NCBI RefSeq assembly: GCF_001510655.1
Contig: NZ_LMVC01000002.1
Coordinates: 1,152,379-1,216,378, forward strand
DNA from: Fictibacillus sp. FJAT-27399
GTDB taxonomy: Bacteria > Bacillota > Bacilli > Bacillales > Fictibacillaceae
Reading direction: 5' to 3'
Length of the DNA stretch: 64,000 nt
Position numbers and translations under genes: made by a program. Below are positions 1 to 64,000 of the stretch, piece after piece (positions within the stretch are counted from its first letter, which is position 1; each line of letters opens with the position of its first letter). The notes under the pieces were generated by a model, which worked only from the letters and a program-made list of their open reading frames with translations, was not told where the DNA came from and made no database searches.

Positions 1-771
1 GGTTTCATCCCCGCATCCATGGTCGAAAAAAGGTTCATTGAAGACTTCAGTGATTACAAAAACCGCTCTCTGACGGTTAAAATTATGGAGCTCGATGAAG
101 AGAAAAACCGCGTCATTCTTTCCCATCGCGCCGTCGAGGAAGAGGTGGAATCACAGCGGAAACAAGAGCTCCTGAACAATTTGGAATCCGGCCAAGTGCT
201 TGATGGCACTGTACAGCGTTTAACCGATTTCGGTGCATTTGTTGACATCGGCGGTCTTGACGGCCTCGTTCACATTTCTCAGCTTTCCCATAAACGGGTG
301 GATAATACGTCTGAAGTCGTCTCAGAAGGGGATGCTGTCAAAGTTAAGGTCCTTTCCGTTGACAGGGATAATGAGCGTGTTTCTCTCTCCATTAAAGAGA
401 CCCAGCCAGGACCTTGGGAGAGCCTTGAATCTGGTCTTGCCCCAGGCAAAGTGATCCAGGGTACGGTTAAACGTCTTGTTTCCTTCGGTGCTTTTGTTGA
501 AATCGCACAAGGTGTTGAAGGGCTTGTACACATCTCAGAGATCAGCAACCGCCACATTGGAAGTCCTGGAGAAGTGCTTTCTGAAGGTGAGAAGGTTACT
601 GTAAAAGTGTTGGATATTGACCGGAAAGAAAAAAGAATTTCCCTCAGTATCCGTGCTGCGCAGGAAGCGAAAGAGCAGCAGAACATCCGTGAGAACTTCC
701 CGAAAGAAGAAAAAGGCTTCTCGCTTGCCGATATGATCGGTGACCAGCTTAAAGGATTAAAAAAAGATTAA
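1..771 (+). CDS. ypfD: S1-domain RNA-binding protein YpfD (ribosomal protein S1 homologue), 5' end missing
   Basis: The reading frame is open from the first base (Gly-Phe-Ile-Pro-Ala-Ser before the first Met at 19), so the gene is cut by the window edge and about 256 residues of the C-terminal part are present. Two complete S1 (OB-fold) repeats are visible, each with a DGxV..LxxFGAFV..GxxGLVHIS core (roughly residues 63-130 and 148-216), after the end of a preceding repeat that closes with NRVILSHRA. S1-family proteins bind RNA; the Bacillus homologue is a smaller relative of E. coli RpsA (about 380 aa, four repeats from memory) whose exact role is unsettled. The C-terminal tail is charged and linker-like. 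An intrinsic terminator follows directly. Confidence 0.93.
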   Translation, partial: GFIPASMVEKRFIEDFSDYKNRSLTVKIMELDEEKNRVILSHRAVEEEVESQRKQELLNNLESGQVLDGTVQRLTDFGAFVDIGGLDGLVHISQLSHKRVDNTSEVVSEGDAVKVKVLSVDRDNERVSLSIKETQPGPWESLESGLAPGKVIQGTVKRLVSFGAFVEIAQGVEGLVHISEISNRHIGSPGEVLSEGEKVTVKVLDIDRKEKRISLSIRAAQEAKEQQNIRENFPKEEKGFSLADMIGDQLKGLKKD

Positions 772-778
772 GATAAAA

Positions 779-810
779 AAAGAACTCCCGCTGCGGAGTT
801 CTTTTCTTTT
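779..810 (+). terminator. Intrinsic terminator after ypfD
   Basis: An 8-bp stem AGAACTCC / GGAGTTCT with a 6-nt loop is followed by a T-rich run, immediately after the ypfD stop codon. Confidence 0.85.
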
Positions 811-813
811 GTT

Positions 814-954
814 TCAGCTTTTTTGGTTATTTCTTCTTTTGGCTTCTTCCGGGCCTTCCAGCGATGTAGCTCCAGAATATTTCAGACTCTGGTCACGGTC
901 GGATTCTACTCTGTGTGATTCGCGGAGTTTTTTTTCCTGACGGTCTTTTCCCAT
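814..954 (-). CDS. ypzI: Small conserved protein YpzI
   Basis: A 46-residue frame on the reverse strand, preceded by a strong ribosome binding site (AAAGGAGG, 7 bases before the ATG). It begins MGKDRQEKKLRES and contains a VESDRDQSLKYSGATSLE block, which I recognise as the YpzI family of Bacillus. The protein is very hydrophilic and highly charged, with no signal peptide or membrane segment. It lies convergent to ypfD at the position ypzI has in B. subtilis. The function is unknown. Confidence 0.82.
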   Translation of the reverse strand: MGKDRQEKKLRESHRVESDRDQSLKYSGATSLEGPEEAKRRNNQKS

Positions 955-1042
955 GCTGCTGCCTCCTTTCTGTTTGCTTTTATTATGACTGCATGATTAG
1001 GTTTTATTCGATTGAGCCATAATGGGGGTAGAGGAGGAGAGC

Positions 1043-1651
1043 ATGATGGATGGAATTTTCTTTTATTGGTTTGCATGGATTGGATGGGCCTACAGCACGT
1101 TTTTAATGAAAGCATCGCCCCTGCGGACGGTCTATTCAGCCTCGCTTCTCACCCTGCTGATCGCGCATGGCTTCGTATTGGACACCGGTCTTGTGAGCAT
1201 TAATTTTACATTTCTATTTCTGTTTTTAAGCTGTTATTTATGGATTTTTAGATTGCCGTTTAAGATGGTTCTATATTACGTATTTTGTTCTTTTCTGATC
1301 GCTCTTTTCTATAATGCCATGCTTCTACTCTCGATGTATGATCCAGTTTGGATGGTTGTACAAGTAAAATGGCTGCTTGCCGGTGCTCTCTTTGTTCTTT
1401 CTTTATTATTAATCAAACATCCGCGTTTTCGTCCCATCGTGCTCGCAGCGGGATATTGCGAAGGGGAGGCTGTCTATCACGTTGTTATTAAAAAACTAAC
1501 GTGGAGCATTGAACTGGGAAGTCTTAATTTCCTTGATGTTGTTTCCTTGTCAGTTGCCCTGTGCTTTGTCTTTGAAGGCGTAAAGCAATTCGGACATTTT
1601 TTGTCCGCAGAAGCAGGGAGAGGAAAAATGATAAAACGTGTATCAAGGTGA
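1043..1651 (+). CDS. yphA: Integral membrane protein YphA
   Basis: A 202-residue very hydrophobic protein with about five or six predicted membrane segments (for example residues 3-20, 28-45, 52-68, 75-95 and 105-122). I chose the ATG at 1043 because GAGGAGGAG lies 4-12 bases upstream; an in-frame ATG at 1022 would put the binding site inside the gene. The N-terminus (MMDGIFFYWFAWIGW) and the position between ypzI and der match B. subtilis YphA. No catalytic motif was seen; the function is unknown. A terminator separates it from der. Confidence 0.75.
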   Translation: MMDGIFFYWFAWIGWAYSTFLMKASPLRTVYSASLLTLLIAHGFVLDTGLVSINFTFLFLFLSCYLWIFRLPFKMVLYYVFCSFLIALFYNAMLLLSMYDPVWMVVQVKWLLAGALFVLSLLLIKHPRFRPIVLAAGYCEGEAVYHVVIKKLTWSIELGSLNFLDVVSLSVALCFVFEGVKQFGHFLSAEAGRGKMIKRVSR

Positions 1652-1717
1652 GTCTGCGCTGAATGACGGTTGTGGGTTATACTTTTATCTGCTAAAATAA
1701 ATTAGCTATTATTGCGG

Positions 1718-1744
1718 CCCTTCATCGCGGAAGGGTTTTCTTTT
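1718..1744 (+). terminator. Intrinsic terminator between yphA and der
   Basis: Stem CCCTTC / GAAGGG with a 6-nt loop followed by TTTTCTTTTTTT. Confidence 0.75.
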
Positions 1745-1776
1745 TTTGGACTATTAAGTAAAAAGGATGTGTCGAC

Positions 1777-3090
1777 ATGCAAAAGCCAGTTTTGGCCATC
1801 GTCGGAAGACCAAATGTGGGGAAGTCCACAATATTTAACCGTATTGTCGGAGACCGGGTTTCTATCGTGGAAGATATGCCAGGTGTGACAAGAGACAGAA
1901 TCTATAGTTCAGCTGAATGGCTGAACCGTGAATTTAATATAATTGATACGGGCGGAATTGAAATCGGAGATGAACCGTTATTGCATCTGATGAGACAGCA
2001 AGCTGAGGTCGCTATCGATGAAGCGGATGTTATTGTTTTTCTTGCCGATGGGAAAGAAGGGGTAACCGCCGCAGATGAAGAGGTGGCAAAACTTCTTCAT
2101 CGCTCAAAGAAACCCATTGTTCTTGGAGTCAACAAAATAGATAATCCTGAACGCAAGGATTTGATCTATGATTTTTATTCCCTTGGAATGGGAGAGCCTT
2201 TTCCAGTTTCGGGTTCGCACGGTATTGGCCTTGGAGACCTTCTCGATGCGGTATTCAGCCATTTTCCCGAACAGCCCGAGGAAGAGGAAGATGATGAAAC
2301 GATCCGTTTCTGCCTAATCGGACGCCCAAATGTTGGTAAATCCTCACTCGTTAATGCGATCTTAGGCAAGGAGCGTGTGATTGTAAGCGATATTGCCGGC
2401 ACAACAAGAGACGCGATCGATTCAGAATTTACCCGTGAAGGACAGAAATATACGATTATTGATACTGCAGGGATGCGAAAAAGAGGAAAAGTCTATGAGA
2501 ATACCGAAAAGTATAGTGTTCTTCGTGCTTTAAAAGCCATTGAAAGAGCCGATGTTGTCTGTGTTGTTCTGAATGCGGAAGAAGGAATCATCGAGCAGGA
2601 TAAAAAAGTGGCAGGCTTTGCCCATGAAGCAGGAAAAGCGGTCATTATCATCGTGAATAAATGGGATGCCGTTGAAAAAGATGATAAAACACTTCGTGAA
2701 TTTGAACAGAAGATCCGGGATCATTTCCTGTACCTAAGCTATGCTCCGATTCTTTTTGTATCAGCAAAAACAAAACAGAGACTTCATACTCTCTATCCTT
2801 TGATCAATCAAGTGGCCGAAAACCATTCCCTTCGTGTTCAGACGAACGTTCTGAACGATGTGATCATGGATGCTGTGGCAATGAATCCTACACCTACGGA
2901 CAACGGCAAGCGCCTGAAAATCAACTATGCCACTCAGGTAGCCATTAAGCCGCCTACGATCGCTCTTTTTGTCAATGATCCTGAACTTCTTCACTTTTCA
3001 TACCGCAGGTTCCTTGAAAACAAGGTAAGGGAGACGTTTGGCTTTATTGGTACCCCGATCAGAATCGTTGCCCGCAAAAAAAATGATTAG
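1777..3090 (+). CDS. der: Ribosome biogenesis GTPase Der (EngA)
   Basis: A 437-aa tandem GTPase needed for assembly of the 50S ribosomal subunit. Two G domains are clear: the first P-loop GRPNVGKST at residues 9-17 with switch DTGG and NKID, the second GRPNVGKSS near residue 183 with [10 protein letters not shown] and NKWD. The C-terminal KH-like domain includes [18 protein letters not shown] and ends in a basic tail. Length and domain order are standard for the family. The start has AAGGATG upstream. It is followed after 9 bases by plsY and then gpsA, so these three are likely cotranscribed. Confidence 0.98.
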
Positions 3091-3099
3091 GTAGACGGC

Positions 3100-3687
3100 A
3101 TGCAGATTGTCTTGCTGTTTATCGGTGCTTATTTATTAGGCTCCATCAGTTTCAGTTATATCATCACTAAAGGGCTGAAAAAAGAGGATATACGCAAATT
3201 GGGGAGCGGAAATGCAGGAGCCACGAACACGCTGCGGGTTATCGGTGTAGGACCTGCCATCGGCGTGCTGCTGCTGGACGGGCTAAAAGGGATGATCCCT
3301 GTGTGGGCTGCAATTGGCCTCCATTACAATATGACCGCAGCCATCGCTGCGGGAGCGATGGCCATTATCGGGCATAATTGGCCCATCTATTACGGATTTA
3401 AAGGAGGTAAAGGGGTAGCGACGACCATCGGTGTTTTTATGGTAGCTTCGTTCATCCCTTCACTCATATCTGGGATCGTTGTGATTCTTCTCATTGCAGC
3501 TACCCGTTATGTTTCTTTAGGTTCCATCGTTTTTATGATTTTGACACCTGCATTAATGTTTATTTTAAAAACAATACCTTTTGACGCGGCGCTATGCGCT
3601 TCACTGATCGGTGTTCTCTCCATATGGAGGCACCGCACCAATATCTCCAGACTTTTAAAAGGAAATGAAAGAAAAATAGGGCATTAA
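3100..3687 (+). CDS. plsY: Glycerol-3-phosphate acyltransferase PlsY
   Basis: A 195-aa polytopic membrane enzyme that transfers the acyl group of acyl-phosphate to glycerol-3-phosphate, the first acylation of phospholipid synthesis. The diagnostic loops are present: GSxSFSYIITK near the N-terminus, LGSGNAGATNTLR (residues 36-48), and GHNWPIYYGFKGGKGVATT (residues 91-109). About five membrane helices are predicted. It sits directly upstream of gpsA, which makes its substrate, so two successive steps are encoded side by side. Confidence 0.96.
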   Translation: MQIVLLFIGAYLLGSISFSYIITKGLKKEDIRKLGSGNAGATNTLRVIGVGPAIGVLLLDGLKGMIPVWAAIGLHYNMTAAIAAGAMAIIGHNWPIYYGFKGGKGVATTIGVFMVASFIPSLISGIVVILLIAATRYVSLGSIVFMILTPALMFILKTIPFDAALCASLIGVLSIWRHRTNISRLLKGNERKIGH

Positions 3688-3705
3688 GTAAGGAGTGGAG
3701 TAGGA

Positions 3706-4749
3706 ATGGAAAAAGTAGCAGTAATCGGTGCCGGCAGCTGGGGTACAGCGCTGGCCCTCGTTTTGGCGGATAATGGACACGATGTCCGGTTATGGGGAAG
3801 AAGGCAAGAACAGATCAACGAAATCAATTCTTTACATACCAATGAAAAATATTTGCCGGGTATCTCGCTTCCAGAAGAGCTCCGCGGATTTACCGATCTT
3901 CAGGAAACGGTCTCAGGCGCGGGCATGATCTTGCTTGTCGCTCCTACAAAGGCGATAAGAGAAGTGCTTGGCGATCTGGTACCGCACTTGGATCATCCGG
4001 TAACGATCGTCCATGCCAGCAAAGGAATAGAACCGGAAACGTATAAGCGTGTATCTGAAATCATTGAAGAAGAAGTACCTGCTGAAGTGCGCAAATCCAT
4101 TGTTGTGCTTTCAGGGCCAAGCCATGCGGAAGAAGTTTCATTACGGCAGCCGACCACGGTTACGGTTTCCTCAGCCGATGTAGAAGAAGCGGAGTTTGTT
4201 CAGGATCTGTTTATTAACCAGAACTTCAGGGTCTACACGAACCCGGATATTGTAGGGGTTGAACTCGGCGGAGCACTGAAGAATATTATCGCGCTTGGAG
4301 CCGGTATGTCTGACGGGCTTGGTTATGGAGACAATGCCAAAGCCGCTCTTATCACGCGTGGGCTTGCTGAAATCGCCAGGCTTGGAACGAAAATGGGAGC
4401 CAACCCGCTGACATTCGCAGGCTTGACAGGAATCGGAGATCTCATCGTTACATGTACGAGTGTCCACAGCAGGAACTGGAGAGCCGGAAACATGCTCGGC
4501 AAAGGGGAAGCGCTCGATGCGGTACTTGAAAAAATGGGCATGGTTGTCGAAGGAGTCAGAACAACAAAAGCGGCTTACCAGCTGGCCCAGAAGGAAAATG
4601 TAGAGATGCCGATTACAAATGTTCTTCATGACGTGCTGTTCGACGGAAAAAATGCGAAAGAAGCTGTGGATGAACTGATGAGAAGAAGCAGGACCCATGA
4701 AGTGGAAGACGTCTCTTCTCTTTTATCTAATTTAAATATTACGGAATAA
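3706..4749 (+). CDS. gpsA: NAD(P)+-dependent glycerol-3-phosphate dehydrogenase
   Basis: A 347-aa cytosolic enzyme reducing dihydroxyacetone phosphate to sn-glycerol-3-phosphate for phospholipids. The Rossmann motif [10 protein letters not shown] (residues 7-16), [17 protein letters not shown] and the catalytic-lysine segment [15 protein letters not shown] are all present, followed by the C-terminal helical domain with GDLIVTCTS. Length is typical. The ribosome binding site is AGGAGTGGAG. Confidence 0.98.
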
Positions 4750-4838
4750 TCCATTTGGTTTATCTCTCCGATTTCTTTCACGATTATTAGACTAACGCAT
4801 AGGATAATGGTGAATAGGTTGTTGGAGGAGGACGAAAA

Positions 4839-5099
4839 ATGGATCGTAACAATCAATTTTTTGATAAAGTTGAAAAGAAAACAAACGTTAAGAAAGAAGA
4901 TATCTTTAAACTTGCCCAGACCGTCAGCAATGAAAATCTGCGGGATGAGCGCACTCTAAGAAGACTGATTTCCCAGGTAGCCTCCTTGGCCGGTGTCCCT
5001 GTTTCCAAACAAAAAGAAGACCAAATTGTCAGTGCTGTAATCAATAACAATGTGCCTCTTGATTTCAGCACATTATCTAAAATGTTCGAGAACAAGTAG
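4839..5099 (+). CDS. Stage VI sporulation protein F (SpoVIF) family protein
   Basis: An 86-aa soluble, helical, highly charged protein with a strong ribosome binding site (GGAGGAGG). It starts MDRNNQFFDKVEKKTNVKKEDIF and resembles the SpoVIF family, whose B. subtilis member is a mother-cell protein involved in late spore-coat maturation. The family assignment is from remembered similarity across most of the length (FFDxVExKTxVxxxDxFxLAQ, PVSKxKEDxIV). The B. subtilis spoVIF (yjcC) lies elsewhere, so this may be a paralogue. A terminator follows. Confidence 0.72.
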   Translation: MDRNNQFFDKVEKKTNVKKEDIFKLAQTVSNENLRDERTLRRLISQVASLAGVPVSKQKEDQIVSAVINNNVPLDFSTLSKMFENK

Positions 5100-5153
5100 G
5101 GACAACTTTAACGGATAGCCAATCAATCTGCAAATTGGGGTTTTTAGTCGTTC

Positions 5154-5190
5154 GGCAGGCGGTGTATCAGACATCGGCCTGCCTTTTTTT
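5154..5190 (+). terminator. Intrinsic terminator after the spoVIF-like gene
   Basis: Stem GGCAGGC / GCCTGCC with a 16-nt loop followed by seven Ts. Confidence 0.8.
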
Positions 5191-5208
5191 GTTGTAAGAA
5201 AGAAGTAA

Positions 5209-5356
5209 TGTCTAGCTACAGCGCCCAAGGCTGGACGAATTGAAAACAATTCGTCTTTGGTCGCTTCACACTTCCACCACAACACAAAGAGCGTGTTGCT
5301 GTGTAATTGCTCCAGCGCTTGTCGGACCAAAACATGAGCGCTTACGCTTTTCTTTT
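5209..5356. repeat. Bacillaceae intergenic repeat, copy A
   Basis: A non-coding element starting TCTAGCTACAGCGCC and ending GAGCGCTTACGCTTTTC, with an internal perfect hairpin GACGAATTG-aaaa-CAATTCGTC and the blocks TCGCTTCAC and AACACAAAGAGCGTG. The same blocks recur at 29271-29347 and 52893-53100. I recognise the general form (TCTAGCTCCAGCGCC...GCGCTT.CGCTTTTC) as a repeat common between genes in Bacillaceae. Confidence 0.65.
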
Positions 5357-5398
5357 GTTTTATGCTATAATTTACGCTGTATGCAAAGGGGGATACAT

Positions 5399-5599
5399 AT
5401 GGACGCAGGATTAATGAAAATGTGGGTTGCGCTTTCATCCATCGCATTGATGTTTATTGCGGTTTTTTCTATTATGATCAGCAGATCGAAACTGAAAGGA
5501 ATCTTTAAATACATACTGGCGGCTATCGCATATATTTGCATGATTACAGCAGGCATCTTAATTGTTCTCGTAGTCTTTAGCGGACCGGTGAAAGGATAG
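5399..5599 (+). CDS. yphE: DUF2768 small membrane protein YphE
   Basis: A 66-aa protein with two membrane helices (about residues 8-26 and 36-60) and a short positively charged loop between them (SRSKLKGIFK). I placed the start at the ATG at 5399 because AAAGGGGGAT lies just upstream; the frame stays open further upstream but runs into repeat A. The sequence (MDAGLMKMWVALSSI..) and position upstream of yphF fit the DUF2768/YphE family. A TATAAT box lies at 5365-5370. Function unknown. Confidence 0.75.
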   Translation: MDAGLMKMWVALSSIALMFIAVFSIMISRSKLKGIFKYILAAIAYICMITAGILIVLVVFSGPVKG

Positions 5600-5612
5600 G
5601 TACGCCAGAACC

Positions 5613-6329
5613 ATGAAAAAAATCTGTTCTCTCACGTTCTTAGTCTGCCTGCTCTTCAGCCTGACGGGCTGCCTGTATCCAGACAGCCAAAAAAGCGAAA
5701 ACCGTATACCATACAAGGATCAGATGGCCATGGTTCAGTCCGCAGTGGATGATTACCATAAAGACACGTCTGTGCTTCCGATTAAAAACAAAGACGCCTC
5801 CACAGACGTTTATGAAAAGTATCCGATTGATTTTGGAAGGCTGATTCCAAAATACATGCAGCAGCCTCCCGGCAATTCATTCGAAAAAGGAGGCACGTTT
5901 CAATACGTGCTCATCGATGCGGAAACGAAACCAAAAGTAAGGCTGATTGACCTGGTGATCGTAAATAAAGCTCAGGATCTGGAAACCAGATTGAAAGAAT
6001 ATATTCGAACCCATAAATATCCGCCATATCAAAAGATATTGGCTAATGGCAGGTATACCCTTGATTATAAAAAGATGGGCTACAAAGAAGCACCATACGC
6101 AGTAAGCCCTTATTCCGGCAAGAACCTTCCATTTATTGTAGATAATGATTCAAAAGTTCATGTGGATTATTCTATCGATCTCTACCATCTGCTGAAAAAG
6201 GGGCAGCATGTAAAAAAGGGAGAAGACATCCGTCCGCTCCTTGTGCAGGACTCATTTTTTGTGCCGGTGCGTTCCGTTCCCTATACTGTAAAGAACGGAG
6301 AGCCTGTTTTTTTGGCATCTGATCAATAA
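5613..6329 (+). CDS. yphF: Lipoprotein YphF
   Basis: A 238-aa exported lipoprotein: hydrophobic signal MKKICSLTFLVCLLFSL followed by the lipobox LTGC with the lipidated Cys at residue 20. The mature part is hydrophilic with no catalytic motif I recognise. Position (between yphE and spoIVA) and length fit B. subtilis YphF. It starts 13 bases after yphE, so the two are likely cotranscribed. A strong terminator follows. Function unknown. Confidence 0.82.
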   Translation: MKKICSLTFLVCLLFSLTGCLYPDSQKSENRIPYKDQMAMVQSAVDDYHKDTSVLPIKNKDASTDVYEKYPIDFGRLIPKYMQQPPGNSFEKGGTFQYVLIDAETKPKVRLIDLVIVNKAQDLETRLKEYIRTHKYPPYQKILANGRYTLDYKKMGYKEAPYAVSPYSGKNLPFIVDNDSKVHVDYSIDLYHLLKKGQHVKKGEDIRPLLVQDSFFVPVRSVPYTVKNGEPVFLASDQ

Positions 6330-6365
6330 CTTTATACAACACGAGATAAATAATTGGCATGAACT

Positions 6366-6409
6366 CTCCTCCTTTTTAATACATTCATAGAAAAGGAGGA
6401 GGGTTTTTT
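6366..6409 (+). terminator. Intrinsic terminator after yphF
   Basis: Stem CTCCTCCTTTT / AAAAGGAGGAG followed by GGTTTTTTA. Confidence 0.85.
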
Positions 6410-6543
6410 ATATAAAAACGGACATGGTGATAACCTGGACAGTTTGCACACGGAAGATCACAATTGATTGTGCTTCTCTCCCGGTCTATAAAACGAACTG
6501 AGGTCCATCGCTGATTTTTGTATGAAAAAACTTTCATTCCTTA

Positions 6544-6571
6544 TCATATTTTTGGGACAACATCATATTAT
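6544..6571 (+). promoter_or_regulatory. Possible sigma-E promoter of spoIVA
   Basis: TCATATT at 6544-6550 matches the sigma-E -35 consensus KMATATT fully, and CATATTAT 13 bases further matches the -10 consensus CATACAMT at 6 of 8 positions. spoIVA is a known sigma-E gene in B. subtilis. The rest of 6410-6622 shows no gene. The match is inferred by eye. Confidence 0.5.
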
Positions 6572-6622
6572 GTAATGTCCAAGAATAGCATCCGGAACTT
6601 ATTTGGATCGGGAGGGAAATGA

Positions 6623-8101
6623 ATGGAAAAAATCGATATTTTCAAAGATATCGCTGAACGGACAGGAGGAGACATTTATCTCGGAGTAGTCGGTGCTGTT
6701 CGTACAGGGAAATCTACCTTTATTAAACGGTTTATGGAGCTGGTCGTGCTGCCGAACATCCAAAATGACGGTGAGCGCCAGCGGGCACAGGATGAGCTTC
6801 CTCAAAGTGCAGCAGGAAAGACCATCATGACAACGGAACCTAAGTTTGTTCCGAACAATGCGGTCAGAATCCATGTCGGAGAAGGCCTGGATGTTAATGT
6901 AAGGCTGGTGGATAGTGTAGGCTATGCAGTGCCGAGCGCAAAAGGCTATGAGGATGAGAACGGGCCAAGAATGATTCATACACCATGGTATGACGAACCG
7001 ATTCCTTTCCATGAAGCTGCTGAGATCGGCACAAGAAAAGTCATCCAGGAGCATTCCACTCTCGGAGTGGTTGTCACCACAGACGGTTCGATCGGAGAGA
7101 TTCCAAGGTACGACTATATCGAATCGGAAGAAAGAGTTATCGATGAATTGAAAGAAGTCGGCAAGCCGTTCATCCTGGTGGTCAACTCTGTGCAGCCGCA
7201 TCATCCTGATACAGAACAGCTGCGCAAAGAACTGTGCGAGAAATATGATATTCCAGTTCTGGCCATGAGTGTAGAGAGCATGACAGAGCATGATATAAAC
7301 AATGTTCTCAGAGAAGTGCTGTATGAGTTCCCGGTTCTTGAAGTCAATGTGAACCTGCCAAGCTGGGTCATGGTGCTGAGGGAGGAACATTGGCTGCGGG
7401 AAAGCTATGAAGAAGCAGTAAGGGAAACGGTGAAGGATATCAAAAGGCTGAGGGATGTCGACCGGGTAGTAGGCAGCTTCAGCGACTTCGAATTTATAGA
7501 CGAAGCACGGCTTGCAGGCATTGAGATGGGTCAGGGGATTGCAGAGATTGACCTGTTTGCTCCAGATGACCTCTATGATCAGATCTTAAAAGAAGTCGTA
7601 GGAGTAGAGATCAGGGGCAAAGATCACTTGCTGCAGCTGATGCAAGAATTCGCCTATGCAAAGCAGGAATATGACCAGGTAGCTGATGCACTGAGAATGG
7701 TCAAACAAACAGGTTACGGAATAGCTGCTCCAGCCTTGACCGACATGAGCCTCGATGAACCGGAAATCATCCGACAAGGCTCCAGGTTCGGCGTCAGGCT
7801 GAAAGCGGTAGCGCCTTCTATCCATATGATTAAAGTTGATGTGGAATCAGAATTTGCGCCGATCATCGGCACAGAGAAACAGAGCGAAGAACTCGTAAGG
7901 TATCTTATGCAGGATTTTGAAGAGGATCCGCTATCCATCTGGAACTCTGATATCTTTGGACGATCGCTGAATTCCATCGTGAGGGAAGGCATTCAGGGCA
8001 AGATTTCACTCATGCCGGAGAATGCAAGATACAAGCTGAAGGAAACCCTTGAGCGCATTATAAACGAAGGCTCTGGAGGATTAATCGCTATTATTTTATA
8101 A
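6623..8101 (+). CDS. spoIVA: Spore coat morphogenetic ATPase SpoIVA
   Basis: A 492-aa mother-cell protein that polymerises on the forespore surface, using ATP hydrolysis, as the base layer of the spore coat. The Walker A motif GAVRTGKS lies at residues 24-31; the typical HTPWYDEPIPFHEAAEIGT segment is near residue 130; the conserved C-terminus GGLIAIIL, needed for membrane anchoring through SpoVM in B. subtilis, is intact. Length equals that of the family. The start has GGGAGGG upstream. Its presence marks the host as a spore former. Confidence 0.99.
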   Translation: MEKIDIFKDIAERTGGDIYLGVVGAVRTGKSTFIKRFMELVVLPNIQNDGERQRAQDELPQSAAGKTIMTTEPKFVPNNAVRIHVGEGLDVNVRLVDSVGYAVPSAKGYEDENGPRMIHTPWYDEPIPFHEAAEIGTRKVIQEHSTLGVVVTTDGSIGEIPRYDYIESEERVIDELKEVGKPFILVVNSVQPHHPDTEQLRKELCEKYDIPVLAMSVESMTEHDINNVLREVLYEFPVLEVNVNLPSWVMVLREEHWLRESYEEAVRETVKDIKRLRDVDRVVGSFSDFEFIDEARLAGIEMGQGIAEIDLFAPDDLYDQILKEVVGVEIRGKDHLLQLMQEFAYAKQEYDQVADALRMVKQTGYGIAAPALTDMSLDEPEIIRQGSRFGVRLKAVAPSIHMIKVDVESEFAPIIGTEKQSEELVRYLMQDFEEDPLSIWNSDIFGRSLNSIVREGIQGKISLMPENARYKLKETLERIINEGSGGLIAIIL

Positions 8102-8104
8102 TGA

Positions 8105-8131
8105 GAGGCTCCTTAAATGGAGTCTTTTTTT
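8105..8131 (+). terminator. Intrinsic terminator after spoIVA
   Basis: Stem AGGCTCC / GGAGTCT (one G-U pair), 6-nt loop, then seven Ts. Confidence 0.75.
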
Positions 8132-8343
8132 GTTGGAAATAGGCAAAAAACTCTATAAAAGTCGGCTTTTCGCTATTTTCCGCATAAAAATATTGAATTC
8201 TTATGACTTATCGTTTAATATAAGGCTTGTTACGAAAGTATTTAGTAAATCTTGTATAAAACAGGGCCCAGCGCTTTATGATAGTAAGACAGCCGAAAAA
8301 CAAATGCATAGATAATAGCGTTCTTTGAGAGGAGGTGAATGGA

Positions 8344-8616
8344 ATGAACAAGACTGATCTTGTAAATACAGTATCTGAACAAACTCAACTTTCTAAAAAG
8401 GATGCCACTAAAGCTGTTGATGCAGTATTCGAGGCGATCGCTGAAACACTTAAAGAAGGTGACAAGGTACAACTTATCGGTTTTGGTAACTTCGAAGTTC
8501 GTGAGCGTGCAGCTCGTAAGGGTCGCAACCCGCAAACTGGTCAAGAGATCGAAATCGCAGCAAGCAAAGTGCCTGCTTTCAAACCAGGAAAAGCCCTTAA
8601 GGATGCTCTAAAATAA
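8344..8616 (+). CDS. hup: DNA-binding protein HU
   Basis: A 90-aa histone-like dimer that bends and compacts the nucleoid. The sequence [14 protein letters not shown], the conserved [18 protein letters not shown] arm and the C-terminal [15 protein letters not shown] are typical of Bacillus HU (Hbs). I used the ATG at 8344, 7 bases after AGGAGGTG; an upstream in-frame GTG at 8335 is part of that ribosome binding site. The codon use is that of a highly expressed gene. A terminator follows. Confidence 0.98.
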
Positions 8617-8636
8617 TCTTATACATAGGGCAAGCA

Positions 8637-8666
8637 AGAACCGCATTATGCGGTTCTTTTATTTTT
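8637..8666 (+). terminator. Intrinsic terminator after hup
   Basis: Stem AAGAACCGCA / TGCGGTTCTT, small loop, followed by TTATTTTTG. Confidence 0.85.
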
Positions 8667-8805
8667 GTGTTAAAAGTGTGGAATGAGCTCTCCTTTTTTG
8701 CCATTGCTTGTTACATATGCTAGAATCGGTTTTAGAAAAACGTACAGCAAACGTGAAAATGAACCTACATGAAACGTTGCAGGAATGAAAATGGAGGCTA
8801 CCGCA

Positions 8806-9372
8806 GTGAAGGAATTCGATCGAGCAAAAATTGAACAGGCAGTTACCATGATCCTTGAGGCCATTGGAGAAGATCCGTCGCGTGAAGGACTTGTTGATAC
8901 ACCGAAAAGAGTGGCTAAAATGTACCAGGAAGTGTTTCAGGGACTGAACCAGGATCCGAAAGAGCACTTTGCTACGATCTTCGGAGAGGATCATGAAGAG
9001 CTGGTACTCGTGAAAGACATTCCGTTCTATTCCATGTGTGAACACCATCTTGTTCCTTTCTTTGGAAAAGCGCATATCGGCTATATTCCAAGAGGAGGAA
9101 AAGTAACCGGTCTGAGCAAACTTGCAAGAGCTGTTGAGGCAGTGACCCGCAGGCCGCAGCTTCAGGAAAGAATTACATCAGATGTTGCTGATGCGCTCGT
9201 AGACACGCTTGAACCTCATGGTGTGATCGTCGTTGTCGAGGCTGAGCATATGTGCATGACCATGCGCGGAGTGAAAAAGCCCGGCTCAAAAACCATAACA
9301 TCTGCAGTTAGAGGGATATTTGTTAAGGATGCGGCTGCAAGAGCAGAAGTGCTCACGTTTATTCGCGGTTAA
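8806..9372 (+). CDS. folE: GTP cyclohydrolase I FolE (MtrA)
   Basis: A 188-aa enzyme converting GTP to dihydroneopterin triphosphate, the first step of folate synthesis. The zinc-binding CEHH (in [10 protein letters not shown]) and the second Cys in [11 protein letters not shown] are present. I prefer the GTG at 8806, with GGAGG 8 bases upstream and a protein start ([10 protein letters not shown]) that lines up with the family; the ATG at 8785 would add seven residues but has a poor binding site. mtrB follows after 24 bases, as in the B. subtilis mtrAB operon. Confidence 0.95.
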
Positions 9373-9396
9373 TTTAAAAGAAACGGAGTGTGCGGC

Positions 9397-9630
9397 ATGA
9401 AAACGAACGAGAAAATGAACGAGAATGAGTTTTTTGTGATTAAAGCGAAAGAAAACGGAGTTAACGTGATTGGATTGACCAGGGGGACTGAGACCAGGTT
9501 CCACCATTCAGAGAAGCTTGATAAGGGAGAGGTCATGCTCGCTCAGTTCACTGAGCATACATCTGCGGTTAAAGTAAGAGGCAAGGCGGTCATTTATACA
9601 CGGCACGGTGAAGTTGACACGGAAGTATAA
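9397..9630 (+). CDS. mtrB: trp RNA-binding attenuation protein TRAP (MtrB)
   Basis: A 77-aa protein forming an 11-mer ring that, when loaded with tryptophan, binds GAG/UAG repeats in RNA. The conserved run [30 protein letters not shown] and [15 protein letters not shown] includes the Lys and Arg residues (KAK, KLDK, KVR) that contact RNA in the B. subtilis protein. The start at 9397 is chosen because GGAG lies 8 bases upstream; a GTG at 9388 overlaps that site. Its likely target, the trp leader, lies at 15994-16107 in this window. Confidence 0.96.
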
Positions 9631-9657
9631 AAGCTTGGCTTGTGCCAAGTTTTCTTT
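9631..9657 (+). terminator. Intrinsic terminator after mtrB
   Basis: Stem CTTGGC / GCCAAG with a 4-nt loop followed by TTTTCTTT, directly after the mtrB stop codon. Confidence 0.75.
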
Positions 9658-9758
9658 ACGCCTGATACTTAAAGGTGTAAACAATTATTGAATGGCCGGT
9701 ATGATATAATAAATAATAGATAGAGTAAGCTGTATTTGCAGGATGTGGGGGCAGGGAC

Positions 9759-10466
9759 ATGAAGATCATCCAAGAAATAAATAAGTTAAATGAATATGTT
9801 TTACGAACGAGGGAACATTCTTTTCTAAAGCAGTATGTCGATGTTCCCCGGATCAATAACGATAAATGCCTGATTGCCTATTCGCTTCTGAAAGAAAGCG
9901 GATACGAAGGCGAGGAATTACAGGAATATTACGCAGCTGTCATGCTCGTCCAGAGTGCACTCGATATGCATGAATACATACTGAAGATTCAAAAGGACGA
10001 AGTAAAAGAGCGGCAATTGACCGTTCTGGCGGGAGACTATTACAGCAGCCTCTACTATTTTATACTATCCCTCTGTGAAGATCTTCCGTTAATACGGGTA
10101 CTCTCACTTGGGATTCAGGATGTAAACGAAAGCAAGATGAAGCTTTTTTACAGCAAACAATCAAAACCTGATGAGATCACAAACGGAATCAAAAGCATGG
10201 AGGCTGGTATCCTGACAAGGGTAGCACGCCACTTTGGCAAGGAAGAGTTCATTCCGTTTATCTCTGAGTTCTTGTTTGTTTCTGCTGCTTCTCAATGCCC
10301 TGATCCTCTTTTTTCAGATTATCACCATCAGATTAAAAATGATCTGCTGCTAGCCCGCCACAAACTTAAGACACAAAAGCAGCCGGCTACCTTAAAAGCT
10401 GTCATGGAAAAGAGAATGAGGGCACTGCTTGAAGCACCTCACTATTTATTGCCGGAGGAAGGATAA
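9759..10466 (+). CDS. hepS: Heptaprenyl diphosphate synthase component I
   Basis: A 235-aa regulatory subunit of the two-part synthase that makes the C35 side chain of menaquinone-7. It has the helical pattern of the family (MKIIQEINKLNEYV, YFILS, LAGDYYSSLYY) but lacks the DDxxD motifs, which are in component II (hepT, 13501). The start is the ATG at 9759 with GGGGGCAGGGA upstream. It lies 3 bases before menG and begins the menaquinone block. Confidence 0.9.
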   Translation: MKIIQEINKLNEYVLRTREHSFLKQYVDVPRINNDKCLIAYSLLKESGYEGEELQEYYAAVMLVQSALDMHEYILKIQKDEVKERQLTVLAGDYYSSLYYFILSLCEDLPLIRVLSLGIQDVNESKMKLFYSKQSKPDEITNGIKSMEAGILTRVARHFGKEEFIPFISEFLFVSAASQCPDPLFSDYHHQIKNDLLLARHKLKTQKQPATLKAVMEKRMRALLEAPHYLLPEEG

Positions 10467-10469
10467 GCA

Positions 10470-11177
10470 ATGGAACAATTAAAAGAACAGCGGGTCCATT
10501 CGGTCTTTGAAAAAATATCAGGTCAATATGACTTTATGAACAACGTGATCAGCTTTAAGCAGCATACGAGATGGCGCAATGATACGATGAAGCGCATGGC
10601 TGTGAAAGAAGGAAGCCGTGCGCTCGATGTATGCTGCGGCACAGGGGAGTGGAGCATCGCTCTCGCGAAAGCGGTCGGAGCATCCGGGTCGGTAACCGGA
10701 CTGGATTTCAGCAAGAACATGCTGGAAGTCGGCAAGAAAAAGCTTTCGGAGCTGAAGTGCCCGAATGTAAAGCTGATCCACGGGAATGCTATGGAACTGC
10801 CTTTTCCCGATAATACGTTCGATTACGTGACCATCGGGTTCGGTCTTCGGAACGTTCCGGATTATCTCCAGGTAATCAAGGAGATGCAACGCGTGGTTAA
10901 ACCGGGAGGCAGAGTGGTCTGTTTGGAAACTTCTCAGACGACCACACCGATCGTAAAGCATGTCTTCCGTTTTTATTTTTCGGTCGTCATGCCGTTTCTC
11001 GGCAGACTTCTGGCAAAAAGCTATAATGAATATTCCTGGCTTCAGGAATCTGCCGGAGAATTCCTTGATAGGAATGAATTGAAGGCGTTATTTGAAGAAG
11101 CGGGGTTATCCCAAGTTACAGTTAAGCCATATACGTTCGGAACGGCGGCTATGCACATGGGAATTAAACAAACATAG
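10470..11177 (+). CDS. menG: Demethylmenaquinone methyltransferase MenG (UbiE)
   Basis: A 235-aa SAM-dependent enzyme that performs the last methylation of menaquinone. The start [25 protein letters not shown] and the SAM-binding [13 protein letters not shown] (the usual DVxxGTGDW with Asp replaced by Glu) are visible, followed by FGLRNVPDY and LETSQT. It would act in both the classical and the futalosine routes. It sits 3 bases after hepS and 15 bases before the prenyltransferase. Confidence 0.96.
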
Positions 11178-11192
11178 AAAGAGAGATCGCTC

Positions 11193-12056
11193 GTGTATAA
11201 GAAATTAGCTATCATTCTTGAAATGATAAAGTTTGAACATACTTTATTTGCGCTTCCATTTGCATTTTTGGGGGCGATTCTCGGAAATGTAGTGGAAGAA
11301 GGAACTTTTCCGTCCATAACGGAATGGATCTGGATTACACTGGCGATGGTAGGCGCGAGAAGCGCTGCGATGACGCTCAACCGTGTCATCGATGCCAGGA
11401 TCGACCAAAAGAATCCCAGAACGGCGACGAGGGCTATTCCTGCAAAGTTAATCAGCAAGAAAGAAGCTGTGCTGTTTATTGCCGGTTCTTTTGTTCTGCT
11501 GTTTGTAAGTGCCTCACAGCTTAACCTTCTTTCCGTATGGCTTTTGCCTCTGGCTGTATTTTTTCTAGTATTCTATTCCTATACGAAGCGTTTTACATAC
11601 TTATGCCACGTCATTCTCGGTGCAACAATCGCTCTCGCTCCGCTTGGAGGATGGGTTGGAGCAACGGGAACCCTTTCTGCTGAAGCCTTTCTGCTCTATG
11701 CAGGTGTCTTGTTCTGGACGGCAGGATTCGACGTGATCTATGCCACGCAGGATGCGGATTATGACAGGAACCACGGCTTGTATTCCATTCCCTCTTATTT
11801 TGGGATTCCAAAGGCACTTTTCATCGCACGCTTTTTCCATGTCGTCAGCTTCTCGGCTTTCTTGGTTCTCGGCGCGGTCTCATCGTTCGGCTGGGTATAC
11901 TTTGCCGGCGTGTTTTTATCAGGAGCGATCATGATCTATGAACACTCGATGGTTTCTCCGGAAGATCTGTCGAAGCTGAACGTTGCCTTTTTTACGATGA
12001 ATGGAATCCTGAGCGTCGTTATGTTTATTTTCTCGTTGGGAGATTTGCTGCTATGA
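11193..12056 (+). CDS. mqnP: UbiA-family prenyltransferase, probably MqnP of the futalosine menaquinone route
   Basis: A 287-aa membrane protein with about eight or nine helices. Both Asp-rich motifs of the UbiA family are seen: NRVIDARIDQKNPRTATR (residues 63-80) and DVIYATQDADYDRNHG (residues 178-193). The start is GTG. In organisms using the futalosine route the homologue prenylates the 1,4-dihydroxy-6-naphthoate carboxylic acid intermediate. That specific role is inferred from the neighbours ubiX (4-bp overlap) and mqnA; the sequence alone would also allow 4-hydroxybenzoate prenyltransferase. Confidence 0.85.
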   Translation: MYKKLAIILEMIKFEHTLFALPFAFLGAILGNVVEEGTFPSITEWIWITLAMVGARSAAMTLNRVIDARIDQKNPRTATRAIPAKLISKKEAVLFIAGSFVLLFVSASQLNLLSVWLLPLAVFFLVFYSYTKRFTYLCHVILGATIALAPLGGWVGATGTLSAEAFLLYAGVLFWTAGFDVIYATQDADYDRNHGLYSIPSYFGIPKALFIARFFHVVSFSAFLVLGAVSSFGWVYFAGVFLSGAIMIYEHSMVSPEDLSKLNVAFFTMNGILSVVMFIFSLGDLLL

Positions 12057-12643
12057 AAAATTTTGCCGTAGGAATTACGGGAGCGAGCGGAGCTGTATAT
12101 GGTGTACGCCTTGTTCAGGAACTGCTGAAGGGCGGCCATAAAGTGCACCTCATGGTCACTGAAGCCGGATGGCAGGTTTTTCACGAAGAGCTCGGATGGG
12201 ATACAACAGACCGCGGCAGCATTCTTCAAGAATACTTTATACAGGGGAGCAGCGGCGAACTTCACTATCATACGCTAAGAGACTTTAAAGCTCCGATCGC
12301 TTCTGGCTCCTATCAGAACAGCGGCATGATCATCATTCCTTGTTCGATGGGTACACTGTCAGGAATCGCACACGGAGCGTCCGGCAACCTGCTTGAGAGG
12401 GCGGCGGATGTAATGCTTAAGGAAGGGCGAAAGCTCGTACTCGTGCCGCGTGAAACACCGCTAAACAGTATTCATCTGGAAAACATGCTTAAAGTATCAC
12501 AGGCAGGCGGCAAGATCCTGCCTGCGATGCCTGGTTTTTATCAGCTGCCGAAGACCCTTGACGACCTTGTTGATTTCTTAGTCGGCAAAGCGCTGGACAG
12601 CCTCGGCGTGCAACATGATTTATTTAAAAGGTGGGGAGAGTAA
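12053..12643 (+). CDS. ubiX: Flavin prenyltransferase UbiX
   Basis: A 196-aa enzyme that attaches a dimethylallyl group to FMN, giving the prenylated flavin used by UbiD-type decarboxylases. The FMN-binding ITGASGAVYGVRL (residues 8-20), the IPCSMGTLSGIAHG loop and VPRETPLNSIHLENML are conserved. Its start overlaps the prenyltransferase stop by 4 bases and its stop overlaps mqnA (TAATG). Here it probably serves decarboxylation of the prenylated naphthoate; a matching UbiD-type gene is not in this window. Confidence 0.93.
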   Translation: MKNFAVGITGASGAVYGVRLVQELLKGGHKVHLMVTEAGWQVFHEELGWDTTDRGSILQEYFIQGSSGELHYHTLRDFKAPIASGSYQNSGMIIIPCSMGTLSGIAHGASGNLLERAADVMLKEGRKLVLVPRETPLNSIHLENMLKVSQAGGKILPAMPGFYQLPKTLDDLVDFLVGKALDSLGVQHDLFKRWGE

Positions 12644-13491
12644 TGGCGCTCAATATCGGCGAGATTAAATATACAAACATCCTTCCTCTATTTTTCTATT
12701 TGAATAAAAAAGAGATTGAAAATACCGGAGCGGAGTTCATTCCGCAGATACCGGCTGAGCTGAACCGGAGAATGGCCAGGGGGGAAATTGACCTTGGCGG
12801 TATTTCTTCCTTTTCTTTTGGTGAAAACAGCCATCAATACAGCCTTTTCCCTAATTTATCCGTATCGACTTTCGGTAAGGTAGGATCTATTCTATTGTTC
12901 TCAAAAACAGCCATTGAAGATCTGGACGGAAAGAGCATCGCACTTACTTCAAGTTCTGCAACTTCGGTCGTTCTTTTGAAAGTGATCCTTAAAGAATTTT
13001 ACGGACTTGATCCTGTCTATGAAACGATGGCACCAGACTATGATCAGATGCTGCAGAATCATTCAGCCTGCCTGCTGATCGGGGAGGATGCCATTAAAGC
13101 CGACTGGCGGCAGGAGAAAGACATTCATGTGTATGATCTGGGTGAACTGTGGTATAAGCATACAGAGCTTCCGATGACCTATGCCGTCATGGCCGTGCGA
13201 AACGACAGCATTGAAAGAGAGCCGGCTCTTCTGGAGAAGCTCTTATTTGAAATGTCAGAGAGCAAACAAAAGACAAAGTCAGACCAATATCATGAGATGA
13301 TCAGCCATATCCTGCCTGCCCATGGAGGGGAATACTCTTTTTGGGCAAACTATTTTCATGGCATCAATTATGATTTCGGGGAAAGCCATTTGAAAGGGCT
13401 GAAGCATTATTTTGAGCTCGCCAATAAGCATTCACTGATACAGACGGTTCCCGAATTTACTTTTTTTAACTACTCCTTACAGGGCATTTAG
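12643..13491 (+). CDS. mqnA: Chorismate dehydratase MqnA (futalosine pathway)
   Basis: A 282-aa enzyme of the periplasmic-binding-protein fold that dehydrates chorismate to 3-enolpyruvyl-benzoate, the first committed step of futalosine-route menaquinone synthesis. The start IGEIKYTNILPLFFYL, the PAELNRRMARGEIDLGGISSFSFG segment (given here in parts) and the SSATSVVLLK loop fit the family. The ATG at 12643 overlaps the ubiX stop and has GGGGAG upstream; a GTG at 12631 is less likely. Confidence 0.88.
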   Translation: MALNIGEIKYTNILPLFFYLNKKEIENTGAEFIPQIPAELNRRMARGEIDLGGISSFSFGENSHQYSLFPNLSVSTFGKVGSILLFSKTAIEDLDGKSIALTSSSATSVVLLKVILKEFYGLDPVYETMAPDYDQMLQNHSACLLIGEDAIKADWRQEKDIHVYDLGELWYKHTELPMTYAVMAVRNDSIEREPALLEKLLFEMSESKQKTKSDQYHEMISHILPAHGGEYSFWANYFHGINYDFGESHLKGLKHYFELANKHSLIQTVPEFTFFNYSLQGI

Positions 13492-13500
13492 GTGAAAGCT

Positions 13501-14466
13501 ATGAAACTGACTGAACTCTATTCACATGTAAAAAAAGATCTGCTTCAGATTGAATCCGAACTGGAGCAATCGATATCAGCAGACCACCCTATCTTGCAAA
13601 AGGCTGGAAGCCAGCTTCTGAAAGCTGGAGGCAAGCGAATCCGGCCTGTTTTCGTACTGCTTTCCGCACATTTCGGCGAATACGATATCCGCAATGTAAA
13701 GAAAGTTGCTGCCGCACTGGAAACCATACATATGGCATCACTCGTCCATGATGATGTGATTGACGATGCCGAGCTGCGAAGAGGGGCAAAGACGGTTAGA
13801 GCTGAGTATGACAACAAAGTGGCGATGTATACAGGGGACTTTCTGTTTGCCAAAGCGATCGAGATGATGACCAATGTCAGCCAGATTGCAGCACATCAAG
13901 TCTTGTCCTATTCCATGAAAGAGATGTGTCTTGGTGAGATCCAGCAAATCAAAGAGCAGTTTGATCTGGATCAGAACATAAGACAATACTTGCGGCGCAT
14001 CAAAAGAAAAACAGCCCTCTTGATCGCTATCAGCTGCCAGCTTGGAGCTATTGCTTCCAATGCTTCTGTTCAGCTGCAAAGACAGCTGTACCGTTTTGGC
14101 TATTCCGTTGGCATGGCTTATCAGATCACGGATGACATTCTGGATTTTACAGCAACTGAAAAAGAATTGGGCAAACCTGCAGGCGGCGACTTGAAGCAGG
14201 GAAACATTACCCTTCCTGTTTTTTATGCAATGGACCAGATACCAGAATTAAAAGGCAGTATCCAGCGTTATTATCAAACCTGGGATGAGGGCGAGTTTTC
14301 CGGCATTATTGCTCAAATCAAAAAAAGCGGATCCATTCAGAAAGCTTCCATGGCTGCCCAATCCTATCTGGCAGATGCTTTTGCCGCCGCCGATCAGCTT
14401 CCGGCAGGACAGGCAAGAAACAGCATGATCAAGATTGCCAAATATATTGGAAAGCGCAAATTTTAG
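13501..14466 (+). CDS. hepT: Heptaprenyl diphosphate synthase component II
   Basis: A 321-aa catalytic trans-prenyltransferase subunit. The GGKRIRP motif, the first Asp-rich motif DDVIDDAELRRG (about residues 81-92) and the second DDILDFTATEKELGKP are intact, and the protein ends KYIGKRKF as in Bacillus HepT. The ATG at 13501 is used; a GTG at 13492 directly after the mqnA stop is possible. It works with hepS (9759). In B. subtilis hepS-menG-hepT are consecutive; here three futalosine-route genes are inserted between menG and hepT. Confidence 0.95.
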   Translation: MKLTELYSHVKKDLLQIESELEQSISADHPILQKAGSQLLKAGGKRIRPVFVLLSAHFGEYDIRNVKKVAAALETIHMASLVHDDVIDDAELRRGAKTVRAEYDNKVAMYTGDFLFAKAIEMMTNVSQIAAHQVLSYSMKEMCLGEIQQIKEQFDLDQNIRQYLRRIKRKTALLIAISCQLGAIASNASVQLQRQLYRFGYSVGMAYQITDDILDFTATEKELGKPAGGDLKQGNITLPVFYAMDQIPELKGSIQRYYQTWDEGEFSGIIAQIKKSGSIQKASMAAQSYLADAFAAADQLPAGQARNSMIKIAKYIGKRKF

Positions 14467-14470
14467 CTCA

Positions 14471-14499
14471 TTGCTAAATCGTACTATTTTTGATACTAT
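14471..14499 (+). promoter_or_regulatory. Predicted promoter of ndk
   Basis: TTGCTA at 14471-14476, 17-bp spacer, TACTAT at 14494-14499 with an extended TGn just before it. ndk starts 65 bases downstream. Confidence 0.5.
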
Positions 14500-14564
14500 T
14501 TTCTAGGGGTCACAGCTAGCTTACAAGCCCTGAACCAATACATAGAAGATAGGGGAGAACTATT

Positions 14565-15008
14565 ATGGAAAAAACGTTTCTAATGGTAAAACCAGATGGT
14601 GTACAGCGCAATTTGATCGGAGAGATTGTTTCAAGATTCGAGAAAAAAGGATTTCAGCTTGCTGGAGCCAAATTGATGACAATCTCACGTGAGCTTGCAG
14701 AAAACCACTACGGAGAACATAAAGAGCGTCCGTTCTTTGGCGAGTTGGTAAACTTCATCACTTCTGGTCCAGTTTTCGCTATGGTATGGCAAGGAGATAA
14801 CGTGATTGCTACTGCTCGTAACATGATGGGAAAAACCAATCCTTCAGAAGCAGCTGCAGGAACTGTTCGCGGAGATTTTGCCGTAAGCGTAAGCAATAAC
14901 ATCATTCACGGTTCGGATTCTCCTGAAAGTGCTGTTCGTGAAATTGGTCTTTTCTTCAAGGAAGAAGAACTTGTCAATTACGAGAAAGCGGTTTCTTCTT
15001 GGATTTAA
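14565..15008 (+). CDS. ndk: Nucleoside diphosphate kinase
   Basis: A 147-aa enzyme that balances nucleoside triphosphate pools by phosphotransfer through a His. [15 protein letters not shown] at the start and the active-site [12 protein letters not shown] (His about residue 115) are present. Length is standard. The ribosome binding site is GGGGAG. Own promoter and terminator suggest a single-gene unit. Confidence 0.98.
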
Positions 15009-15021
15009 TTGTAAGCGTTAT

Positions 15022-15052
15022 AAACCAGCCAGCCACGGCTGGTTTTTTTATT
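15022..15052 (+). terminator. Intrinsic terminator after ndk
   Basis: Stem AACCAGCC / GGCTGGTT, 6-nt loop, followed by a T run. Confidence 0.85.
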
Positions 15053-15128
15053 TGGCGTGTTTAGCGTTAAGGAATGTTTCTTATTTGCCGATAGTTAAAG
15101 TAACGCTATGCATAAAGGGGTAAGAAAC

Positions 15129-15908
15129 GTGGATCAAGATTATTCAAATTTTATTAAAGACGTTCAATCCATAACATCTATTGACCTGTCACTGTATAAA
15201 GAGGCACAGATGAAGAGGCGCCTCACTGCTTTTCGTGACAAGAAGAGCTTTGAAAGTTTCTCTGTCTTTTCGAAAGCTCTTATGAAAGACCGCCGCTTGC
15301 TGGATGAATTACTTGACCGGATGACGATCAATGTTTCGGAGTTTTATCGGAATCCGGAACGATGGATGGTTTTGAAGGATAAGATCATACCAGAACTTTT
15401 AAGCAGGACGAACAAACTGAAGATCTGGAGTGCCGCATGTTCAACGGGAGAGGAGCCTTACACCCTTGCTTCGCTTTTGCAGGAAACAGGACGGAACATC
15501 ACCTATTCCATTCTGGCAACGGACCTCGATGAGCTTGCGCTGCGAAGGGCAAAGGAGGGCTTATATGCTGAAACATCGATTAAGAACGTGCCTGAGTCAG
15601 TCAGGAACAGCAGTTTTCGGCAAAAAGCTGGAGGGTTTGCGGTTACGGAAGCACTAAAAAAACCAATTGTGTTTAAACAGCATAACTTATTGGCAGATGC
15701 CTTTGAGAAGAGCTTTGATCTCATCGTTTGCCGTAATGTTATGATTTACTTTACAGAAGATGCAAAAGAAGCATTGTTTCATAAGTTTTCAGAGTCATTG
15801 CGCCCCGGAGGCTATCTGTTCGTGGGCAGCACGGAGCAGATCTTTCACCCCGGCCGCTTTAATCTGCAGCCAAGGGAAGCTTTTCTTTATCAGAAACCGC
15901 TTGTCTAG
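15129..15908 (+). CDS. cheR: Chemotaxis protein methyltransferase CheR
   Basis: A 259-aa SAM-dependent enzyme that methylates glutamates of chemoreceptors. The N-terminal helical domain (YKEAQMKRRLTAF, RMTINVSEFYRNPERW) and the SAM-binding WSAACSTGEEPYTLA, plus DLIVCRNVMIYFT, are clear. I prefer the GTG at 15129, preceded by AAAGGGG; an ATG at 15108 would place that binding site inside the gene. The position after ndk is as in B. subtilis, but here the next gene is trpD rather than aroF. Confidence 0.94.
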   Translation: MDQDYSNFIKDVQSITSIDLSLYKEAQMKRRLTAFRDKKSFESFSVFSKALMKDRRLLDELLDRMTINVSEFYRNPERWMVLKDKIIPELLSRTNKLKIWSAACSTGEEPYTLASLLQETGRNITYSILATDLDELALRRAKEGLYAETSIKNVPESVRNSSFRQKAGGFAVTEALKKPIVFKQHNLLADAFEKSFDLIVCRNVMIYFTEDAKEALFHKFSESLRPGGYLFVGSTEQIFHPGRFNLQPREAFLYQKPLV

Positions 15909-15932
15909 TTCAGAAATGAACAGCCCTTTGGG

Positions 15933-15961
15933 TTGACAAACTGTGCGTAATGCTTTATCTT
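15933..15961 (+). promoter_or_regulatory. Predicted sigma-A promoter of the trp operon
   Basis: TTGACA at 15933-15938 with a 17-bp spacer and TATCTT at 15956-15961, about 33 bases before the first TRAP triplet of the leader. Confidence 0.65.
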
Positions 15962-15993
15962 GTGTTTTAACGATTTAGATTTTCAGGATAATT

Positions 15994-16076
15994 TAGCCCA
16001 GAGAGCAGTTTAGTTGAGAGATGAGAATAGTTGAGAATGATGAGTGGAGCCGAGCAGAGGGTTATGAATACATAGT
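15994..16076 (+). promoter_or_regulatory. TRAP-binding leader of the trp operon (GAG/TAG repeat array)
   Basis: Eleven GAG or TAG triplets can be read: TAG 15994, GAG 16001, TAG 16011, GAG 16016, GAG 16023, TAG 16028, GAG 16033, GAG 16042, GAG 16047, GAG 16052, GAG 16057, most separated by 2 bases. This is the recognition pattern of Trp-loaded TRAP, and the count of eleven equals that of the B. subtilis trp leader. AGAGG at 16056-16060, overlapping the last triplet, can pair with CCTCT at 16084-16088, which overlaps the terminator stem, so an antiterminator excluded by TRAP binding is plausible. mtrB (TRAP) is at 9397. Confidence 0.88.
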
Positions 16077-16107
16077 ACCCATGCCTCTTCGTGCATGGGT
16101 TTTTTTG
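16077..16107 (+). terminator. trp attenuator (intrinsic terminator)
   Basis: Perfect 8-bp stem ACCCATGC / GCATGGGT with an 8-nt loop followed by six Ts, 140 bases before trpD. From 16108 to 16246 there is no gene apart from a very short frame at 16162-16197 with a good ribosome binding site. Confidence 0.88.
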
Positions 16108-16246
16108 CACCTCTTTTTCGCCTCATTCATTCTCCATTTTTGATGGAGGTGAATAATCACAATGTTATGTCTATCTTTTTATTTATCCCCTACATGAACG
16201 GATCGTTGCTGCCTTATTATATTTATAATCTTAAGGAGGGATTGCA

Positions 16247-17287
16247 ATGGCCGTCAAAGAACTTCTCCAAAAAGGAATTCTTGGAGAAACCTACTCACAA
16301 AAAGAAGCCTACGAAATGATGAACGAAATACTGGAAGGAAAAGTGACGGAAGTCCAGCTTTCCAGTTTGCTGACCATACTCCGGCTGCGGGGGGAAACCA
16401 TCGAAGAAATCGTTGGATTCTCAACTTCAATATTGGATCATACCGTGCCGCTTCACCTGGAATATCCGCAAATCCTTGATACGTGCGGAACAGGCGGAGA
16501 CGGGGCGTCAACCTTTAATATATCCACTGCGTCTTCCTTATTGCTCGCATCAACGGGCATTAAAGTTGCCAAGCACGGCAATTCAGCTGTTACATCGAAA
16601 AGCGGAAGCGCAGACGTGCTTCAGCAGCTCGGGATCGGATCAAGCGGCGATGCGTCTGAAATCGCAGAGAGTCTGGAGAAGTTCTCTCTATGTTTCCTTT
16701 TTGCGCCAAACTATCATCCGGCACTCCGGCATGCGAGCAAAACAAGAAAGGGACTGTCTTTCCGAACAGTTTTTAATATTCTCGGTCCGTTATGCAACCC
16801 GGCCCATCCAACACATCAGCTGATCGGTGCATATAACAAGGAAACGGCAAAAAAAATGGCGCATGCGATTGCTGATTTCAAAGAGCAGAGAACCTTAGTG
16901 GTTTCAGGAGCAGACGGATTGGATGAATGCTCCATATTCGCACCGACACACTTTTTCGAAGTGGATAATGGGAACGTGAACGAATTCACACTCACTCCTG
17001 AAGATGCAGGACTCCCATATGGAACTTTAGAAGAGGTGACGGTGGCCTCCAGCCAGGAGAGCGCAGCCCTGATCAAAGCAGTTCTGAGCGGTAATGGTTC
17101 TGCTTCTGCACAAAATATCGTGATCTATAATACCGCAGCCTCTTTATATTTGACAGGAAAAGCCTCAACCATCCATGAAGGGGTTAAACTGGCACGGGAC
17201 ATTATTGCAACGGGGAAAGCCAGCCGCCATTTAGAAATGATTCAGAACCAAACAGGAGGATTGCCTTATGCTGCAACAAATTCTTGA
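16247..17287 (+). CDS. trpD: Anthranilate phosphoribosyltransferase
   Basis: A 346-aa enzyme joining anthranilate and PRPP. The motifs DTCGTGGDGASTFNIST (residues 78-94) and KHGNSAVTSKSGSADVL are intact. The ribosome binding site is AAGGAGGGA. It is the first gene after the attenuator; trpE, which stands here in B. subtilis, is missing. It overlaps trpC by 20 bases. Confidence 0.97.
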   Translation: MAVKELLQKGILGETYSQKEAYEMMNEILEGKVTEVQLSSLLTILRLRGETIEEIVGFSTSILDHTVPLHLEYPQILDTCGTGGDGASTFNISTASSLLLASTGIKVAKHGNSAVTSKSGSADVLQQLGIGSSGDASEIAESLEKFSLCFLFAPNYHPALRHASKTRKGLSFRTVFNILGPLCNPAHPTHQLIGAYNKETAKKMAHAIADFKEQRTLVVSGADGLDECSIFAPTHFFEVDNGNVNEFTLTPEDAGLPYGTLEEVTVASSQESAALIKAVLSGNGSASAQNIVIYNTAASLYLTGKASTIHEGVKLARDIIATGKASRHLEMIQNQTGGLPYAATNS

Positions 17288-18026
17288 TCAAAAAAAGGAA
17301 GAAATCACAAAGCTTGAAAACAACTTCACTATAAAACATAACAGAAAAAAGGCATCTCTCTATGAGGCGATCAGAACATCAGAAAATGCGCCTGCGCTCA
17401 TTGCTGAAGTTAAGAAAGCTTCGCCTTCAAAGGGGACGATTAAGGAGCATTACGTTCCTGCAGAGATTGCTGCTGAATATGAACAGGGAGGAGCGGCTGC
17501 AATCTCGGTGCTTACGGATCAGCGTTTTTTTCAGGGACATGCGGCAGACCTGGTCGCTGTAAAACAGATGGTCTCTCTTCCGGTCTTGAGAAAAGACTTT
17601 ATTATCGACAAGCTCCAAGTGCTCGAGAGTGCTCATATCGGCGCTGATGCGATTTTGCTGATCGCAGCTGCGATGACACCGCAAAAGCTGCACGGATTAT
17701 ACGAGTTTGCTCATGAGCATGATCTGGAATGCCTGGTGGAAGTTCACTCTGTAGAGGAACTGGAAGGCGTCCTTAAGCAGTTCACACCAAAGCTCGTCGG
17801 GATCAACAACAGGGATCTCCGTACGTTCAAAACGGATATAAAACATACAGCGGCCATCGCCAGCCATATTCCAGAGAGCATATTAACCGTGAGTGAGAGC
17901 GGAATAAAAGAAACTGACGACCTCCATTACTTGCGCAGTCACAGCATCAACGCGATTTTAGTCGGCGAAACGCTCATGCGTGCTTCATCTCCGGCCGAAG
18001 GGATCAAGACGCTGTATGGCCGGTAA
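17268..18026 (+). CDS. trpC: Indole-3-glycerol phosphate synthase
   Basis: A 252-aa TIM-barrel enzyme. LIAEVKKASPSKG, LRKDFIID, VEVHSVEEL, GINNRDLRTF and SESGI are all conserved, including the catalytic Lys and Glu residues. It overlaps trpD upstream and trpF downstream, so translational coupling through the operon is likely. Confidence 0.97.
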   Translation: MLQQILDQKKEEITKLENNFTIKHNRKKASLYEAIRTSENAPALIAEVKKASPSKGTIKEHYVPAEIAAEYEQGGAAAISVLTDQRFFQGHAADLVAVKQMVSLPVLRKDFIIDKLQVLESAHIGADAILLIAAAMTPQKLHGLYEFAHEHDLECLVEVHSVEELEGVLKQFTPKLVGINNRDLRTFKTDIKHTAAIASHIPESILTVSESGIKETDDLHYLRSHSINAILVGETLMRASSPAEGIKTLYGR

Positions 18027-18678
18027 GACTCCGTTTCTTAAATTTTGCGGATGCCGGAGCAAGGAAGACCTGCTTCTTGTAAAAGAGTCACGCGCAGATC
18101 TGGCAGGATTTATTTTTGCCCCGAGCAAACGAAGGGTAGCCCCTGAAGATGCGGGCAAATGGGTGAGGGGAAATCAGCCGCTCAAACAGCAATTAACAGG
18201 AGTATTTGTGAACCCTTCTCTTGATGAAATACAGGCCGCTTTAGCAAACGTGCCTTTAGATATCGTTCAATGCCATGGTGATGAAACTCCCGGATTTCTA
18301 AAAGAACTAAAGAAAAAAACAGGAATAACGATTTGGAAAGCCGTACGCCACGAGCCAGGCGGATGGAACAACCTGAAAGAGTTTGCCGGGGTCGCAGACG
18401 GTTATGTAATTGATGCCCGGGTAGAGGGAGCTTACGGAGGAACAGGGACAGCCTTTGACTGGGACGCTGTTCCGATGTATTTACAGGAGGCTGAACGGCA
18501 AGGTGTTCCTTGTTTTATTGCAGGGGGGATTCATGCAGAAAACATTTCAAAACTGCTGAGCTATAGTCCGGACGGCATAGACATCAGCAGCGGAATTGAG
18601 GAAGACGGTAAAAAATGCCGGAAAAAAATAAAGGATTTAGAAGGGATGATGATGCAATATGAAAACAGTATATCCTGA
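18016..18678 (+). CDS. trpF: Phosphoribosylanthranilate isomerase
   Basis: A 220-aa TIM-barrel enzyme converting phosphoribosylanthranilate to CdRP. The active-site Cys and Asp fall in LKFCGCRS (FCGCRS where KICG is usual) and [20 protein letters not shown] chose the ATG at 18016, overlapping the trpC stop by 11 bases; the frame is open further upstream but lies within trpC. It overlaps trpB by 20 bases. Confidence 0.95.
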
Positions 18679-19867
18679 CAGCCGGGGAAGATATGGAGAG
18701 TTTGGCGGGAAGTTTGTACCCGAGACGATCATGTTTGCTTTGGAAGACCTTGAGAAAGGTTTTAGTGAAGCGATTGAAAACGCTGAGTTCATGGAGGAAC
18801 TTCAGCATGAACTGACAGATTACTCCGGCAGGCCTACACCTTTAACCTATGCAGGAAAGCTGAGTGCAAAGACCGGCGGAGCATCCATCTACCTGAAAAG
18901 AGAAGACTTGAACCACACTGGCGCCCACAAGATCAACAATGCGATCGGCCAGGCGCTGCTCGCAAAAAGGATGGGAAAGAAAAAGATCATCGCTGAAACA
19001 GGAGCAGGACAGCATGGCGTTGCGGCTGCTACTGCTGCTTCTAGGTATGGTTTGGAATGCAAAGTATATATGGGCGAGGAAGACATCCGCCGTCAGGCTC
19101 TAAACGTATTCCGCATGAAACTGCTGGGAGCGGAAGTGATTCCAGTGAGCAGCGGAACAAAAACGTTAAAGGACGCGACAAATGAAGCGATCAGGCAGTG
19201 GGTTGCATCGGTTGAAGATACTTTCTACATGATTGGATCAGCCGTTGGACCGCATCCGTATCCGAAGATCGTCAAAGAGTTTCAGAGTGTAATCGGATAC
19301 GAGGCAAAAGCACAATTTGCTCAACTAAAGGAGGGCAGCCTTCCTGAGAAAGTGGTGGCCTGTGTAGGGGGCGGCAGCAATGCGATCGGTATTTTTTCAG
19401 CGTTCGTCGATGAAGATGTTTCTCTTGTCGGGGTTGAAGCGGGAGGCAAAGGACTCTTGACCGGCCTGCATGCCGCGACGATGGCGAACGGGACAGCCGG
19501 TGTTATCCATGGATCACTGACGTACCTCCTTCAGTCGCAGGAAGGCCAGATCCAGGAGCCTTATTCCATCTCAGCAGGTTTGGATTATCCTGGAGTAGGA
19601 CCGGAACATGCTTTCTTAAAATCAACTGAACGTGTCAAATATGAAAACATCACGGACGAAGAAGCGCTTGAGGCACTGAATCTCCTTTGCCGTGAAGAAG
19701 GCATTCTATGTGCGCTGGAGAGCGCACACGCTGTGGCACAAGCATTAAAAGAAGCACGAAGCATGAGTGCTCACGAAAACATCATCGTCTGCCTGTCCGG
19801 CAGGGGAGATAAAGACGTTCATACACTTTTTGAACAGCAGAAGGAGGAAGTCTCTCATGGGGAGTAG
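18659..19867 (+). CDS. trpB: Tryptophan synthase beta chain
   Basis: A 402-aa PLP enzyme joining indole and serine. The PLP lysine lies in [11 protein letters not shown], and [13 protein letters not shown] is the phosphate-binding loop; [12 protein letters not shown] is typical. The ribosome binding site is AGAAGGGATGA. It overlaps trpA by 11 bases, as expected for subunits of one complex. Confidence 0.98.
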
Positions 19868-20672
19868 AATGAAAGAGTTTCAGTCAAAGAAATCGCCATT
19901 GTTCGTACCCTTTATCACAGCAGGTGATCCTTCTCCTGAGGTTACGGTTGACCTGGCTCTCGCTCTTCAAAACGAAGGGGCGGATGCACTGGAGCTGGGT
20001 ATTCCATATTCTGATCCCCTTGCAGACGGGCCGGTGATCCAGCGGGCTTCCAAACGGGCGCTGGAAAAAGATATGAGTTTGGAAAAAGCCATGAAGCTCG
20101 TCGCAAACATGCGCGCAGCCGGTTTAACCATTCCGGTTATTATCTTTACTTATTACAATCTTTTGTTACAATTGGGAGAACAGAAATTTTTTGAATTGGC
20201 ATCACAGAACGAAATTGATGGGCTGCTTGTGCCGGATTTGCCTTTTGAAGAAAGCAAAGACCTTCAGAAGTCATGTTCCGCCCATGATCTAAGCTTCATT
20301 TCTCTCGCTGCGCCCACTACTTCTCAAGGAAGGCTAAAAGAAATCGGAGAGGCTGCACAGGGGTTTCTCTATTGCATCTCTTCACTTGGTGTTACCGGGG
20401 CAAGGACTTCGTTTGCCAACGGCCTGGACCGCTTTCTGGATGAAGCGAGATCTGCGAGTTCGGTTCCGGTATTGATCGGTTTCGGCTTGTCGAGCAGAGA
20501 GCAGATGCAGCAATTTGAGGGGAAATGTGATGGTTTTATCATGGGGAGCACGATCGTATCAAAAATTGAGGAGCTGGGACCAGATCTTCTCAGGGAGGAC
20601 AAGAAAAGAGAAGCGCTTCAAACGTTCTCTGACTTTCTTTCCAAGCTGGTCCCGCTGAATGTTTACAGTTAA
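19857..20672 (+). CDS. trpA: Tryptophan synthase alpha chain
   Basis: A 271-aa TIM-barrel subunit that releases indole from indole-3-glycerol phosphate. The catalytic Glu and Asp lie in [19 protein letters not shown]. The ATG at 19857 is 9 bases after AAGGAGG; an ATG at 19869 is a less likely alternative, and the frame further upstream is within trpB. Confidence 0.97.
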
Positions 20673-20690
20673 CAGAAAGGAAGGGTCTTT

Positions 20691-21803
20691 GTGGAGGCAA
20701 AATCACAGCTGTTGAATTTAAAACCCTATCAGCCGGGAAAACCAATCGAGGAAGTGAAGCGCGAGTACGGGCTGGACAAAATCGTTAAATTGGCATCAAA
20801 TGAGAATCCATACGGAAGCTCGCCTTCGGTTAAGGCCGCTATCGTTTCAGAAGCCGCTCACTTAGGGCTGTATCCTGATGGCTACAGCGCTGAACTGCGG
20901 GAGGAGCTTTCAGAATTTTTAGGAGTAAAAAAAGGAAATTTGATTTTTGGCAATGGTTCCGACGAAGTCGTGCAGATCTTGTCACGAAGCTTTTTGCATG
21001 AAGGAACGAACACGGTCATGGCAGCGAACACCTTTCCTCAGTACAAGCATAACGCTGTGATTGAAGGGGCGGAAGTTCGCGAAGTTCCGCTGCTTAACGG
21101 AGAACATGACCTGAATGAGATGCTCAAAGCGATCGACGGACAAACTAAAATCGTTTGGCTGTGCAGCCCGAATAATCCTACCGGCCATTACATTGATCAA
21201 AAATCGTTTGAAACATTTATGGCTGAAGTTCCTCCGCACGTACTGGTAGTGAGTGACGAAGCGTATTATGAATACGTTGAAGCCGAAGATTTTCCAGAGA
21301 CCATCACTTATTTGGACCGATATCCGAATTTGGTGATCCTGCGGACGTTTTCTAAGGCTTACGGACTTGCTGCACTCCGGATCGGTTATGGAATCGGTGA
21401 TGAGAAGCTTATCACAGCCATTGAACCGGCCAGAGAGCCGTTCAACACATCACGCATTGCACAGGCAGCAGCCCGTGCTGCGATCAAAGACCAGGATTTC
21501 ATCAGCACCTGCTCTGAAAGAAACAGAGAAGGGCTGCAGCAATTTTATGATTTCTGCCAGAAACGCGGATTGGTTTACTATCCTTCTCAAGCGAATTTCA
21601 TCCTAATTGATTTTAAGGAAGACTCAAATCTTTTGTTTCAGCATCTTCTTGAAAGAGGCTACATTGTGCGTTCTGGATCAGCACTGGGCTTTCCTACAAG
21701 CCTCAGAATAACGATCGGCGATAAGCAGCAGAACGGGGAGATCATTGAGCATCTGGAAAATTATTTGCTGATGTCAGGAAACACAGAAAAAGAAACCGTG
21801 TAA
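20691..21803 (+). CDS. hisC: Histidinol-phosphate aminotransferase HisC
   Basis: A 370-aa PLP aminotransferase, GTG start with AAAGGAAGGG upstream. [26 protein letters not shown] and the PLP-lysine segment [17 protein letters not shown] are conserved. In Bacillus this enzyme at the end of the trp operon serves histidine and also aromatic amino acid synthesis. A terminator follows; the tyrA and aroE genes that follow in B. subtilis are not here. Confidence 0.96.
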
Positions 21804-21814
21804 ATCCATCAGAG

Positions 21815-21842
21815 AAGAGGGGCCTGCTCGGCCTCTTTCTCG
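21815..21842 (+). terminator. Intrinsic terminator after hisC
   Basis: AAGAGGGGCC and GGCCTCTTT pair (with G-U pairs) around a 5-nt loop, followed by CT. Confidence 0.6.
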
Positions 21843-21870
21843 ATAAATTCAAAATTTTCGAAAAATATTG

Positions 21871-21898
21871 TTGATTTTTGAAGCGCTACTGCTATAAT
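21871..21898 (+). promoter_or_regulatory. Predicted promoter of a small RNA
   Basis: TTGATT at 21871-21876, 16-bp spacer, TATAAT at 21893-21898. No protein start follows before the terminator at 21944-21977. Confidence 0.6.
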
Positions 21899-21943
21899 AT
21901 AACTAATATGGTTTCTCTCCACTCCTATCCATATTATTGTTTT

Positions 21944-21977
21944 CCCTGACAGCGCTTTCAAAGTCAGGGTTTTTTTT
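21944..21977 (+). terminator. Intrinsic terminator of the candidate small RNA
   Basis: Perfect 7-bp stem CCCTGAC / GTCAGGG, 12-nt loop, eight Ts. Confidence 0.85.
21947..21960. promoter_or_regulatory. cre-like site (CcpA box)
   Basis: Read on the reverse strand, TGAAAGCGCTGTCA agrees with the Bacillus cre consensus TGWAANCGNTNWCA at all 14 positions. It lies about 50 bases after the small-RNA promoter, so CcpA bound here could block elongation. It overlaps the terminator hairpin, so chance similarity is possible. Confidence 0.5.
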
Positions 21978-22050
21978 GTTTTCCTATACTCATATCTTTG
22001 CAGGTGCGCTCATAGCCTGTCTATATAAGGGCGAAGGCGAATCGTAGATT

Positions 22051-22080
22051 TTGAAGTGAACACACCCTCTCATGTATAAT
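22051..22080 (+). promoter_or_regulatory. Predicted promoter of ypiA
   Basis: TTGAAG at 22051-22056, 18-bp spacer, TATAAT at 22075-22080, 41 bases before the ypiA start. Confidence 0.55.
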
Positions 22081-22121
22081 GAAAACAAAATAGATTGCCG
22101 TAAGAGAAGGAGTTTTTGTTA

Positions 22122-23381
22122 TTGGAAAAGTTACAAGAAGCCATCACCCTTGTTGAAATGGGACATGTCCGTGAGGGCATGAAGCTCATCGAAATGCTTA
22201 CAAAGGAAGCCGACCATCAAACACTCTATGATATTGCGAGGGTTTATGAAAACTGGGGACATCTGGAGGAAGCGATGAAGATCGTTGCTCAGTTGAGAGC
22301 TTTTTACCCGGAGGATGGCGACCTCGGCATCTTTGCCGCCGAGCTGCTCATTGAGATGGAAAAGGAAGATGAAGCTCTGGAGATACTGGGACAAATCAGT
22401 GCATACGATGATTCTTACATCCAATCGCTCCTATTGCAGGCTGACCTTTATTTTATGCAAGGACTCCATGAAGTTGCGGAGCAAAAGCTCCTGAAAGCCA
22501 AGCAGACCAAACCAGATGAGCCAGTTCTTGCTTTTGCTCTTGGTGAACTGTATCTTGAACGAGGCGATTTTATCAAAAGCGCTGCCTTCTTCAAGGAAGC
22601 CGAACCGATTGCGTCGACTCTTCCCGAAGGGGATCTTTACCTAAGGCTTGCCGAAGCGCTGAGCAGAGGCGGTAAGTTTGAAGAAGCTCTTGACTATTAT
22701 AAAAAAGGCCTGGAATCCAAAAAAGAACTGCACAGTCTGTTTGGATACGGATTGACCGCGTATAAAACAGGGGAGTATAAAACAGCGATATCTGCGCTTG
22801 AAGAATTAAAAGGACTGGACCCTGAGTATACGACGCTTTATCCTTGGCTTGCTTCATCCTATGAGGAAGAGGGGGCCCTTGACGAGGCGATCGAGGCGAT
22901 CCGGGAAGGAATCAGCAAGGATGAATTCAACGAAGACCTTAAAGTACGTGCCGCACGCCTCATGTACCGGACAGGAAACAAAGAAGAAGGCGAAAAGTAC
23001 GCGAGGGAGGTTATCGCGCTCAATCCTTCAAATGCTGAAGCTGTCCTTCACTTGTCTTCCATGCTTAAAAAAGAAGAACGTTTTGCTGACATGGTCGAAC
23101 TGCTCACACATGTTGCAGAGCAGGGTGACGAAACGCCGGAGATGATCTGGGATCTGGCCTTTGCATACAAAGAAGCAGAAGAATATGAACAGGCCAGAGA
23201 ACAATATGAAGCGGCCTTTCCTTCCTTCACGAACCATGAAGTCTTTTTGGAAGAGTATGGCATGTTTCTGATCGAAGAAGGGGAACCTGTAAAGGCAGCC
23301 GGCATCCTGAAACAAGCCTTGTCATTGAACCCGAACCTTCACCATGTTGAAGAAATAATCAGCCGGCTGGAAGAGTACTAA
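22122..23381 (+). CDS. ypiA: Tetratricopeptide repeat protein YpiA
   Basis: A 419-aa soluble, acidic protein composed of about ten TPR units (for example YDIARVYENWGHLEEAMKI, ALGELYLERGDFIKSAAFF). TPR arrays bind protein partners; the partner is unknown. I chose the TTG at 22122, 9 bases after GAGAAGGAG; a TTG at 22116 would leave too little space. The position before ypiB and qcrABC matches B. subtilis ypiA. Confidence 0.9.
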   Translation: MEKLQEAITLVEMGHVREGMKLIEMLTKEADHQTLYDIARVYENWGHLEEAMKIVAQLRAFYPEDGDLGIFAAELLIEMEKEDEALEILGQISAYDDSYIQSLLLQADLYFMQGLHEVAEQKLLKAKQTKPDEPVLAFALGELYLERGDFIKSAAFFKEAEPIASTLPEGDLYLRLAEALSRGGKFEEALDYYKKGLESKKELHSLFGYGLTAYKTGEYKTAISALEELKGLDPEYTTLYPWLASSYEEEGALDEAIEAIREGISKDEFNEDLKVRAARLMYRTGNKEEGEKYAREVIALNPSNAEAVLHLSSMLKKEERFADMVELLTHVAEQGDETPEMIWDLAFAYKEAEEYEQAREQYEAAFPSFTNHEVFLEEYGMFLIEEGEPVKAAGILKQALSLNPNLHHVEEIISRLEEY

Positions 23382-23490
23382 TCAACCCGCTTTTTTCTTT
23401 AAATATTCTTTCCGGTTAGAAGGATTTATCAAGCAGGGCAAGAATATACTAAAGTAATATACTTTGGTTAGGAATGATGGGGGGATCACA

Positions 23491-24027
23491 ATGAGCAGCA
23501 CCGTTTCTGTCCTTGAAAAGAAGGATTTTATTAAATGGTTTTTAAATCATTATCAACTAAAAAAACGTGAGTGCGTCTGGTTGTTAAACTACCTTGTCAG
23601 TGACGACCAGCTCATGGAAAAGGTTCACTTTGTGGAGAAAGCAGAGTATTGCCCTAAAGCCATTATTATGTCCGCTCAATGTACCGATGGTGTTCCATTC
23701 CGTTTTTATAAACAGAATGTCTTGACAACGGATGCAGAAAAATCATTCCACGATATCCGGCTTAACCAGGAAGAAGACATCTTTATTGAACTAAACTTTA
23801 ATTCTTCAAGATTGACGCCCGAGTATGCCTCGGTACTGGAAGAAAATCCGCATCTGCCTGACAATATGGTAACAGACCGAAAATATGGACTGTGGGCAGA
23901 ACTGATTCTTGACCAATCGGTATCCCAATTTAAAAAACAGAAAATACTCGTTAACATTGACCGTGCGCTGGACCAAAAAGATGAAGAAACTTTCCAGCAG
24001 CTTACCGAAGAACTTAGAAAATTGTAA
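23491..24027 (+). CDS. ypiB: UPF0302 protein YpiB
   Basis: A 178-aa soluble protein of the UPF0302 family (N-terminal [22 protein letters not shown]-terminal low-complexity helix [13 protein letters not shown]-like). The ATG at 23491 has GGGGGGA upstream; the frame extends 9 codons further without a good binding site. Neighbours are as in B. subtilis. No enzymatic motif is visible; function unknown. Confidence 0.88.
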
Positions 24028-24058
24028 CCCTCTTTTTTAAAAAGAGGGTTTTATTTTG
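24026..24058 (+). terminator. Intrinsic terminator after ypiB
   Basis: AACCCTCTTTT / AAAGAGGGTT hairpin followed by TTATTTTG, overlapping the ypiB stop codon. Confidence 0.8.
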
Positions 24059-24117
24059 TTTTTTTTGATACGATGGAATACATATTAAACTATTTATACA
24101 TAAAAGGAGTTTCACAG

Positions 24118-24579
24118 ATGAAATGGAGTTCAGGTGATATTAATATTTATCAGCAGTCGAAAGAGTTTGTGGATACTGTCATCATTCCCCTTCAGCCTCT
24201 GTCTTTCGGCCCTTCCATGAGGACAAGTGCAGGGATGGCTGATTATTCCCTTCTCATTGCAGAAGAGACAGAACGTCAGCTGCACGGGCGGTTGTTTCTC
24301 ATGCCTTCCTTTACCTATTTGAAGCTGGAAAGTGAAGAAGCTCTCATGGCCCGGCTCCACTCATGGGTCAGTGAACTTAAGGAAGAAGGGTTCCGCCATA
24401 TTTTTTTCTTGACGAGCGATGCCGATTGGAAAAAAGCTGAACATGAGCTAAGAGAAACACTCCTTTGGATGCCTGTCATACCGATGGAGACGATGGATTC
24501 GTCATATAAGGAAGAAATCGTTAAAGAACAGGTCAAACAGCTGTTTCAGATCATCCTTCATAAGTGGCAGGAAAGCTAA
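24118..24579 (+). CDS. ypiF: DUF2487 protein YpiF
   Basis: A 153-aa soluble protein. The start at 24118 has AAAGGAG upstream. The sequence (MKWSSGDINIYQQSKEFVDT) and position just before qcrA agree with YpiF/DUF2487. Nothing in it points to a catalytic role; a link with the cytochrome bc complex is only suggested by conserved neighbourhood. Confidence 0.82.
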   Translation: MKWSSGDINIYQQSKEFVDTVIIPLQPLSFGPSMRTSAGMADYSLLIAEETERQLHGRLFLMPSFTYLKLESEEALMARLHSWVSELKEEGFRHIFFLTSDADWKKAEHELRETLLWMPVIPMETMDSSYKEEIVKEQVKQLFQIILHKWQES

Positions 24580-24609
24580 AAAACCAAGCACTGGAGATAC
24601 ATGTTCATA

Positions 24610-24639
24610 TTGACAGTAAAAGACAACTTACGCTATCAT
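24610..24639 (+). promoter_or_regulatory. Predicted promoter of qcrABC
   Basis: TTGACA at 24610-24615, 18-bp spacer, TATCAT at 24634-24639, 75 bases before qcrA. Confidence 0.6.
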
Positions 24640-24713
24640 GTTAATGTCCTAGTAATATGTGTGTAAAACAATTGTCCGGATGGACTTTATTTACAGCAAG
24701 GGGGGGAAACGAA

Positions 24714-25217
24714 ATGTCTAAGGAAGATATCTCCAGACGCCAGTTTTTGAACTACACATTGACCGGTGTCGGAGGGTTCATGGCTGCAGGGATGCTAATG
24801 CCAATGGTGCGTTTTGCCATCGACCCCATCCTTGAAAAGGGTGCGGACCAGGATATGGTAGCGGTTACTGAAGTCAGCAAGATCGGCAAGGAACCAAAAC
24901 GATTTAACTTTAAAATCAAGCAAAAAGACGGATGGTACGAATCAGAGGTCACCCAATCTGCGTGGGTCTACAAAAACGGCAAGGGCGAATTAATAGCGCT
25001 TTCACCGGTTTGCAAGCATTTGGGATGTACCATCGACTGGAACACTGATCCAAGCCACCCAAGCCAATTTTATTGTCCTTGCCACGGAGGCCGTTATGAG
25101 AAAGACGGTACGAATATTAAAGGTACACCGCCGCTTGCGCCTCTCGATGTTTATGACAGCAAGGTGAAGGACGGAAAGTTGTATCTAGGAAAGGCAAAAC
25201 CACGAAAGGGGGCGTAA
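24714..25217 (+). CDS. qcrA: Menaquinol:cytochrome c reductase Rieske iron-sulfur subunit
   Basis: A 167-aa subunit of the b6c complex. The N-terminus SRRQFLNYTLTGVGG is a twin-arginine-type signal anchor; the 2Fe-2S ligands are in CKHLGC and CPCHGG in the C-terminal half. The ATG at 24714 follows GGGGGGGAAACGA. qcrB begins 3 bases after its stop. Confidence 0.96.
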   Translation: MSKEDISRRQFLNYTLTGVGGFMAAGMLMPMVRFAIDPILEKGADQDMVAVTEVSKIGKEPKRFNFKIKQKDGWYESEVTQSAWVYKNGKGELIALSPVCKHLGCTIDWNTDPSHPSQFYCPCHGGRYEKDGTNIKGTPPLAPLDVYDSKVKDGKLYLGKAKPRKGA

Positions 25218-25220
25218 TAG

Positions 25221-25892
25221 ATGCTGCAAAAAATTTACGATTGGGTAGACGAGCGTTTGGATATTACGCCGCTTTGGCGCGATGTGGCTGACCATGAAGT
25301 GCCAGAGCACGTTAACCCGGCCCATCATTTTTCCGCGTTCGTTTATTGTTTCGGGGGATTAACGTTCTTTATTACGGTAATCCAAATCTTGTCTGGAATG
25401 TTCTTAACGATGTACTATGTTCCGGATATTGTGAATGCCTGGGAATCTGTATATTATCTGCAGAATCAGGTGGCATTCGGTGTCATCGTAAGAGGAATGC
25501 ACCACTGGGGAGCCAGCTTGGTAATCGTTATGATGTTTTTACATACCTTGCGCGTATTTTTCCAGGGCGCTTACAAAAAACCTCGTGAATTGAACTGGGT
25601 AGTAGGAGTATTAATTTTTGGTGTTATGCTTGGACTTGGGTTCACAGGCTATTTGTTGCCATGGGATATGAAAGCGCTGTTCGCTACAAAAGTAGGGATT
25701 CAGATCGCAGAAACAATCCCTGTGATCGGACCGATCGCAAAAACATTCCTAGCAGGCGGAGAAATCATCGGAGCACAGACATTAACTCGTTTCTTTGCGA
25801 TACACGTATTCTTCCTGCCGGCTGCACTGCTCGCGCTCATGGGTGCCCACTTTATCATGATCCGCAAACAGGGTATCTCGGGTCCGCTGTAA
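25221..25892 (+). CDS. qcrB: Menaquinol:cytochrome c reductase cytochrome b subunit
   Basis: A 223-aa four-helix cytochrome b6-type subunit. Heme-ligand histidines are in GMHHWGASLVI and RFFAIHVFFLPAAL; Cys43, which carries a covalent heme in Bacillus and in b6f complexes, is present (FVYCFGG). It passes electrons from menaquinol to the Rieske protein and QcrC. The 133-bp gap to qcrC is longer than I would expect. Confidence 0.97.
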   Translation: MLQKIYDWVDERLDITPLWRDVADHEVPEHVNPAHHFSAFVYCFGGLTFFITVIQILSGMFLTMYYVPDIVNAWESVYYLQNQVAFGVIVRGMHHWGASLVIVMMFLHTLRVFFQGAYKKPRELNWVVGVLIFGVMLGLGFTGYLLPWDMKALFATKVGIQIAETIPVIGPIAKTFLAGGEIIGAQTLTRFFAIHVFFLPAALLALMGAHFIMIRKQGISGPL

Positions 25893-26025
25893 AATTGCTT
25901 TTTTAATTATCTTTATTTTTAAAATTGAGTGACCATTCTCTACATCAGAGATATATCTTGGCAGATAAAGCTCATCTGCGTCAGAGCAGATAAGCTTCTA
26001 GACGCTAAAAAAGGGAGGGAGAAAG

Positions 26026-26784
26026 ATGCATCGAGGCAAAGGAATGAAGTTTGTAGGAGACTCCCGTGTTCCTGCAGAGCGCAAGCCGAACATTCCGAAG
26101 GATTACTCTGAGTATCCTGGAAAAACGGAAGCGTTTTGGCCAAACTTCCTTTTGAAAGAATGGATGGTAGGTGCCGTCTTTTTAATAGGGTATTTAATCT
26201 TAACCATTTCTCACGAATCTCCGCTGGAGCGTAAAGCAGATCCGACAGATGCAGGATATATTCCGCTTCCTGACTGGTATTTCCTATTCTTGTATCAGCT
26301 CTTGAAATACAAGTATGCTGCCGGTGATTACGTTTTAATCGGAACGATTGTTATTCCTGGACTTGCTTTCGGAGCGCTGCTGCTCGCACCATGGCTGGAC
26401 AGAGGGCCGGAACGCCGTCCTTCACGCCGTCCTGTTGCTACAGGATTAATGCTGCTTGCCCTTATTTCCATTACATATTTAACATGGGAGTCCGTTGTTA
26501 CCCATGACTGGGAAAAGGCGAAAGAACAGGGTAAAATCGTGGAGACCAACATCGACAAGAACGATCCCGGCTATCAAGTCTTCAAAGGCCAGTCCTGTGT
26601 AGGCTGCCATGGATCGGAATTGACAGGCGGAACGGGGCCATCACTTATTGGAACCGGTTTAAAACCTGAACAGATCATGAAGATTGCCAAGGAAGGGCGA
26701 GGGGCTATGCCTGCAAACGCTTATAAAGGCAATGAAGCCGATTTGAAAAAATTGGCCACATTCATTTCAAAACTGAAAAAATAA
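26026..26784 (+). CDS. qcrC: Menaquinol:cytochrome c reductase cytochrome b/c subunit
   Basis: A 252-aa fusion of a subunit IV-like membrane part (three helices; PLPDWYFLFLYQLLKY is the conserved PEWY-like quinol-site loop, here PDWY) and a C-terminal cytochrome c domain with CVGCH and a later Met ligand in GAMPANAY. This fusion is characteristic of Bacillus. The ribosome binding site is GGGAGGGAGAAAG. Confidence 0.97.
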   Translation: MHRGKGMKFVGDSRVPAERKPNIPKDYSEYPGKTEAFWPNFLLKEWMVGAVFLIGYLILTISHESPLERKADPTDAGYIPLPDWYFLFLYQLLKYKYAAGDYVLIGTIVIPGLAFGALLLAPWLDRGPERRPSRRPVATGLMLLALISITYLTWESVVTHDWEKAKEQGKIVETNIDKNDPGYQVFKGQSCVGCHGSELTGGTGPSLIGTGLKPEQIMKIAKEGRGAMPANAYKGNEADLKKLATFISKLKK

Positions 26785-26790
26785 ACATCA

Positions 26791-26823
26791 AAAAAAGCTG
26801 GCTTGCAGAGTCGGCTTTTTTTA
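26791..26823 (+). terminator. Intrinsic terminator after qcrC
   Basis: AAAAGCTG / CGGCTTTT stem with an 11-nt loop followed by a T run. Confidence 0.7.
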
Positions 26824-26850
26824 CATCATCGGCAAGTGAGGAGAAAAAGA

Positions 26851-27438
26851 ATGATTTATCTTTATGGAATTTTGAAGCAAAAATGGTTCCTGTCCAGTTT
26901 GCTTATCATCAATATTCTTGGAACGGCCTACGGATATTACTGGTATAAAGACCAGCTCGCTGAAACACCGCTGAAGTTTGTTCTTTTTGTGCCAGACAGC
27001 CCGACGGCCAGTCTGTTCTTTGTCTTCGTGCTCATTGCGTTTCTTTTCGGAAAAAACCTGCCATACATCGAAGCACTGGCCGCGGTAAGCCTTTTTAAGT
27101 ACGGAATCTGGGCGGTTGGCATGAATATTGCAGGCGGTGTAGTTGATCCTCCTATGTATTGGGCCAATTATATGCTCATCGTTTCCCATCTGGGGATGGC
27201 GATCGAAGGCCTCCTTTATACACCGTACTATCGAATTCAGCTCCGGCATCTGGCGGTAGCGGGCCTCTGGGTATTTCATAACGAAATTATCGATTATGTT
27301 TATGGTATGATGCCGAGGTACGACGTACTCTGGGAACATATGCAGCTGATCGGATATCTTACCTTCTGGCTCAGTGTGGTATCCGTCGTCCTTGTGTATT
27401 ATTTAACGAGGGAGAAGCCGGCTCACTCCGGCAAATAA
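26851..27438 (+). CDS. ypjA: DUF1405 membrane protein YpjA
   Basis: A 195-aa polytopic membrane protein with about six helices. The ATG at 26851 follows GAGGAGAAAAAGA. WANYMLIVSHLGMAIEGLLY and WVFHNEIIDYVYG are characteristic of the family found after qcrC in Bacillus. Function unknown. Confidence 0.83.
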   Translation: MIYLYGILKQKWFLSSLLIINILGTAYGYYWYKDQLAETPLKFVLFVPDSPTASLFFVFVLIAFLFGKNLPYIEALAAVSLFKYGIWAVGMNIAGGVVDPPMYWANYMLIVSHLGMAIEGLLYTPYYRIQLRHLAVAGLWVFHNEIIDYVYGMMPRYDVLWEHMQLIGYLTFWLSVVSVVLVYYLTREKPAHSGK

Positions 27439-27497
27439 AGGTCTAACCTTGTCCATTTCCTCATATGATTTGTTATACCGTATGGGAGGGACAAGGA

Positions 27498-28283
27498 ATG
27501 AAATTTAAATTTGCCGCTGTGTTCAGTTTATTGCTGGTTAGTCTTCCGATTGCTGCGCACGCGAACGGCGGACAGAACAGCAGCCTTGAAAACGTCACTC
27601 AATTATCGGATAAAGCGCTGGAGCTTGCCAAAGAGGAACGGTATAAAGAAGCGAGCGAAGTCCTTTTCTATTTGTCATCTCAATTTGGTAAGGGCGCCCT
27701 GAAGTCCGAATTGGCTGAAGATAAAATCCGCATGGTTGATGTCACAGTAGAAGATACAATTGAAACGCTTGGAAAAGCTGAAGAACCGCGCGACGTTAAA
27801 CTCCACCGGCTTACAGGTGTAAGGCTGCTTGTCGACGCCTTGATTTCCGACCATCAGCCGCTGTGGAAACAAACGGAGTATCAGCTCATCAATCCATTAA
27901 AGCACATGCAGCTGGCTTTACGGAAGAATCATAATCAGGAATACCAGGAGGCGGCAAACGAGTTTCTGGCCAACTACGCCATGATCCGCCCGGCAGTCAG
28001 CATGGACGTTGAAGATACTTTTTTTGATCAGGTGGATAAAGATATCGAGTTCATCGACAGCAGCCGGACCAGCATTTTCACATCCTCAGCGGACAAGAAG
28101 AAACTTGAATCCGTGAGGGCCGATTTTGAAAAACTGTTTGCTGCAAAAGAAGACAACTCTGAACCTTCCCTGTTCTGGCTGATCTTTTCCATCGGGGGAA
28201 TCATCTTCTCTACATTATTTTATGTAGGATGGAGAAAATACAAAGCGGAGAAGGAAAACGTGAAGGCTGTAGATAAGCGGTAA
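27498..28283 (+). CDS. ypjB: Sporulation protein YpjB
   Basis: A 261-aa protein with an N-terminal signal peptide (residues 1-22, ending AHA-NGG), a helical extracytoplasmic domain and one C-terminal membrane helix (about 226-244) with a basic cytoplasmic tail. The ATG at 27498 follows GGGAGGGACAAGGA. It matches the YpjB family by position and layout; B. subtilis ypjB is reported as sporulation-related, with an undefined role. Confidence 0.8.
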   Translation: MKFKFAAVFSLLLVSLPIAAHANGGQNSSLENVTQLSDKALELAKEERYKEASEVLFYLSSQFGKGALKSELAEDKIRMVDVTVEDTIETLGKAEEPRDVKLHRLTGVRLLVDALISDHQPLWKQTEYQLINPLKHMQLALRKNHNQEYQEAANEFLANYAMIRPAVSMDVEDTFFDQVDKDIEFIDSSRTSIFTSSADKKKLESVRADFEKLFAAKEDNSEPSLFWLIFSIGGIIFSTLFYVGWRKYKAEKENVKAVDKR

Positions 28284-28293
28284 AGCATTCTGA

Positions 28294-28322
28294 TTGACAT
28301 ATATATGGCGATAATCATAAAA
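28294..28322 (+). promoter_or_regulatory. Possible promoter of the zinc peptidase gene
   Basis: TTGACA at 28294-28299 and ATAAAA after 17 bases; the -10 match is poor. Confidence 0.35.
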
Positions 28323-28356
28323 TTAAAGTAATTACTATAGTGGAGGAATGCTATAA

Positions 28357-29034
28357 ATGTCTTTTCTCATCTATTTTGCATTGTTGCTGATCATCCCGAT
28401 CTGGGCACAGATGAGGGTGAAAAGCACGTATAAAAAGTACGCAAAAGTTGAAAACTCAACCGGAAAAACAGGGGCGGAAGTCGCCCGTGAAATACTGGAC
28501 CGCAACGGGCTATACAATGTCGCGGTTGAGCCGGTCAGAGGGCGGCTGTCCGACCATTATGACCCGCGTTCAAAAGTTGTCCGCCTATCCGAAGAAAACT
28601 ATTACGGCCATTCCATTGCAGGATCTGCAGTAGCCGCCCACGAAGTCGGCCATGCCATTCAGGATAAGGAAAGCTACGCGCCGCTGCGTTTCCGGCATGC
28701 ACTAGTGCCGGTTGCTAACTTAGGTTCCAACTTTGCTTATCTTTTGATCATTGCAGGAGCTATTTTCGCCTCTGCTAACCTTCTTTTAGTGGGTATTATC
28801 TTCATGGCAGCCGCGGTTCTCTTTCAGCTGGTCACACTCCCGGTCGAATTTAACGCAAGCAGCCGGGCGATGAATCAGATCGTATCCACCGGTATGATCC
28901 GCAACAACGAAGAGCGCCAGGCAAGAAAAGTCCTTAATGCCGCTGCACTGACATATGTAGCAGCAGCATTGGTCGCTGTATTGGAGCTTCTACGCTTCGT
29001 GCTCATGTTTGCTGGAATGAATAATGACGATTAA
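28357..29034 (+). CDS. YugP-type zinc metallopeptidase
   Basis: A 225-aa membrane protein of the YugP (neutral zinc metallopeptidase) family: an N-terminal membrane helix, then HEVGH at residues 95-99 in AAHEVGHAIQ, followed by two central helices and a C-terminal helix. The motif order fits HtpX-like membrane proteases. In B. subtilis the gene between ypjB and ypjC is not of this type as far as I recall, so this is a local difference. Its substrates are unknown. Confidence 0.88.
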   Translation: MSFLIYFALLLIIPIWAQMRVKSTYKKYAKVENSTGKTGAEVAREILDRNGLYNVAVEPVRGRLSDHYDPRSKVVRLSEENYYGHSIAGSAVAAHEVGHAIQDKESYAPLRFRHALVPVANLGSNFAYLLIIAGAIFASANLLLVGIIFMAAAVLFQLVTLPVEFNASSRAMNQIVSTGMIRNNEERQARKVLNAAALTYVAAALVAVLELLRFVLMFAGMNNDD

Positions 29035-29040
29035 ATGACG

Positions 29041-29068
29041 AAACCCCTGCTCAGGCAGGGGTTTTATT
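29041..29068 (+). terminator. Intrinsic terminator after the zinc peptidase gene
   Basis: AAACCCCTGC / GCAGGGGTTT stem with a 4-nt loop, then TTATTG. Confidence 0.85.
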
Positions 29069-29218
29069 GTTTTTTGTGGTGCGATGGATGAAGAATGCGG
29101 GTATGTGAGCGGAATTGATTCAATTGAGTGAAGAATTGAACCGTAGAAAAAATAATTAAACCAAACTAGCGGTTATTTGAACCACACTGAATATTCTTTC
29201 AATTTCACACAGCTGCTG

Positions 29219-29256
29219 CAAAAAAAGCGTGCTGAAGTCTGATTACTTCAACACGC
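29219..29256 (-). terminator. Intrinsic terminator of ypjC (reverse strand)
   Basis: On the reverse strand GCGTGTTGAAG pairs with CTTCAGCACGC and is followed by a run of Ts (29219-29226). It lies beyond repeat B, about 90 bases after the ypjC stop. Confidence 0.75.
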
Positions 29257-29270
29257 CTTCCTTCAGTTGG

Positions 29271-29347
29271 GATCCAGATTCAGCGCCTAAAGACTCGATG
29301 ACTTCACTCTCTCACCCCAACACAAAAACCTTGCGCTTCAGCTTTTC
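29271..29347. repeat. Bacillaceae intergenic repeat, copy B
   Basis: ATCCAGATTCAGCGCCTAAAG, then ACTCGATGACTTCAC, CCCAACACAAA and TTGCGCTTCAGCTTTTC: the same ordered blocks as in copies A and C, shortened. It ends at the stop codon of ypjC. The remaining gap (29069-29218) shows nothing recognisable. Confidence 0.6.
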
Positions 29348-30220
29348 TCATATCCCTATCGGATTCTTATCACTATCGAGTGTGAAGCCTTCTCCGAGGA
29401 CTTCGTGTACGTCGTTAACGGTTACGAAGGCATGGGGATCGACCCGTTCAATTACTTGCTTAAGCCGGACGATTTCGTTACGCGCGAACACGCAATAAAG
29501 AACTTCTTTCTGGCTGCCAGTAAAGCTTCCTTTAGCGCTGAGCAAGGTCGCGCCGCGGTCGAGTTCTTTCATGATCAGTGCAGCGATCTCGGTATTTTTT
29601 TCGGAGATGATCATTGCGGCTTTGCCGGCATAGGCGCCTTCCTGCATAAAGTCGATGACGCGGGCGCCGACAAAAACGGCGACAAGTGTGTACATCGCTT
29701 CTTTGTAGTTGAGGTAAACTAGCGACATCGTGATGACCACCGCGTCAAACATAAACATGGTCTTTCCCATGCTCCAGCCGAAGAATTTATGGCCGAGCCT
29801 CGCAATAATATCGACACCGCCTGTCGTTCCCCCGAAACGGAAGATGATTCCTAGGCCGATACCGATGAAAACCCCGGCAAAAAGAGCGGCGAGAGGCATG
29901 TCCTGTTTTAAATTAATAGTAAGAGTTGAATAACGCTGGAAGAGGAACAAGAACAGTGAAACACCCAGCGTGCCGATCATCGTATAAATGAATGCGTTTT
30001 TTCCAAGCAGCTTCCATCCTACAAAGAAAAGAGGGATGTTGAGGGCGAGGTTGGAATAGGAAGGGTCAATATGGAACAAAAAGTAAAGAATAAGGGTGAT
30101 TCCTGTAAATCCGCCCTCTGCCAGATTGTTTGCCATATTGAAGTGAACGATGCCAAATGAAAAGATGGCGGAACCAAATAAAATAAAAAATACGTTTTTG
30201 CTGCGAATCGGAAATGTCAT
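29348..30220 (-). CDS. ypjC: YitT/DUF2179 family membrane protein YpjC
   Basis: A 290-aa protein with five or six N-terminal helices and a soluble C-terminal DUF2179 domain (from about residue 200; AMIISEKNTEIAALIMKELDRGATLL in parts). RFGGTTGGVDIIARL is the family's conserved membrane motif. The start has AGGAGG upstream on the reverse strand. Transport or c-di-AMP-related roles have been suggested for relatives; nothing here decides it. Confidence 0.86.
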   Translation of the reverse strand: MTFPIRSKNVFFILFGSAIFSFGIVHFNMANNLAEGGFTGITLILYFLFHIDPSYSNLALNIPLFFVGWKLLGKNAFIYTMIGTLGVSLFLFLFQRYSTLTINLKQDMPLAALFAGVFIGIGLGIIFRFGGTTGGVDIIARLGHKFFGWSMGKTMFMFDAVVITMSLVYLNYKEAMYTLVAVFVGARVIDFMQEGAYAGKAAMIISEKNTEIAALIMKELDRGATLLSAKGSFTGSQKEVLYCVFARNEIVRLKQVIERVDPHAFVTVNDVHEVLGEGFTLDSDKNPIGI

Positions 30221-30365
30221 TTATGTGCCTCCTGAGACTAATGCGATACCCTGTTTGCGTTTTCATTATAAAGGAAAAAGAAGGGGGGTTCAATCGCTCG
30301 TGAAATTTGTCAAATGTCTTATTCTTCGCTAACATAAACGTAGGATTGTCGAAGAGGTGATATCG

Positions 30366-30704
30366 TTGAAAAAAACCATGCAGGAAATGCAGCAAGAAGT
30401 TGATACATATATCGGCCAGTTTAAAGAAGGGTATTTCAGCCCCCTTGCGATGATGGCCAGGATGACAGAAGAGCTTGGCGAGCTTGCTCGTGAAGTTAAC
30501 CACTATTACGGTGAAAAACCGAAAAAATCCACTGAAAAAGAGCAGACCATTGAAGAAGAATTGGGTGATATTTTATTTGTCTTACTATGTTTTGCCAATT
30601 CACTAGATATTAGTATGGAAAAAGCCTTTGATATGGTCATGAATAAGTTTAATACGAGAGATAAAGACCGATGGACGCGCATCGAAGAAGGAGAGGAAAA
30701 GTAG
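30366..30704 (+). CDS. ypjD: MazG-like nucleotide pyrophosphohydrolase YpjD
   Basis: A 112-aa all-alpha NTP pyrophosphatase of the MazG type; the metal-binding EExxE / ExxD pattern is seen in [12 protein letters not shown] and [12 protein letters not shown]. The TTG at 30366 follows AGAGGTGA; the alternative GTG at 30357 overlaps that site. dapB starts directly after. Probably cleaves non-canonical nucleotides; substrate not determinable. Confidence 0.9.
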
Positions 30705-30705
30705 C

Positions 30706-31509
30706 ATGAGCAAACAAATAACCATTGTCATTGCCGGGCCAAGAGGAAAAATGGGGCGTGAAGCCGTGAACTTGGTCAACGAAACTCCACATTTTACACT
30801 TTTAGCAGTGATTGATTCCAGACATGCAGGAATGAAACTGAAAGATCTGGAGGGAATGCCATCCCTCGATATTCCGGTATACGATGACGCAACACTTTGC
30901 TTTTCAGAAATCAGGCCGGATGTTTTGATCGATCTTACGAAGCCTGAGATCGGGAAAGTCCATCTTGAACAGGCGCTCGAGCATAATGTCAGGCCTGTCA
31001 TCGGAACGACAGGCTTCTCGGATGAGGATTTAGAGCGCCTGAAAAACCTCGCTCAAGAAAACGAACTGGGGGCGATCATCGCCCCCAACTTTGCGGTTGG
31101 TGCCATCTTAATGATGAAGTTTGCTCAGATGGCTTCCAAGTATTTGCCTAATGTTGAGATTATCGAGAAGCACCACGACCAAAAACTCGATGCCCCATCC
31201 GGAACGGCTTTGAAGACAGCACAGCTGATCAGAGAGGTCAGAGAGCCAAAATCCCAAGGGCATCCTGATGAGAGAGAAGATCTTCCTGGAGCAAGGGGTG
31301 CTGAACTTGATGGAATACGGATTCACAGTGTCAGGCTGCCGGGGCTTGTTGCCCACCAGGAAGTCATTTTAGGCGGAGAGGGACAAACCTTAACGATCAA
31401 ACATGATTCGATGAACCGTGCTTCGTTTATGCCTGGTGTTAAGATGGCGGTAGAAGCGGTTGTAAATGTGGATCATCTCGTGTATGGCTTGGAAAATATT
31501 ATAGAGTAA
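30706..31509 (+). CDS. dapB: 4-hydroxy-tetrahydrodipicolinate reductase
   Basis: A 267-aa NAD(P)H enzyme of the lysine/diaminopimelate route, also needed for dipicolinate in spores. The nucleotide-binding [22 protein letters not shown] and the substrate motif [15 protein letters not shown] are present. Start one base after the ypjD stop region; first of a long head-to-tail series dapB-mgsA-bshB1-bshA-cca-birA. Confidence 0.97.
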
Positions 31510-31523
31510 AAGGTGGGGGAACG

Positions 31524-31940
31524 ATGAGAATAGCTTTGGTTGCGCATGATAATAAAAAACAGGAAATGATTAACTTTTCCATGGCTTATGAACCGATTTT
31601 AAGAAAACACGAGCTGTTTGCCACTGGAACGACCGGGCAAAAGATAATGGACGCAACCGGACTGGACATCCATCGGTTCCAATCAGGCCCGCTTGGCGGG
31701 GATCAGCAGATCGGTGCACTGATCGCTCAGAATAAAATGGATCTGGTGCTCTTTTTTAGGGACCCATTAACTTCGCAGGCGCATGAACCGGACATCTCTG
31801 CACTCATCCGTCTCTGTGATGTATATCAGATTCCTGTCGCGACGAACGTGGCGAGTGGGGAACTTTTTATCCGGGCGATGGAGCGAGGCGATTTCAACTG
31901 GAGAAATATTATTAAAGAAAGAGAAGGAAATCAATCATGA
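31524..31940 (+). CDS. mgsA: Methylglyoxal synthase
   Basis: A 138-aa enzyme converting dihydroxyacetone phosphate to methylglyoxal. [10 protein letters not shown] at the N-terminus, TGTTGQKI and [14 protein letters not shown] (phosphate site) and [15 protein letters not shown] are conserved. The stop overlaps the bshB1 start by 4 bases (ATGA). Being joined to bacillithiol genes makes sense, because that thiol detoxifies methylglyoxal. Confidence 0.97.
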
Positions 31941-32629
31941 ACAAAGAGAGCTGGCTGGCTGTCGGCGCCCATTCTGACGACGTTGAGATCGGAATGTCAG
32001 GTACGATAGCGATCCATACGGCCAATGGCGGCAAGGTTTCAATCTGTGACCTGACAAGAGCCGAACTGTCTTCCAATGGAACAGTGGAGCTGCGCAAGGA
32101 AGAAGCAGGCCATGCGGCAGAAGTTATAGGTGTTTCCGAGCGTTTGAATCTTGAGCTGCCGGACAGAGGTCTGTTGATGAAAGAAGAATACATACTGGCG
32201 ATCGTTTCATTGATCAGGCGCAAGAAGCCTGATTGTCTCTTTATCCCGTATTGGGAGGACCGCCATCCCGATCATGGCAACTGCTCAAGGCTCGCAGAGG
32301 AAGCCGCTTTTTCAGCCGGGGTGAGGAATATTATTGATCCTGACAACCTGCCGCCACACAGGGTAAAGAAAATCTATTATTATTTTATCAATGGTTTTCA
32401 TAAGCCTCAGATATTGGTCGATGTTTCAAGCGTCTATGAGAAGAAGAAAGCTGCGCTTCAATGCTATAAGAGCCAGTTCATAAAGCAGGATGACAGCTTT
32501 GATACACCGCTGGTCAACGGCTATATCGAGTCGGTGAGCGCGAGGGAGAAGATGTTCGGGCAGGAAGCGGGCGTAGACTATGCGGAAGGCTTTATGATGA
32601 AGAAACCCCTGTTATTAAAGAAATTATAA
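31937..32629 (+). CDS. bshB1: Bacillithiol synthesis deacetylase BshB1
   Basis: A 230-aa zinc deacetylase of the PIG-L/LmbE family that removes acetyl from GlcNAc-malate. The zinc motif appears as [13 protein letters not shown] (family AHxDD) with the third ligand in [12 protein letters not shown]. Step two of bacillithiol synthesis; the enzyme for step one (BshA) is encoded just downstream. Confidence 0.95.
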
Positions 32630-32640
32630 GGAGAACAGCT

Positions 32641-33768
32641 ATGAAGCTTAAAATAGGAATCACTTGTTATCCTACTGTAGGTGGATCGGGTGTTGTAGCA
32701 ACTGAGCTCGGAAAACTGCTGGCAGAAAAGGGGCATGAGATCCATTTTATCACTTCGAGCCTGCCGTTTCGGCTCGGGAAAGTATACGCCAACATCTTTT
32801 ATCATGAGGTTGAGGTGAACAACTATTCTGTTTTTAAATACCCGCCATATGATCTGGCATTGGCTAGCAAGATGGCGGAGGTCGCCAAACGCGAGAAACT
32901 TGATATCATCCACGCGCATTATGCCATTCCTCATGCGATCTGCGCTTTTCTTGCCAAGCAGATGGCCGGCGAACAACTAAAGATTGTGACGACACTGCAT
33001 GGAACCGACATCACGGTGCTTGGATACGATCCTTCACTGAAAGAGATGATCAAATTCGGCATCGAGAATTCAGATGCGGTGACCGCTGTTTCTAACAGTC
33101 TGAAGGATGATACCTATAAGCTGCTCGGCGTAAAGAACGAGATTCAACCGATCTACAATTTTGTCGATGAACGGGAATACTTTAAGCAGGAAGCTACACA
33201 TCTTAAAAAGGGATACGGCATTAAACCGGAAGAAAAGGTGATCATCCATATCTCCAATTTCCGTTCAGTCAAACGGGTGCCGGATGTCATCATGGCTTTC
33301 CATAAGATCGTGAGCACGATTCCTGCCAAACTTCTCTTGATCGGAAACGGGCCGGAATTTACGGTAGCCTGCAAAATGGTGCAGGAACTGGATATCGAGG
33401 ATCATGTACTTTTTCTCGGCAAGCAGGAAAATGTGGCAGAACTATTTTCGATCAGTGATTTAAAGCTCCTCCTTTCTGAGAAAGAAAGCTTCGGCCTTGT
33501 TCTTCTTGAAGCTATGGCGTGCGGGGTGCCCGTTGTTGGTACGAATATTGGCGGCATTCCAGAAGTGATCCTGGACGGAGAGACCGGCTATATCTGCGAG
33601 CTGGGAGACATAGACGGCATCGCAGCGGCCTCCCTTTCTATTCTGACTGATGAGAACAAAAAGCAGACGTTCGCCTATCAAGCGATGCAGCACGTCAGGG
33701 ATCATTTCCATTCTTCTAAGATTGTAGGAGATTATGAGGATTTATATTACAGTGTGCTAAAAGGATAG
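32641..33768 (+). CDS. bshA: N-acetyl-alpha-D-glucosaminyl L-malate synthase BshA
   Basis: A 375-aa GT4 glycosyltransferase joining UDP-GlcNAc and L-malate, the first step of bacillithiol synthesis. [16 protein letters not shown] near the start, TTLHGTDIT and the EX7E motif [13 protein letters not shown] are all seen. The ribosome binding site is AAGGAG, 7 bases before the ATG. Confidence 0.97.
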
Positions 33769-33775
33769 GATAATC

Positions 33776-34963
33776 ATGAGCGATCTTTTTGCCGGAGCAC
33801 ATATTATCATGGACCGGCTGATGCAAGCCGGCTACCAGGCGTATATGGTTGGCGGATGTGTGAGGGACTACCTTTTGAACCGGGACATCGGAGATATTGA
33901 TATCGCCACCTCTGCGCTTCCAGAAGAGGTGTGTTCGCTTTTTGCAAAAACGATCCCTGTCGGCATGGAGCACGGGACCGTTATCGTGCGTGAACAGCAT
34001 AATTCATATGAGGTGACTACTTTCAGAAAAGAAGGCACTTATGTTGACCGCCGTCATCCTTCTTCTGTGGAGTATATTGATTCATTGTTCGAAGATCTTT
34101 CAAGAAGAGATTTTACGATCAATGCCATGGCGATGGATGCGGCCGGAAATTTGCACGATCCGTTCGGCGGACGGCAGCATTTAAAGGAAAAGAAAATCAA
34201 AACGGTCGGAGACGCTGAAAAGCGGTTTATGGAAGACCCGCTCCGTATCATGAGAGCTCTCCGTTTTTGGGCTGTCTTGGGTTTTACACTTGAAGAGAAA
34301 ACAGAAAAAGCGGTTAAAAGACTGGCTGATGAATTAAAAGAGATTGCAGTGGAACGCCTCGCTGCTGAGTTTATAAAACTTTTAAGAGGTATAGAAGCAT
34401 CTTCATGCCTCAGGTTTATGTTTGAAACAGGGGTGGTTTCCTCCCTTCCTGAGCTCAACCGTTTCAGGAGCTCTTCAGAACGATTGCATGCTTTGGAGTG
34501 GGCCTGCTTGGAGAGTGATGAAGAAAGGTGGGCCGCGCTGCTGTTTCTCCTTGGGGAGGAAGATCCAGCCGTCTTCCTGAAAGCTTGGAAGCAGTCCAAT
34601 TCTTTGATCCGTTCGGTACTGCAGCTCATCCGTTATCTGGACAAGGAGGAACTGCGGCCGCACGATCTTTATGAATTGGGAGAATTGCAGGCAGTGTCCT
34701 GTCAGAGGGTGAGAAATGCACTGAAGGGACGGATTGTGGATGAGGATCTTGTTTCTGTTCAGCAGCGCTTTCAAAAACTGCCGATTCATCAGCGGAAAGA
34801 GCTTGCTGTAAACGGGAAGGACATCGTAAGTCTTGATGAATCAGAGAAAGGCCCCTGGATACAGGAGATGCTGCAGAGGATCGAACACGGGGTAGTTGAA
34901 GGAAAAGTTCTAAATGAAAAAAGGGCCATCTTGGAGTGGGTGAGGAGTTGGAAGGGAAAATGA
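33776..34963 (+). CDS. cca: CCA tRNA nucleotidyltransferase
   Basis: A 395-aa enzyme adding or repairing the 3' CCA of tRNA. Class II motifs: GGCVRDYLLNRDIGDIDIAT (catalytic DxD), RRDFTINAMAMD, and DPLRIMRALRFWAVL. Length fits Gram-positive single-enzyme CCA-adders. The birA start overlaps its stop (ATGA). Confidence 0.96.
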   Translation: MSDLFAGAHIIMDRLMQAGYQAYMVGGCVRDYLLNRDIGDIDIATSALPEEVCSLFAKTIPVGMEHGTVIVREQHNSYEVTTFRKEGTYVDRRHPSSVEYIDSLFEDLSRRDFTINAMAMDAAGNLHDPFGGRQHLKEKKIKTVGDAEKRFMEDPLRIMRALRFWAVLGFTLEEKTEKAVKRLADELKEIAVERLAAEFIKLLRGIEASSCLRFMFETGVVSSLPELNRFRSSSERLHALEWACLESDEERWAALLFLLGEEDPAVFLKAWKQSNSLIRSVLQLIRYLDKEELRPHDLYELGELQAVSCQRVRNALKGRIVDEDLVSVQQRFQKLPIHQRKELAVNGKDIVSLDESEKGPWIQEMLQRIEHGVVEGKVLNEKRAILEWVRSWKGK

Positions 34964-35934
34964 GACAGCATTTGCTTCAGATGCTTATTGAGAATGGAAA
35001 TACGTTTGTTTCCGGACAGCAGATCAGTGATGAGCTGAATTGCTCCCGTACGGCGATCTGGAAGCATATCACAGAGCTGAGGAAAGAAGGATACGTGATT
35101 GAAGCCGTACAGCGGAAAGGCTATCGTATCGTGTCTTCTCCCGACCGCGTGACTGAGCATGAGATCAGCGCCCGTCTGAAATCAGATGTATTAGGCAAGA
35201 ACATCGTGTATGAAGAATCGGTGAAAAGCACACAGGAAATCGCACAAAAGCTTTCTTATGAACAAAAGCCGGAGGGTACGCTTGTAGTTGCTGACGAACA
35301 GACAGGCGGCAGGGGCAGACTAGGAAGGCCATGGCAGTCTCCAAAGGGCACCGGAATCTGGATGAGCCTCATCCTGCGGCCGGAAATCCCCCTTCAAAAA
35401 ACGCCGCAGCTCACTCTTCTCGCTGCTGTCAGTGTCACGAAAGCAATCTACAAAGTGACAGGGCTGCATGCAGAGATCAAATGGCCGAACGATATTTTGA
35501 TCAACGGCAAAAAAACAGTCGGCATTCTGACGGAGCTTCAGGCGGAATCTGATCGCGTGCACGCTGTGATCATCGGGATTGGCCTGAACGTGAATGTAAC
35601 AGGCGAGGATTTTAATGAAGATGTCAGGAAGATCGCAACATCGCTGAAGATCGAATCAGGAAATGAGACGAAAAGAGCCGATCTGATCGCAGCCATTCTT
35701 GAAGAGATGGAAGTTCTTTATCGTGAATATTTAAACAATGGCTTTGGGCTGATCAAACTGTTGTGGGAAGGATATGCCCACAGCATCGGAAGGCGAATCA
35801 AAGTGAGGACAGCGAGCCAGCAGCTTGAGGGCGTGGCCAAAGGAATTACTGATGAAGGCATCCTGCTCCTTGAAGATGATAATGGAAAGGTGCATTCGAT
35901 CTATTCAGCGGATATTGAGATACCCGGAACATAA
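34960..35934 (+). CDS. birA: Biotin--protein ligase and biotin operon repressor BirA
   Basis: A 324-aa bifunctional protein: N-terminal winged helix (residues 1-60; SGQQISDELNCSRTAIWKHI), then the ligase domain with GGRGRLGRPWQSPKG and KWPNDILINGKK, and a C-terminal SH3-like domain. I chose the ATG at 34960 that overlaps the cca stop; a GTG at 34936 or TTG at 34948 in the same frame are possible. It biotinylates carboxylases and represses biotin genes. Confidence 0.95.
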   Translation: MRQHLLQMLIENGNTFVSGQQISDELNCSRTAIWKHITELRKEGYVIEAVQRKGYRIVSSPDRVTEHEISARLKSDVLGKNIVYEESVKSTQEIAQKLSYEQKPEGTLVVADEQTGGRGRLGRPWQSPKGTGIWMSLILRPEIPLQKTPQLTLLAAVSVTKAIYKVTGLHAEIKWPNDILINGKKTVGILTELQAESDRVHAVIIGIGLNVNVTGEDFNEDVRKIATSLKIESGNETKRADLIAAILEEMEVLYREYLNNGFGLIKLLWEGYAHSIGRRIKVRTASQQLEGVAKGITDEGILLLEDDNGKVHSIYSADIEIPGT

Positions 35935-35959
35935 ATAATATGGTACATTATTAAGTGTA

Positions 35960-36110
35960 GAAAAGGTGGTATCCCGCAGTGCGGGAACTGCACTTTCTTT
36001 GAACGTGTGACAGATAGCTTTACATCTGCCTAGATCCATCAAGGACCGGGACAGAGGGATTGGAAATGTTAAAGATGCAATGGACCCCTCTGCTTATTTG
36101 AGGGGTTTTT
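35960..36110 (+). promoter_or_regulatory. Structured leader of panBCD (pan-motif type candidate) with an attenuator
   Basis: The 208-bp gap before panB can form several hairpins: CCCGC-agt-GCGGG (35973-35985 region), CAGAT / ATCTG near 36011-36028, and a terminator CCCCTC / GAGGGG (36085-36105) followed by five Ts. CAGAGGG (36052-36058) is complementary to CCCTCTG (36086-36092) in the terminator, and GGGACAGAGG (36048-36057) to CCTCTGTTCC (36111-36120), so exclusive folds exist. A pan RNA motif upstream of panBCD is described in Firmicutes; I cannot check the consensus here. Confidence 0.5.
36084..36110 (+). terminator. Conditional terminator in the panB leader
   Basis: Stem CCCCTC / GAGGGG with a 9-nt loop followed by TTTTT, 33 bases before the panB start. 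Confidence 0.75.
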
Positions 36111-36142
36111 CCTCTGTTCCTCCCAAAAAAGGAGGAAAAAGG

Positions 36143-36976
36143 ATGAAGACCACGCAAAGTTTTTCGGCTATGAAGCAGCAGAAAGAAAAGATCACGATGA
36201 TTACTGCATACGACTTTCCATCAGCCCAGCTCGCCGAACGAGCGGCAGTGGATATGATTCTCGTCGGCGATTCGCTCGGAATGGTGGTACTTGGGTACGA
36301 TTCGACAGTACCGGTAACCGTAGAGGATATGATCCATCATGCCCGCGCTGTAAAACGAGGGGCACCGAACACGTTTATCGTGACTGATATGCCCTTTATG
36401 AGCTACCATGCCGGCAGAGCGGAGACGGTGAAGAACGCAATGAGGATCATGCAGGAAACAGGTTCCCATGCTCTTAAGCTTGAGGGTGGAAAGAATGTGA
36501 TCGAAACGATCGGATATTTAGTGGATGCGGGCGTTCCAATCATCGGCCACCTCGGGCTTACACCTCAGACAGCTGGCGTGCTTGGCGGCTATAAAGTACA
36601 GGGAAGAGAATCGAAAAAGGCAAAACAGCTGCTCCAGGATGCCCTAGCGATCGAAGAGGCGGGAGCTTTCGCTCTTGTGCTTGAATGTGTACCGAAACAG
36701 CTGACACAGCTCGTTGCGGAGTCTGTGAAAATTCCTGTTATCGGCATTGGTGCAGGGAATTCTGCCGACGGCCAGGTGCTCGTGTATCATGACCTGGTCG
36801 GTTACGGTTTTCATCATGTTCCGAAATTTGTGAAGATGTTCGCCCATTCGGCGGAGGCTATGCAAAAGGGGATTGCAGACTTTATTGCTGAAGTAAAAGA
36901 AGGAACGTTTCCTGCTGAAGAGCATTCATTTACGATGAAGCCGGAAGAAGCAGAAGCGCTGTACGGAGGGAAATAA
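36143..36976 (+). CDS. panB: 3-methyl-2-oxobutanoate hydroxymethyltransferase
   Basis: A 277-aa TIM-barrel enzyme making ketopantoate. [38 protein letters not shown] and PVIGIGAG are typical. The ATG at 36143 follows AAAAGGAGGAAAAAGG; the frame is open upstream but runs through the attenuator. First gene of panBCD. Confidence 0.97.
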
Positions 36977-36977
36977 A

Positions 36978-37838
36978 GTGAAAATCATCACAAGTATCAG
37001 CGAGATGAGGGCGTTCAGTGCTGAAGCGAAGACCGGGGGTAGGACCATTGGCTTCGTACCGACGATGGGCTATCTACACGAGGGGCACGCCTCACTTTTG
37101 GAACGCGCGGGAAAAGAGAATGCTCTTACCGTACTGAGTATTTTTGTCAATCCGCTCCAGTTTGGCCCAAACGAAGATTTTGACCGTTATCCGAGGGATT
37201 TTGAACGAGACGAACGAGTGGCCCTGAACTATGGTGTGGACGCTTTGTTTTATCCGGAGGTACAGGATATGTATCCTTCCGAGCCTTCAGTCACCATGAG
37301 GGTAAACAAGAGGGTGGGTGCTCTTTGCGGAAGAACGAGGGAAGGCCATTTTGACGGCGTGGCCACCGTTTTGACCAAGCTGTTTCATATCATCTCACCT
37401 GACAGGGTTTATTTCGGGATGAAAGATGCACAGCAAGTGGCGGTCGTGGAAGGGTTGATCTCAGACTTGAACTTTCCGGTCGAACTCGTCCCTTGTCCTA
37501 CCGTCCGAGAAGAAGACGGGCTCGCAAAAAGTTCAAGGAATGTTTATCTTTCACCTCAGGAGAGGCAGGAGGCGCCTGTCTTATACCGGTCGCTCCAGGA
37601 GGCAGCAGCTCGTCTCTTGGAAGGGAAAAATGTTATACACATCAAAGAAAAAATGATAGAGTATTTAGAGGAGCATACAAGCGGGAAAGTGGACTATTTT
37701 GAGATATTGTCCTATCCGGAACTTGAAGAAGCTTCAGCAGCAGACCAGAAAAAGATCATCGCGCTCGCCGTTCAGTTTAAGAATGCGAGACTGATTGATA
37801 ATCTAACCATAATTCCTGATGGAAGGAACCATAGGTGA
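36978..37838 (+). CDS. panC: Pantothenate synthetase
   Basis: A 286-aa ATP-dependent ligase joining pantoate and beta-alanine. The HIGH-like motif is in [14 protein letters not shown] and the KMSKS-like motif in [15 protein letters not shown] start one base after the panB stop. It overlaps the panD region: the panD start follows by 5 bases. Confidence 0.97.
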
Positions 37839-37843
37839 TTCAT

Positions 37844-38227
37844 ATGTTCAGAACAATGATGAAAGGCAAAATACACCGCGCCCGCGTAACAGAATCTAAC
37901 TTAAATTACGTGGGAAGCATAACGATAGATGAGGATATCCTGGATGCGGTTGACATGGTGCCCAACGAAAAGGTGCAGATCGTCAACAACAACAACGGAG
38001 CCAGATTTGAGACGTATATCATCCCGGGGCCCCGCGGCACAGGTGTGATGTGCCTGAACGGTGCTGCTGCCCGGCTCGTTCAGGAAGGAGACGTTATCAT
38101 CGTGATCTCCTACGCCATGATGGCAGAAGAGGAAGTTCCGTTCCACCAGCCGAGAGTGGCGATCATGGATGAAAATAACTCAATTACTGAAATACTAGGT
38201 TATGAACCGGCTTCAACGATTCTTTAA
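37844..38227 (+). CDS. panD: Aspartate 1-decarboxylase proenzyme
   Basis: A 127-aa pyruvoyl enzyme making beta-alanine for PanC. The self-cleavage site Gly24-Ser25 lies in [25 protein letters not shown] follows. I prefer the ATG at 37844 (TAGGTGAT upstream), giving the normal 127 residues; a GTG at 37835 would add three. Confidence 0.97.
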
Positions 38228-38250
38228 CCCCTTGCTAAAGGGGTTTTTCT
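38226..38250 (+). terminator. Intrinsic terminator after panD
   Basis: Stem ACCCCTT / AAGGGGT with a 4-nt loop followed by TTTTC. Confidence 0.8.
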
Positions 38251-38313
38251 ATTTACATAAAGGACTTGGATTCATTTATTGAATACCGAGCCGCTTGACC
38301 CGAGGTGAAAAGG

Positions 38314-41124
38314 ATGAACAACCGTTATGTTGTCATAGATGTAGAAACTACAGGAAACGCTCCTGCCCGAGGAGACCGTGTCATTCAGATCGGTGCCGTT
38401 GTTGTTGAAAATAACATAATTGTTGACAGGTTTTCTTCCTTTGTTAACCCGGAGATACCCATTCCGCCGTTTATTGAACAGCTGACCGGCATCAACGATG
38501 AAATGGTCGCGGATGCTCCACTGTTTGAAGAGGTGGCTCCCGTTATTCTGCAGATGCTTGAAGGGTCCTACTTTGTTGCCCACAACGTCCTATTTGATCT
38601 GAACTTTCTGCAGGAAGAGTTTGAAAACAGCGGATATCAGCGATTTACCGGCCCCCTTCTGGATACGGTTGAACTTTCGCGGATTCTGCTCCTGCAGGCT
38701 GATGGATATCAGCTCGGCCAGCTGGCAGATTATCTTGGCATTGTTCATGAGAATCCCCATCAAGCAGACAGTGATGCTGAAGTGACGGCTTACCTGCTGA
38801 TCGAACTGCTGCATAGACTGTCCAGGCTTCCTCTGCTCACACTGCAGCGGATGGATCCGTTTCTTAAAAAGATGCAGAGCAGCCTGGAGGAGATCGTAGG
38901 GGATCTGATCATCCTGAAATCTTCCAAAATAGAAGATGATCATGGAATGGACTATTTCAGGCAGCTAGTATTGAAGTCTTTTTCTCCAATCGAGAAAGAG
39001 GAGAATGCGCTGCAGATCAAGATGGATCCGTCTGCACTATTGGAAGATCTGTCACAGGAAATGGAACATTATGAAGTACGTGAGAGCCAGCAGAAGATGA
39101 TGGAAATGGTGTACGATGCGATGGAGGATCATCAGCATGCGATGATCGAGGCTGGAACAGGAGTAGGAAAGTCAATGGGCTATCTGATCCCTTCAATCCT
39201 TTATGGAAAACGGGAAGACCGGCCGATCGTAGTGAGCACACATACGATCCAGCTTCAGCAGCAGCTGTTGGAACGGGACATTCCCATTTTGAAAAATATC
39301 CTGCCTTTTCCATTCCATGCTACGGTCCTAAAAGGGCGCAACAATTATCTTTGTTTACGAAAGTTTGAACAGTCGCTGGATGATCATTCAGAAGATAATT
39401 ATGATACAAACCTTACGAAAGCACAATTGCTCGTTTGGCTGACGGAGACAGATCAAGGAGATGTTGAAGAACTGAACCTCGCATCAGGAGGCAAACTTTT
39501 TTGGCATCAGGTGAAAAGCGATTCTGCCTCGTGCCTGAACCACCGCTGCCCCTGGTACTCCAGGTGTTTCTATCATAGAAAAAGAAGAGCCGCACTGGCA
39601 TCCGATCTTGTGATCACCAATCATGCACTGCTCTTCAGCGATGTTAAATCCGATGCGCAGCTCTTGCCCTCCTACAAAGAAGTCATAATTGATGAGGCTC
39701 ATCATGTAGAAGAAGTGGTCAGCGACCATTTCGGCATTCAGACCGATTACTTCGTATTTACGAGACTGCTTGAACGTATTGGACACGACGATGACAGCGG
39801 ACTGGTGAAAAAGCTTTATCAGCTGATAGAGACTGTTGAACTGCCGGGGCTTGAGCCCGTGCTGGAACAGATCGCGAAGGAGCTGCCTGAAGCAAAGATG
39901 GAGATAGACGAGTTGTTCCGCTCCATACGGGCTTACGTGCTGGAAGCCAAGAAGAGCAGCATGAATGACTTTGGCCGTGTGAGCTACCGTTACGGCGGAC
40001 GGGACACAAAGAGCGCAATGTGGCAGGCGATCCTTGAGATGGTCGAGCGTGTGCTCTTCGGGTTGGGTGACCTTGGGAAATCGCTAAAAAAAGTGAACAA
40101 GCTTGCAGATGAAAAGGAAGAACATCTGAACTTTGCGCAAAAAGGTCTGCTGGCTGATTTCGACGGATTGAGAAACCAGCTTGAGGAAGAGAAAGAAAAG
40201 CTTCGCCATCTGCTAAAAGAAGTCAATGATAACGAGGTTTTCTGGTTTGAGGTCGAAGCGAAGGGCGCAAAGAACGCGGTCTATCTATACAGCAAACCCA
40301 TTGTGATCAGTGAGCTGCTGGCCGATGAATTCTTCGCCAAGAAAAATAGTGTCATCATGACTTCAGCTACTTTGTCTGTTAGGAATTCGTTTCATTATAT
40401 GACGTCAAGACTCGGACTTGATGATTTCGGGCCGATGACTGCGAATCTTCCTTCTCCTTTTTCTTATGACCAGCAGGTGAAATTTATGGTGCCGACAGAT
40501 GTCCCTCTGATCAATGAAGTGGATCAGGAGACATTCGTCGCTGTTATCGCCCGCCAGCTTCACAATATCGCAAAAGTCACAAAAGGACGGATGCTCGTTT
40601 TGTTTACGTCCAACGATATGCTCCGGGAAACGTACAACGTCTTTAAAGGAATCATCGCGCAAGATGACTTTGTTCTGTTCGGACAGGGAATTGACAGCGG
40701 CAGCCGTGCACGCCTTACAAAGAACTTTAAGAAGTTCGAACAGTCCATCCTTTTCGGCACGAGCAGTTTTTGGGAGGGGATCGATATCCCGGGAGATGAT
40801 CTTTCCTGCCTCGTAATCATTCGGCTTCCTTTTACTCCACCGGATAATCCGGTAACCGCGGCGAGAGCGGAGAAACTGAAAAGCGAGGGCGGCAATCCCT
40901 TTATGGAGCTTTCTCTTCCTCAGGCGATCATCCGCTTTAAACAAGGATTTGGCCGGCTTGTCCGTACACAGCGGGATACCGGTGTCGTGTTTGTTTTTGA
41001 CAGGAGGATCACAGAAACGCGCTACGGCAAGTCATTTATTACGTCTCTCCCTCCAGTTCCAGTGCAAAAAGGATTGATGCACGATCTTTTGATCGATCTT
41101 GAAGGCTGGCTGAACGAATCATGA
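38314..41124 (+). CDS. dinG: ATP-dependent helicase/exonuclease DinG
   Basis: A 936-aa two-domain protein. Residues 1-170 form a DnaQ-type 3'-5' exonuclease (DVETTG at 9-14, HNVLFDLNFL, HQADSDAEV). The rest is an XPD/DinG-type superfamily 2 helicase: Walker A in EAGTGVGKSMGYL (near 280), DEAHH near 462, and the C-terminal GFGRLVRTQRDTG. Four cysteines (one in NNYLCLRKF, three in SCLNHRCPWYSRCF) are placed like the 4Fe-4S ligands of E. coli DinG. ATG at 38314 with GAGGTGA upstream. Confidence 0.94.
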   Translation: MNNRYVVIDVETTGNAPARGDRVIQIGAVVVENNIIVDRFSSFVNPEIPIPPFIEQLTGINDEMVADAPLFEEVAPVILQMLEGSYFVAHNVLFDLNFLQEEFENSGYQRFTGPLLDTVELSRILLLQADGYQLGQLADYLGIVHENPHQADSDAEVTAYLLIELLHRLSRLPLLTLQRMDPFLKKMQSSLEEIVGDLIILKSSKIEDDHGMDYFRQLVLKSFSPIEKEENALQIKMDPSALLEDLSQEMEHYEVRESQQKMMEMVYDAMEDHQHAMIEAGTGVGKSMGYLIPSILYGKREDRPIVVSTHTIQLQQQLLERDIPILKNILPFPFHATVLKGRNNYLCLRKFEQSLDDHSEDNYDTNLTKAQLLVWLTETDQGDVEELNLASGGKLFWHQVKSDSASCLNHRCPWYSRCFYHRKRRAALASDLVITNHALLFSDVKSDAQLLPSYKEVIIDEAHHVEEVVSDHFGIQTDYFVFTRLLERIGHDDDSGLVKKLYQLIETVELPGLEPVLEQIAKELPEAKMEIDELFRSIRAYVLEAKKSSMNDFGRVSYRYGGRDTKSAMWQAILEMVERVLFGLGDLGKSLKKVNKLADEKEEHLNFAQKGLLADFDGLRNQLEEEKEKLRHLLKEVNDNEVFWFEVEAKGAKNAVYLYSKPIVISELLADEFFAKKNSVIMTSATLSVRNSFHYMTSRLGLDDFGPMTANLPSPFSYDQQVKFMVPTDVPLINEVDQETFVAVIARQLHNIAKVTKGRMLVLFTSNDMLRETYNVFKGIIAQDDFVLFGQGIDSGSRARLTKNFKKFEQSILFGTSSFWEGIDIPGDDLSCLVIIRLPFTPPDNPVTAARAEKLKSEGGNPFMELSLPQAIIRFKQGFGRLVRTQRDTGVVFVFDRRITETRYGKSFITSLPPVPVQKGLMHDLLIDLEGWLNES

Positions 41125-41273
41125 AAAATGATAGCAGAAGCCTGTCCCAAAATGGGCTGAAGTTTGATATAGTAGGAAACGAGACGAATAAAGCGGGAAC
41201 AGCAGCACAGCACCGATTTCCTGGTGAGTCCCGTTTTCGCCTGTAATCATGGCAGCTGTAAGGAGGTAGTACT

Positions 41274-41444
41274 TTGGAAAGCAAGATTGAAGTTCTTTCC
41301 ACGGTAAAAGTAAAAAAATCGCCGGACTTGTATAAAGTTGTGACTGAGCTGAACAAAACGCTGAAAACAAAAGATGTGATGTTTGGCCTGGCACTTGATG
41401 ACCACGACGAAAATACAATGATATTTACCATCTATAAGACATAG
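41274..41444 (+). CDS. ypmA: Small conserved protein YpmA (DUF4264)
   Basis: A 56-aa frame starting with TTG and preceded by AAGGAGG at 41260-41266, too short for most ORF listings. The protein begins (M)ESKIEVLSTVKVKK and contains MFGLALDDHDENTMIFTIY, which resembles B. subtilis YpmA. It lies between dinG and ypmB as in that genome, 12 bases before ypmB. Function unknown. Confidence 0.82.
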   Translation: MESKIEVLSTVKVKKSPDLYKVVTELNKTLKTKDVMFGLALDDHDENTMIFTIYKT

Positions 41445-41456
41445 AGGCGGCCGAAA

Positions 41457-41939
41457 ATGAAAAAATGGTGGGTTATTTTGGGGATTGCCTGTGCAGGTGT
41501 CATTCTTTGGCAGGGAATCTCAATGTATCGGCAAATCCTGTCGGGCCAGGAAGCTGGCCAAAGCAAAGCGGAGGAAATCGCCAAGGACCAGTATGGATTG
41601 TCCCGCATCGACAGTGTGGAATATTATCACGGAAACCAGGCGTATGAGACCGTACAAGGGACATCCGCAAAGAACGGAAAAGTCTATGTTCTCGTTGGTC
41701 CAAAGAATAAAACAAAGCTTGTTAAACAAAGCGACGGACTGACCAAGAATCAGATGAAGGCCTTTGTCGACAGGAATTTGAACCCGAAAAAATGGGTCAA
41801 TCTCCGTCTTGGCATGGAGCATGATCAAGTGCTGTGGGAAGCTGTCTATCTGGATGAAAAAGGAAGATATACGTTTTATTACGGCTATTTTGAGAACGGT
41901 GAACGCTATAAAAAATATAGTATGAAACAAGAAATCTAA
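41457..41939 (+). CDS. ypmB: YpmB-type membrane-anchored protein (DUF5590)
   Basis: A 160-aa protein with one N-terminal membrane helix (residues 4-24) and an extracytoplasmic domain with a PepSY-like pattern (AEEIAKDQYGLSRIDSVEYYHGN). Position between ypmA and aspB fits B. subtilis YpmB. Function unknown. Confidence 0.82.
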   Translation: MKKWWVILGIACAGVILWQGISMYRQILSGQEAGQSKAEEIAKDQYGLSRIDSVEYYHGNQAYETVQGTSAKNGKVYVLVGPKNKTKLVKQSDGLTKNQMKAFVDRNLNPKKWVNLRLGMEHDQVLWEAVYLDEKGRYTFYYGYFENGERYKKYSMKQEI

Positions 41940-41957
41940 AAGCGAGGGATGAAAGAA

Positions 41958-43142
41958 ATGGAACTGGCAAACCGAGTTAAAGCACTGACACCATCAACTA
42001 CATTGGCAATAACAGCAAAGGCTAACGCCCTGAAGGCTGAAGGGCACAATGTGATCGGTCTTGGAGCAGGAGAACCCGATTTCAACACTCCGGACCATAT
42101 CATCGAAGCCGCTTACCGCGCGATGAAGGAAGGCCATACAAAATATACGGCTTCCGGCGGCCTGCTTTCATTGAAACATGCTATTTCGCAAAAGTTTAAA
42201 GAAGATCAGAACCTGGACTATTCACCGGCTGAAATTGTTGTAGGCACAGGGGCAAAGCAATCATTGTATACGCTTTTTCAGGTCCTGCTTAATGATGGCG
42301 ATGAGGTGATCATTCCTACTCCATATTGGGTCAGCTATCCTGAACAAGTGAAGCTTGCCGGAGGTGTTCCGGTCTATGTAGAAGGCAAAGAAGAGAACGC
42401 CTTTAAGATCACTCCTTCACAGCTCGAACAGGCAGTGAACAATAAAACAAAGGCGATCATCATCAACTCTCCAAGCAACCCAACCGGATCTCTTTATTCA
42501 GAAGACGAACTGAAGCAGCTGGGAGAGGTTTGCTTGAAGCATAACATCCTGATCGTTTCTGATGAGATCTATGAAAAGCTGATCTATGGCGGGGCATCAC
42601 ATACCTCCATTGCCCAGCTCTCACCTGAACTGAAGGGACAGACCATCATCATTAATGGCGTCTCCAAGTCTCATTCCATGACAGGCTGGAGGATTGGCTA
42701 TGCTGCTGGAAACAGTGCGATCATTAAGGCGATGACGAACCTGGACAGCCACAGCACATCCAATCCGACGACCATCTCCCAATATGCGGCGATTGCAGCA
42801 TATGAAGGAACCCAGGAGCCGGTTGAAGAGATGAGAAAGGCTTTTGAATCCAGGCTGGATACCGTCTATGAAAAATTGATCCAGATTCCCGGTTTTACCT
42901 GCGTTAAACCAAAGGGTGCCTTTTACTTGTTTCCTAATGTAAAAGAAGCGATCAAGCTGACCGGTTTTGAAACAGTAGACGAATGGGTGTCTGCCTTGCT
43001 TGAGGAAGAAAAGGTTGCTCTCGTGCCGGGATCAGGATTCGGCTCACCGGATAACGTCAGGCTTTCCTATGCCACTACTCAAGAGAAATTTGAAGAGGCA
43101 CTGGAGCGCATTGAACGTTTCATGAAGAAAAACAGCAAATAA
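41958..43142 (+). CDS. aspB: Aspartate aminotransferase AspB
   Basis: A 394-aa class I aminotransferase. GLGAGEPDFNTPDHI, SPSNPTG and the PLP-lysine segment INGVSKSHSMTGWRIGYA are conserved. I prefer the ATG at 41958, about 9 bases after GAGGG; the ATG at 41949 lies too close to it. Interconverts aspartate and oxaloacetate, supplying aspartate for asparaginyl-tRNA metabolism and amino acid synthesis. Confidence 0.96.
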   Translation: MELANRVKALTPSTTLAITAKANALKAEGHNVIGLGAGEPDFNTPDHIIEAAYRAMKEGHTKYTASGGLLSLKHAISQKFKEDQNLDYSPAEIVVGTGAKQSLYTLFQVLLNDGDEVIIPTPYWVSYPEQVKLAGGVPVYVEGKEENAFKITPSQLEQAVNNKTKAIIINSPSNPTGSLYSEDELKQLGEVCLKHNILIVSDEIYEKLIYGGASHTSIAQLSPELKGQTIIINGVSKSHSMTGWRIGYAAGNSAIIKAMTNLDSHSTSNPTTISQYAAIAAYEGTQEPVEEMRKAFESRLDTVYEKLIQIPGFTCVKPKGAFYLFPNVKEAIKLTGFETVDEWVSALLEEEKVALVPGSGFGSPDNVRLSYATTQEKFEEALERIERFMKKNSK

Positions 43143-43157
43143 TCTATACAGGCTTAT

Positions 43158-43192
43158 TTGATTTTTGTAAGTGATTAGACGATAATCACTTA
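43158..43192 (+). promoter_or_regulatory. Predicted asnS promoter overlapped by a perfect inverted repeat
   Basis: TTGATT (43158-43163), 17-bp spacer and GATAAT (43181-43186) form a promoter-like signal. A perfect inverted repeat TAAGTGATTA-gacga-TAATCACTTA (43168-43192) covers the spacer and the -10 box and could be a repressor operator. Confidence 0.5.
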
Positions 43193-43219
43193 TACATAGA
43201 ATATTTTGGAGGGTGTCAC

Positions 43220-44512
43220 GTGAAAACTACTATATCCCAATTAAAAAGCCATATCGATCAAACCGTTACCATAGGTGCTTGGCTGAGCAATAAGCGTTCC
43301 AGCGGTAAGATTGCGTTCTTGCAGCTGCGCGACGGGACAGGCTTTGTCCAGGGAGTCGTCGTTAAAGCTGAAGTCGCTGAAGATATCTGGATGACTGCAA
43401 AGAGCCTTACTCAGGAAACAAGCCTTTATGTAACTGGAAAAGTTCAGCAGGACGACCGTTCCCAGACGGGTGTTGAGCTGGTGGTTACAGATGTGAAAGT
43501 GATCCATGAAGCGGTCGATTATCCGATCACACCGAAAGAACATGGAACAGAGTTCTTGATGGACCATCGACACCTATGGCTTCGTTCCAAACGCCAGCAC
43601 GCGATTATGAAAGTAAGAAACGAAATCATCCATTCCATGTATGAATTCTTCCATAAGAATGAGTTCATCAAAGTCGATCCGCCGATTCTTACTGGAAGCT
43701 CGGCAGAAGGAACGACCACACTGTTTCATACAAAATATTTTGATGAGGATGCCTACCTTTCTCAGAGCGGGCAGCTCTATATGGAAGCTGCAGCAATGGC
43801 ACTCGGGAAGGTATTCTCCTTTGGCCCGACGTTCCGTGCTGAAAAATCAAAAACTCGCCGCCACCTGATCGAATTCTGGATGATCGAGCCTGAGATGGCG
43901 TTTGTTGAGCATGAAGAATCTCTCGAGATTCAAGAGCAGTTTGTCAGCCATGTGGTTCAATCAGTCCTTGAGCGCTGCAAGCTTGAACTGACAATACTTG
44001 GCCGCGATCTTTCCAAACTTGAAAACGTGAAAGCTCCGTTCCCTCGCATATCCTACGATGATGCGATTACACTGCTTAAAGACAAGGGGTTCGATGACAT
44101 TGATTGGGGAGACGATTTTGGTGCCCCTCATGAGACAGCCATCGCTGAGAGCTTTGACAAGCCTGTCTTTATCACGAACTATCCAAAAGAGATTAAAGCA
44201 TTCTACATGATGCCTCATCCAGAACGTGATGACGTTGTTCTCTGTGCGGATCTGATAGCTCCGGAAGGATACGGAGAGATCATCGGCGGAAGCCAGCGTA
44301 TCGATGACCTGGAGCTCATGAAAGCACGCTATGAAGAACACGGACTGACAGACGATGCCTACAGATGGTATCTCGAGCTGCGCCAATACGGCAGCGTTCC
44401 GCATTCAGGTTTTGGCCTGGGGCTTGAGCGTACGGTTGCTTGGATCACAGGTGCAGAACACGTACGTGAGACCATCCCATTCCCAAGACTGTTAAACCGT
44501 TTATATCCATGA
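43220..44512 (+). CDS. asnS: Asparaginyl-tRNA synthetase
   Basis: A 430-aa class IIb synthetase: N-terminal OB-fold anticodon domain (to about 110), motif 2 [15 protein letters not shown] and motif 3 [18 protein letters not shown] start after GGAGGGTGTCAC. Length is typical of Bacillus. Confidence 0.98.
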
Positions 44513-44518
44513 TGATGG

Positions 44519-44544
44519 AAAACCTCCTTTTTCGGAGGTTTTTC
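44519..44544 (+). terminator. Intrinsic terminator after asnS
   Basis: AAACCTCC / GGAGGTTT stem, 6-nt loop, then TTTC. Confidence 0.8.
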
Positions 44545-44654
44545 ACCGTTTAGCCATCTAAGTGATGCCCATTTGCTTCATTTCGTCTATCACGATTTCA
44601 TCATGATTGCAGGAAGCTGGGTTGATCGTGGTATACTGATGAAGGAGGGGTGTT

Positions 44655-45377
44655 ATGATGGAAAAGGCATTGTTTCTTAAATGGCTGTCTGAAGGCACGG
44701 TTTCTATACCCCATGTATTGTTTAAACATTACCGGGCCATCGGGCTGCAGGATGAAGAATGCATGCTGATTCTTCATGTCCACACATTTATAGAATCCGG
44801 AAACCCGTTTCCGACACCGGAAGAACTGTCTGGACGGATGAGCATCTCAGCTGCAAGATGCATGGCGCTGCTCAGAAGTTTTATCCAGCAGGGGCTTCTG
44901 GAGATCGACCATTTCGAAGACGGTGAAAAAGGCATGTACTATGAAGCCTATTCTTTGAACCCGCTTTGGGAAAAGCTGCTCTCCTTGCTTTCAAGCCAAG
45001 AAGCGGAGCAGGATCAGCAGGAAAAAGAAAAGGATGAAGAAAACGTCTACTCCATCTTTGAACGTGAATTCGGAAGGCCGCTATCGCCGATGGAATGCGA
45101 AACGTTAAAAATATGGATCGACCAGGACAGGCACTCGCCTGCTTTGATCATTTCAGCGCTAAAAGAAGCGGTGATCAGCGGAAAGCTGAACTTCCGGTAT
45201 ATCGATCGCATTCTGTTCGAATGGAAGAAAAATAATATACAGACACCCGAACAGGCCAGAACGTACGGGGAGAAGTTCAGAGCGCGGCAAACCCGCGGAA
45301 CATCGCGGGCGGCAGAGCAATCTGAGAGCCACAATCAGTTCTCGGTTCCTGTTTATAACTGGCTTGAGCAATCGTAG
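44655..45377 (+). CDS. dnaD: DNA replication initiation protein DnaD
   Basis: A 240-aa primosomal protein that helps load helicase at the origin. N-terminal winged helix (residues 1-100, with SGRMSISAARCMALLRSFIQ) and the C-terminal DnaB/DnaD domain (FEREFGRPLSPMECETLKIW; FRYIDRILFEWKKNN) end in the conserved YNWLEQ. Two Met codons (44655, 44658) follow GGAGGGG; either could start. Confidence 0.95.
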   Translation: MMEKALFLKWLSEGTVSIPHVLFKHYRAIGLQDEECMLILHVHTFIESGNPFPTPEELSGRMSISAARCMALLRSFIQQGLLEIDHFEDGEKGMYYEAYSLNPLWEKLLSLLSSQEAEQDQQEKEKDEENVYSIFEREFGRPLSPMECETLKIWIDQDRHSPALIISALKEAVISGKLNFRYIDRILFEWKKNNIQTPEQARTYGEKFRARQTRGTSRAAEQSESHNQFSVPVYNWLEQS

Positions 45378-45402
45378 ACGAGTGACCCTCGTCTATTTTT
45401 CT
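45374..45402 (+). terminator. Intrinsic terminator overlapping the dnaD stop
   Basis: TAGACGAG / CTCGTCTA stem with a 5-nt loop followed by TTTTTC. Confidence 0.75.
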
Positions 45403-45434
45403 ATGTCTGCTCTACAAGAATTCTGGAGGTTACG

Positions 45435-46112
45435 ATGCTTAATAAATCACAGATCGCCTATTGTCTAGACACGATCGGCAAGATGTTCCCGGATGCACAC
45501 TGCGAGCTGAACCACAGCAATCCATTTGAACTGACCATCGCCGTACTCCTGTCTGCACAATGTACTGATGCCCTGGTGAACAAAGTTACACCGGGCCTGT
45601 TCGCAAAATATAAAACACCCGCAGATTACCTGCAGGTTCCTTTGGAAGAACTGCAGGATGATATTCGCTCCATCGGACTTTACCGCAATAAAGCTAAAAA
45701 TATTCAAAAGCTGTGCGAGCTTCTTCTGGACGAATACGGCGGAAGAGTGCCGGAAGAAAGGGATGAACTCACGAAGCTTCCAGGCGTTGGGCGAAAGACA
45801 GCGAACGTCGTAGTATCAGTCGCATTCGGTTTGCCGGCCATAGCTGTCGATACCCATGTTGAACGGGTCAGCAAGCGGCTTGCCATCTGTAAATGGAAGG
45901 ATTCCGTCCTGCAGGTGGAAGAGACGCTGATGAAAAAAGTTCCAAAAGAAGACTGGTGTGTCACCCACCACAGGCTGATCTTTTTTGGACGGTATCATTG
46001 CAAAGCGCAAAACCCGAAGTGCCCCGAATGTCCACTCCTGGAACTATGCCGCGAAGGCCAAAAACGTATGAAAGTAAAGTTAAAGAAAGACTCGCCGCGC
46101 TCCAATGCTTAA
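45435..46112 (+). CDS. nth: Endonuclease III
   Basis: A 225-aa DNA glycosylase/AP lyase for oxidised pyrimidines. The helix-hairpin-helix LPGVGRKTANVV with the catalytic Lys (ACTD-type loop LSAQCTD) and the 4Fe-4S ligands C-x6-C-x2-C-x5-C (CKAQNPKCPECPLLELC) are intact. It overlaps ypoC by 8 bases. The dnaD-nth-ypoC order is as in B. subtilis. Confidence 0.97.
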   Translation: MLNKSQIAYCLDTIGKMFPDAHCELNHSNPFELTIAVLLSAQCTDALVNKVTPGLFAKYKTPADYLQVPLEELQDDIRSIGLYRNKAKNIQKLCELLLDEYGGRVPEERDELTKLPGVGRKTANVVVSVAFGLPAIAVDTHVERVSKRLAICKWKDSVLQVEETLMKKVPKEDWCVTHHRLIFFGRYHCKAQNPKCPECPLLELCREGQKRMKVKLKKDSPRSNA

Positions 46113-46581
46113 CATTCCTGAATCCATGAGGCATCCCCTTTTTTTCGGCAATGAAGAGCAGCTGGAAGAAAGGGATGCTTACGTCCCTTTTCTGGAAGAA
46201 CTCCTCTTTTATAACGGTATGGGGCCTTCTCCGCATACTCAACAAAAACAAGGAATAGAAGCAAAGTTTGTTAATTGGAAAGCAGCAAGCTCAGTTATCC
46301 GATCCTTCTTTTCCGAGAGAAACAGAAAAGAAGCGAGGAATCCGATGATTTTCCAGCTGGGCTGTTTTCTGCAGGCTTTGATGTGGTGCAACGGCCAGCC
46401 TGCCGGCAACCTGTTAGGATGGAAAGAAGAGATTCAACCTTTGGATATCAAGCCAGTGAATGTCACAGAACGCCTCGAGATGATCTGTTCAGAGCCGGAT
46501 CATTATCATTCTTATATCCAGCTGAACGAGCTGTTTCAGGAGCTTCAGAAAAAGGCGGCTGCCATCAAACACAATGGCTGA
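46105..46581 (+). CDS. ypoC: Conserved protein YpoC
   Basis: A 158-aa soluble protein beginning inside the end of nth. It has no recognisable catalytic motif; the MFWCNGQP-like segment (QALMWCNGQPAGNLLGW) and the position after nth indicate YpoC. Translationally coupled to nth by the overlap. Function unknown. Confidence 0.78.
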   Translation: MLNIPESMRHPLFFGNEEQLEERDAYVPFLEELLFYNGMGPSPHTQQKQGIEAKFVNWKAASSVIRSFFSERNRKEARNPMIFQLGCFLQALMWCNGQPAGNLLGWKEEIQPLDIKPVNVTERLEMICSEPDHYHSYIQLNELFQELQKKAAAIKHNG

Positions 46582-46644
46582 CCGGAATATGGACAAATTC
46601 TCCCTACATAGACTAATTCATGAGAACGTGTAGGAGGGGGAGCT

Positions 46645-47913
46645 ATGCAGATTCATGTGGTTCAAAAGGGAGACTCGCTTTATAAAATCTCTCAGTTTTA
46701 TAACCTGCCCTGGCAAGAGATCGCTTCCGTAAATGCTCTTGGTGCTCAGGATGTCCTGACTGTCGGGCAGACGCTGCTCATACCCGCGCCATTCATTTAT
46801 AAAGCTAAAAAAGGGGATACGTTTGAAACGGTAGCCTCTAAGCTTGGAGTCACAGTATTTGAGCTGAAGCAGGCCAATCCCGAGGCTGATGACAAGCCAT
46901 TGAAGGAAGGACAGACGCTGAATGTCCCGCAAAAGAGGAAGAGGACGCTGACGATAAATGCATTTGCAGAACCATCTGAAAAATCAAGGGAAAATTTTAA
47001 AAAAGCAGTAAAAGCACTAAGCTATATATCGCTGTTCAGCTATGAAGTGAACGAAAAGGGTGATTTAAAGCCGCTTGACGACAGCTCTTTTTTGCGTGAG
47101 ATAAAAAATGAGAACGTCAGGCCTCTTATCTCGATCACGACGATCAAAGACGGCGCGTTTAGCCAGGAACTAGCGACGACTATTCTGAAAAGTCCTGAGA
47201 TCAGCAATAAAGTCATTGAGAACACTGTAAAGATCATGAAAGAAAAAGGGTACGTAGGGGTAAACGTAGACTTTGAATATATTGGGCGGCAAAACAAAGA
47301 ACGGTATAACCGGTTTCTGCGGAATATTACCGACCGCATGCACAAAGAGGGCTATGTTGCCACATCGGCGCTCGCGCCGAAGATTAAAGAAAAACAAAAA
47401 GGCGTCTGGTATGAAGGACACGATTATAAAGCACATGGACAGACTGTTGATTATGTGATCCTGATGACCTATGAATGGGGATACAGCGGAGGCCCTCCGC
47501 TCCCGGTCAGCCCGATCAACGAAGTAAAAAAGGTGCTGGATTATGCAGTAACAGCGATACCAAGAAGCAAGATTTTGATGGGGATCAACCTGTACGGCTA
47601 CGATTGGACACTTCCCTACGTCCAAGGCGGGCCGCAAGCTAAAGCCCTCAGCCCGGTTCAGGCGATGCAGCTCGCAGGAAAAAGGAAAACCGCTGTTCGA
47701 TACGCAGAAGACGTTCAGGCTCCATATTATGAATACTGGGATAAAGAGAAGAAGCAGCATAAGGTTTGGTTTGAAGATTACCGCAGCATGAAAGCAAAGT
47801 TTGATCTGATCGATGAATATCGGCTGGGAGGAGCAAGTTTCTGGAACCTTGCTTTTGATTACCCGGGATTATGGAACTACCTTCAGGACCGCTATACGAT
47901 CCGGTTTCAATAA
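46645..47913 (+). CDS. LysM/GH18 spore-type peptidoglycan hydrolase (SleL/YaaH-like)
   Basis: A 422-aa protein with two N-terminal LysM repeats (residues 1-46 and 50-95) and a glycoside hydrolase family 18 domain (about 100-422). The catalytic motif appears as GVNVDFEYI, with the acid Glu kept; MTYEWGYSGG and the final WNLAFDYPGLWNYL are typical of the SleL/YaaH group of spore cortex N-acetylglucosaminidases. No signal peptide, as in SleL. In B. subtilis no such gene lies between ypoC and ponA as far as I recall. Confidence 0.88.
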   Translation: MQIHVVQKGDSLYKISQFYNLPWQEIASVNALGAQDVLTVGQTLLIPAPFIYKAKKGDTFETVASKLGVTVFELKQANPEADDKPLKEGQTLNVPQKRKRTLTINAFAEPSEKSRENFKKAVKALSYISLFSYEVNEKGDLKPLDDSSFLREIKNENVRPLISITTIKDGAFSQELATTILKSPEISNKVIENTVKIMKEKGYVGVNVDFEYIGRQNKERYNRFLRNITDRMHKEGYVATSALAPKIKEKQKGVWYEGHDYKAHGQTVDYVILMTYEWGYSGGPPLPVSPINEVKKVLDYAVTAIPRSKILMGINLYGYDWTLPYVQGGPQAKALSPVQAMQLAGKRKTAVRYAEDVQAPYYEYWDKEKKQHKVWFEDYRSMKAKFDLIDEYRLGGASFWNLAFDYPGLWNYLQDRYTIRFQ

Positions 47914-47955
47914 TAAAACAGGCCATCGCCGCATACGGCGATGGCCTGTTTTATT
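47912..47955. terminator. Bidirectional terminator between the LysM/GH18 gene and ponA
   Basis: A perfect inverted repeat with 20-bp arms (47912-47931 and 47936-47955) around CATA; T runs end both arms, so it can stop transcription from either side. Confidence 0.9.
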
Positions 47956-47960
47956 TTACT

Positions 47961-50630
47961 TTATTGATTTAAGTCTGGTAGGGAAGGGAAACCGCCTTGT
48001 TCTTGCTGCTGTTTCTTTTCTTGTTTTCGTTGTTGCTGATCCTGCTGTCCTTGTCCTGGCGGATTCTGAGGCTCCGTTCCGCCTCCTTGCTGGCCGCCGC
48101 CCTGATCAGGCTGGCCGTTGTTGCCGCCGTTATTTCCCTGTCCAGGATTGGTGTTGTCTCCAGGATTTGTTCCTGGGTTGCTGCCTTCCTGCCCTTGTCC
48201 AGGTTTTTTCCCTTGATCCGGGTTGTTTCCTTGTCCAGGGTTATTCCCCTGATCAGGCGTTTGTCCTTCTGCAGGCGGTTGCTGTTCACCTGGTACGGTT
48301 ACGGATGTTTGAGCAGGGTCGCTTTCTTTCCCAGTATCTGTTTCAACCGCTGCGATCTGGAAGGTATACGTCTTGCCAGGTTCTGCGTTTGGCACGGTGA
48401 ATTTCTTGTCGCTGATCGTCTGTTCAGCAGCAGCTGCGCCGTCAACGCTCGCTGCTACCTTATAGACCGTTTTGCCCTTGCCGCCTTTGTAATTCCATTT
48501 CACATCAATGGACTTGCTCTTATCATCGTACTTGGCGGTCAGGCCTTCAATCGAAGCTGGTTTCTCATACTTGTTAGAAACTTCGCTTGGTTCCGTTCCG
48601 CGAACAAACAATTCGGTCGTTTTCTGATCATCAGGTGTAAATTCGCTTGCTTTTTTATGTGTTCCTTTTTCAAGTGTTACATCTACTACAGAGTTCGGTT
48701 TCTTGAAGTCAGTGTTGCTGTGATTTAAGCGGCTCATCACTTCTTTAAAGATTAACTTGGAATAGTTTTTTTGGTTCGTATCGAGATAGTGAACGCCGTC
48801 TTCATCTTTGTATTTGTTGTATCCGGTCCAAACAGCAGCGGAATAGGAGGTTGTATATCCTGCCATCCACGCATCGTTCGTTGCGCTCTTAGGGATGCCG
48901 TACTGTTCTCGGATTTCCTTAGGAAGGTTGGTCGTTCCCGTTTTACCGGCGATATTAAGGCCTGGGACGTTCGCCATAATTCCTGTACCGCTTCTCATGA
49001 CGCCTTTCAGCATATCGGTGATCATATAAGCAGTATAATCCTTCATCGCAGCGACTGGTTTTGTCTCTGGTTTTACAACCTGTCCGTTCGGGAACTCAAT
49101 CTTCCGGATCGTTGTCGGTTCGGTATAGACGCCTTCATTTCCGAAAGCGGCGTAGGCACCCGCAAGGTTAAGTGGGGTGATCCCTTTTTGGAATCCGCCG
49201 ATCGCATAAGCTGGAGGTGCAGAGTCAATCTTGATACCAAGTTTATTGGCGAAATCGACTGCTTTGCTTTCGCCGACTTCAAGGAATGTTCGGACGGCAG
49301 GTGTATTCTCCGATTTTTCTAGAGCCTTGCGCATCGTTACTTCTCCAAATTGTTCATTATTAAAGTTATTGATGGTCGCGCCATTGATTGTAACCGGTGT
49401 ATCTTTCAGAATGTGCCCGGTATCCCACTTCATGTTGTCGATCGCAGGGCCGTAGTCAAGGATCGGTTTGATCGTAGATCCCGGCTGCCTTGGATTTCCA
49501 GAAGCATAGTAGGCGCTCATTAGGTTCTCATCGCGTCCGCTGCCGATCGCCCGGATTCCACCGGTTTTCGTATCAACAATCGCGATACCGGATTGAAGCT
49601 TTTTATTCTCATTACGCAGGAATGAGGCGTTCTGAAGCACATCCTCCGTTGTTTCCTGAGCTTTTGTATCCATGTTCGTGTAGATTTTCAGACCATCGGC
49701 AAAGACATCGACATTTTCCATGCCTTTAATTTTATGAAGGTCTTTGATGACTTGCTGCAGGTAAGCTTCGTGAACCCGTGTTTCCTGCAGCTTTCCTTTA
49801 CGCAGGCCGTCTGTTACCGGAGTGGCTTTTGCTTTATCCGCTTCGGCCTTTGTGATGAAACCATACTTTTGCATCTGTCCTAATACAACGTTTCGGCGCT
49901 GTTCCGCTTCTTTTGGATGCGTGAGCGGGTCATAGTTGCTCGGGGCTTTTGGAAGTCCGGCGAGCAGGGCCACTTGATGAAGCTTAAGCTGATCAAGTTT
50001 GTCCGCATCAAAATAGGTTTTAGCAGCTGTTCCGATGCCATAGGCACCATGGCCGAAATAAATCTTATTCAAGTACATCTCCAGGATCTGCTCCTTTGAG
50101 TACTTCTGTTCGAGTTTGATCGCCAGGTACGCTTCCTGAATTTTACGCGTCAGCGATTTTTGATTGGTGAGGATCGTGTTTTTTACGACCTGCTGGGTGA
50201 TTGTGCTTCCCCCTTCAGAACCAAAACCGCCTGTCAGGTTGGCGAGTGCTGCTCCGAAAATCCGGCGCACGTCGACACCCGGATGCTTATAGAAGCGCAC
50301 ATCCTCAACGGATACGAATGCATCTCTTACATTAGGCGGAATATCTGCGATTCCTGCTTTTACCCGATTCTCTTCAGAAAAGAGGGAGCTGACTTTCTTT
50401 CCGTCTTTATCGTAGATCTGGGAAGATAAAGGGGTCTTCAGTTTTTCAGGGTCGAGTTTTGGGGATTTCGCCATGATGACCCCGACAGTTGCTGTTCCAA
50501 TGAGAAACATGATGATCAAGAACGAGATGATAGCTTTAAAGAGCGGGAACCTCTTTTTCTTCTTGGGCGGATTTTTGCCTCCGCCGGAAACCTGTCTGCG
50601 TTCCTGCCTGCTGCGGTATTCATTAGACAT
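47961..50630 (-). CDS. ponA: Class A penicillin-binding protein PonA (PBP1)
   Basis: An 889-aa bifunctional peptidoglycan synthase. After a basic cytoplasmic tail and one membrane helix comes the GT51 glycosyltransferase (VEDVRFYKHPGVD; GGSTITQQVVKN), then the transpeptidase with STIKP (in RQPGSTIKPILDYGP), SEN in KSENTPA and KTGTT. A fibronectin type III domain (about 690-790) and a roughly 100-residue low-complexity tail rich in Gly, Asn, Pro and Gln follow. I prefer the ATG at 50630; a GTG at 50651 would add seven residues. It forms an operon with recU. Confidence 0.96.
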   Translation of the reverse strand: MSNEYRSRQERRQVSGGGKNPPKKKKRFPLFKAIISFLIIMFLIGTATVGVIMAKSPKLDPEKLKTPLSSQIYDKDGKKVSSLFSEENRVKAGIADIPPNVRDAFVSVEDVRFYKHPGVDVRRIFGAALANLTGGFGSEGGSTITQQVVKNTILTNQKSLTRKIQEAYLAIKLEQKYSKEQILEMYLNKIYFGHGAYGIGTAAKTYFDADKLDQLKLHQVALLAGLPKAPSNYDPLTHPKEAEQRRNVVLGQMQKYGFITKAEADKAKATPVTDGLRKGKLQETRVHEAYLQQVIKDLHKIKGMENVDVFADGLKIYTNMDTKAQETTEDVLQNASFLRNENKKLQSGIAIVDTKTGGIRAIGSGRDENLMSAYYASGNPRQPGSTIKPILDYGPAIDNMKWDTGHILKDTPVTINGATINNFNNEQFGEVTMRKALEKSENTPAVRTFLEVGESKAVDFANKLGIKIDSAPPAYAIGGFQKGITPLNLAGAYAAFGNEGVYTEPTTIRKIEFPNGQVVKPETKPVAAMKDYTAYMITDMLKGVMRSGTGIMANVPGLNIAGKTGTTNLPKEIREQYGIPKSATNDAWMAGYTTSYSAAVWTGYNKYKDEDGVHYLDTNQKNYSKLIFKEVMSRLNHSNTDFKKPNSVVDVTLEKGTHKKASEFTPDDQKTTELFVRGTEPSEVSNKYEKPASIEGLTAKYDDKSKSIDVKWNYKGGKGKTVYKVAASVDGAAAAEQTISDKKFTVPNAEPGKTYTFQIAAVETDTGKESDPAQTSVTVPGEQQPPAEGQTPDQGNNPGQGNNPDQGKKPGQGQEGSNPGTNPGDNTNPGQGNNGGNNGQPDQGGGQQGGGTEPQNPPGQGQQDQQQRKQEKKQQQEQGGFPSLPDLNQ

Positions 50631-50714
50631 GTATTTGTACCAACCTTTCACTTACTGCATTATACATTATGATTATTCGTCAATAGCTTATTATTTATGA
50701 ACTTGACTTGTCCG

Positions 50715-51326
50715 CTAGTGATTGAAGTATATTTTATCAATAATTTTTAAATAGTCAATTCTGGGGATAAAGCCTGGGGAAACAAGGAATCCGAGGGTTT
50801 CTATGTCAGTTTTCGGTATCGATTTCCTTCCGTTCTTTTGATCGTTCCAGAATGAGATCAAGTGTGAAGCGTCAAGCAGATAGATTTCGTTCAGTGTAGA
50901 GAAGCGCAGGATGACGAATGCAATGCCGCCGTGCGCCGTGATCGCTTCCATGTGATGAATCTGATGTTCATGGAAGTTACGGAGCGGGAAGGAGGTCTTG
51001 TTTTTCGATTCCTTCGCTTCAAAATCAATATACTTTCCCCGGTATACGCCGTTGTAATCTGTCGTGGAAGCGAGTTTAAAATAAGCTTCTTTTATGACCG
51101 CTGCCGAACGTTTTGGATATTCAACACTGACAATCTGAACAGGGGTCGGTTTTTTATGGATGACGGCTCTGCCGGTTTCCAGATAATACTCATTGCTTTT
51201 ATTCAAGTCTTCTTCCAGGGTCATGCCTCTGTTGCCGTAGGAAATGGTGCTTTGGGCTTTAGAAGCGCCATGCGGCAGGGTAGGCTCCTGCTTTTTTCCA
51301 TTCGGATAATTGATGGGTGCCATCAT
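50715..51326 (-). CDS. recU: Holliday junction resolvase RecU
   Basis: A 203-aa nuclease resolving recombination intermediates and helping chromosome segregation. The active site residues fall in [21 protein letters not shown]; the N-terminal [18 protein letters not shown] is conserved. AAGGATGTGAA precedes the ATG on the reverse strand. ponA follows, as in other Bacillus. Confidence 0.95.
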
Positions 51327-51351
51327 TTCACATCCTTATAATGAATACATA

Positions 51352-51391
51352 AGAAAAACTATGCGAGCGGCAAGTGCTGGCATAGCTTTTT
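51352..51391 (-). terminator. Hairpin between the glutaredoxin-like gene and recU
   Basis: CTATGC / GCATAG arms around a 15-nt loop with a T-rich end on the reverse strand (TTTTTCTT); T5 also follows on the forward side. Confidence 0.55.
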
Positions 51392-51410
51392 AGAGATAGG
51401 CCGTATTTGT

Positions 51411-51659
51411 TTAATCGATCGCAAGAATGGACTGCAGTTCCTCCTGCTTGAAGCCCATCACAACTTCCTGGGAACCGTCCTTTATAATCACGGTAACAGG
51501 AGTCGCACTTGCTCCAAAACCGATGACTTCATTCATATATTGGGGATTCTTCCGGATATCTCTTTCCTCGAATGAAATGTTATTTGATTTTAGCCATTCT
51601 TTCTCTGCAAAGCATGGCGGGCAGGTTTCCTGTGTATAGATGATCACCTTTTGCTCCAT
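51411..51659 (-). CDS. Glutaredoxin-like thiol-disulfide protein
   Basis: An 82-aa thioredoxin-fold protein with the active site CPPC (in TQETCPPCFAEKEWL, residues 13-16) and the cis-Pro segment SATPVTVI. The ATG at 51659 has GGAGG 7 bases upstream; the ATG at 51665 is too close. It may reduce disulfides or act as a bacilliredoxin-type protein in a cell with bacillithiol; partner unknown. Confidence 0.85.
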   Translation of the reverse strand: MEQKVIIYTQETCPPCFAEKEWLKSNNISFEERDIRKNPQYMNEVIGFGASATPVTVIIKDGSQEVVMGFKQEELQSILAID

Positions 51660-51771
51660 GTTCATGCCTCCAAACCTTAATGTTTATCTTCTTATTTTAC
51701 CGTTTTTCTATAGAGCTTACAAATATTTTAGGCAGCGCTGTAGAACGATAAGGATAAAAGGAGGGGAAAAG

Positions 51772-52752
51772 TTGAGCCAGGAACAAAAATGGATAGAATC
51801 AGAGCTGACCCGAGAGATTCAGCTAAAAACAGAAAAAGGGAACCGAGATAATATTTCACGTACCGTATTTTATCAGCAGTTTTATGAAAAACACCCAGAG
51901 ATCAAATGGTCTTTTCTGGCTTCCATCGTATCAAGAAATGCTGGTTACAACATGTGTGACCTTGAGGGGGAATGGATGAGGAGATCCATTCCCCAAAAAT
52001 ACCGCCATCTGCTTTTTTTTACGTATGAGCGGGCGAACTGGCTGATTTTCTCGGATGCCTATCCGCAGCTCCTCCTTTATGAAAAAAGCAAAGAGGCCGG
52101 CCGTCCGTTGTTCTCACTGCTTCCGATGCTCAATGTTTCTAAGTATATGCAGAGAGAGTGGCTTCGGTTTTGGTCTGTGGGAGACGAAGAGAGGCTATGG
52201 ACATCGTTGATCATCAATGAACAGCATCTGATCCAGCGCCCGGTCATCGATCATCCTGTTTATCGCCGGAGAGTTTTTCTTTCCATGCCGTATCGGCTCC
52301 AGAATTGGCTCCATTTCAGTACAGTTTTGTTACCGACATTAGAGGGAGATGTGTTCGGCTTTTCTGTACACGGTTTCCGTACGATTAAAAATCGCATTCT
52401 GCTCGGAAGAAGGCTTGCATGGCTGCTGTTTCAATCTCCCTACCAGACATTGTTTTTTGATTTTGCACAGATGACTCCCCATACAGGCTCACGCCACGAT
52501 TATGAACAGTACGTCTATCCGAACCGCGAAAGGCTGCCGCAGCTGCTCCGGCTGATCTATCCGCTCGTTGATCACGGCCGGCCGTCCCTGCCGGACTGGA
52601 GTAAACGAGTAAAGAACATGGATACCTATTATCGAGACTTTTCTATTCCTCGGCAAATCAACCTGACGGAGTGGTACCACAAAAAAGAGCTGGAGCTGCA
52701 GATCGGGATCCTATTGGAAGAACTGCTGTTTAAAGATAGGAATTTGAAATAA
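51772..52752 (+). CDS. yppC: DUF2515 protein YppC
   Basis: A 326-aa protein starting with TTG (strong AAAGGAGGGG site). It is rich in aromatic and basic residues with NISRTVFYQQFYEKHPEIKW near the N-terminus and no clear membrane helix or enzymatic motif. DUF2515/YppC lies next to recU-ponA in B. subtilis too. Function unknown. The coding segment for ISRTVFY shares 20 identical bases with an intergenic segment at 54459-54478. Confidence 0.83.
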   Translation: MSQEQKWIESELTREIQLKTEKGNRDNISRTVFYQQFYEKHPEIKWSFLASIVSRNAGYNMCDLEGEWMRRSIPQKYRHLLFFTYERANWLIFSDAYPQLLLYEKSKEAGRPLFSLLPMLNVSKYMQREWLRFWSVGDEERLWTSLIINEQHLIQRPVIDHPVYRRRVFLSMPYRLQNWLHFSTVLLPTLEGDVFGFSVHGFRTIKNRILLGRRLAWLLFQSPYQTLFFDFAQMTPHTGSRHDYEQYVYPNRERLPQLLRLIYPLVDHGRPSLPDWSKRVKNMDTYYRDFSIPRQINLTEWYHKKELELQIGILLEELLFKDRNLK

Positions 52753-52803
52753 AAAAAGGTGATCTGGCTTCCGCTGTTAAAGCGGGCAGGATCACCTTTT
52801 TTG
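52751..52803 (+). terminator. Intrinsic terminator after yppC
   Basis: AAAAAAGGTGATC and GATCACCTTTTTT form a long stem around a 25-nt loop. Confidence 0.8.
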
Positions 52804-52860
52804 CTTTTATTAAGAATGGATTGACAGCCTAAAGCTCTGAACGAGTGGTTCATCCTTTTA

Positions 52861-53100
52861 ATCCAGCTTCAATGGACGTTTCAGCCTTTCTTGATCCAGC
52901 TTCAGCGCCTAGAGACTCGGCCGCTTCACTTTTACATCTCAACACTAAGAGCGTGCTGATTTGTAAAAGTTCCACCAACTTTCGTCTCTGACCAGGCGCT
53001 TCAGCCTTTCTTGATCCAGCTTCAACGGCCAGACCCTCGAGTCGCTTCGCTCTTGAGCAGAAAACAAAATGCGTTTTATGCTCTCTGACGGCCGTTGGTA
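52861..53100. repeat. Cluster of Bacillaceae intergenic repeats (copies C and D plus a truncated unit)
   Basis: ATCCAGCTTCA occurs at 52861, 52894 and 53014. A 25-base string covering TTCAGCCTTTCTTG plus ATCCAGCTTCA is identical at about 52880-52904 and 53000-53024. Copy C (52893-53010) has CAGCGCCTAGAGACTCGG, CCGCTTCAC, CTCAACACTAAGAGCGTG and CAGGCGCTTCAG, matching copies A and B in order. Copy D (53012-53100) has ACGGCCAGA and TCTGACGGCCGT as arms. No gene is present in 52804-53100. Confidence 0.65.
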
Positions 53101-53223
53101 TTATGTAGCCGGATAGTTGGGGCCTTCCAGCTTTTTGTCGCCGTGTCCTGTTTCTTTTTCCTGTTCAGGTGCGTTTGTCATTTTTTCCTGCTCCTGCTCC
53201 AGGCTGTTTTCGTGTTTTTCCAT
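53101..53223 (-). CDS. Small acid-soluble spore protein SspM-like peptide
   Basis: A 40-aa frame with a near-perfect ribosome binding site (AGGAGGTGA) on the reverse strand. It is very hydrophilic (MEKHENSLEQEQEKMT...) and ends GDKKLEGPNYPAT, resembling the C-terminus DKKLGGPNRPST that I recall for B. subtilis SspM, whose gene lies in the same neighbourhood after yppG. The forward-strand frame over the same bases is a shadow. The spore-protein role is inferred. Confidence 0.65.
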   Translation of the reverse strand: MEKHENSLEQEQEKMTNAPEQEKETGHGDKKLEGPNYPAT

Positions 53224-53415
53224 AATCGTTCACCTCCTGATTGTAGTGTTAGGCAGGAGGACCTGTTTCATACGGAGTGAACAGTGTCGAAAGGAGGATA
53301 TTTTTAAGGAATATCACTTTCTTTGCCGAATCGCTTCTAGTTTTGTCACCTATGAAGGGAATCAAAAAAAGGTACGGAATTACTACCATATAAGAAAACG
53401 GGGAGGGAATTAGAA

Positions 53416-53925
53416 ATGGAAATGGTGTTTAAAACAAAAACGGTTTCGGAAGAACTTGGTGTCAACCCCACTACCATTCAGCGCTGGGTCAAACATTTCA
53501 ATCTTACTTGCCAAAAAAATGACCATGGTCATTATCTGTTCTCTGAGCAAGACATAGAAGATTTGCGTGAGATAAAAAAGCAGCTGGACGCCGGGCTTCT
53601 CATGAACGATATCCAGATCGCAGCTCAGGTGAAATCTCCAGTGGTTCCGGTGAAGGCCGAGAGGTTTAATGAACGGTTCGAGAGTCTGATGGCACAGATC
53701 GAAAAGCTGGAAAAAAAGATTGAAGAAAAGGCAGACGACGTATTGTCCTATCAAGTTCTTCAGCATGCTACAGAGATGGATGACATGATGAAGCGTCTGA
53801 TCAAAATTGAAGAGAAGATTGAAGATATCGAAGTGAAGCTGCTGAAGATGCCGCAGGGCACAGAAGAGACCGCTGGATATAAAAAACCCCGGAGGAATTG
53901 GCTCGTCAGTCTTTTTACCCTTTAA
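53416..53925 (+). CDS. racA: Chromosome-anchoring protein RacA (MerR-like HTH plus coiled coil)
   Basis: A 169-aa protein: MerR-type helix-turn-helix at residues 5-30 (TKTVSEELGVNPTTIQRWVKH), then a long coiled coil (about 85-150; EKLEKKIEEKADDVLSYQVLQHATEMDDM in parts) and a basic, hydrophobic C-terminus (PRRNWLVSLFTL). RacA binds the origin region and links it to DivIVA at the cell pole in sporulation. The B. subtilis racA lies elsewhere. A related MerR-like regulator is the alternative. Confidence 0.72.
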   Translation: MEMVFKTKTVSEELGVNPTTIQRWVKHFNLTCQKNDHGHYLFSEQDIEDLREIKKQLDAGLLMNDIQIAAQVKSPVVPVKAERFNERFESLMAQIEKLEKKIEEKADDVLSYQVLQHATEMDDMMKRLIKIEEKIEDIEVKLLKMPQGTEETAGYKKPRRNWLVSLFTL

Positions 53926-53988
53926 CTTTAATGAACCTCGTGCATTCTATTCTTTATTTTGGTAGGATAGAAGAGTCAGGGGTGAATT

Positions 53989-54345
53989 ATGGATCGCTTA
54001 AATCAATTAACGAGAGAGCTTTTAGATGCCAATCGGGAAGCTTTTGATCAATATATCGAAAAAACAAAAAAAGAAGGCTATGAAGTAGACTTTTATGGAG
54101 AGGTCAAGCCCTTTACCGACCGGATACGCGCGATGGCGGAAGAGTGGAAGAACCTTTCCTTGCCATGGGTAGCGGCTAACCAGCCCAAATATATTCACGT
54201 TAACCAGATTAATGACACGTTTGATAACTTACAGTTTATTGCGGTATTTGCATTTCAGCCGGATACGAGGGAGAAGCGGTTCACCGAGATGGTCAAATCC
54301 ATCGATTACGTCCTGAGTACCATGCTGGATCGGCTGCATTCGTAA
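53989..54345 (+). CDS. yppE: DUF1798 protein YppE
   Basis: A 118-aa soluble helical protein. VDFYGEVKPFTDRIRAMAEEW and PKYIHVNQINDTFDNLQ are typical of the YppE/DUF1798 family, a four-helix bundle. RBS AGGGGTGA. In B. subtilis it lies close to yppC. Function unknown. A terminator follows. Confidence 0.83.
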   Translation: MDRLNQLTRELLDANREAFDQYIEKTKKEGYEVDFYGEVKPFTDRIRAMAEEWKNLSLPWVAANQPKYIHVNQINDTFDNLQFIAVFAFQPDTREKRFTEMVKSIDYVLSTMLDRLHS

Positions 54346-54376
54346 AAGACGGAAAACTAAGCCGTCTTTTTTATTT
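54344..54376 (+). terminator. Intrinsic terminator after yppE
   Basis: AAAGACGG / CCGTCTTT stem with a 9-nt loop followed by TTATTTTG. Confidence 0.8.
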
Positions 54377-54504
54377 TGTCTGTTTCAAAAAAGAGAAAGA
54401 GTAGCGTACGGAGATGTATGAAGGTAAAATGAATGTATTCATCCAGAGCCAAATATAATTTCACGTACCGTATTTTAAGACTATAAAACAAAGAAGGTAC
54501 TTAC

Positions 54505-55035
54505 ATGATTGATCCCACGATCTATGAAAATTTAAAAATTATACTGGAAGGGATGGTCTATGACCTTGATTTTGACGGGCGCTTAAAGGTTACGAACCGC
54601 CGTGATCTGGTCGATCTTGCATCTCTCAGCAGAAAATACAATTTAGAAGTATTTATAAAAGAAAAAACAGGACAGGGAATAAAGGTAAAAATTGAACTTG
54701 CAGCAGGTTTAGAAGACCTTGCAGATGAAATAATGGAAAGAGAGACAGCGAATACTGGATGCCGGTTTTCTGTGACCTATTATTTAACGGTGCAGGATAT
54801 TGAAGCAGAGTGTTCAGAGCTCGGTGAAACCTTAAGAAGGATATGGAAGCCTTACGGTGAAGTCTCTCAAAAGGTTTCATATATCTATGGGTTGCCAAGA
54901 GGCAGCTACCATAATGAAATTTTAATAAACATAGACAGCAAATTGCATGAAGAAAACAGCGAACAGCTTGAGGATTACTTGGAACGCATGATGGCTTCAT
55001 GTAAACAAATTTTTCATAAAGGGGAAAATAAATGA
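54505..55035 (+). CDS. Unrecognised conserved-looking protein in a helicase operon
   Basis: A 176-aa acidic, soluble, mixed alpha/beta protein beginning MIDPTIYENLKIILEG. I do not recognise a family. No signal peptide or membrane helix; GETLRRIWKPYGEVSQKVSY is a notable conserved-looking stretch. The RBS is GAAGGTAC. Its stop overlaps the start of the DEAD-box helicase by 4 bases (ATGA), so the two are translationally coupled and may act together. Confidence 0.75.
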   Translation: MIDPTIYENLKIILEGMVYDLDFDGRLKVTNRRDLVDLASLSRKYNLEVFIKEKTGQGIKVKIELAAGLEDLADEIMERETANTGCRFSVTYYLTVQDIEAECSELGETLRRIWKPYGEVSQKVSYIYGLPRGSYHNEILINIDSKLHEENSEQLEDYLERMMASCKQIFHKGENK

Positions 55036-56258
55036 GTATGACTACACAATTAAAGGAGTTGCATCCTTTCCTGCAAGAGAACTGGGAAAATGCGGCGTTT
55101 GAAACACTGACTCCAGTACAGGAGCAGATGCTGCCGAGTATGCTTGGAAGAAAAGACTTAATCGTTGAATCTCCGACTGGAACAGGCAAGACACTGGCTT
55201 ACTGTCTGCCGGTATTGCAAAACATAGACAGCAGTTCATCTTCTGTACAGGCAGTGGTCATTGCGCCAACAAAAGAATTGGTCATGCAGATTCATACCGT
55301 TTTTCAAGAATATGCTCAAGGAAGCGGAATCTCAGGAACAACACTGATCGGCGGAGTAAACGTACAGCGGCAGATCGATAAGCTAAAGAAGAAGCCACAG
55401 TACATCATCGGGACACCGGGAAGGATTCTTGAGCTTTACAAAAATAAAAAGCTCAAGCTTCATGAGGTGAAGACGATTGTAGTGGATGAAGCAGATGTCG
55501 TTTATGATATGGAATTAATGGACGAGGTTCAAAATATTGTTAAAGGGACGATGAAAGACCGCCAGCTTGTTTTTGTGTCAGCGACCATTTCAAAAAAATC
55601 AGAAGAGCTCGCAAAGGAATGGATGAATGAGCCTCTTTTCATAAAGGTTGAAAGGGATGCATCTGCTGCAAAAAAAGTACAGAATCTTTACCTGATTTCT
55701 GAAAGACGTGATAAAATAGATAATCTCAGGCGCATTATTCGACACCATTCGAACATGAAGGCTATCGTGTTTTTTGGTGATAGCATGCATCTTGAAGAGA
55801 TTGCTGCAAAAATGGCTTACAGAGGTATTACCGTAGGGGTGATCTCTGGACAAGCGTCCAAACAAGAACGGCAAAAAGTGATGAGAGAATTCCGTGCAAG
55901 TGATCATGCATTGCTTCTTTCAACAGATCTAGCTGCGCGCGGACTGGATATTAGCGGACTTACACACGTCATACATTTTGACCTAGCAGATTCAGAAAAA
56001 CAATACATTCACCGTTCAGGAAGAACAGGCAGGATGGGCCAAGAGGGAACCATCATTTCTCTAGTGACCGAAAGAGAAGAGAACGTGCTCGTAAAATGGG
56101 CGAAGAAGATGAACACCCACCCTCAAAAAATGGTCTTTAAAAGAGATCAGCTCGTCCCGCAGTCGCATAGTACACAGCAAAAAACGGACAAAAAAAGGCC
56201 GCCCAAAAAGTCAGCGCCCCAGCGAACTCATAATTTTACAAAAAAGAAGGGGAAATAA
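55032..56258 (+). CDS. DEAD-box RNA helicase, YfmL-like
   Basis: A 408-aa helicase. Q motif FETLTPVQEQMLP, Walker A SPTGTGKT (47-54), PTKELVMQ, DEAD (in VDEADVVYD), SAT in VSATIS, and motif VI HRSGRTGRMGQ are all present. The C-terminus is a Lys/Arg/Pro-rich tail (about 375-408) suited to RNA binding. YfmL-type helicases assist ribosome assembly and cold growth in B. subtilis. Flanked by an unknown gene and a metallopeptidase gene in one operon. Confidence 0.92.
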   Translation: MSMTTQLKELHPFLQENWENAAFETLTPVQEQMLPSMLGRKDLIVESPTGTGKTLAYCLPVLQNIDSSSSSVQAVVIAPTKELVMQIHTVFQEYAQGSGISGTTLIGGVNVQRQIDKLKKKPQYIIGTPGRILELYKNKKLKLHEVKTIVVDEADVVYDMELMDEVQNIVKGTMKDRQLVFVSATISKKSEELAKEWMNEPLFIKVERDASAAKKVQNLYLISERRDKIDNLRRIIRHHSNMKAIVFFGDSMHLEEIAAKMAYRGITVGVISGQASKQERQKVMREFRASDHALLLSTDLAARGLDISGLTHVIHFDLADSEKQYIHRSGRTGRMGQEGTIISLVTEREENVLVKWAKKMNTHPQKMVFKRDQLVPQSHSTQQKTDKKRPPKKSAPQRTHNFTKKKGK

Positions 56259-56729
56259 TTGCTGGAGAATGAAAAACTAATTTATAAAATCAATAAAATG
56301 GTGGAACGTTTTAACTTATCAGTTGATGTTCAGATCGAGGCCAAATATCCGCTCGACCGAAATATCGGCGGGAAATATAATGCCGGAGATCATTCGATAA
56401 CATTGTATCTGGAAGAAATTCAATCTCAGTGTCAGTGGATGTTTCCTGAACAGGATGTCATGCTGGAGTATGCCCTGGTCATCTTTGCTCATGAAGCGGG
56501 CCATGCCACAGATCCCTATTTGCAAAAGCTAGTGGAACTGTACGATGATACAGAAGATGAACTGAAAAAAAGAAAGATTGAACTGATAGTTGAAGTTCAG
56601 GCCTGGAAGATTGCGAAGGCCCTCGTCAGGGATGTGCCAGATGGACTCTTCAACAAAATAAAAAGGATTTCCTTGGAACATCATTATAAAGCGGTTTCTG
56701 TTCGCATGGATGATGCGGGTGTCGCTTAA
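56259..56729 (+). CDS. Putative HEAGH zinc metallopeptidase
   Basis: A 156-aa protein starting with TTG directly after the helicase stop codon (AGAAGGGGAAATAA upstream). It has HEAGH at residues 78-82 in IFAHEAGHATDP, and EVQAW (Glu112) 30 residues later, an arrangement that fits a gluzincin-type third zinc ligand. No signal peptide, so it acts inside the cell. I cannot name the family; the substrate is unknown. A terminator follows. Confidence 0.75.
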   Translation: MLENEKLIYKINKMVERFNLSVDVQIEAKYPLDRNIGGKYNAGDHSITLYLEEIQSQCQWMFPEQDVMLEYALVIFAHEAGHATDPYLQKLVELYDDTEDELKKRKIELIVEVQAWKIAKALVRDVPDGLFNKIKRISLEHHYKAVSVRMDDAGVA

Positions 56730-56741
56730 AGCTCATATATA

Positions 56742-56781
56742 AAAGGTCCAGTGCTGATCGAACAGTACTGGACTTTTTTTG
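56742..56781 (+). terminator. Intrinsic terminator after the metallopeptidase gene
   Basis: GTCCAGTGCTG / CAGTACTGGAC stem with a 6-nt loop followed by seven Ts. Confidence 0.8.
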
Positions 56782-56798
56782 TGAGAATCTAACGTTTT

Positions 56799-57581
56799 TT
56801 ATCGAATGAACATTTGGACCCAGGCACCATTGTAGTACCCGACGCCAATCTGGCTATACTTGCTGCTTAAAATGTTTTCACGGTGACCTGTACTGTTCAT
56901 CCAGTCCTGCATCACCTGCTGGGGAGAACGTTGCCCTTCAGCGATGTTCTCACCGGCGGCTGTATATGAGATGCCGAATGTTTTCATCATGTCAAAAGGC
57001 GAGCCGTAAGTTGGTGAGGTGTGGGAGAAATAATTCCGTTCCACCATATCTTTTGCTTTGATCTGGGCGACATTGCTTAGTTTCTGGCTGAGAGTAAGCG
57101 GAGTGAGCCCTTGTTTGTTCCGTTCCTGGTTAACGAGGCTGGCCACTTCTTTGGCGTTAGCGCTTACATTAACCTGCTGGCTTGGAGCCGACTGGCTGAC
57201 AGTCTGACTTTCTGTTTTGTTGCTTGCTGGAAGCTCAATCGTTTGCCCGGGATATAGCAAGCTGGGATTCTTGACTTGCGGATTTTCCAGAATCAAAGAT
57301 TGGATGCTTTGTCCATATTTTTTTGAGATGGTATAGAGAGTGTCTCCGAAGCGGACGGTATATAATGCTGAATGATCAGGAATATAAATGACTTGTCCAG
57401 GATAGATCATCGTTTGGTGCAATAGATTCATATTCATTATAGTTTTAACGCTTGTCTGATGGGTTTGAGCAATTCTATAGATGGAGTCTCCCGGCTTTGC
57501 AGTATATGGACTTGCTGCAAAAGCGGCAGTCGTCATACTCAGAAAAGCGGTAAGACTTAATGCGGCCGTTTTAAAAAACAT
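56799..57581 (-). CDS. Secreted LysM-CAP domain protein
   Basis: A 260-aa exported protein: signal peptide (1-22), two LysM repeats (about 25-67 and 74-118) for peptidoglycan binding, a Ser/Gln-rich linker and a CAP/SCP domain (about 140-260) with NYFSHTSPTYG, GENIAEGQ and STGHRENIL. Similar proteins (YkwD-like, SafA-associated) are found in the Bacillus cell wall or spore coat. AGGAGGAACT precedes the ATG. Confidence 0.9.
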   Translation of the reverse strand: MFFKTAALSLTAFLSMTTAAFAASPYTAKPGDSIYRIAQTHQTSVKTIMNMNLLHQTMIYPGQVIYIPDHSALYTVRFGDTLYTISKKYGQSIQSLILENPQVKNPSLLYPGQTIELPASNKTESQTVSQSAPSQQVNVSANAKEVASLVNQERNKQGLTPLTLSQKLSNVAQIKAKDMVERNYFSHTSPTYGSPFDMMKTFGISYTAAGENIAEGQRSPQQVMQDWMNSTGHRENILSSKYSQIGVGYYNGAWVQMFIR

Positions 57582-57746
57582 AGTTCCTCCTTATTAAATG
57601 ATTCTCGCAATTCAAATATTCACACATCCAGTAAATGAAAACAACTGGGAATCAAAGGGAAATCGTTTTCATGATACAATCTGCCTTTTTGCAGTAAAAT
57701 TTGTTATGATAGTTGAGTTGAAACTAAGCTAATGGAGTGAAAATTA

Positions 57747-58658
57747 ATGAGTTACCAAGTGTTGCTGTTTTATAAATACATCACGATTCAAGATCCAGAG
57801 CAATTCGCTGCTGAGCATCTTGAATTCTGTAAATCGATAGGATTAATGGGAAGGATCCTTGTAGCAAATGAAGGGATCAACGGAACGGTATCTGGAACGA
57901 CCGATCAAACGGGCTTATATATAGAGCATATGAAAAATGACAGCCGGTTTCACGATATCGTATTTAAGATCGAGCAGTCTGAAACCCACGCATTTAAAAA
58001 GATGAAAGTTAAATTGAAAAGAGAGATTGTAAACCTAAACTTGGAAGAAGATGTTAACCCGAATGAGCTGACTGGCTATCATCTTGCGCCAAAAGATTTT
58101 TATGCAGCAATGCAGCAGGAGGATGTGGTTATACTCGATGCCAGAAACACCTATGAATATGACCTTGGCCATTTTAAAGGCGCCATCCGGCCTGATGTTG
58201 AAACGTTCAGAGATTTGCCAGACTGGATCAGGCGAAATTTCAGCCAGTACAAGGACAAGAAAGTGCTAACGTACTGTACGGGAGGCATACGGTGTGAAAA
58301 GTTTTCGGGCTTCTTATTAAAAGAAGGGTTTCAGGATGTCTCCCAATTAGAGGGCGGAATCATTTCCTATGGCTATGATGAAGAAGTGAAGGGAGACCTT
58401 TGGGACGGAAAATGCTATGTCTTTGATGAGCGCATCTCAGTACCGGTCAACAGAGCAGGAACAGAAAAGGTAGTAGGCACATGCTATCATTGCGGCAAGC
58501 CCGAGGAACGCTATGTGAAGTGCGGCAATCCGGAATGCAACAAACACCTGCTCATGTGTGAAGAATGTGAGCACGAGCATAAGCGGGCATGCAGCATTCA
58601 TTGCCGGGACCATAAGGACAACCGCTATGTAAAAGAAAACCGTTCGATTGAAGCCTAA
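57747..58658 (+). CDS. trhO: tRNA uridine(34) hydroxylase TrhO
   Basis: A 303-aa enzyme that hydroxylates U34 of tRNA, the first step of 5-(carboxy)methoxyuridine formation. The N-terminal ferredoxin-like domain ([28 protein letters not shown]) is followed by a rhodanese domain with active-site Cys in [12 protein letters not shown] and a Cys/His-rich C-terminal region (CYHCGK, CNPEC-like, CEECEHEH). Family formerly YceA/YbfQ. Confidence 0.95.
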
Positions 58659-58669
58659 ATGAGTACCGG

Positions 58670-58701
58670 GTACCCTTTAATTTAGAGAGGGTACTTTTTT
58701 T
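58670..58701 (+). terminator. Intrinsic terminator after trhO
   Basis: GTACCCT / AGGGTAC stem with an 11-nt loop followed by a run of Ts. Confidence 0.75.
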
Positions 58702-58766
58702 ATACTGGAAGGCGTTTTCAATAGGTGTATAATATAGGCAGAGACATCAAGAAAGGTGTGTATTCA

Positions 58767-58952
58767 ATGATTGATGTGGAATTCCCGGAAAATAAGCTTG
58801 AACTTCTGCCAGCTGTCTTCATCTTCATCATTTTTGTGATTCTGGCGTGGATGACGGTTAAATTTCTTAAACAGTTACATACAAAGGAACTGAAAAAAGC
58901 TGAAGCAGCAGAAGCTAGAATGAAAGAATTTGAACTTCAAAATAAGCATTAG
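58767..58952 (+). CDS. Small single-helix membrane protein, unrecognised
   Basis: A 61-aa protein with one membrane helix (about residues 12-32, PAVFIFIIFVILAWMTVKF) followed by a charged helical cytoplasmic tail rich in Lys, Glu and Ala. The ATG at 58767 is used with GAAAGGTG upstream. A TATAAT box lies at 58727-58732. I do not recognise a family. It ends at a strong bidirectional terminator shared with the peptide transporter gene. Confidence 0.65.
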   Translation: MIDVEFPENKLELLPAVFIFIIFVILAWMTVKFLKQLHTKELKKAEAAEARMKEFELQNKH

Positions 58953-59001
58953 TACGCATTAAAAACAGGCAGCCGGCCAGGCTGCCTGTTTTTAATGCGT
59001 A
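58953..59001. terminator. Bidirectional terminator, 22-bp perfect arms
   Basis: Perfect inverted repeat, arms 58953-58974 and 58980-59001, loop GGCCA, with T5 in one arm and A5 in the other; serves the small membrane protein gene (+) and the transporter gene (-). Confidence 0.9.
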
Positions 59002-59011
59002 TTTACATGTT

Positions 59012-60403
59012 TTATTCAGCTGCCATTTTCACAAGTTTTTTAGAAAGGCTTAGGAGTATAAGACCAAGGAAGATGGTAACTCCGCCGATGATCATGAATA
59101 CTTCAAAGTATCCTAATGATTCAGTAGTAGAAGCCAATTGTCCGGCAAGGATGTTGGCAAAACCAGATCCAGCAAGCCAGACACCCATCATAAGGGAAGC
59201 CAATTTAACTGGAGCGAGTTTACTGGTCATGGACAAACCAACCGGCTGTAAGCAAAGCTCACCGATCGTATGGAGGAAATAAGTCAGTACCATGAAGATC
59301 ATGTTTGCTTTAACTGCTGAAGAATCGCCGGTTCCTGTTTGAATAAGAGCAGGAACAAGAACAGCAAAACCAGCACCAAGCAGCATCATACCAATTGCCA
59401 TTTTCGTAGGAGTTGGCAGGTCTCCGCGTTTTGATTTTGATAATTTAACCCATAAGATAGAGATGATTGGAGCAAAGATTACGATAAACAATGGGTTAAG
59501 TGACTGGAACCAAGAAGTCGGAACCGTCCATCCAAATACTGTACGGTCAATGAACTTGTCCGTATAAAGGGTTAACGAGCTTCCGGCTTGTTCAAAACCT
59601 GCCATGAAGAAGATAACAAAGAACGTCAGAATTACGATAACTTTCACTCTGTTTTTCTCCACTTTAGTAAGAGGTTTCTTTTTCACATTATCGCTGACAG
59701 TATTTTGAGCAGCTCCAACGGGCTTTTTGCCGATGTCGCCTAATAATTTGTTTCCAAGAAAGTTGAATAGGAGCTGGCCGATAATCATTCCGATGGCCGC
59801 CGCTAAGAATCCAAATTTAAATCCGAAATGCTCAACACCATTAACTGTTGTTTTAAAGAAATCTTCAGCAAGAAATCCTACAATGAGTGGAGAGAAGAAT
59901 GCACCAATGTTGATTCCCATATAGAAAATAGTGAACGCAGCATCTTTACGGGCATCATTTTTAGAGTATAGATCACCAACAAGCGTAGAAATGTTTGGTT
60001 TAAAGAAGCCGTTTCCGATGATCAACAATGCAAGTCCAGCGAAGAATGCAGGTTTACTCTGATTGGCAAACAATACAAGGTTACCAAGCGCCATTGTGAC
60101 ACCGCCTATGGTAATCGCAAGTCTTTTGCCCAGGAATCGGTCTGTTAAATATCCGCCTATCATTGGTGTGAAGTATACAGCACCGGTGAAGAATCCATAA
60201 ATACTCATGGCCACGCTATCACTCATGCCTAGACCGCCGCTGATCAGCGATTTAGTCAAGTAAAGGACCAGAATGGCTCTCATGCCATAATAGCTGAACC
60301 TCTCCCACATTTCAGTGAAGAAGAGCAAGTATAATCCAGGTGGATGTTTCTTTTTTGTATGGAGCTGAATGTCCTGCTCCACTTTTACAGTTGCTTCCAT
60401 CAT
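59012..60403 (-). CDS. dtpT: Proton-dependent di-/tripeptide transporter (POT family, DtpT-like)
   Basis: A 463-aa major facilitator of the POT/PTR2 family with about 12-14 helices. The signature FFTEMWERFSYYGMRAILVLYL (given in part: TEMWERFSYYGMRAI) carries the ExxER motif for proton coupling; KPNISTLVGDLY is also typical. GGAGG precedes two Met codons on the reverse strand. Imports small peptides. Confidence 0.93.
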   Translation of the reverse strand: MMEATVKVEQDIQLHTKKKHPPGLYLLFFTEMWERFSYYGMRAILVLYLTKSLISGGLGMSDSVAMSIYGFFTGAVYFTPMIGGYLTDRFLGKRLAITIGGVTMALGNLVLFANQSKPAFFAGLALLIIGNGFFKPNISTLVGDLYSKNDARKDAAFTIFYMGINIGAFFSPLIVGFLAEDFFKTTVNGVEHFGFKFGFLAAAIGMIIGQLLFNFLGNKLLGDIGKKPVGAAQNTVSDNVKKKPLTKVEKNRVKVIVILTFFVIFFMAGFEQAGSSLTLYTDKFIDRTVFGWTVPTSWFQSLNPLFIVIFAPIISILWVKLSKSKRGDLPTPTKMAIGMMLLGAGFAVLVPALIQTGTGDSSAVKANMIFMVLTYFLHTIGELCLQPVGLSMTSKLAPVKLASLMMGVWLAGSGFANILAGQLASTTESLGYFEVFMIIGGVTIFLGLILLSLSKKLVKMAAE

Positions 60404-60441
60404 GATGCCTCCAATTTGTTTAATCTATAAATATTTTAATT

Positions 60442-60536
60442 TACTAAATATTTAGTAGTCAATAACAATTAAATGGAAAAGCTATTATAATTCAATTGTG
60501 AAAATAATGAATATTTTCACAAAAAAGCGCTTTCCT
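60442..60536. promoter_or_regulatory. Candidate operators in the dtpT-phosphodiesterase divergent gap
   Basis: A perfect 16-bp palindrome TACTAAATATTTAGTA at 60442-60457 and a perfect inverted repeat with 11-bp arms, TTGTGAAAATA-atgaa-TATTTTCACAA, at 60496-60522; a cre-like AAGCGCTTTC follows at 60526-60536. They lie 40 to 130 bases upstream of dtpT. Confidence 0.45.
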
Positions 60537-60602
60537 TGATATCACTAAGGATTACGGCCTATGAAAAAATGACCAAGTGTGAAAAAGAAGGAGAAATTTT
60601 TT

Positions 60603-61100
60603 ATGAAAATTGTCGTGATAGCTGACACCCATATGCCCAAAAAGTCCAAAAAGCTGCCTGAAAGGCTCCTGTGTGACCTGGAAACTGCCGACCTCATTAT
60701 CCATGCTGGCGACTGGCATACGTTAGATTTATACAATGAGCTGCAATTCTATGCACCTGTCAAAGGAGTGACAGGAAATGTGGATGGACTGGAAATGAAA
60801 GAACTTCTAAGTGAGAAACTCATCCTTGAAATCAATGGATACAAAATAGGCATCGTTCATGGACATGGAAAGAAACAGACGACAGAGAAAAGGGCAATCA
60901 CTGCTTTTCAGGATGAAAAAGTGGACTGCATCATCTTTGGCCACTCCCATATTCCTAAGAACTATATGTTCAATGAGATTCTTATGTTCAACCCAGGTTC
61001 ACCAACTGATAAACGTAGAGAAAAATATTTTTCTCACGGCATCCTTACAATTGATCAGGAACTAAAAGGTAAGCATATCTTTTATAGAGATAAAATTTAA
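60603..61100 (+). CDS. YfcE/MJ0936-type metallophosphodiesterase
   Basis: A 165-aa calcineurin-like phosphoesterase. Metal-ligand motifs in order: DTH (8-10), HAGDWH, TGNVDG, VHGHG and FGHSHIP. The ATG at 60603 follows AAGGAG by 9 bases; a GTG at 60579 overlaps. Small members of this family are phosphodiesterases with broad substrates; the natural one is unknown. Confidence 0.9.
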   Translation: MKIVVIADTHMPKKSKKLPERLLCDLETADLIIHAGDWHTLDLYNELQFYAPVKGVTGNVDGLEMKELLSEKLILEINGYKIGIVHGHGKKQTTEKRAITAFQDEKVDCIIFGHSHIPKNYMFNEILMFNPGSPTDKRREKYFSHGILTIDQELKGKHIFYRDKI

Positions 61101-61212
61101 CATTATAAACTAATAAGCAGTTTATTCCTATTCTCGCCGAAATTCAAATATTGGGATTGAACGCCTAGAACTGAACCGTAAAACCTTAAAATAGTTCCGA
61201 TCATATAAAAAA

Positions 61213-61456
61213 GGGGCTGTCCTGAAAGTCGAAAATTGACCTTCAGCAGCTCCTTTTTGGCTTGAAAATCTTCAATGAAAAGTTGATTGAAGTGGAAGGT
61301 GCGAGGCTCCTGCGGGACTAGCGTGACAGGTGAGACTCCCGCAGGCGCTAGCGCCAAAAAGTAGGCGTTCACGCCGGTAAGGCCCACCGCACGCCCCGCG
61401 GAAAGCGAGCACCCTGGAACGGAAATCAACAGCTTACAGACTTCTTGGACAGCCCC
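61213..61456. repeat. MITE-like GC-rich repeat element
   Basis: Bounded by perfect 10-bp terminal inverted repeats GGGGCTGTCC (61213-61222) and GGACAGCCCC (61447-61456). The GC-rich core begins GTTGATTGAAG and ends GGAAATCAAC and has nested hairpins (CCTGCGGG / CCCGCAGG; palindrome GGCGCTAGCGCC). I recognise the core as a repeat widespread between genes of Bacillaceae. No reading frame. The surrounding 61101-61560 holds nothing else recognisable. Confidence 0.7.
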
Positions 61457-61561
61457 ACCTTTTCCGCTCAAGAGGGTTAACGGAAAAGCCTTCACATTAG
61501 CAGGGATTAAGAGAATTCGATAGTCTCTAAATAAAATGTTTGAATTTTTAATATACAGGTG

Positions 61562-61590
61562 TTGATAGCTGCCTGAAAGTTTGTTAGTAT
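61562..61590 (+). promoter_or_regulatory. Predicted promoter of serA and its riboswitch
   Basis: TTGATA at 61562-61567, 17-bp spacer, TAGTAT at 61585-61590; the riboswitch starts about 15 bases downstream. Confidence 0.65.
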
Positions 61591-61604
61591 AAAACAAATT
61601 AAAA

Positions 61605-61708
61605 GGCTATGTGTAACTGGCGAAACGCGGATAACCGCGAGGGAGCACATAGTGTCGCAGCCGTTCGCCTGGGCAGAGGTAAGGAGATTTTTTCCCTTAC
61701 CTCTTTTC
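61605..61708 (+). promoter_or_regulatory. ZTP (pfl) riboswitch upstream of serA
   Basis: Outer helix CTATGTG (61607-61613) / CACATAG (61646-61652) encloses the conserved ACTGGCG (61616-61622), the hairpin CGCGG-ataa-CCGCG (61626-61639) and GGGAGC. Then comes the second domain with CCG..CGCCTGGGCA (61661-61675); GGCG (61619-61622) can pair with CGCC (61666-61669) as the pseudoknot. This is the ZTP/ZMP riboswitch plan. A terminator AGAGGTAAGG / CCTTACCTCT (61675-61704) follows directly, so ligand binding probably decides read-through into serA. Confidence 0.85.
61675..61708 (+). terminator. Terminator of the ZTP riboswitch expression platform
   Basis: Perfect 10-bp stem, 10-nt loop, followed by TTTT; its 5' arm begins at the last base of the aptamer. 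Confidence 0.8.
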
Positions 61709-61808
61709 TGTTTATTTGAGGAAGTATAGGGTAATTCGTAAGTTTCCTGCTTTACTTTTGATAATTTGATTAAAGAGGAAACCATCATAAAAAAGAGGAG
61801 AGAACCAA

Positions 61809-63008
61809 ATGACGACAATCACGTTAGAAAAAGGAAAAACCATCAAAACCTTAAATAATATAGCGGAAAGCGGTCTGAAGGTATTCAACAAAGGCAACTA
61901 TATTATAGACAACGACAGTGACAATCCTGAAGCGATCGTTGTTCGCAGCTTTAACATGCACTCTTTAACATTTGGAGATGAACTCAAAGCCATTGCGCGG
62001 GCTGGGGCGGGAGTTAATAATATTCCGGTTGAACTATGTACTGAGCAAGGAATTGTTGTTTTTAACACTCCTGGAGCTAATGCGAACGCGGTAAAAGAAA
62101 TGGTACTGACATCATTAATGGCTTCATCCAGGAACCTTTTTGCCGGTGTGGAATGGACAAAGACTTTGGAAGGCGAAGGTGAACAAATACCAAAACTTGT
62201 AGAAGCAGGAAAGAAACAATTTCTTGGAAAAGAAATCAAGGGAAAAACGTTGGGTGTAATAGGTTTAGGTGCAATCGGTGCACTTGTAGCGAATGATGCG
62301 CTTGATTTAGACATGGATGTAATTGGGTTTGATCCGTTCATCTCCGTGGATACAGCCTGGAACCTGTCCCGCAATGTACAGCGGGCGATGACGCTTGAAC
62401 AGTTATTTGCCGAATCAGATTATCTTACAGTACATGTTCCTTTAACGCCTGATACAAAAGAGATGTTTAATCAGAAAGCGTTCAATGTTATGAAACCGGG
62501 AGTCCATATATTAAATTTCTCTCGCGGAGAGCTTGTGAACGAAAAGGATATGGAAATCGCACTCGAAAATGGAATCGTCGGCCAATATATTACTGACTTT
62601 CCGAATGAAAATGTGCTGAAAATGAAAAATACTGTTCCGGTCCCACACCTTGGAGCTTCCACGAAAGAATCAGAGGAAAATTGTGCCATTATGGCGACCC
62701 GCCAGGTGAAGGAATTTTTAGAAACCGGAAACATCAGAAACTCCGTAAACTTTCCAAACGCTTCCCTTCCTTATACAGGAAAGCTGCGAGTGGCAGCTTT
62801 CCACGAAAACGTACCGAATATGGTGGGCCAGATCACACTTGCTGTATCAAGCTATAATTTGAACATCGCTGACATGGTTAACAGAAGCCGAGGAGGATAC
62901 GCCTATACGATGATTGACATTGACAATAAGGTAAACGGCGAGGTAATCCCTGGTTTAGAAGATAAGATCAAAGAAATTGACGGCATCATTACAACGCGTG
63001 TGATCTAA
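61809..63008 (+). CDS. serA: D-3-phosphoglycerate dehydrogenase SerA, short form
   Basis: A 399-aa NAD-dependent enzyme starting serine synthesis. The NAD-binding GVIGLGAIGALVAN (about 148-161), HVPLTPDTKEMF, NFSRGELVNE and HLGASTKESEENCA are typical. A C-terminal ACT domain (about 320-399) is present; the long C-terminal domain of the 525-aa B. subtilis form is not. The ribosome binding site is AGAGGAGAG. Regulated by the upstream ZTP riboswitch. Confidence 0.93.
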   Translation: MTTITLEKGKTIKTLNNIAESGLKVFNKGNYIIDNDSDNPEAIVVRSFNMHSLTFGDELKAIARAGAGVNNIPVELCTEQGIVVFNTPGANANAVKEMVLTSLMASSRNLFAGVEWTKTLEGEGEQIPKLVEAGKKQFLGKEIKGKTLGVIGLGAIGALVANDALDLDMDVIGFDPFISVDTAWNLSRNVQRAMTLEQLFAESDYLTVHVPLTPDTKEMFNQKAFNVMKPGVHILNFSRGELVNEKDMEIALENGIVGQYITDFPNENVLKMKNTVPVPHLGASTKESEENCAIMATRQVKEFLETGNIRNSVNFPNASLPYTGKLRVAAFHENVPNMVGQITLAVSSYNLNIADMVNRSRGGYAYTMIDIDNKVNGEVIPGLEDKIKEIDGIITTRVI

Positions 63009-63024
63009 TAACAAATAAAATTGT

Positions 63025-63066
63025 AAAGAAAGCCTCAATTCCTTTAAGGAATTGAGGCTTTCTTTA
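63025..63066. terminator. Bidirectional terminator after serA
   Basis: Perfect inverted repeat with 18-bp arms (63025-63042 and 63048-63065) around TTTAA, shared with the convergent DUF2512 gene. Confidence 0.9.
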
Positions 63067-63420
63067 TATAGGTTCGCTATGAGCTTTATGAGAAGCCAAT
63101 AAATAACGGTGCGTAAAAAATTCGAGGATTCCCAGTAAGACACTTGTTAAAAGAGCGCCAAACCAAGTAACAGAAGCTTCCCATTGAAAGTTTGAGGCAT
63201 AATAGAGAATGATACAGGATACCGCCACATCAATGAATACACTGATCCAAAGAGCCCCTTTGCGAAGGACAAAGTATTCGACTGCGACTCCAAGAATTGC
63301 AAGCGTCATTCCCACCACAATGATTTGCCAATAACTCTCGAAATGTACACCTGGAAAGAAAAAAGCAGCGACGAATAAAACAATGGGAATCGCAATAAGT
63401 TTTATGATCAAACTGGTCAT
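63064..63420 (-). CDS. DUF2512 membrane protein (YndM-like)
   Basis: A 118-aa membrane protein with four helices (about 4-24, 31-51, 57-77 and 86-105), without catalytic motif. AGGAGG lies 11 bases before the ATG on the reverse strand. The pattern fits the DUF2512/YndM family of Bacillus. Function unknown. Confidence 0.8.
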   Translation of the reverse strand: MTSLIIKLIAIPIVLFVAAFFFPGVHFESYWQIIVVGMTLAILGVAVEYFVLRKGALWISVFIDVAVSCIILYYASNFQWEASVTWFGALLTSVLLGILEFFTHRYLLASHKAHSEPI

Positions 63421-63529
63421 ATCATATTTAACCTCCTGTCTGCTGATATTGTAACCACGATCTTTTGTCTCAATTCAGCAAAAATGAAGCATACTAAACA
63501 TCAGCTGAAAAAAGACAGGAGTGGAGGAC

Positions 63530-64000
63530 ATGCCAGAACTTCCAGAGATGGAGAATTACAGGATGGCGTTATCCCGCCAGTTGAAAGCAAAGCCAATTAC
63601 ACAGGTGGAGATCAACCGTAAAAAATCCATTAATAAAAAATCGGAGATCTTTGCAGCAGAATTGCAGGGAGCGGTGGTTACTGATATAAGAAGGCGGGCT
63701 AAGTATCTGATTTTTCAATTGAGCACCGGGAACGCACTGCTGCTCCATCTCATGCTCGGCGGGTGGATGTATATTGGAAATAATCAAGATAACCCTGATC
63801 GGACTAAGCAAGTCATTTTATCCTTCGGCGATAAAAGGCTTTATTTTATTGGGTTACGGTTAGGTTATCTTCATTTGCTGAAGTGGATTGAGCTTAAAGA
63901 AAAATTGGAAGAGCTGGGTCCAGAGCCTCTTAATCCCGATTTTACCCTCGAAAAGTTACAGGAACGCCTAGGTTCGAAGAGAGGGACATTGAAATCCATC
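63530..64000 (+). CDS. Formamidopyrimidine-DNA glycosylase family protein, 3' end missing
   Basis: The gene starts with ATG at 63530 (GTGGAGG upstream) and is open to the window end: 157 residues seen. MPELPEMENYRMAL carries the Pro2-Glu3 catalytic N-terminus of Fpg/Nei DNA glycosylases; RRAKYLIFQL and LLLHLMLGGWMYI follow as in the N-terminal beta-sandwich domain. The helix-two-turn-helix and zinc finger would lie beyond the edge. LxLGGW differs from the usual LRMTG, so it may be a divergent member rather than canonical MutM. Confidence 0.88.
   Translation, partial: MPELPEMENYRMALSRQLKAKPITQVEINRKKSINKKSEIFAAELQGAVVTDIRRRAKYLIFQLSTGNALLLHLMLGGWMYIGNNQDNPDRTKQVILSFGDKRLYFIGLRLGYLHLLKWIELKEKLEELGPEPLNPDFTLEKLQERLGSKRGTLKSI

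Follow-up and report, generated by a model that had tools for sequence, protein, structure and literature searches.

A ZTP riboswitch, very probably a transcriptional ON switch, ahead of a short-form serA gene in Fictibacillus sp. FJAT-27399

A stretch of 64,000 nucleotides of the Fictibacillus sp. FJAT-27399 genome, hereafter called the window, was analysed. Near its end lies serA, encoding a short-form 3-phosphoglycerate dehydrogenase (PGDH)-like protein, and its leader carries a promoter-like site, a ZTP/ZMP aptamer and an intrinsic terminator (Table 1). The ATG of serA ends at 61811. After the stop codon a strong hairpin with a T-run was recognized by eye, and the first ORF beyond is on the opposite strand, indicating that serA is the sole gene downstream of the leader, as had been proposed. 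Just upstream of the serA promoter, at 61208–61462, we noted a repeat of about 250 bp, of which at least 40 near-full copies, this one included, are present in the 4.5-Mb genome at 92–100% identity (40 of 211 candidates were scored). Some copies are flanked by a further partial copy, and one ends 14 bp beyond the stop codon of a second, long serA gene; the element looks like a mobilized intergenic repeat. Elsewhere in the window, a pan motif RNA (RF01749, 52.7 bits) was detected at 35963–36058, directly before putative panB, panC and panD genes (36080–38227, assigned by eye).

Table 1. Features of the serA locus (positions in the window)
Feature	Position	Strand	Description and basis
Promoter-like site	61562–61590	+	Sigma-A type, TTGATA-17-TAGTAT, TG before −10 (extended −10); promoter scan
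ZTP/ZMP (pfl) aptamer, RF01750	61603–61681	+	Covariance-model match over the whole model length
P1	61606–61653	+	61606–61614 with 61645–61653; encloses P2
P2	61626–61639	+	61626–61630 with 61635–61639
Pseudoknot	61619–61669	+	GGCG 61619–61622 with CGCC 61666–61669; agrees with class consensus
P3	61660–61674	+	GCC 61660–61662 with GGC 61672–61674; CGCCTG element in loop
Intrinsic terminator	61671–61708	+	61675–61684 with 61695–61704; outer pairs 61671–61673 with 61706–61708
Ribosome binding site	61796–61803	+	AGGAGAGA; by eye
serA	61809–63008	+	Short-form 3-phosphoglycerate dehydrogenase-like protein, 399 aa
Hairpin with T-run	about 63026–63067	+	Downstream of serA; by eye

The aptamer matched the full length of the RF01750 model with a score of 62.7 bits, above the gathering score of 39 (E = 8.5e-08 for the 64-kb window). 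P1, P2, P3, the GGCG/CGCC pseudoknot and the CGCCTGGGC element were all located, on checking the letters, where the original prediction had placed them. The full-length match, the consensus structure, the core letters and a terminator that shares bases with the aptamer's 3′ part are in common with the ZTP/ZMP (pfl) class, and no difference from this class was seen. Relatives of the locus were collected as the best 80 of 356 serA loci, all at least 81% identical, of which the nearest are those of F. terranigra (91%), F. enclensis and F. solisalsi (both 88%) and F. fluitans (87%). The aptamer is present upstream of the gene in 79 of these 80 named loci, the remaining one (L135) having only two bases of upstream DNA, and the score of the window copy is within the range of this set (49.3–65.1 bits). 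By a folding model without pseudoknots, the aptamer segment alone was no better than shuffled sequences (z = −0.45). A hidden second aptamer, for glycine or of the T-box type, between the ZTP aptamer and serA was considered and rejected: no second known aptamer was found by Rfam search in 61681–61809, the other matches being far below their family cut-offs.

The promoter-like site ends 12 nt before the aptamer, and from its extended −10 sequence transcription is expected to start a few bases before P1. The scan reported two promoter-like sites on both strands together, against a mean of 0.7 in shuffled sequences. A script rule detected such a site at the corresponding position in 48 of the 79 named ZTP-serA loci versus 45 of 395 letter-shuffled upstream stretches, indicating that promoter conservation across the named loci is only partial. 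The terminator hairpin, AGAGGTAAGG...CCTTACCTCT, precedes a T-rich stretch and has a folding energy of −18.4 kcal/mol (z = −4.1; equalled by none of 200 shuffles). Its outer pairs would draw two bases from the 3′ strand of P3, so that this expression platform overlaps the 3′ end of the aptamer. The hairpin was not reported by the terminator scan, because the loop of 10 between its arms is outside the allowed loops of 3–8; the scan reported instead a weaker 6-pair hairpin at 61556–61575, on top of the promoter, where 0.5 is expected by chance. By a simple script rule, a terminator within 80 nt downstream was found in 78 of the 79 named leaders versus 4 of 395 shuffled ones. The energy of the hairpin and the retention of its stem in relatives bear out the claim that the leader ends in a terminator before serA.

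Conservation of the leader was then examined in an alignment of 128 distinct ZTP-serA leaders, using a structure based on that of the window and on the class consensus. Aptamer pairing was kept in 98.5% of cells. P1 was paired in 97.2% of cells with five of nine pairs changed on both sides, and P2 in 98.6% with two of five pairs so changed; over the whole aptamer, seven of 21 pairs (85 cells) were changed on both sides. None of 500 shuffles matched this count or the covariation score, and further pair types, one of the five covariation measures, were reached by 82 of 500. When partners were slid, pairing fell to 24–59%, a control against which the tested structure is favoured since it was taken from the window and the class consensus. 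In P3, two of three pairs are invariant and one varies on one side. All 128 leaders have the same complementary letters in the pseudoknot, so that covariation speaks neither for nor against it. Nine stem pairs of the terminator were formed in 99.9% of cells, two pairs (5 cells) being changed on both sides. The RF01750 score, the covariation of P1 and P2 in homologous leaders, the terminator and the promoter altogether support the original prediction of a ZTP riboswitch before a short-form serA.

We next counted the genes that follow ZTP aptamers. The order was represented by 397 genomes, 147 of them with a ZTP match. Partners were called by the best blastp match to three references among ORFs within about 1.5–1.7 kb downstream; the references for folD and serC, initially identified by eye, were subsequently supported by Pfam, and that of serC also by NCBIfam. 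Among the 150 matches listed and classified (125 genomes; weaker, unlisted matches left out), the partner was serA for 66, folD for 55, serC for six and another gene for 23. With the genomes of the family included, the set comprises 163 matches in 133 genomes (serA 73, folD 61, serC 6, other 23). One serA partner, the 263-residue ORF of locus L003, aligned over 256 residues only. serA is therefore the leading ZTP partner counted in this order, and the suggestion that it is a less usual partner is not supported by this count or by the aptamer in nearly all named relatives.

Ten of the 23 other partners were given Pfam names: four DJ-1/PfpI-family proteins and one each of an amino-acid permease, a sodium:alanine symporter, an AICARFT/IMPCHase (PurH-like) protein, an IMP cyclohydrolase-like protein, a methyltransferase and a protein with a beta-lactamase-type domain. 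ZTP aptamers precede DJ-1/PfpI-family proteins at L019, L031, L168 and L250 (by Pfam) and at L025 and L225 (by eye). In nine genomes (L059, named by Pfam, L060, L061, L062, L066, L067, L071, L072 and L153) the aptamer is followed, after about 55 nt, by an amino-acid permease of some 530 aa, which is possibly a serine or glycine importer. The ORF with the beta-lactamase-type domain (PF00144; L057:272-1609), an unexpected partner, begins 17 nt past the aptamer.

The five commonest partners given in the 2010 description of the pfl motif are purH, fhs, pfl, glyA and folD, and serA is not among these five (PMC2864571). In a 2022 survey, five tandem ZTP/glycine systems of Bacillus and Oceanobacillus are placed before the gene that starts conversion of 3-phosphoglycerate to serine (PMC9481103); the ZTP-serA association is thus already in print. 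These systems have the aptamer class and, by that description, the kind of gene in common with the window, but differ in that no glycine aptamer was found between ZTP and serA in the window by Rfam search. The tandem type was detected in two of the 80 named loci, those of Cytobacillus citreus (L133) and Bacillus sp. FJAT-29790 (L141). The pairing in the window is an already-known association, and the commonest one counted in related bacteria. Elsewhere in the class, in other families, the aptamer stands before long-form SerA, and such loci share with the window the switch and the pathway step. Of 49 class loci, picked by score and family and not at random (L284 and L303 are cut by contig ends), 17 were serA-like, 15 folD-like, one serC-like and 16 other. 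Three of the 17 serA-like loci were checked, and long-form SerA was confirmed behind ZTP in all three (L278, L294 and L316); the long protein is about 35% identical to the window protein and has 528 aa in L316, the only locus where its end was read.

Upstream DNA was available for 99 short serA loci, and each of these had a ZTP switch or serC as a neighbour, never both. The 80 named loci showed no serC in their fetched flanks, which extend for at most 3 kb to either side and for less where a contig ends. Twenty leaders were fetched for short SerA not yet seen with ZTP (L257-L276): 17 have serC directly upstream and no ZTP, the remaining three have ZTP and no serC, and none has both or neither. 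The 17 serC-adjoining homologues include 13 at 65% identity or more and four at 60–63%. Among 85 short SerA proteins of at least 65% identity in the 397 genomes, the classified matches assign ZTP to 66, and three further cases (G196, G335 and G228) were found on reading; for the other 16, the 13 leaders fetched have no ZTP, G217, G285 and G363 being left out.

The host genome contains two ZTP matches, one before serA and the other before folD (L252:3536-4384). Both partners belong to purine or one-carbon metabolism; the two switches stand at the first enzyme of the route from serine to 10-formyl-THF and at its last. The folD product is best matched by FolD models, none of the 25 shown reaching its curated NCBIfam cut-off. 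Duplication of folD, in the manner of serA, was rejected, as a single folD is over the Pfam cut-off in this genome. One serC is present. The formate-THF ligase gene (fhs) is also present, which disposes of the idea that ZTP-serA marks genomes lacking this enzyme, with serine as the sole one-carbon route. A match to the ligase was found in 49 of the 66 ZTP-serA genomes of the order (47 without the weak matches of G224 and G414), and in 293 of all 397 (286 over the cut-off). The long SerA of the host (526 aa; TIGR01327, 651 bits) is encoded about 80 kb from the short serA; no ZTP match was found in the 9 kb around it, and its leader showed no Rfam family at a credible score. Long SerA was above the cut-off in 43 of the 73 ZTP-serA genomes, the host included. 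A long SerA follows none of the 163 ZTP matches that were classified, and all serA partners are at least 68% identical to the short one.

The short SerA protein contains PF00389 and PF02826, no PGDH_inter domain was reported, and no ACT domain was found at threshold by the domain search; several PGDH matches extend to residues 397–398. Both curated NCBIfam cut-offs for PGDH were missed (TIGR01327, 245.8 of 454 bits; NF008759, 179.5 of 404 bits), so that we infer both the enzyme name and the activity. The designation as short form holds by length. The protein could be another 2-hydroxyacid dehydrogenase, in which case the switch would be right and its metabolic reading wrong; this is what the two low scores and the full long SerA elsewhere in the genome would suggest. 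Against it, phosphoglycerate dehydrogenases make up the best PDB relatives (about 134 bits for seven distinct sequences), the ZTP-less homologues stand directly behind serC in all 17 leaders described above, and in the 30 of 73 ZTP-serA genomes without a long SerA at the cut-off the short protein would be the sole PGDH found. We regard such a dehydrogenase of other specificity as improbable; the short SerA is probably a phosphoglycerate dehydrogenase that starts serine synthesis.

We conclude that the leader holds a ZTP riboswitch of the ordinary kind, most likely an ON switch acting on transcription of serA, with a probability of about 93%. Its ligand, ON direction and metabolic purpose, like the enzyme activity, are assigned by analogy with the class. 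As described for the class (PMC7337938; the mechanism is drawn also from PMC7484762), the ZTP riboswitch is an ON switch, and without ZMP the nucleotides of P3 pair downstream into a terminator; the 2022 survey likewise places a ZTP ON switch before the gene starting serine synthesis (PMC9481103). By this model, the aptamer would be transcribed a few bases past the predicted start. Upon shortage of 10-formyl-THF, ZMP and ZTP would build up and bind the aptamer, and the bound ligand would stabilize P3 and the pseudoknot, keeping the terminator off the 3′ strand of P3. With the terminator blocked, RNA polymerase would continue into serA, and more phosphoglycerate dehydrogenase would give more serine and thereby one-carbon units for THF; without ligand, the terminator would form and serA expression would be reduced. 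Since fhs is present, serine is not the only route to 10-formyl-THF in this genome, and with no folD over the Pfam cut-off other than the ZTP-gated one, tight control by these switches is hardly to be expected.

The opposite polarity, a real switch in which ligand binding promotes termination before serA, has a precedent in the survey, where one tandem ZTP system, before moeA, is predicted to be OFF (PMC9481103). In the window, however, the outer pairs of the terminator take bases of P3, so that the aptamer and the full terminator exclude each other, and the Rfam search revealed no second known aptamer downstream; we rate an OFF switch as unlikely, slightly more so than a dehydrogenase of other specificity. 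Least probable of all is a relic leader that no longer responds to ligand, its terminator alone fixing a constant level of serA, a view to which fhs as an alternative source of formyl-THF might lend itself, but against which stand the core and terminator stem kept in 128 distinct leaders, the compensatory changes in P1 and P2, and a window score inside the range of its relatives.

Beyond the ON switch, we tentatively consider a further role, which is less likely than its converse. The short SerA could be a ZTP-gated second PGDH for one-carbon demand, providing a serine entry parallel to that by long SerA and, together with the ZTP-gated folD, steering carbon of 3-phosphoglycerate into 10-formyl-THF; on this view the short serA gene could have come out of an ancestral serC-serA operon and acquired a ZTP switch of its own, while other families would have put long SerA under ZTP control independently. 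The 30 ZTP-serA genomes in which no long SerA was found count against this proposal, because the short SerA is no spare there, as does folD without a second copy in the host. serA is a main ZTP partner in this order, and no oddity, so that the influence of the ZTP alarmone plausibly extends to the step at which serine synthesis begins. The presence of two isoenzymes, as in 43 of the 73 genomes, offers a testable case of an alarmone-gated paralogue.
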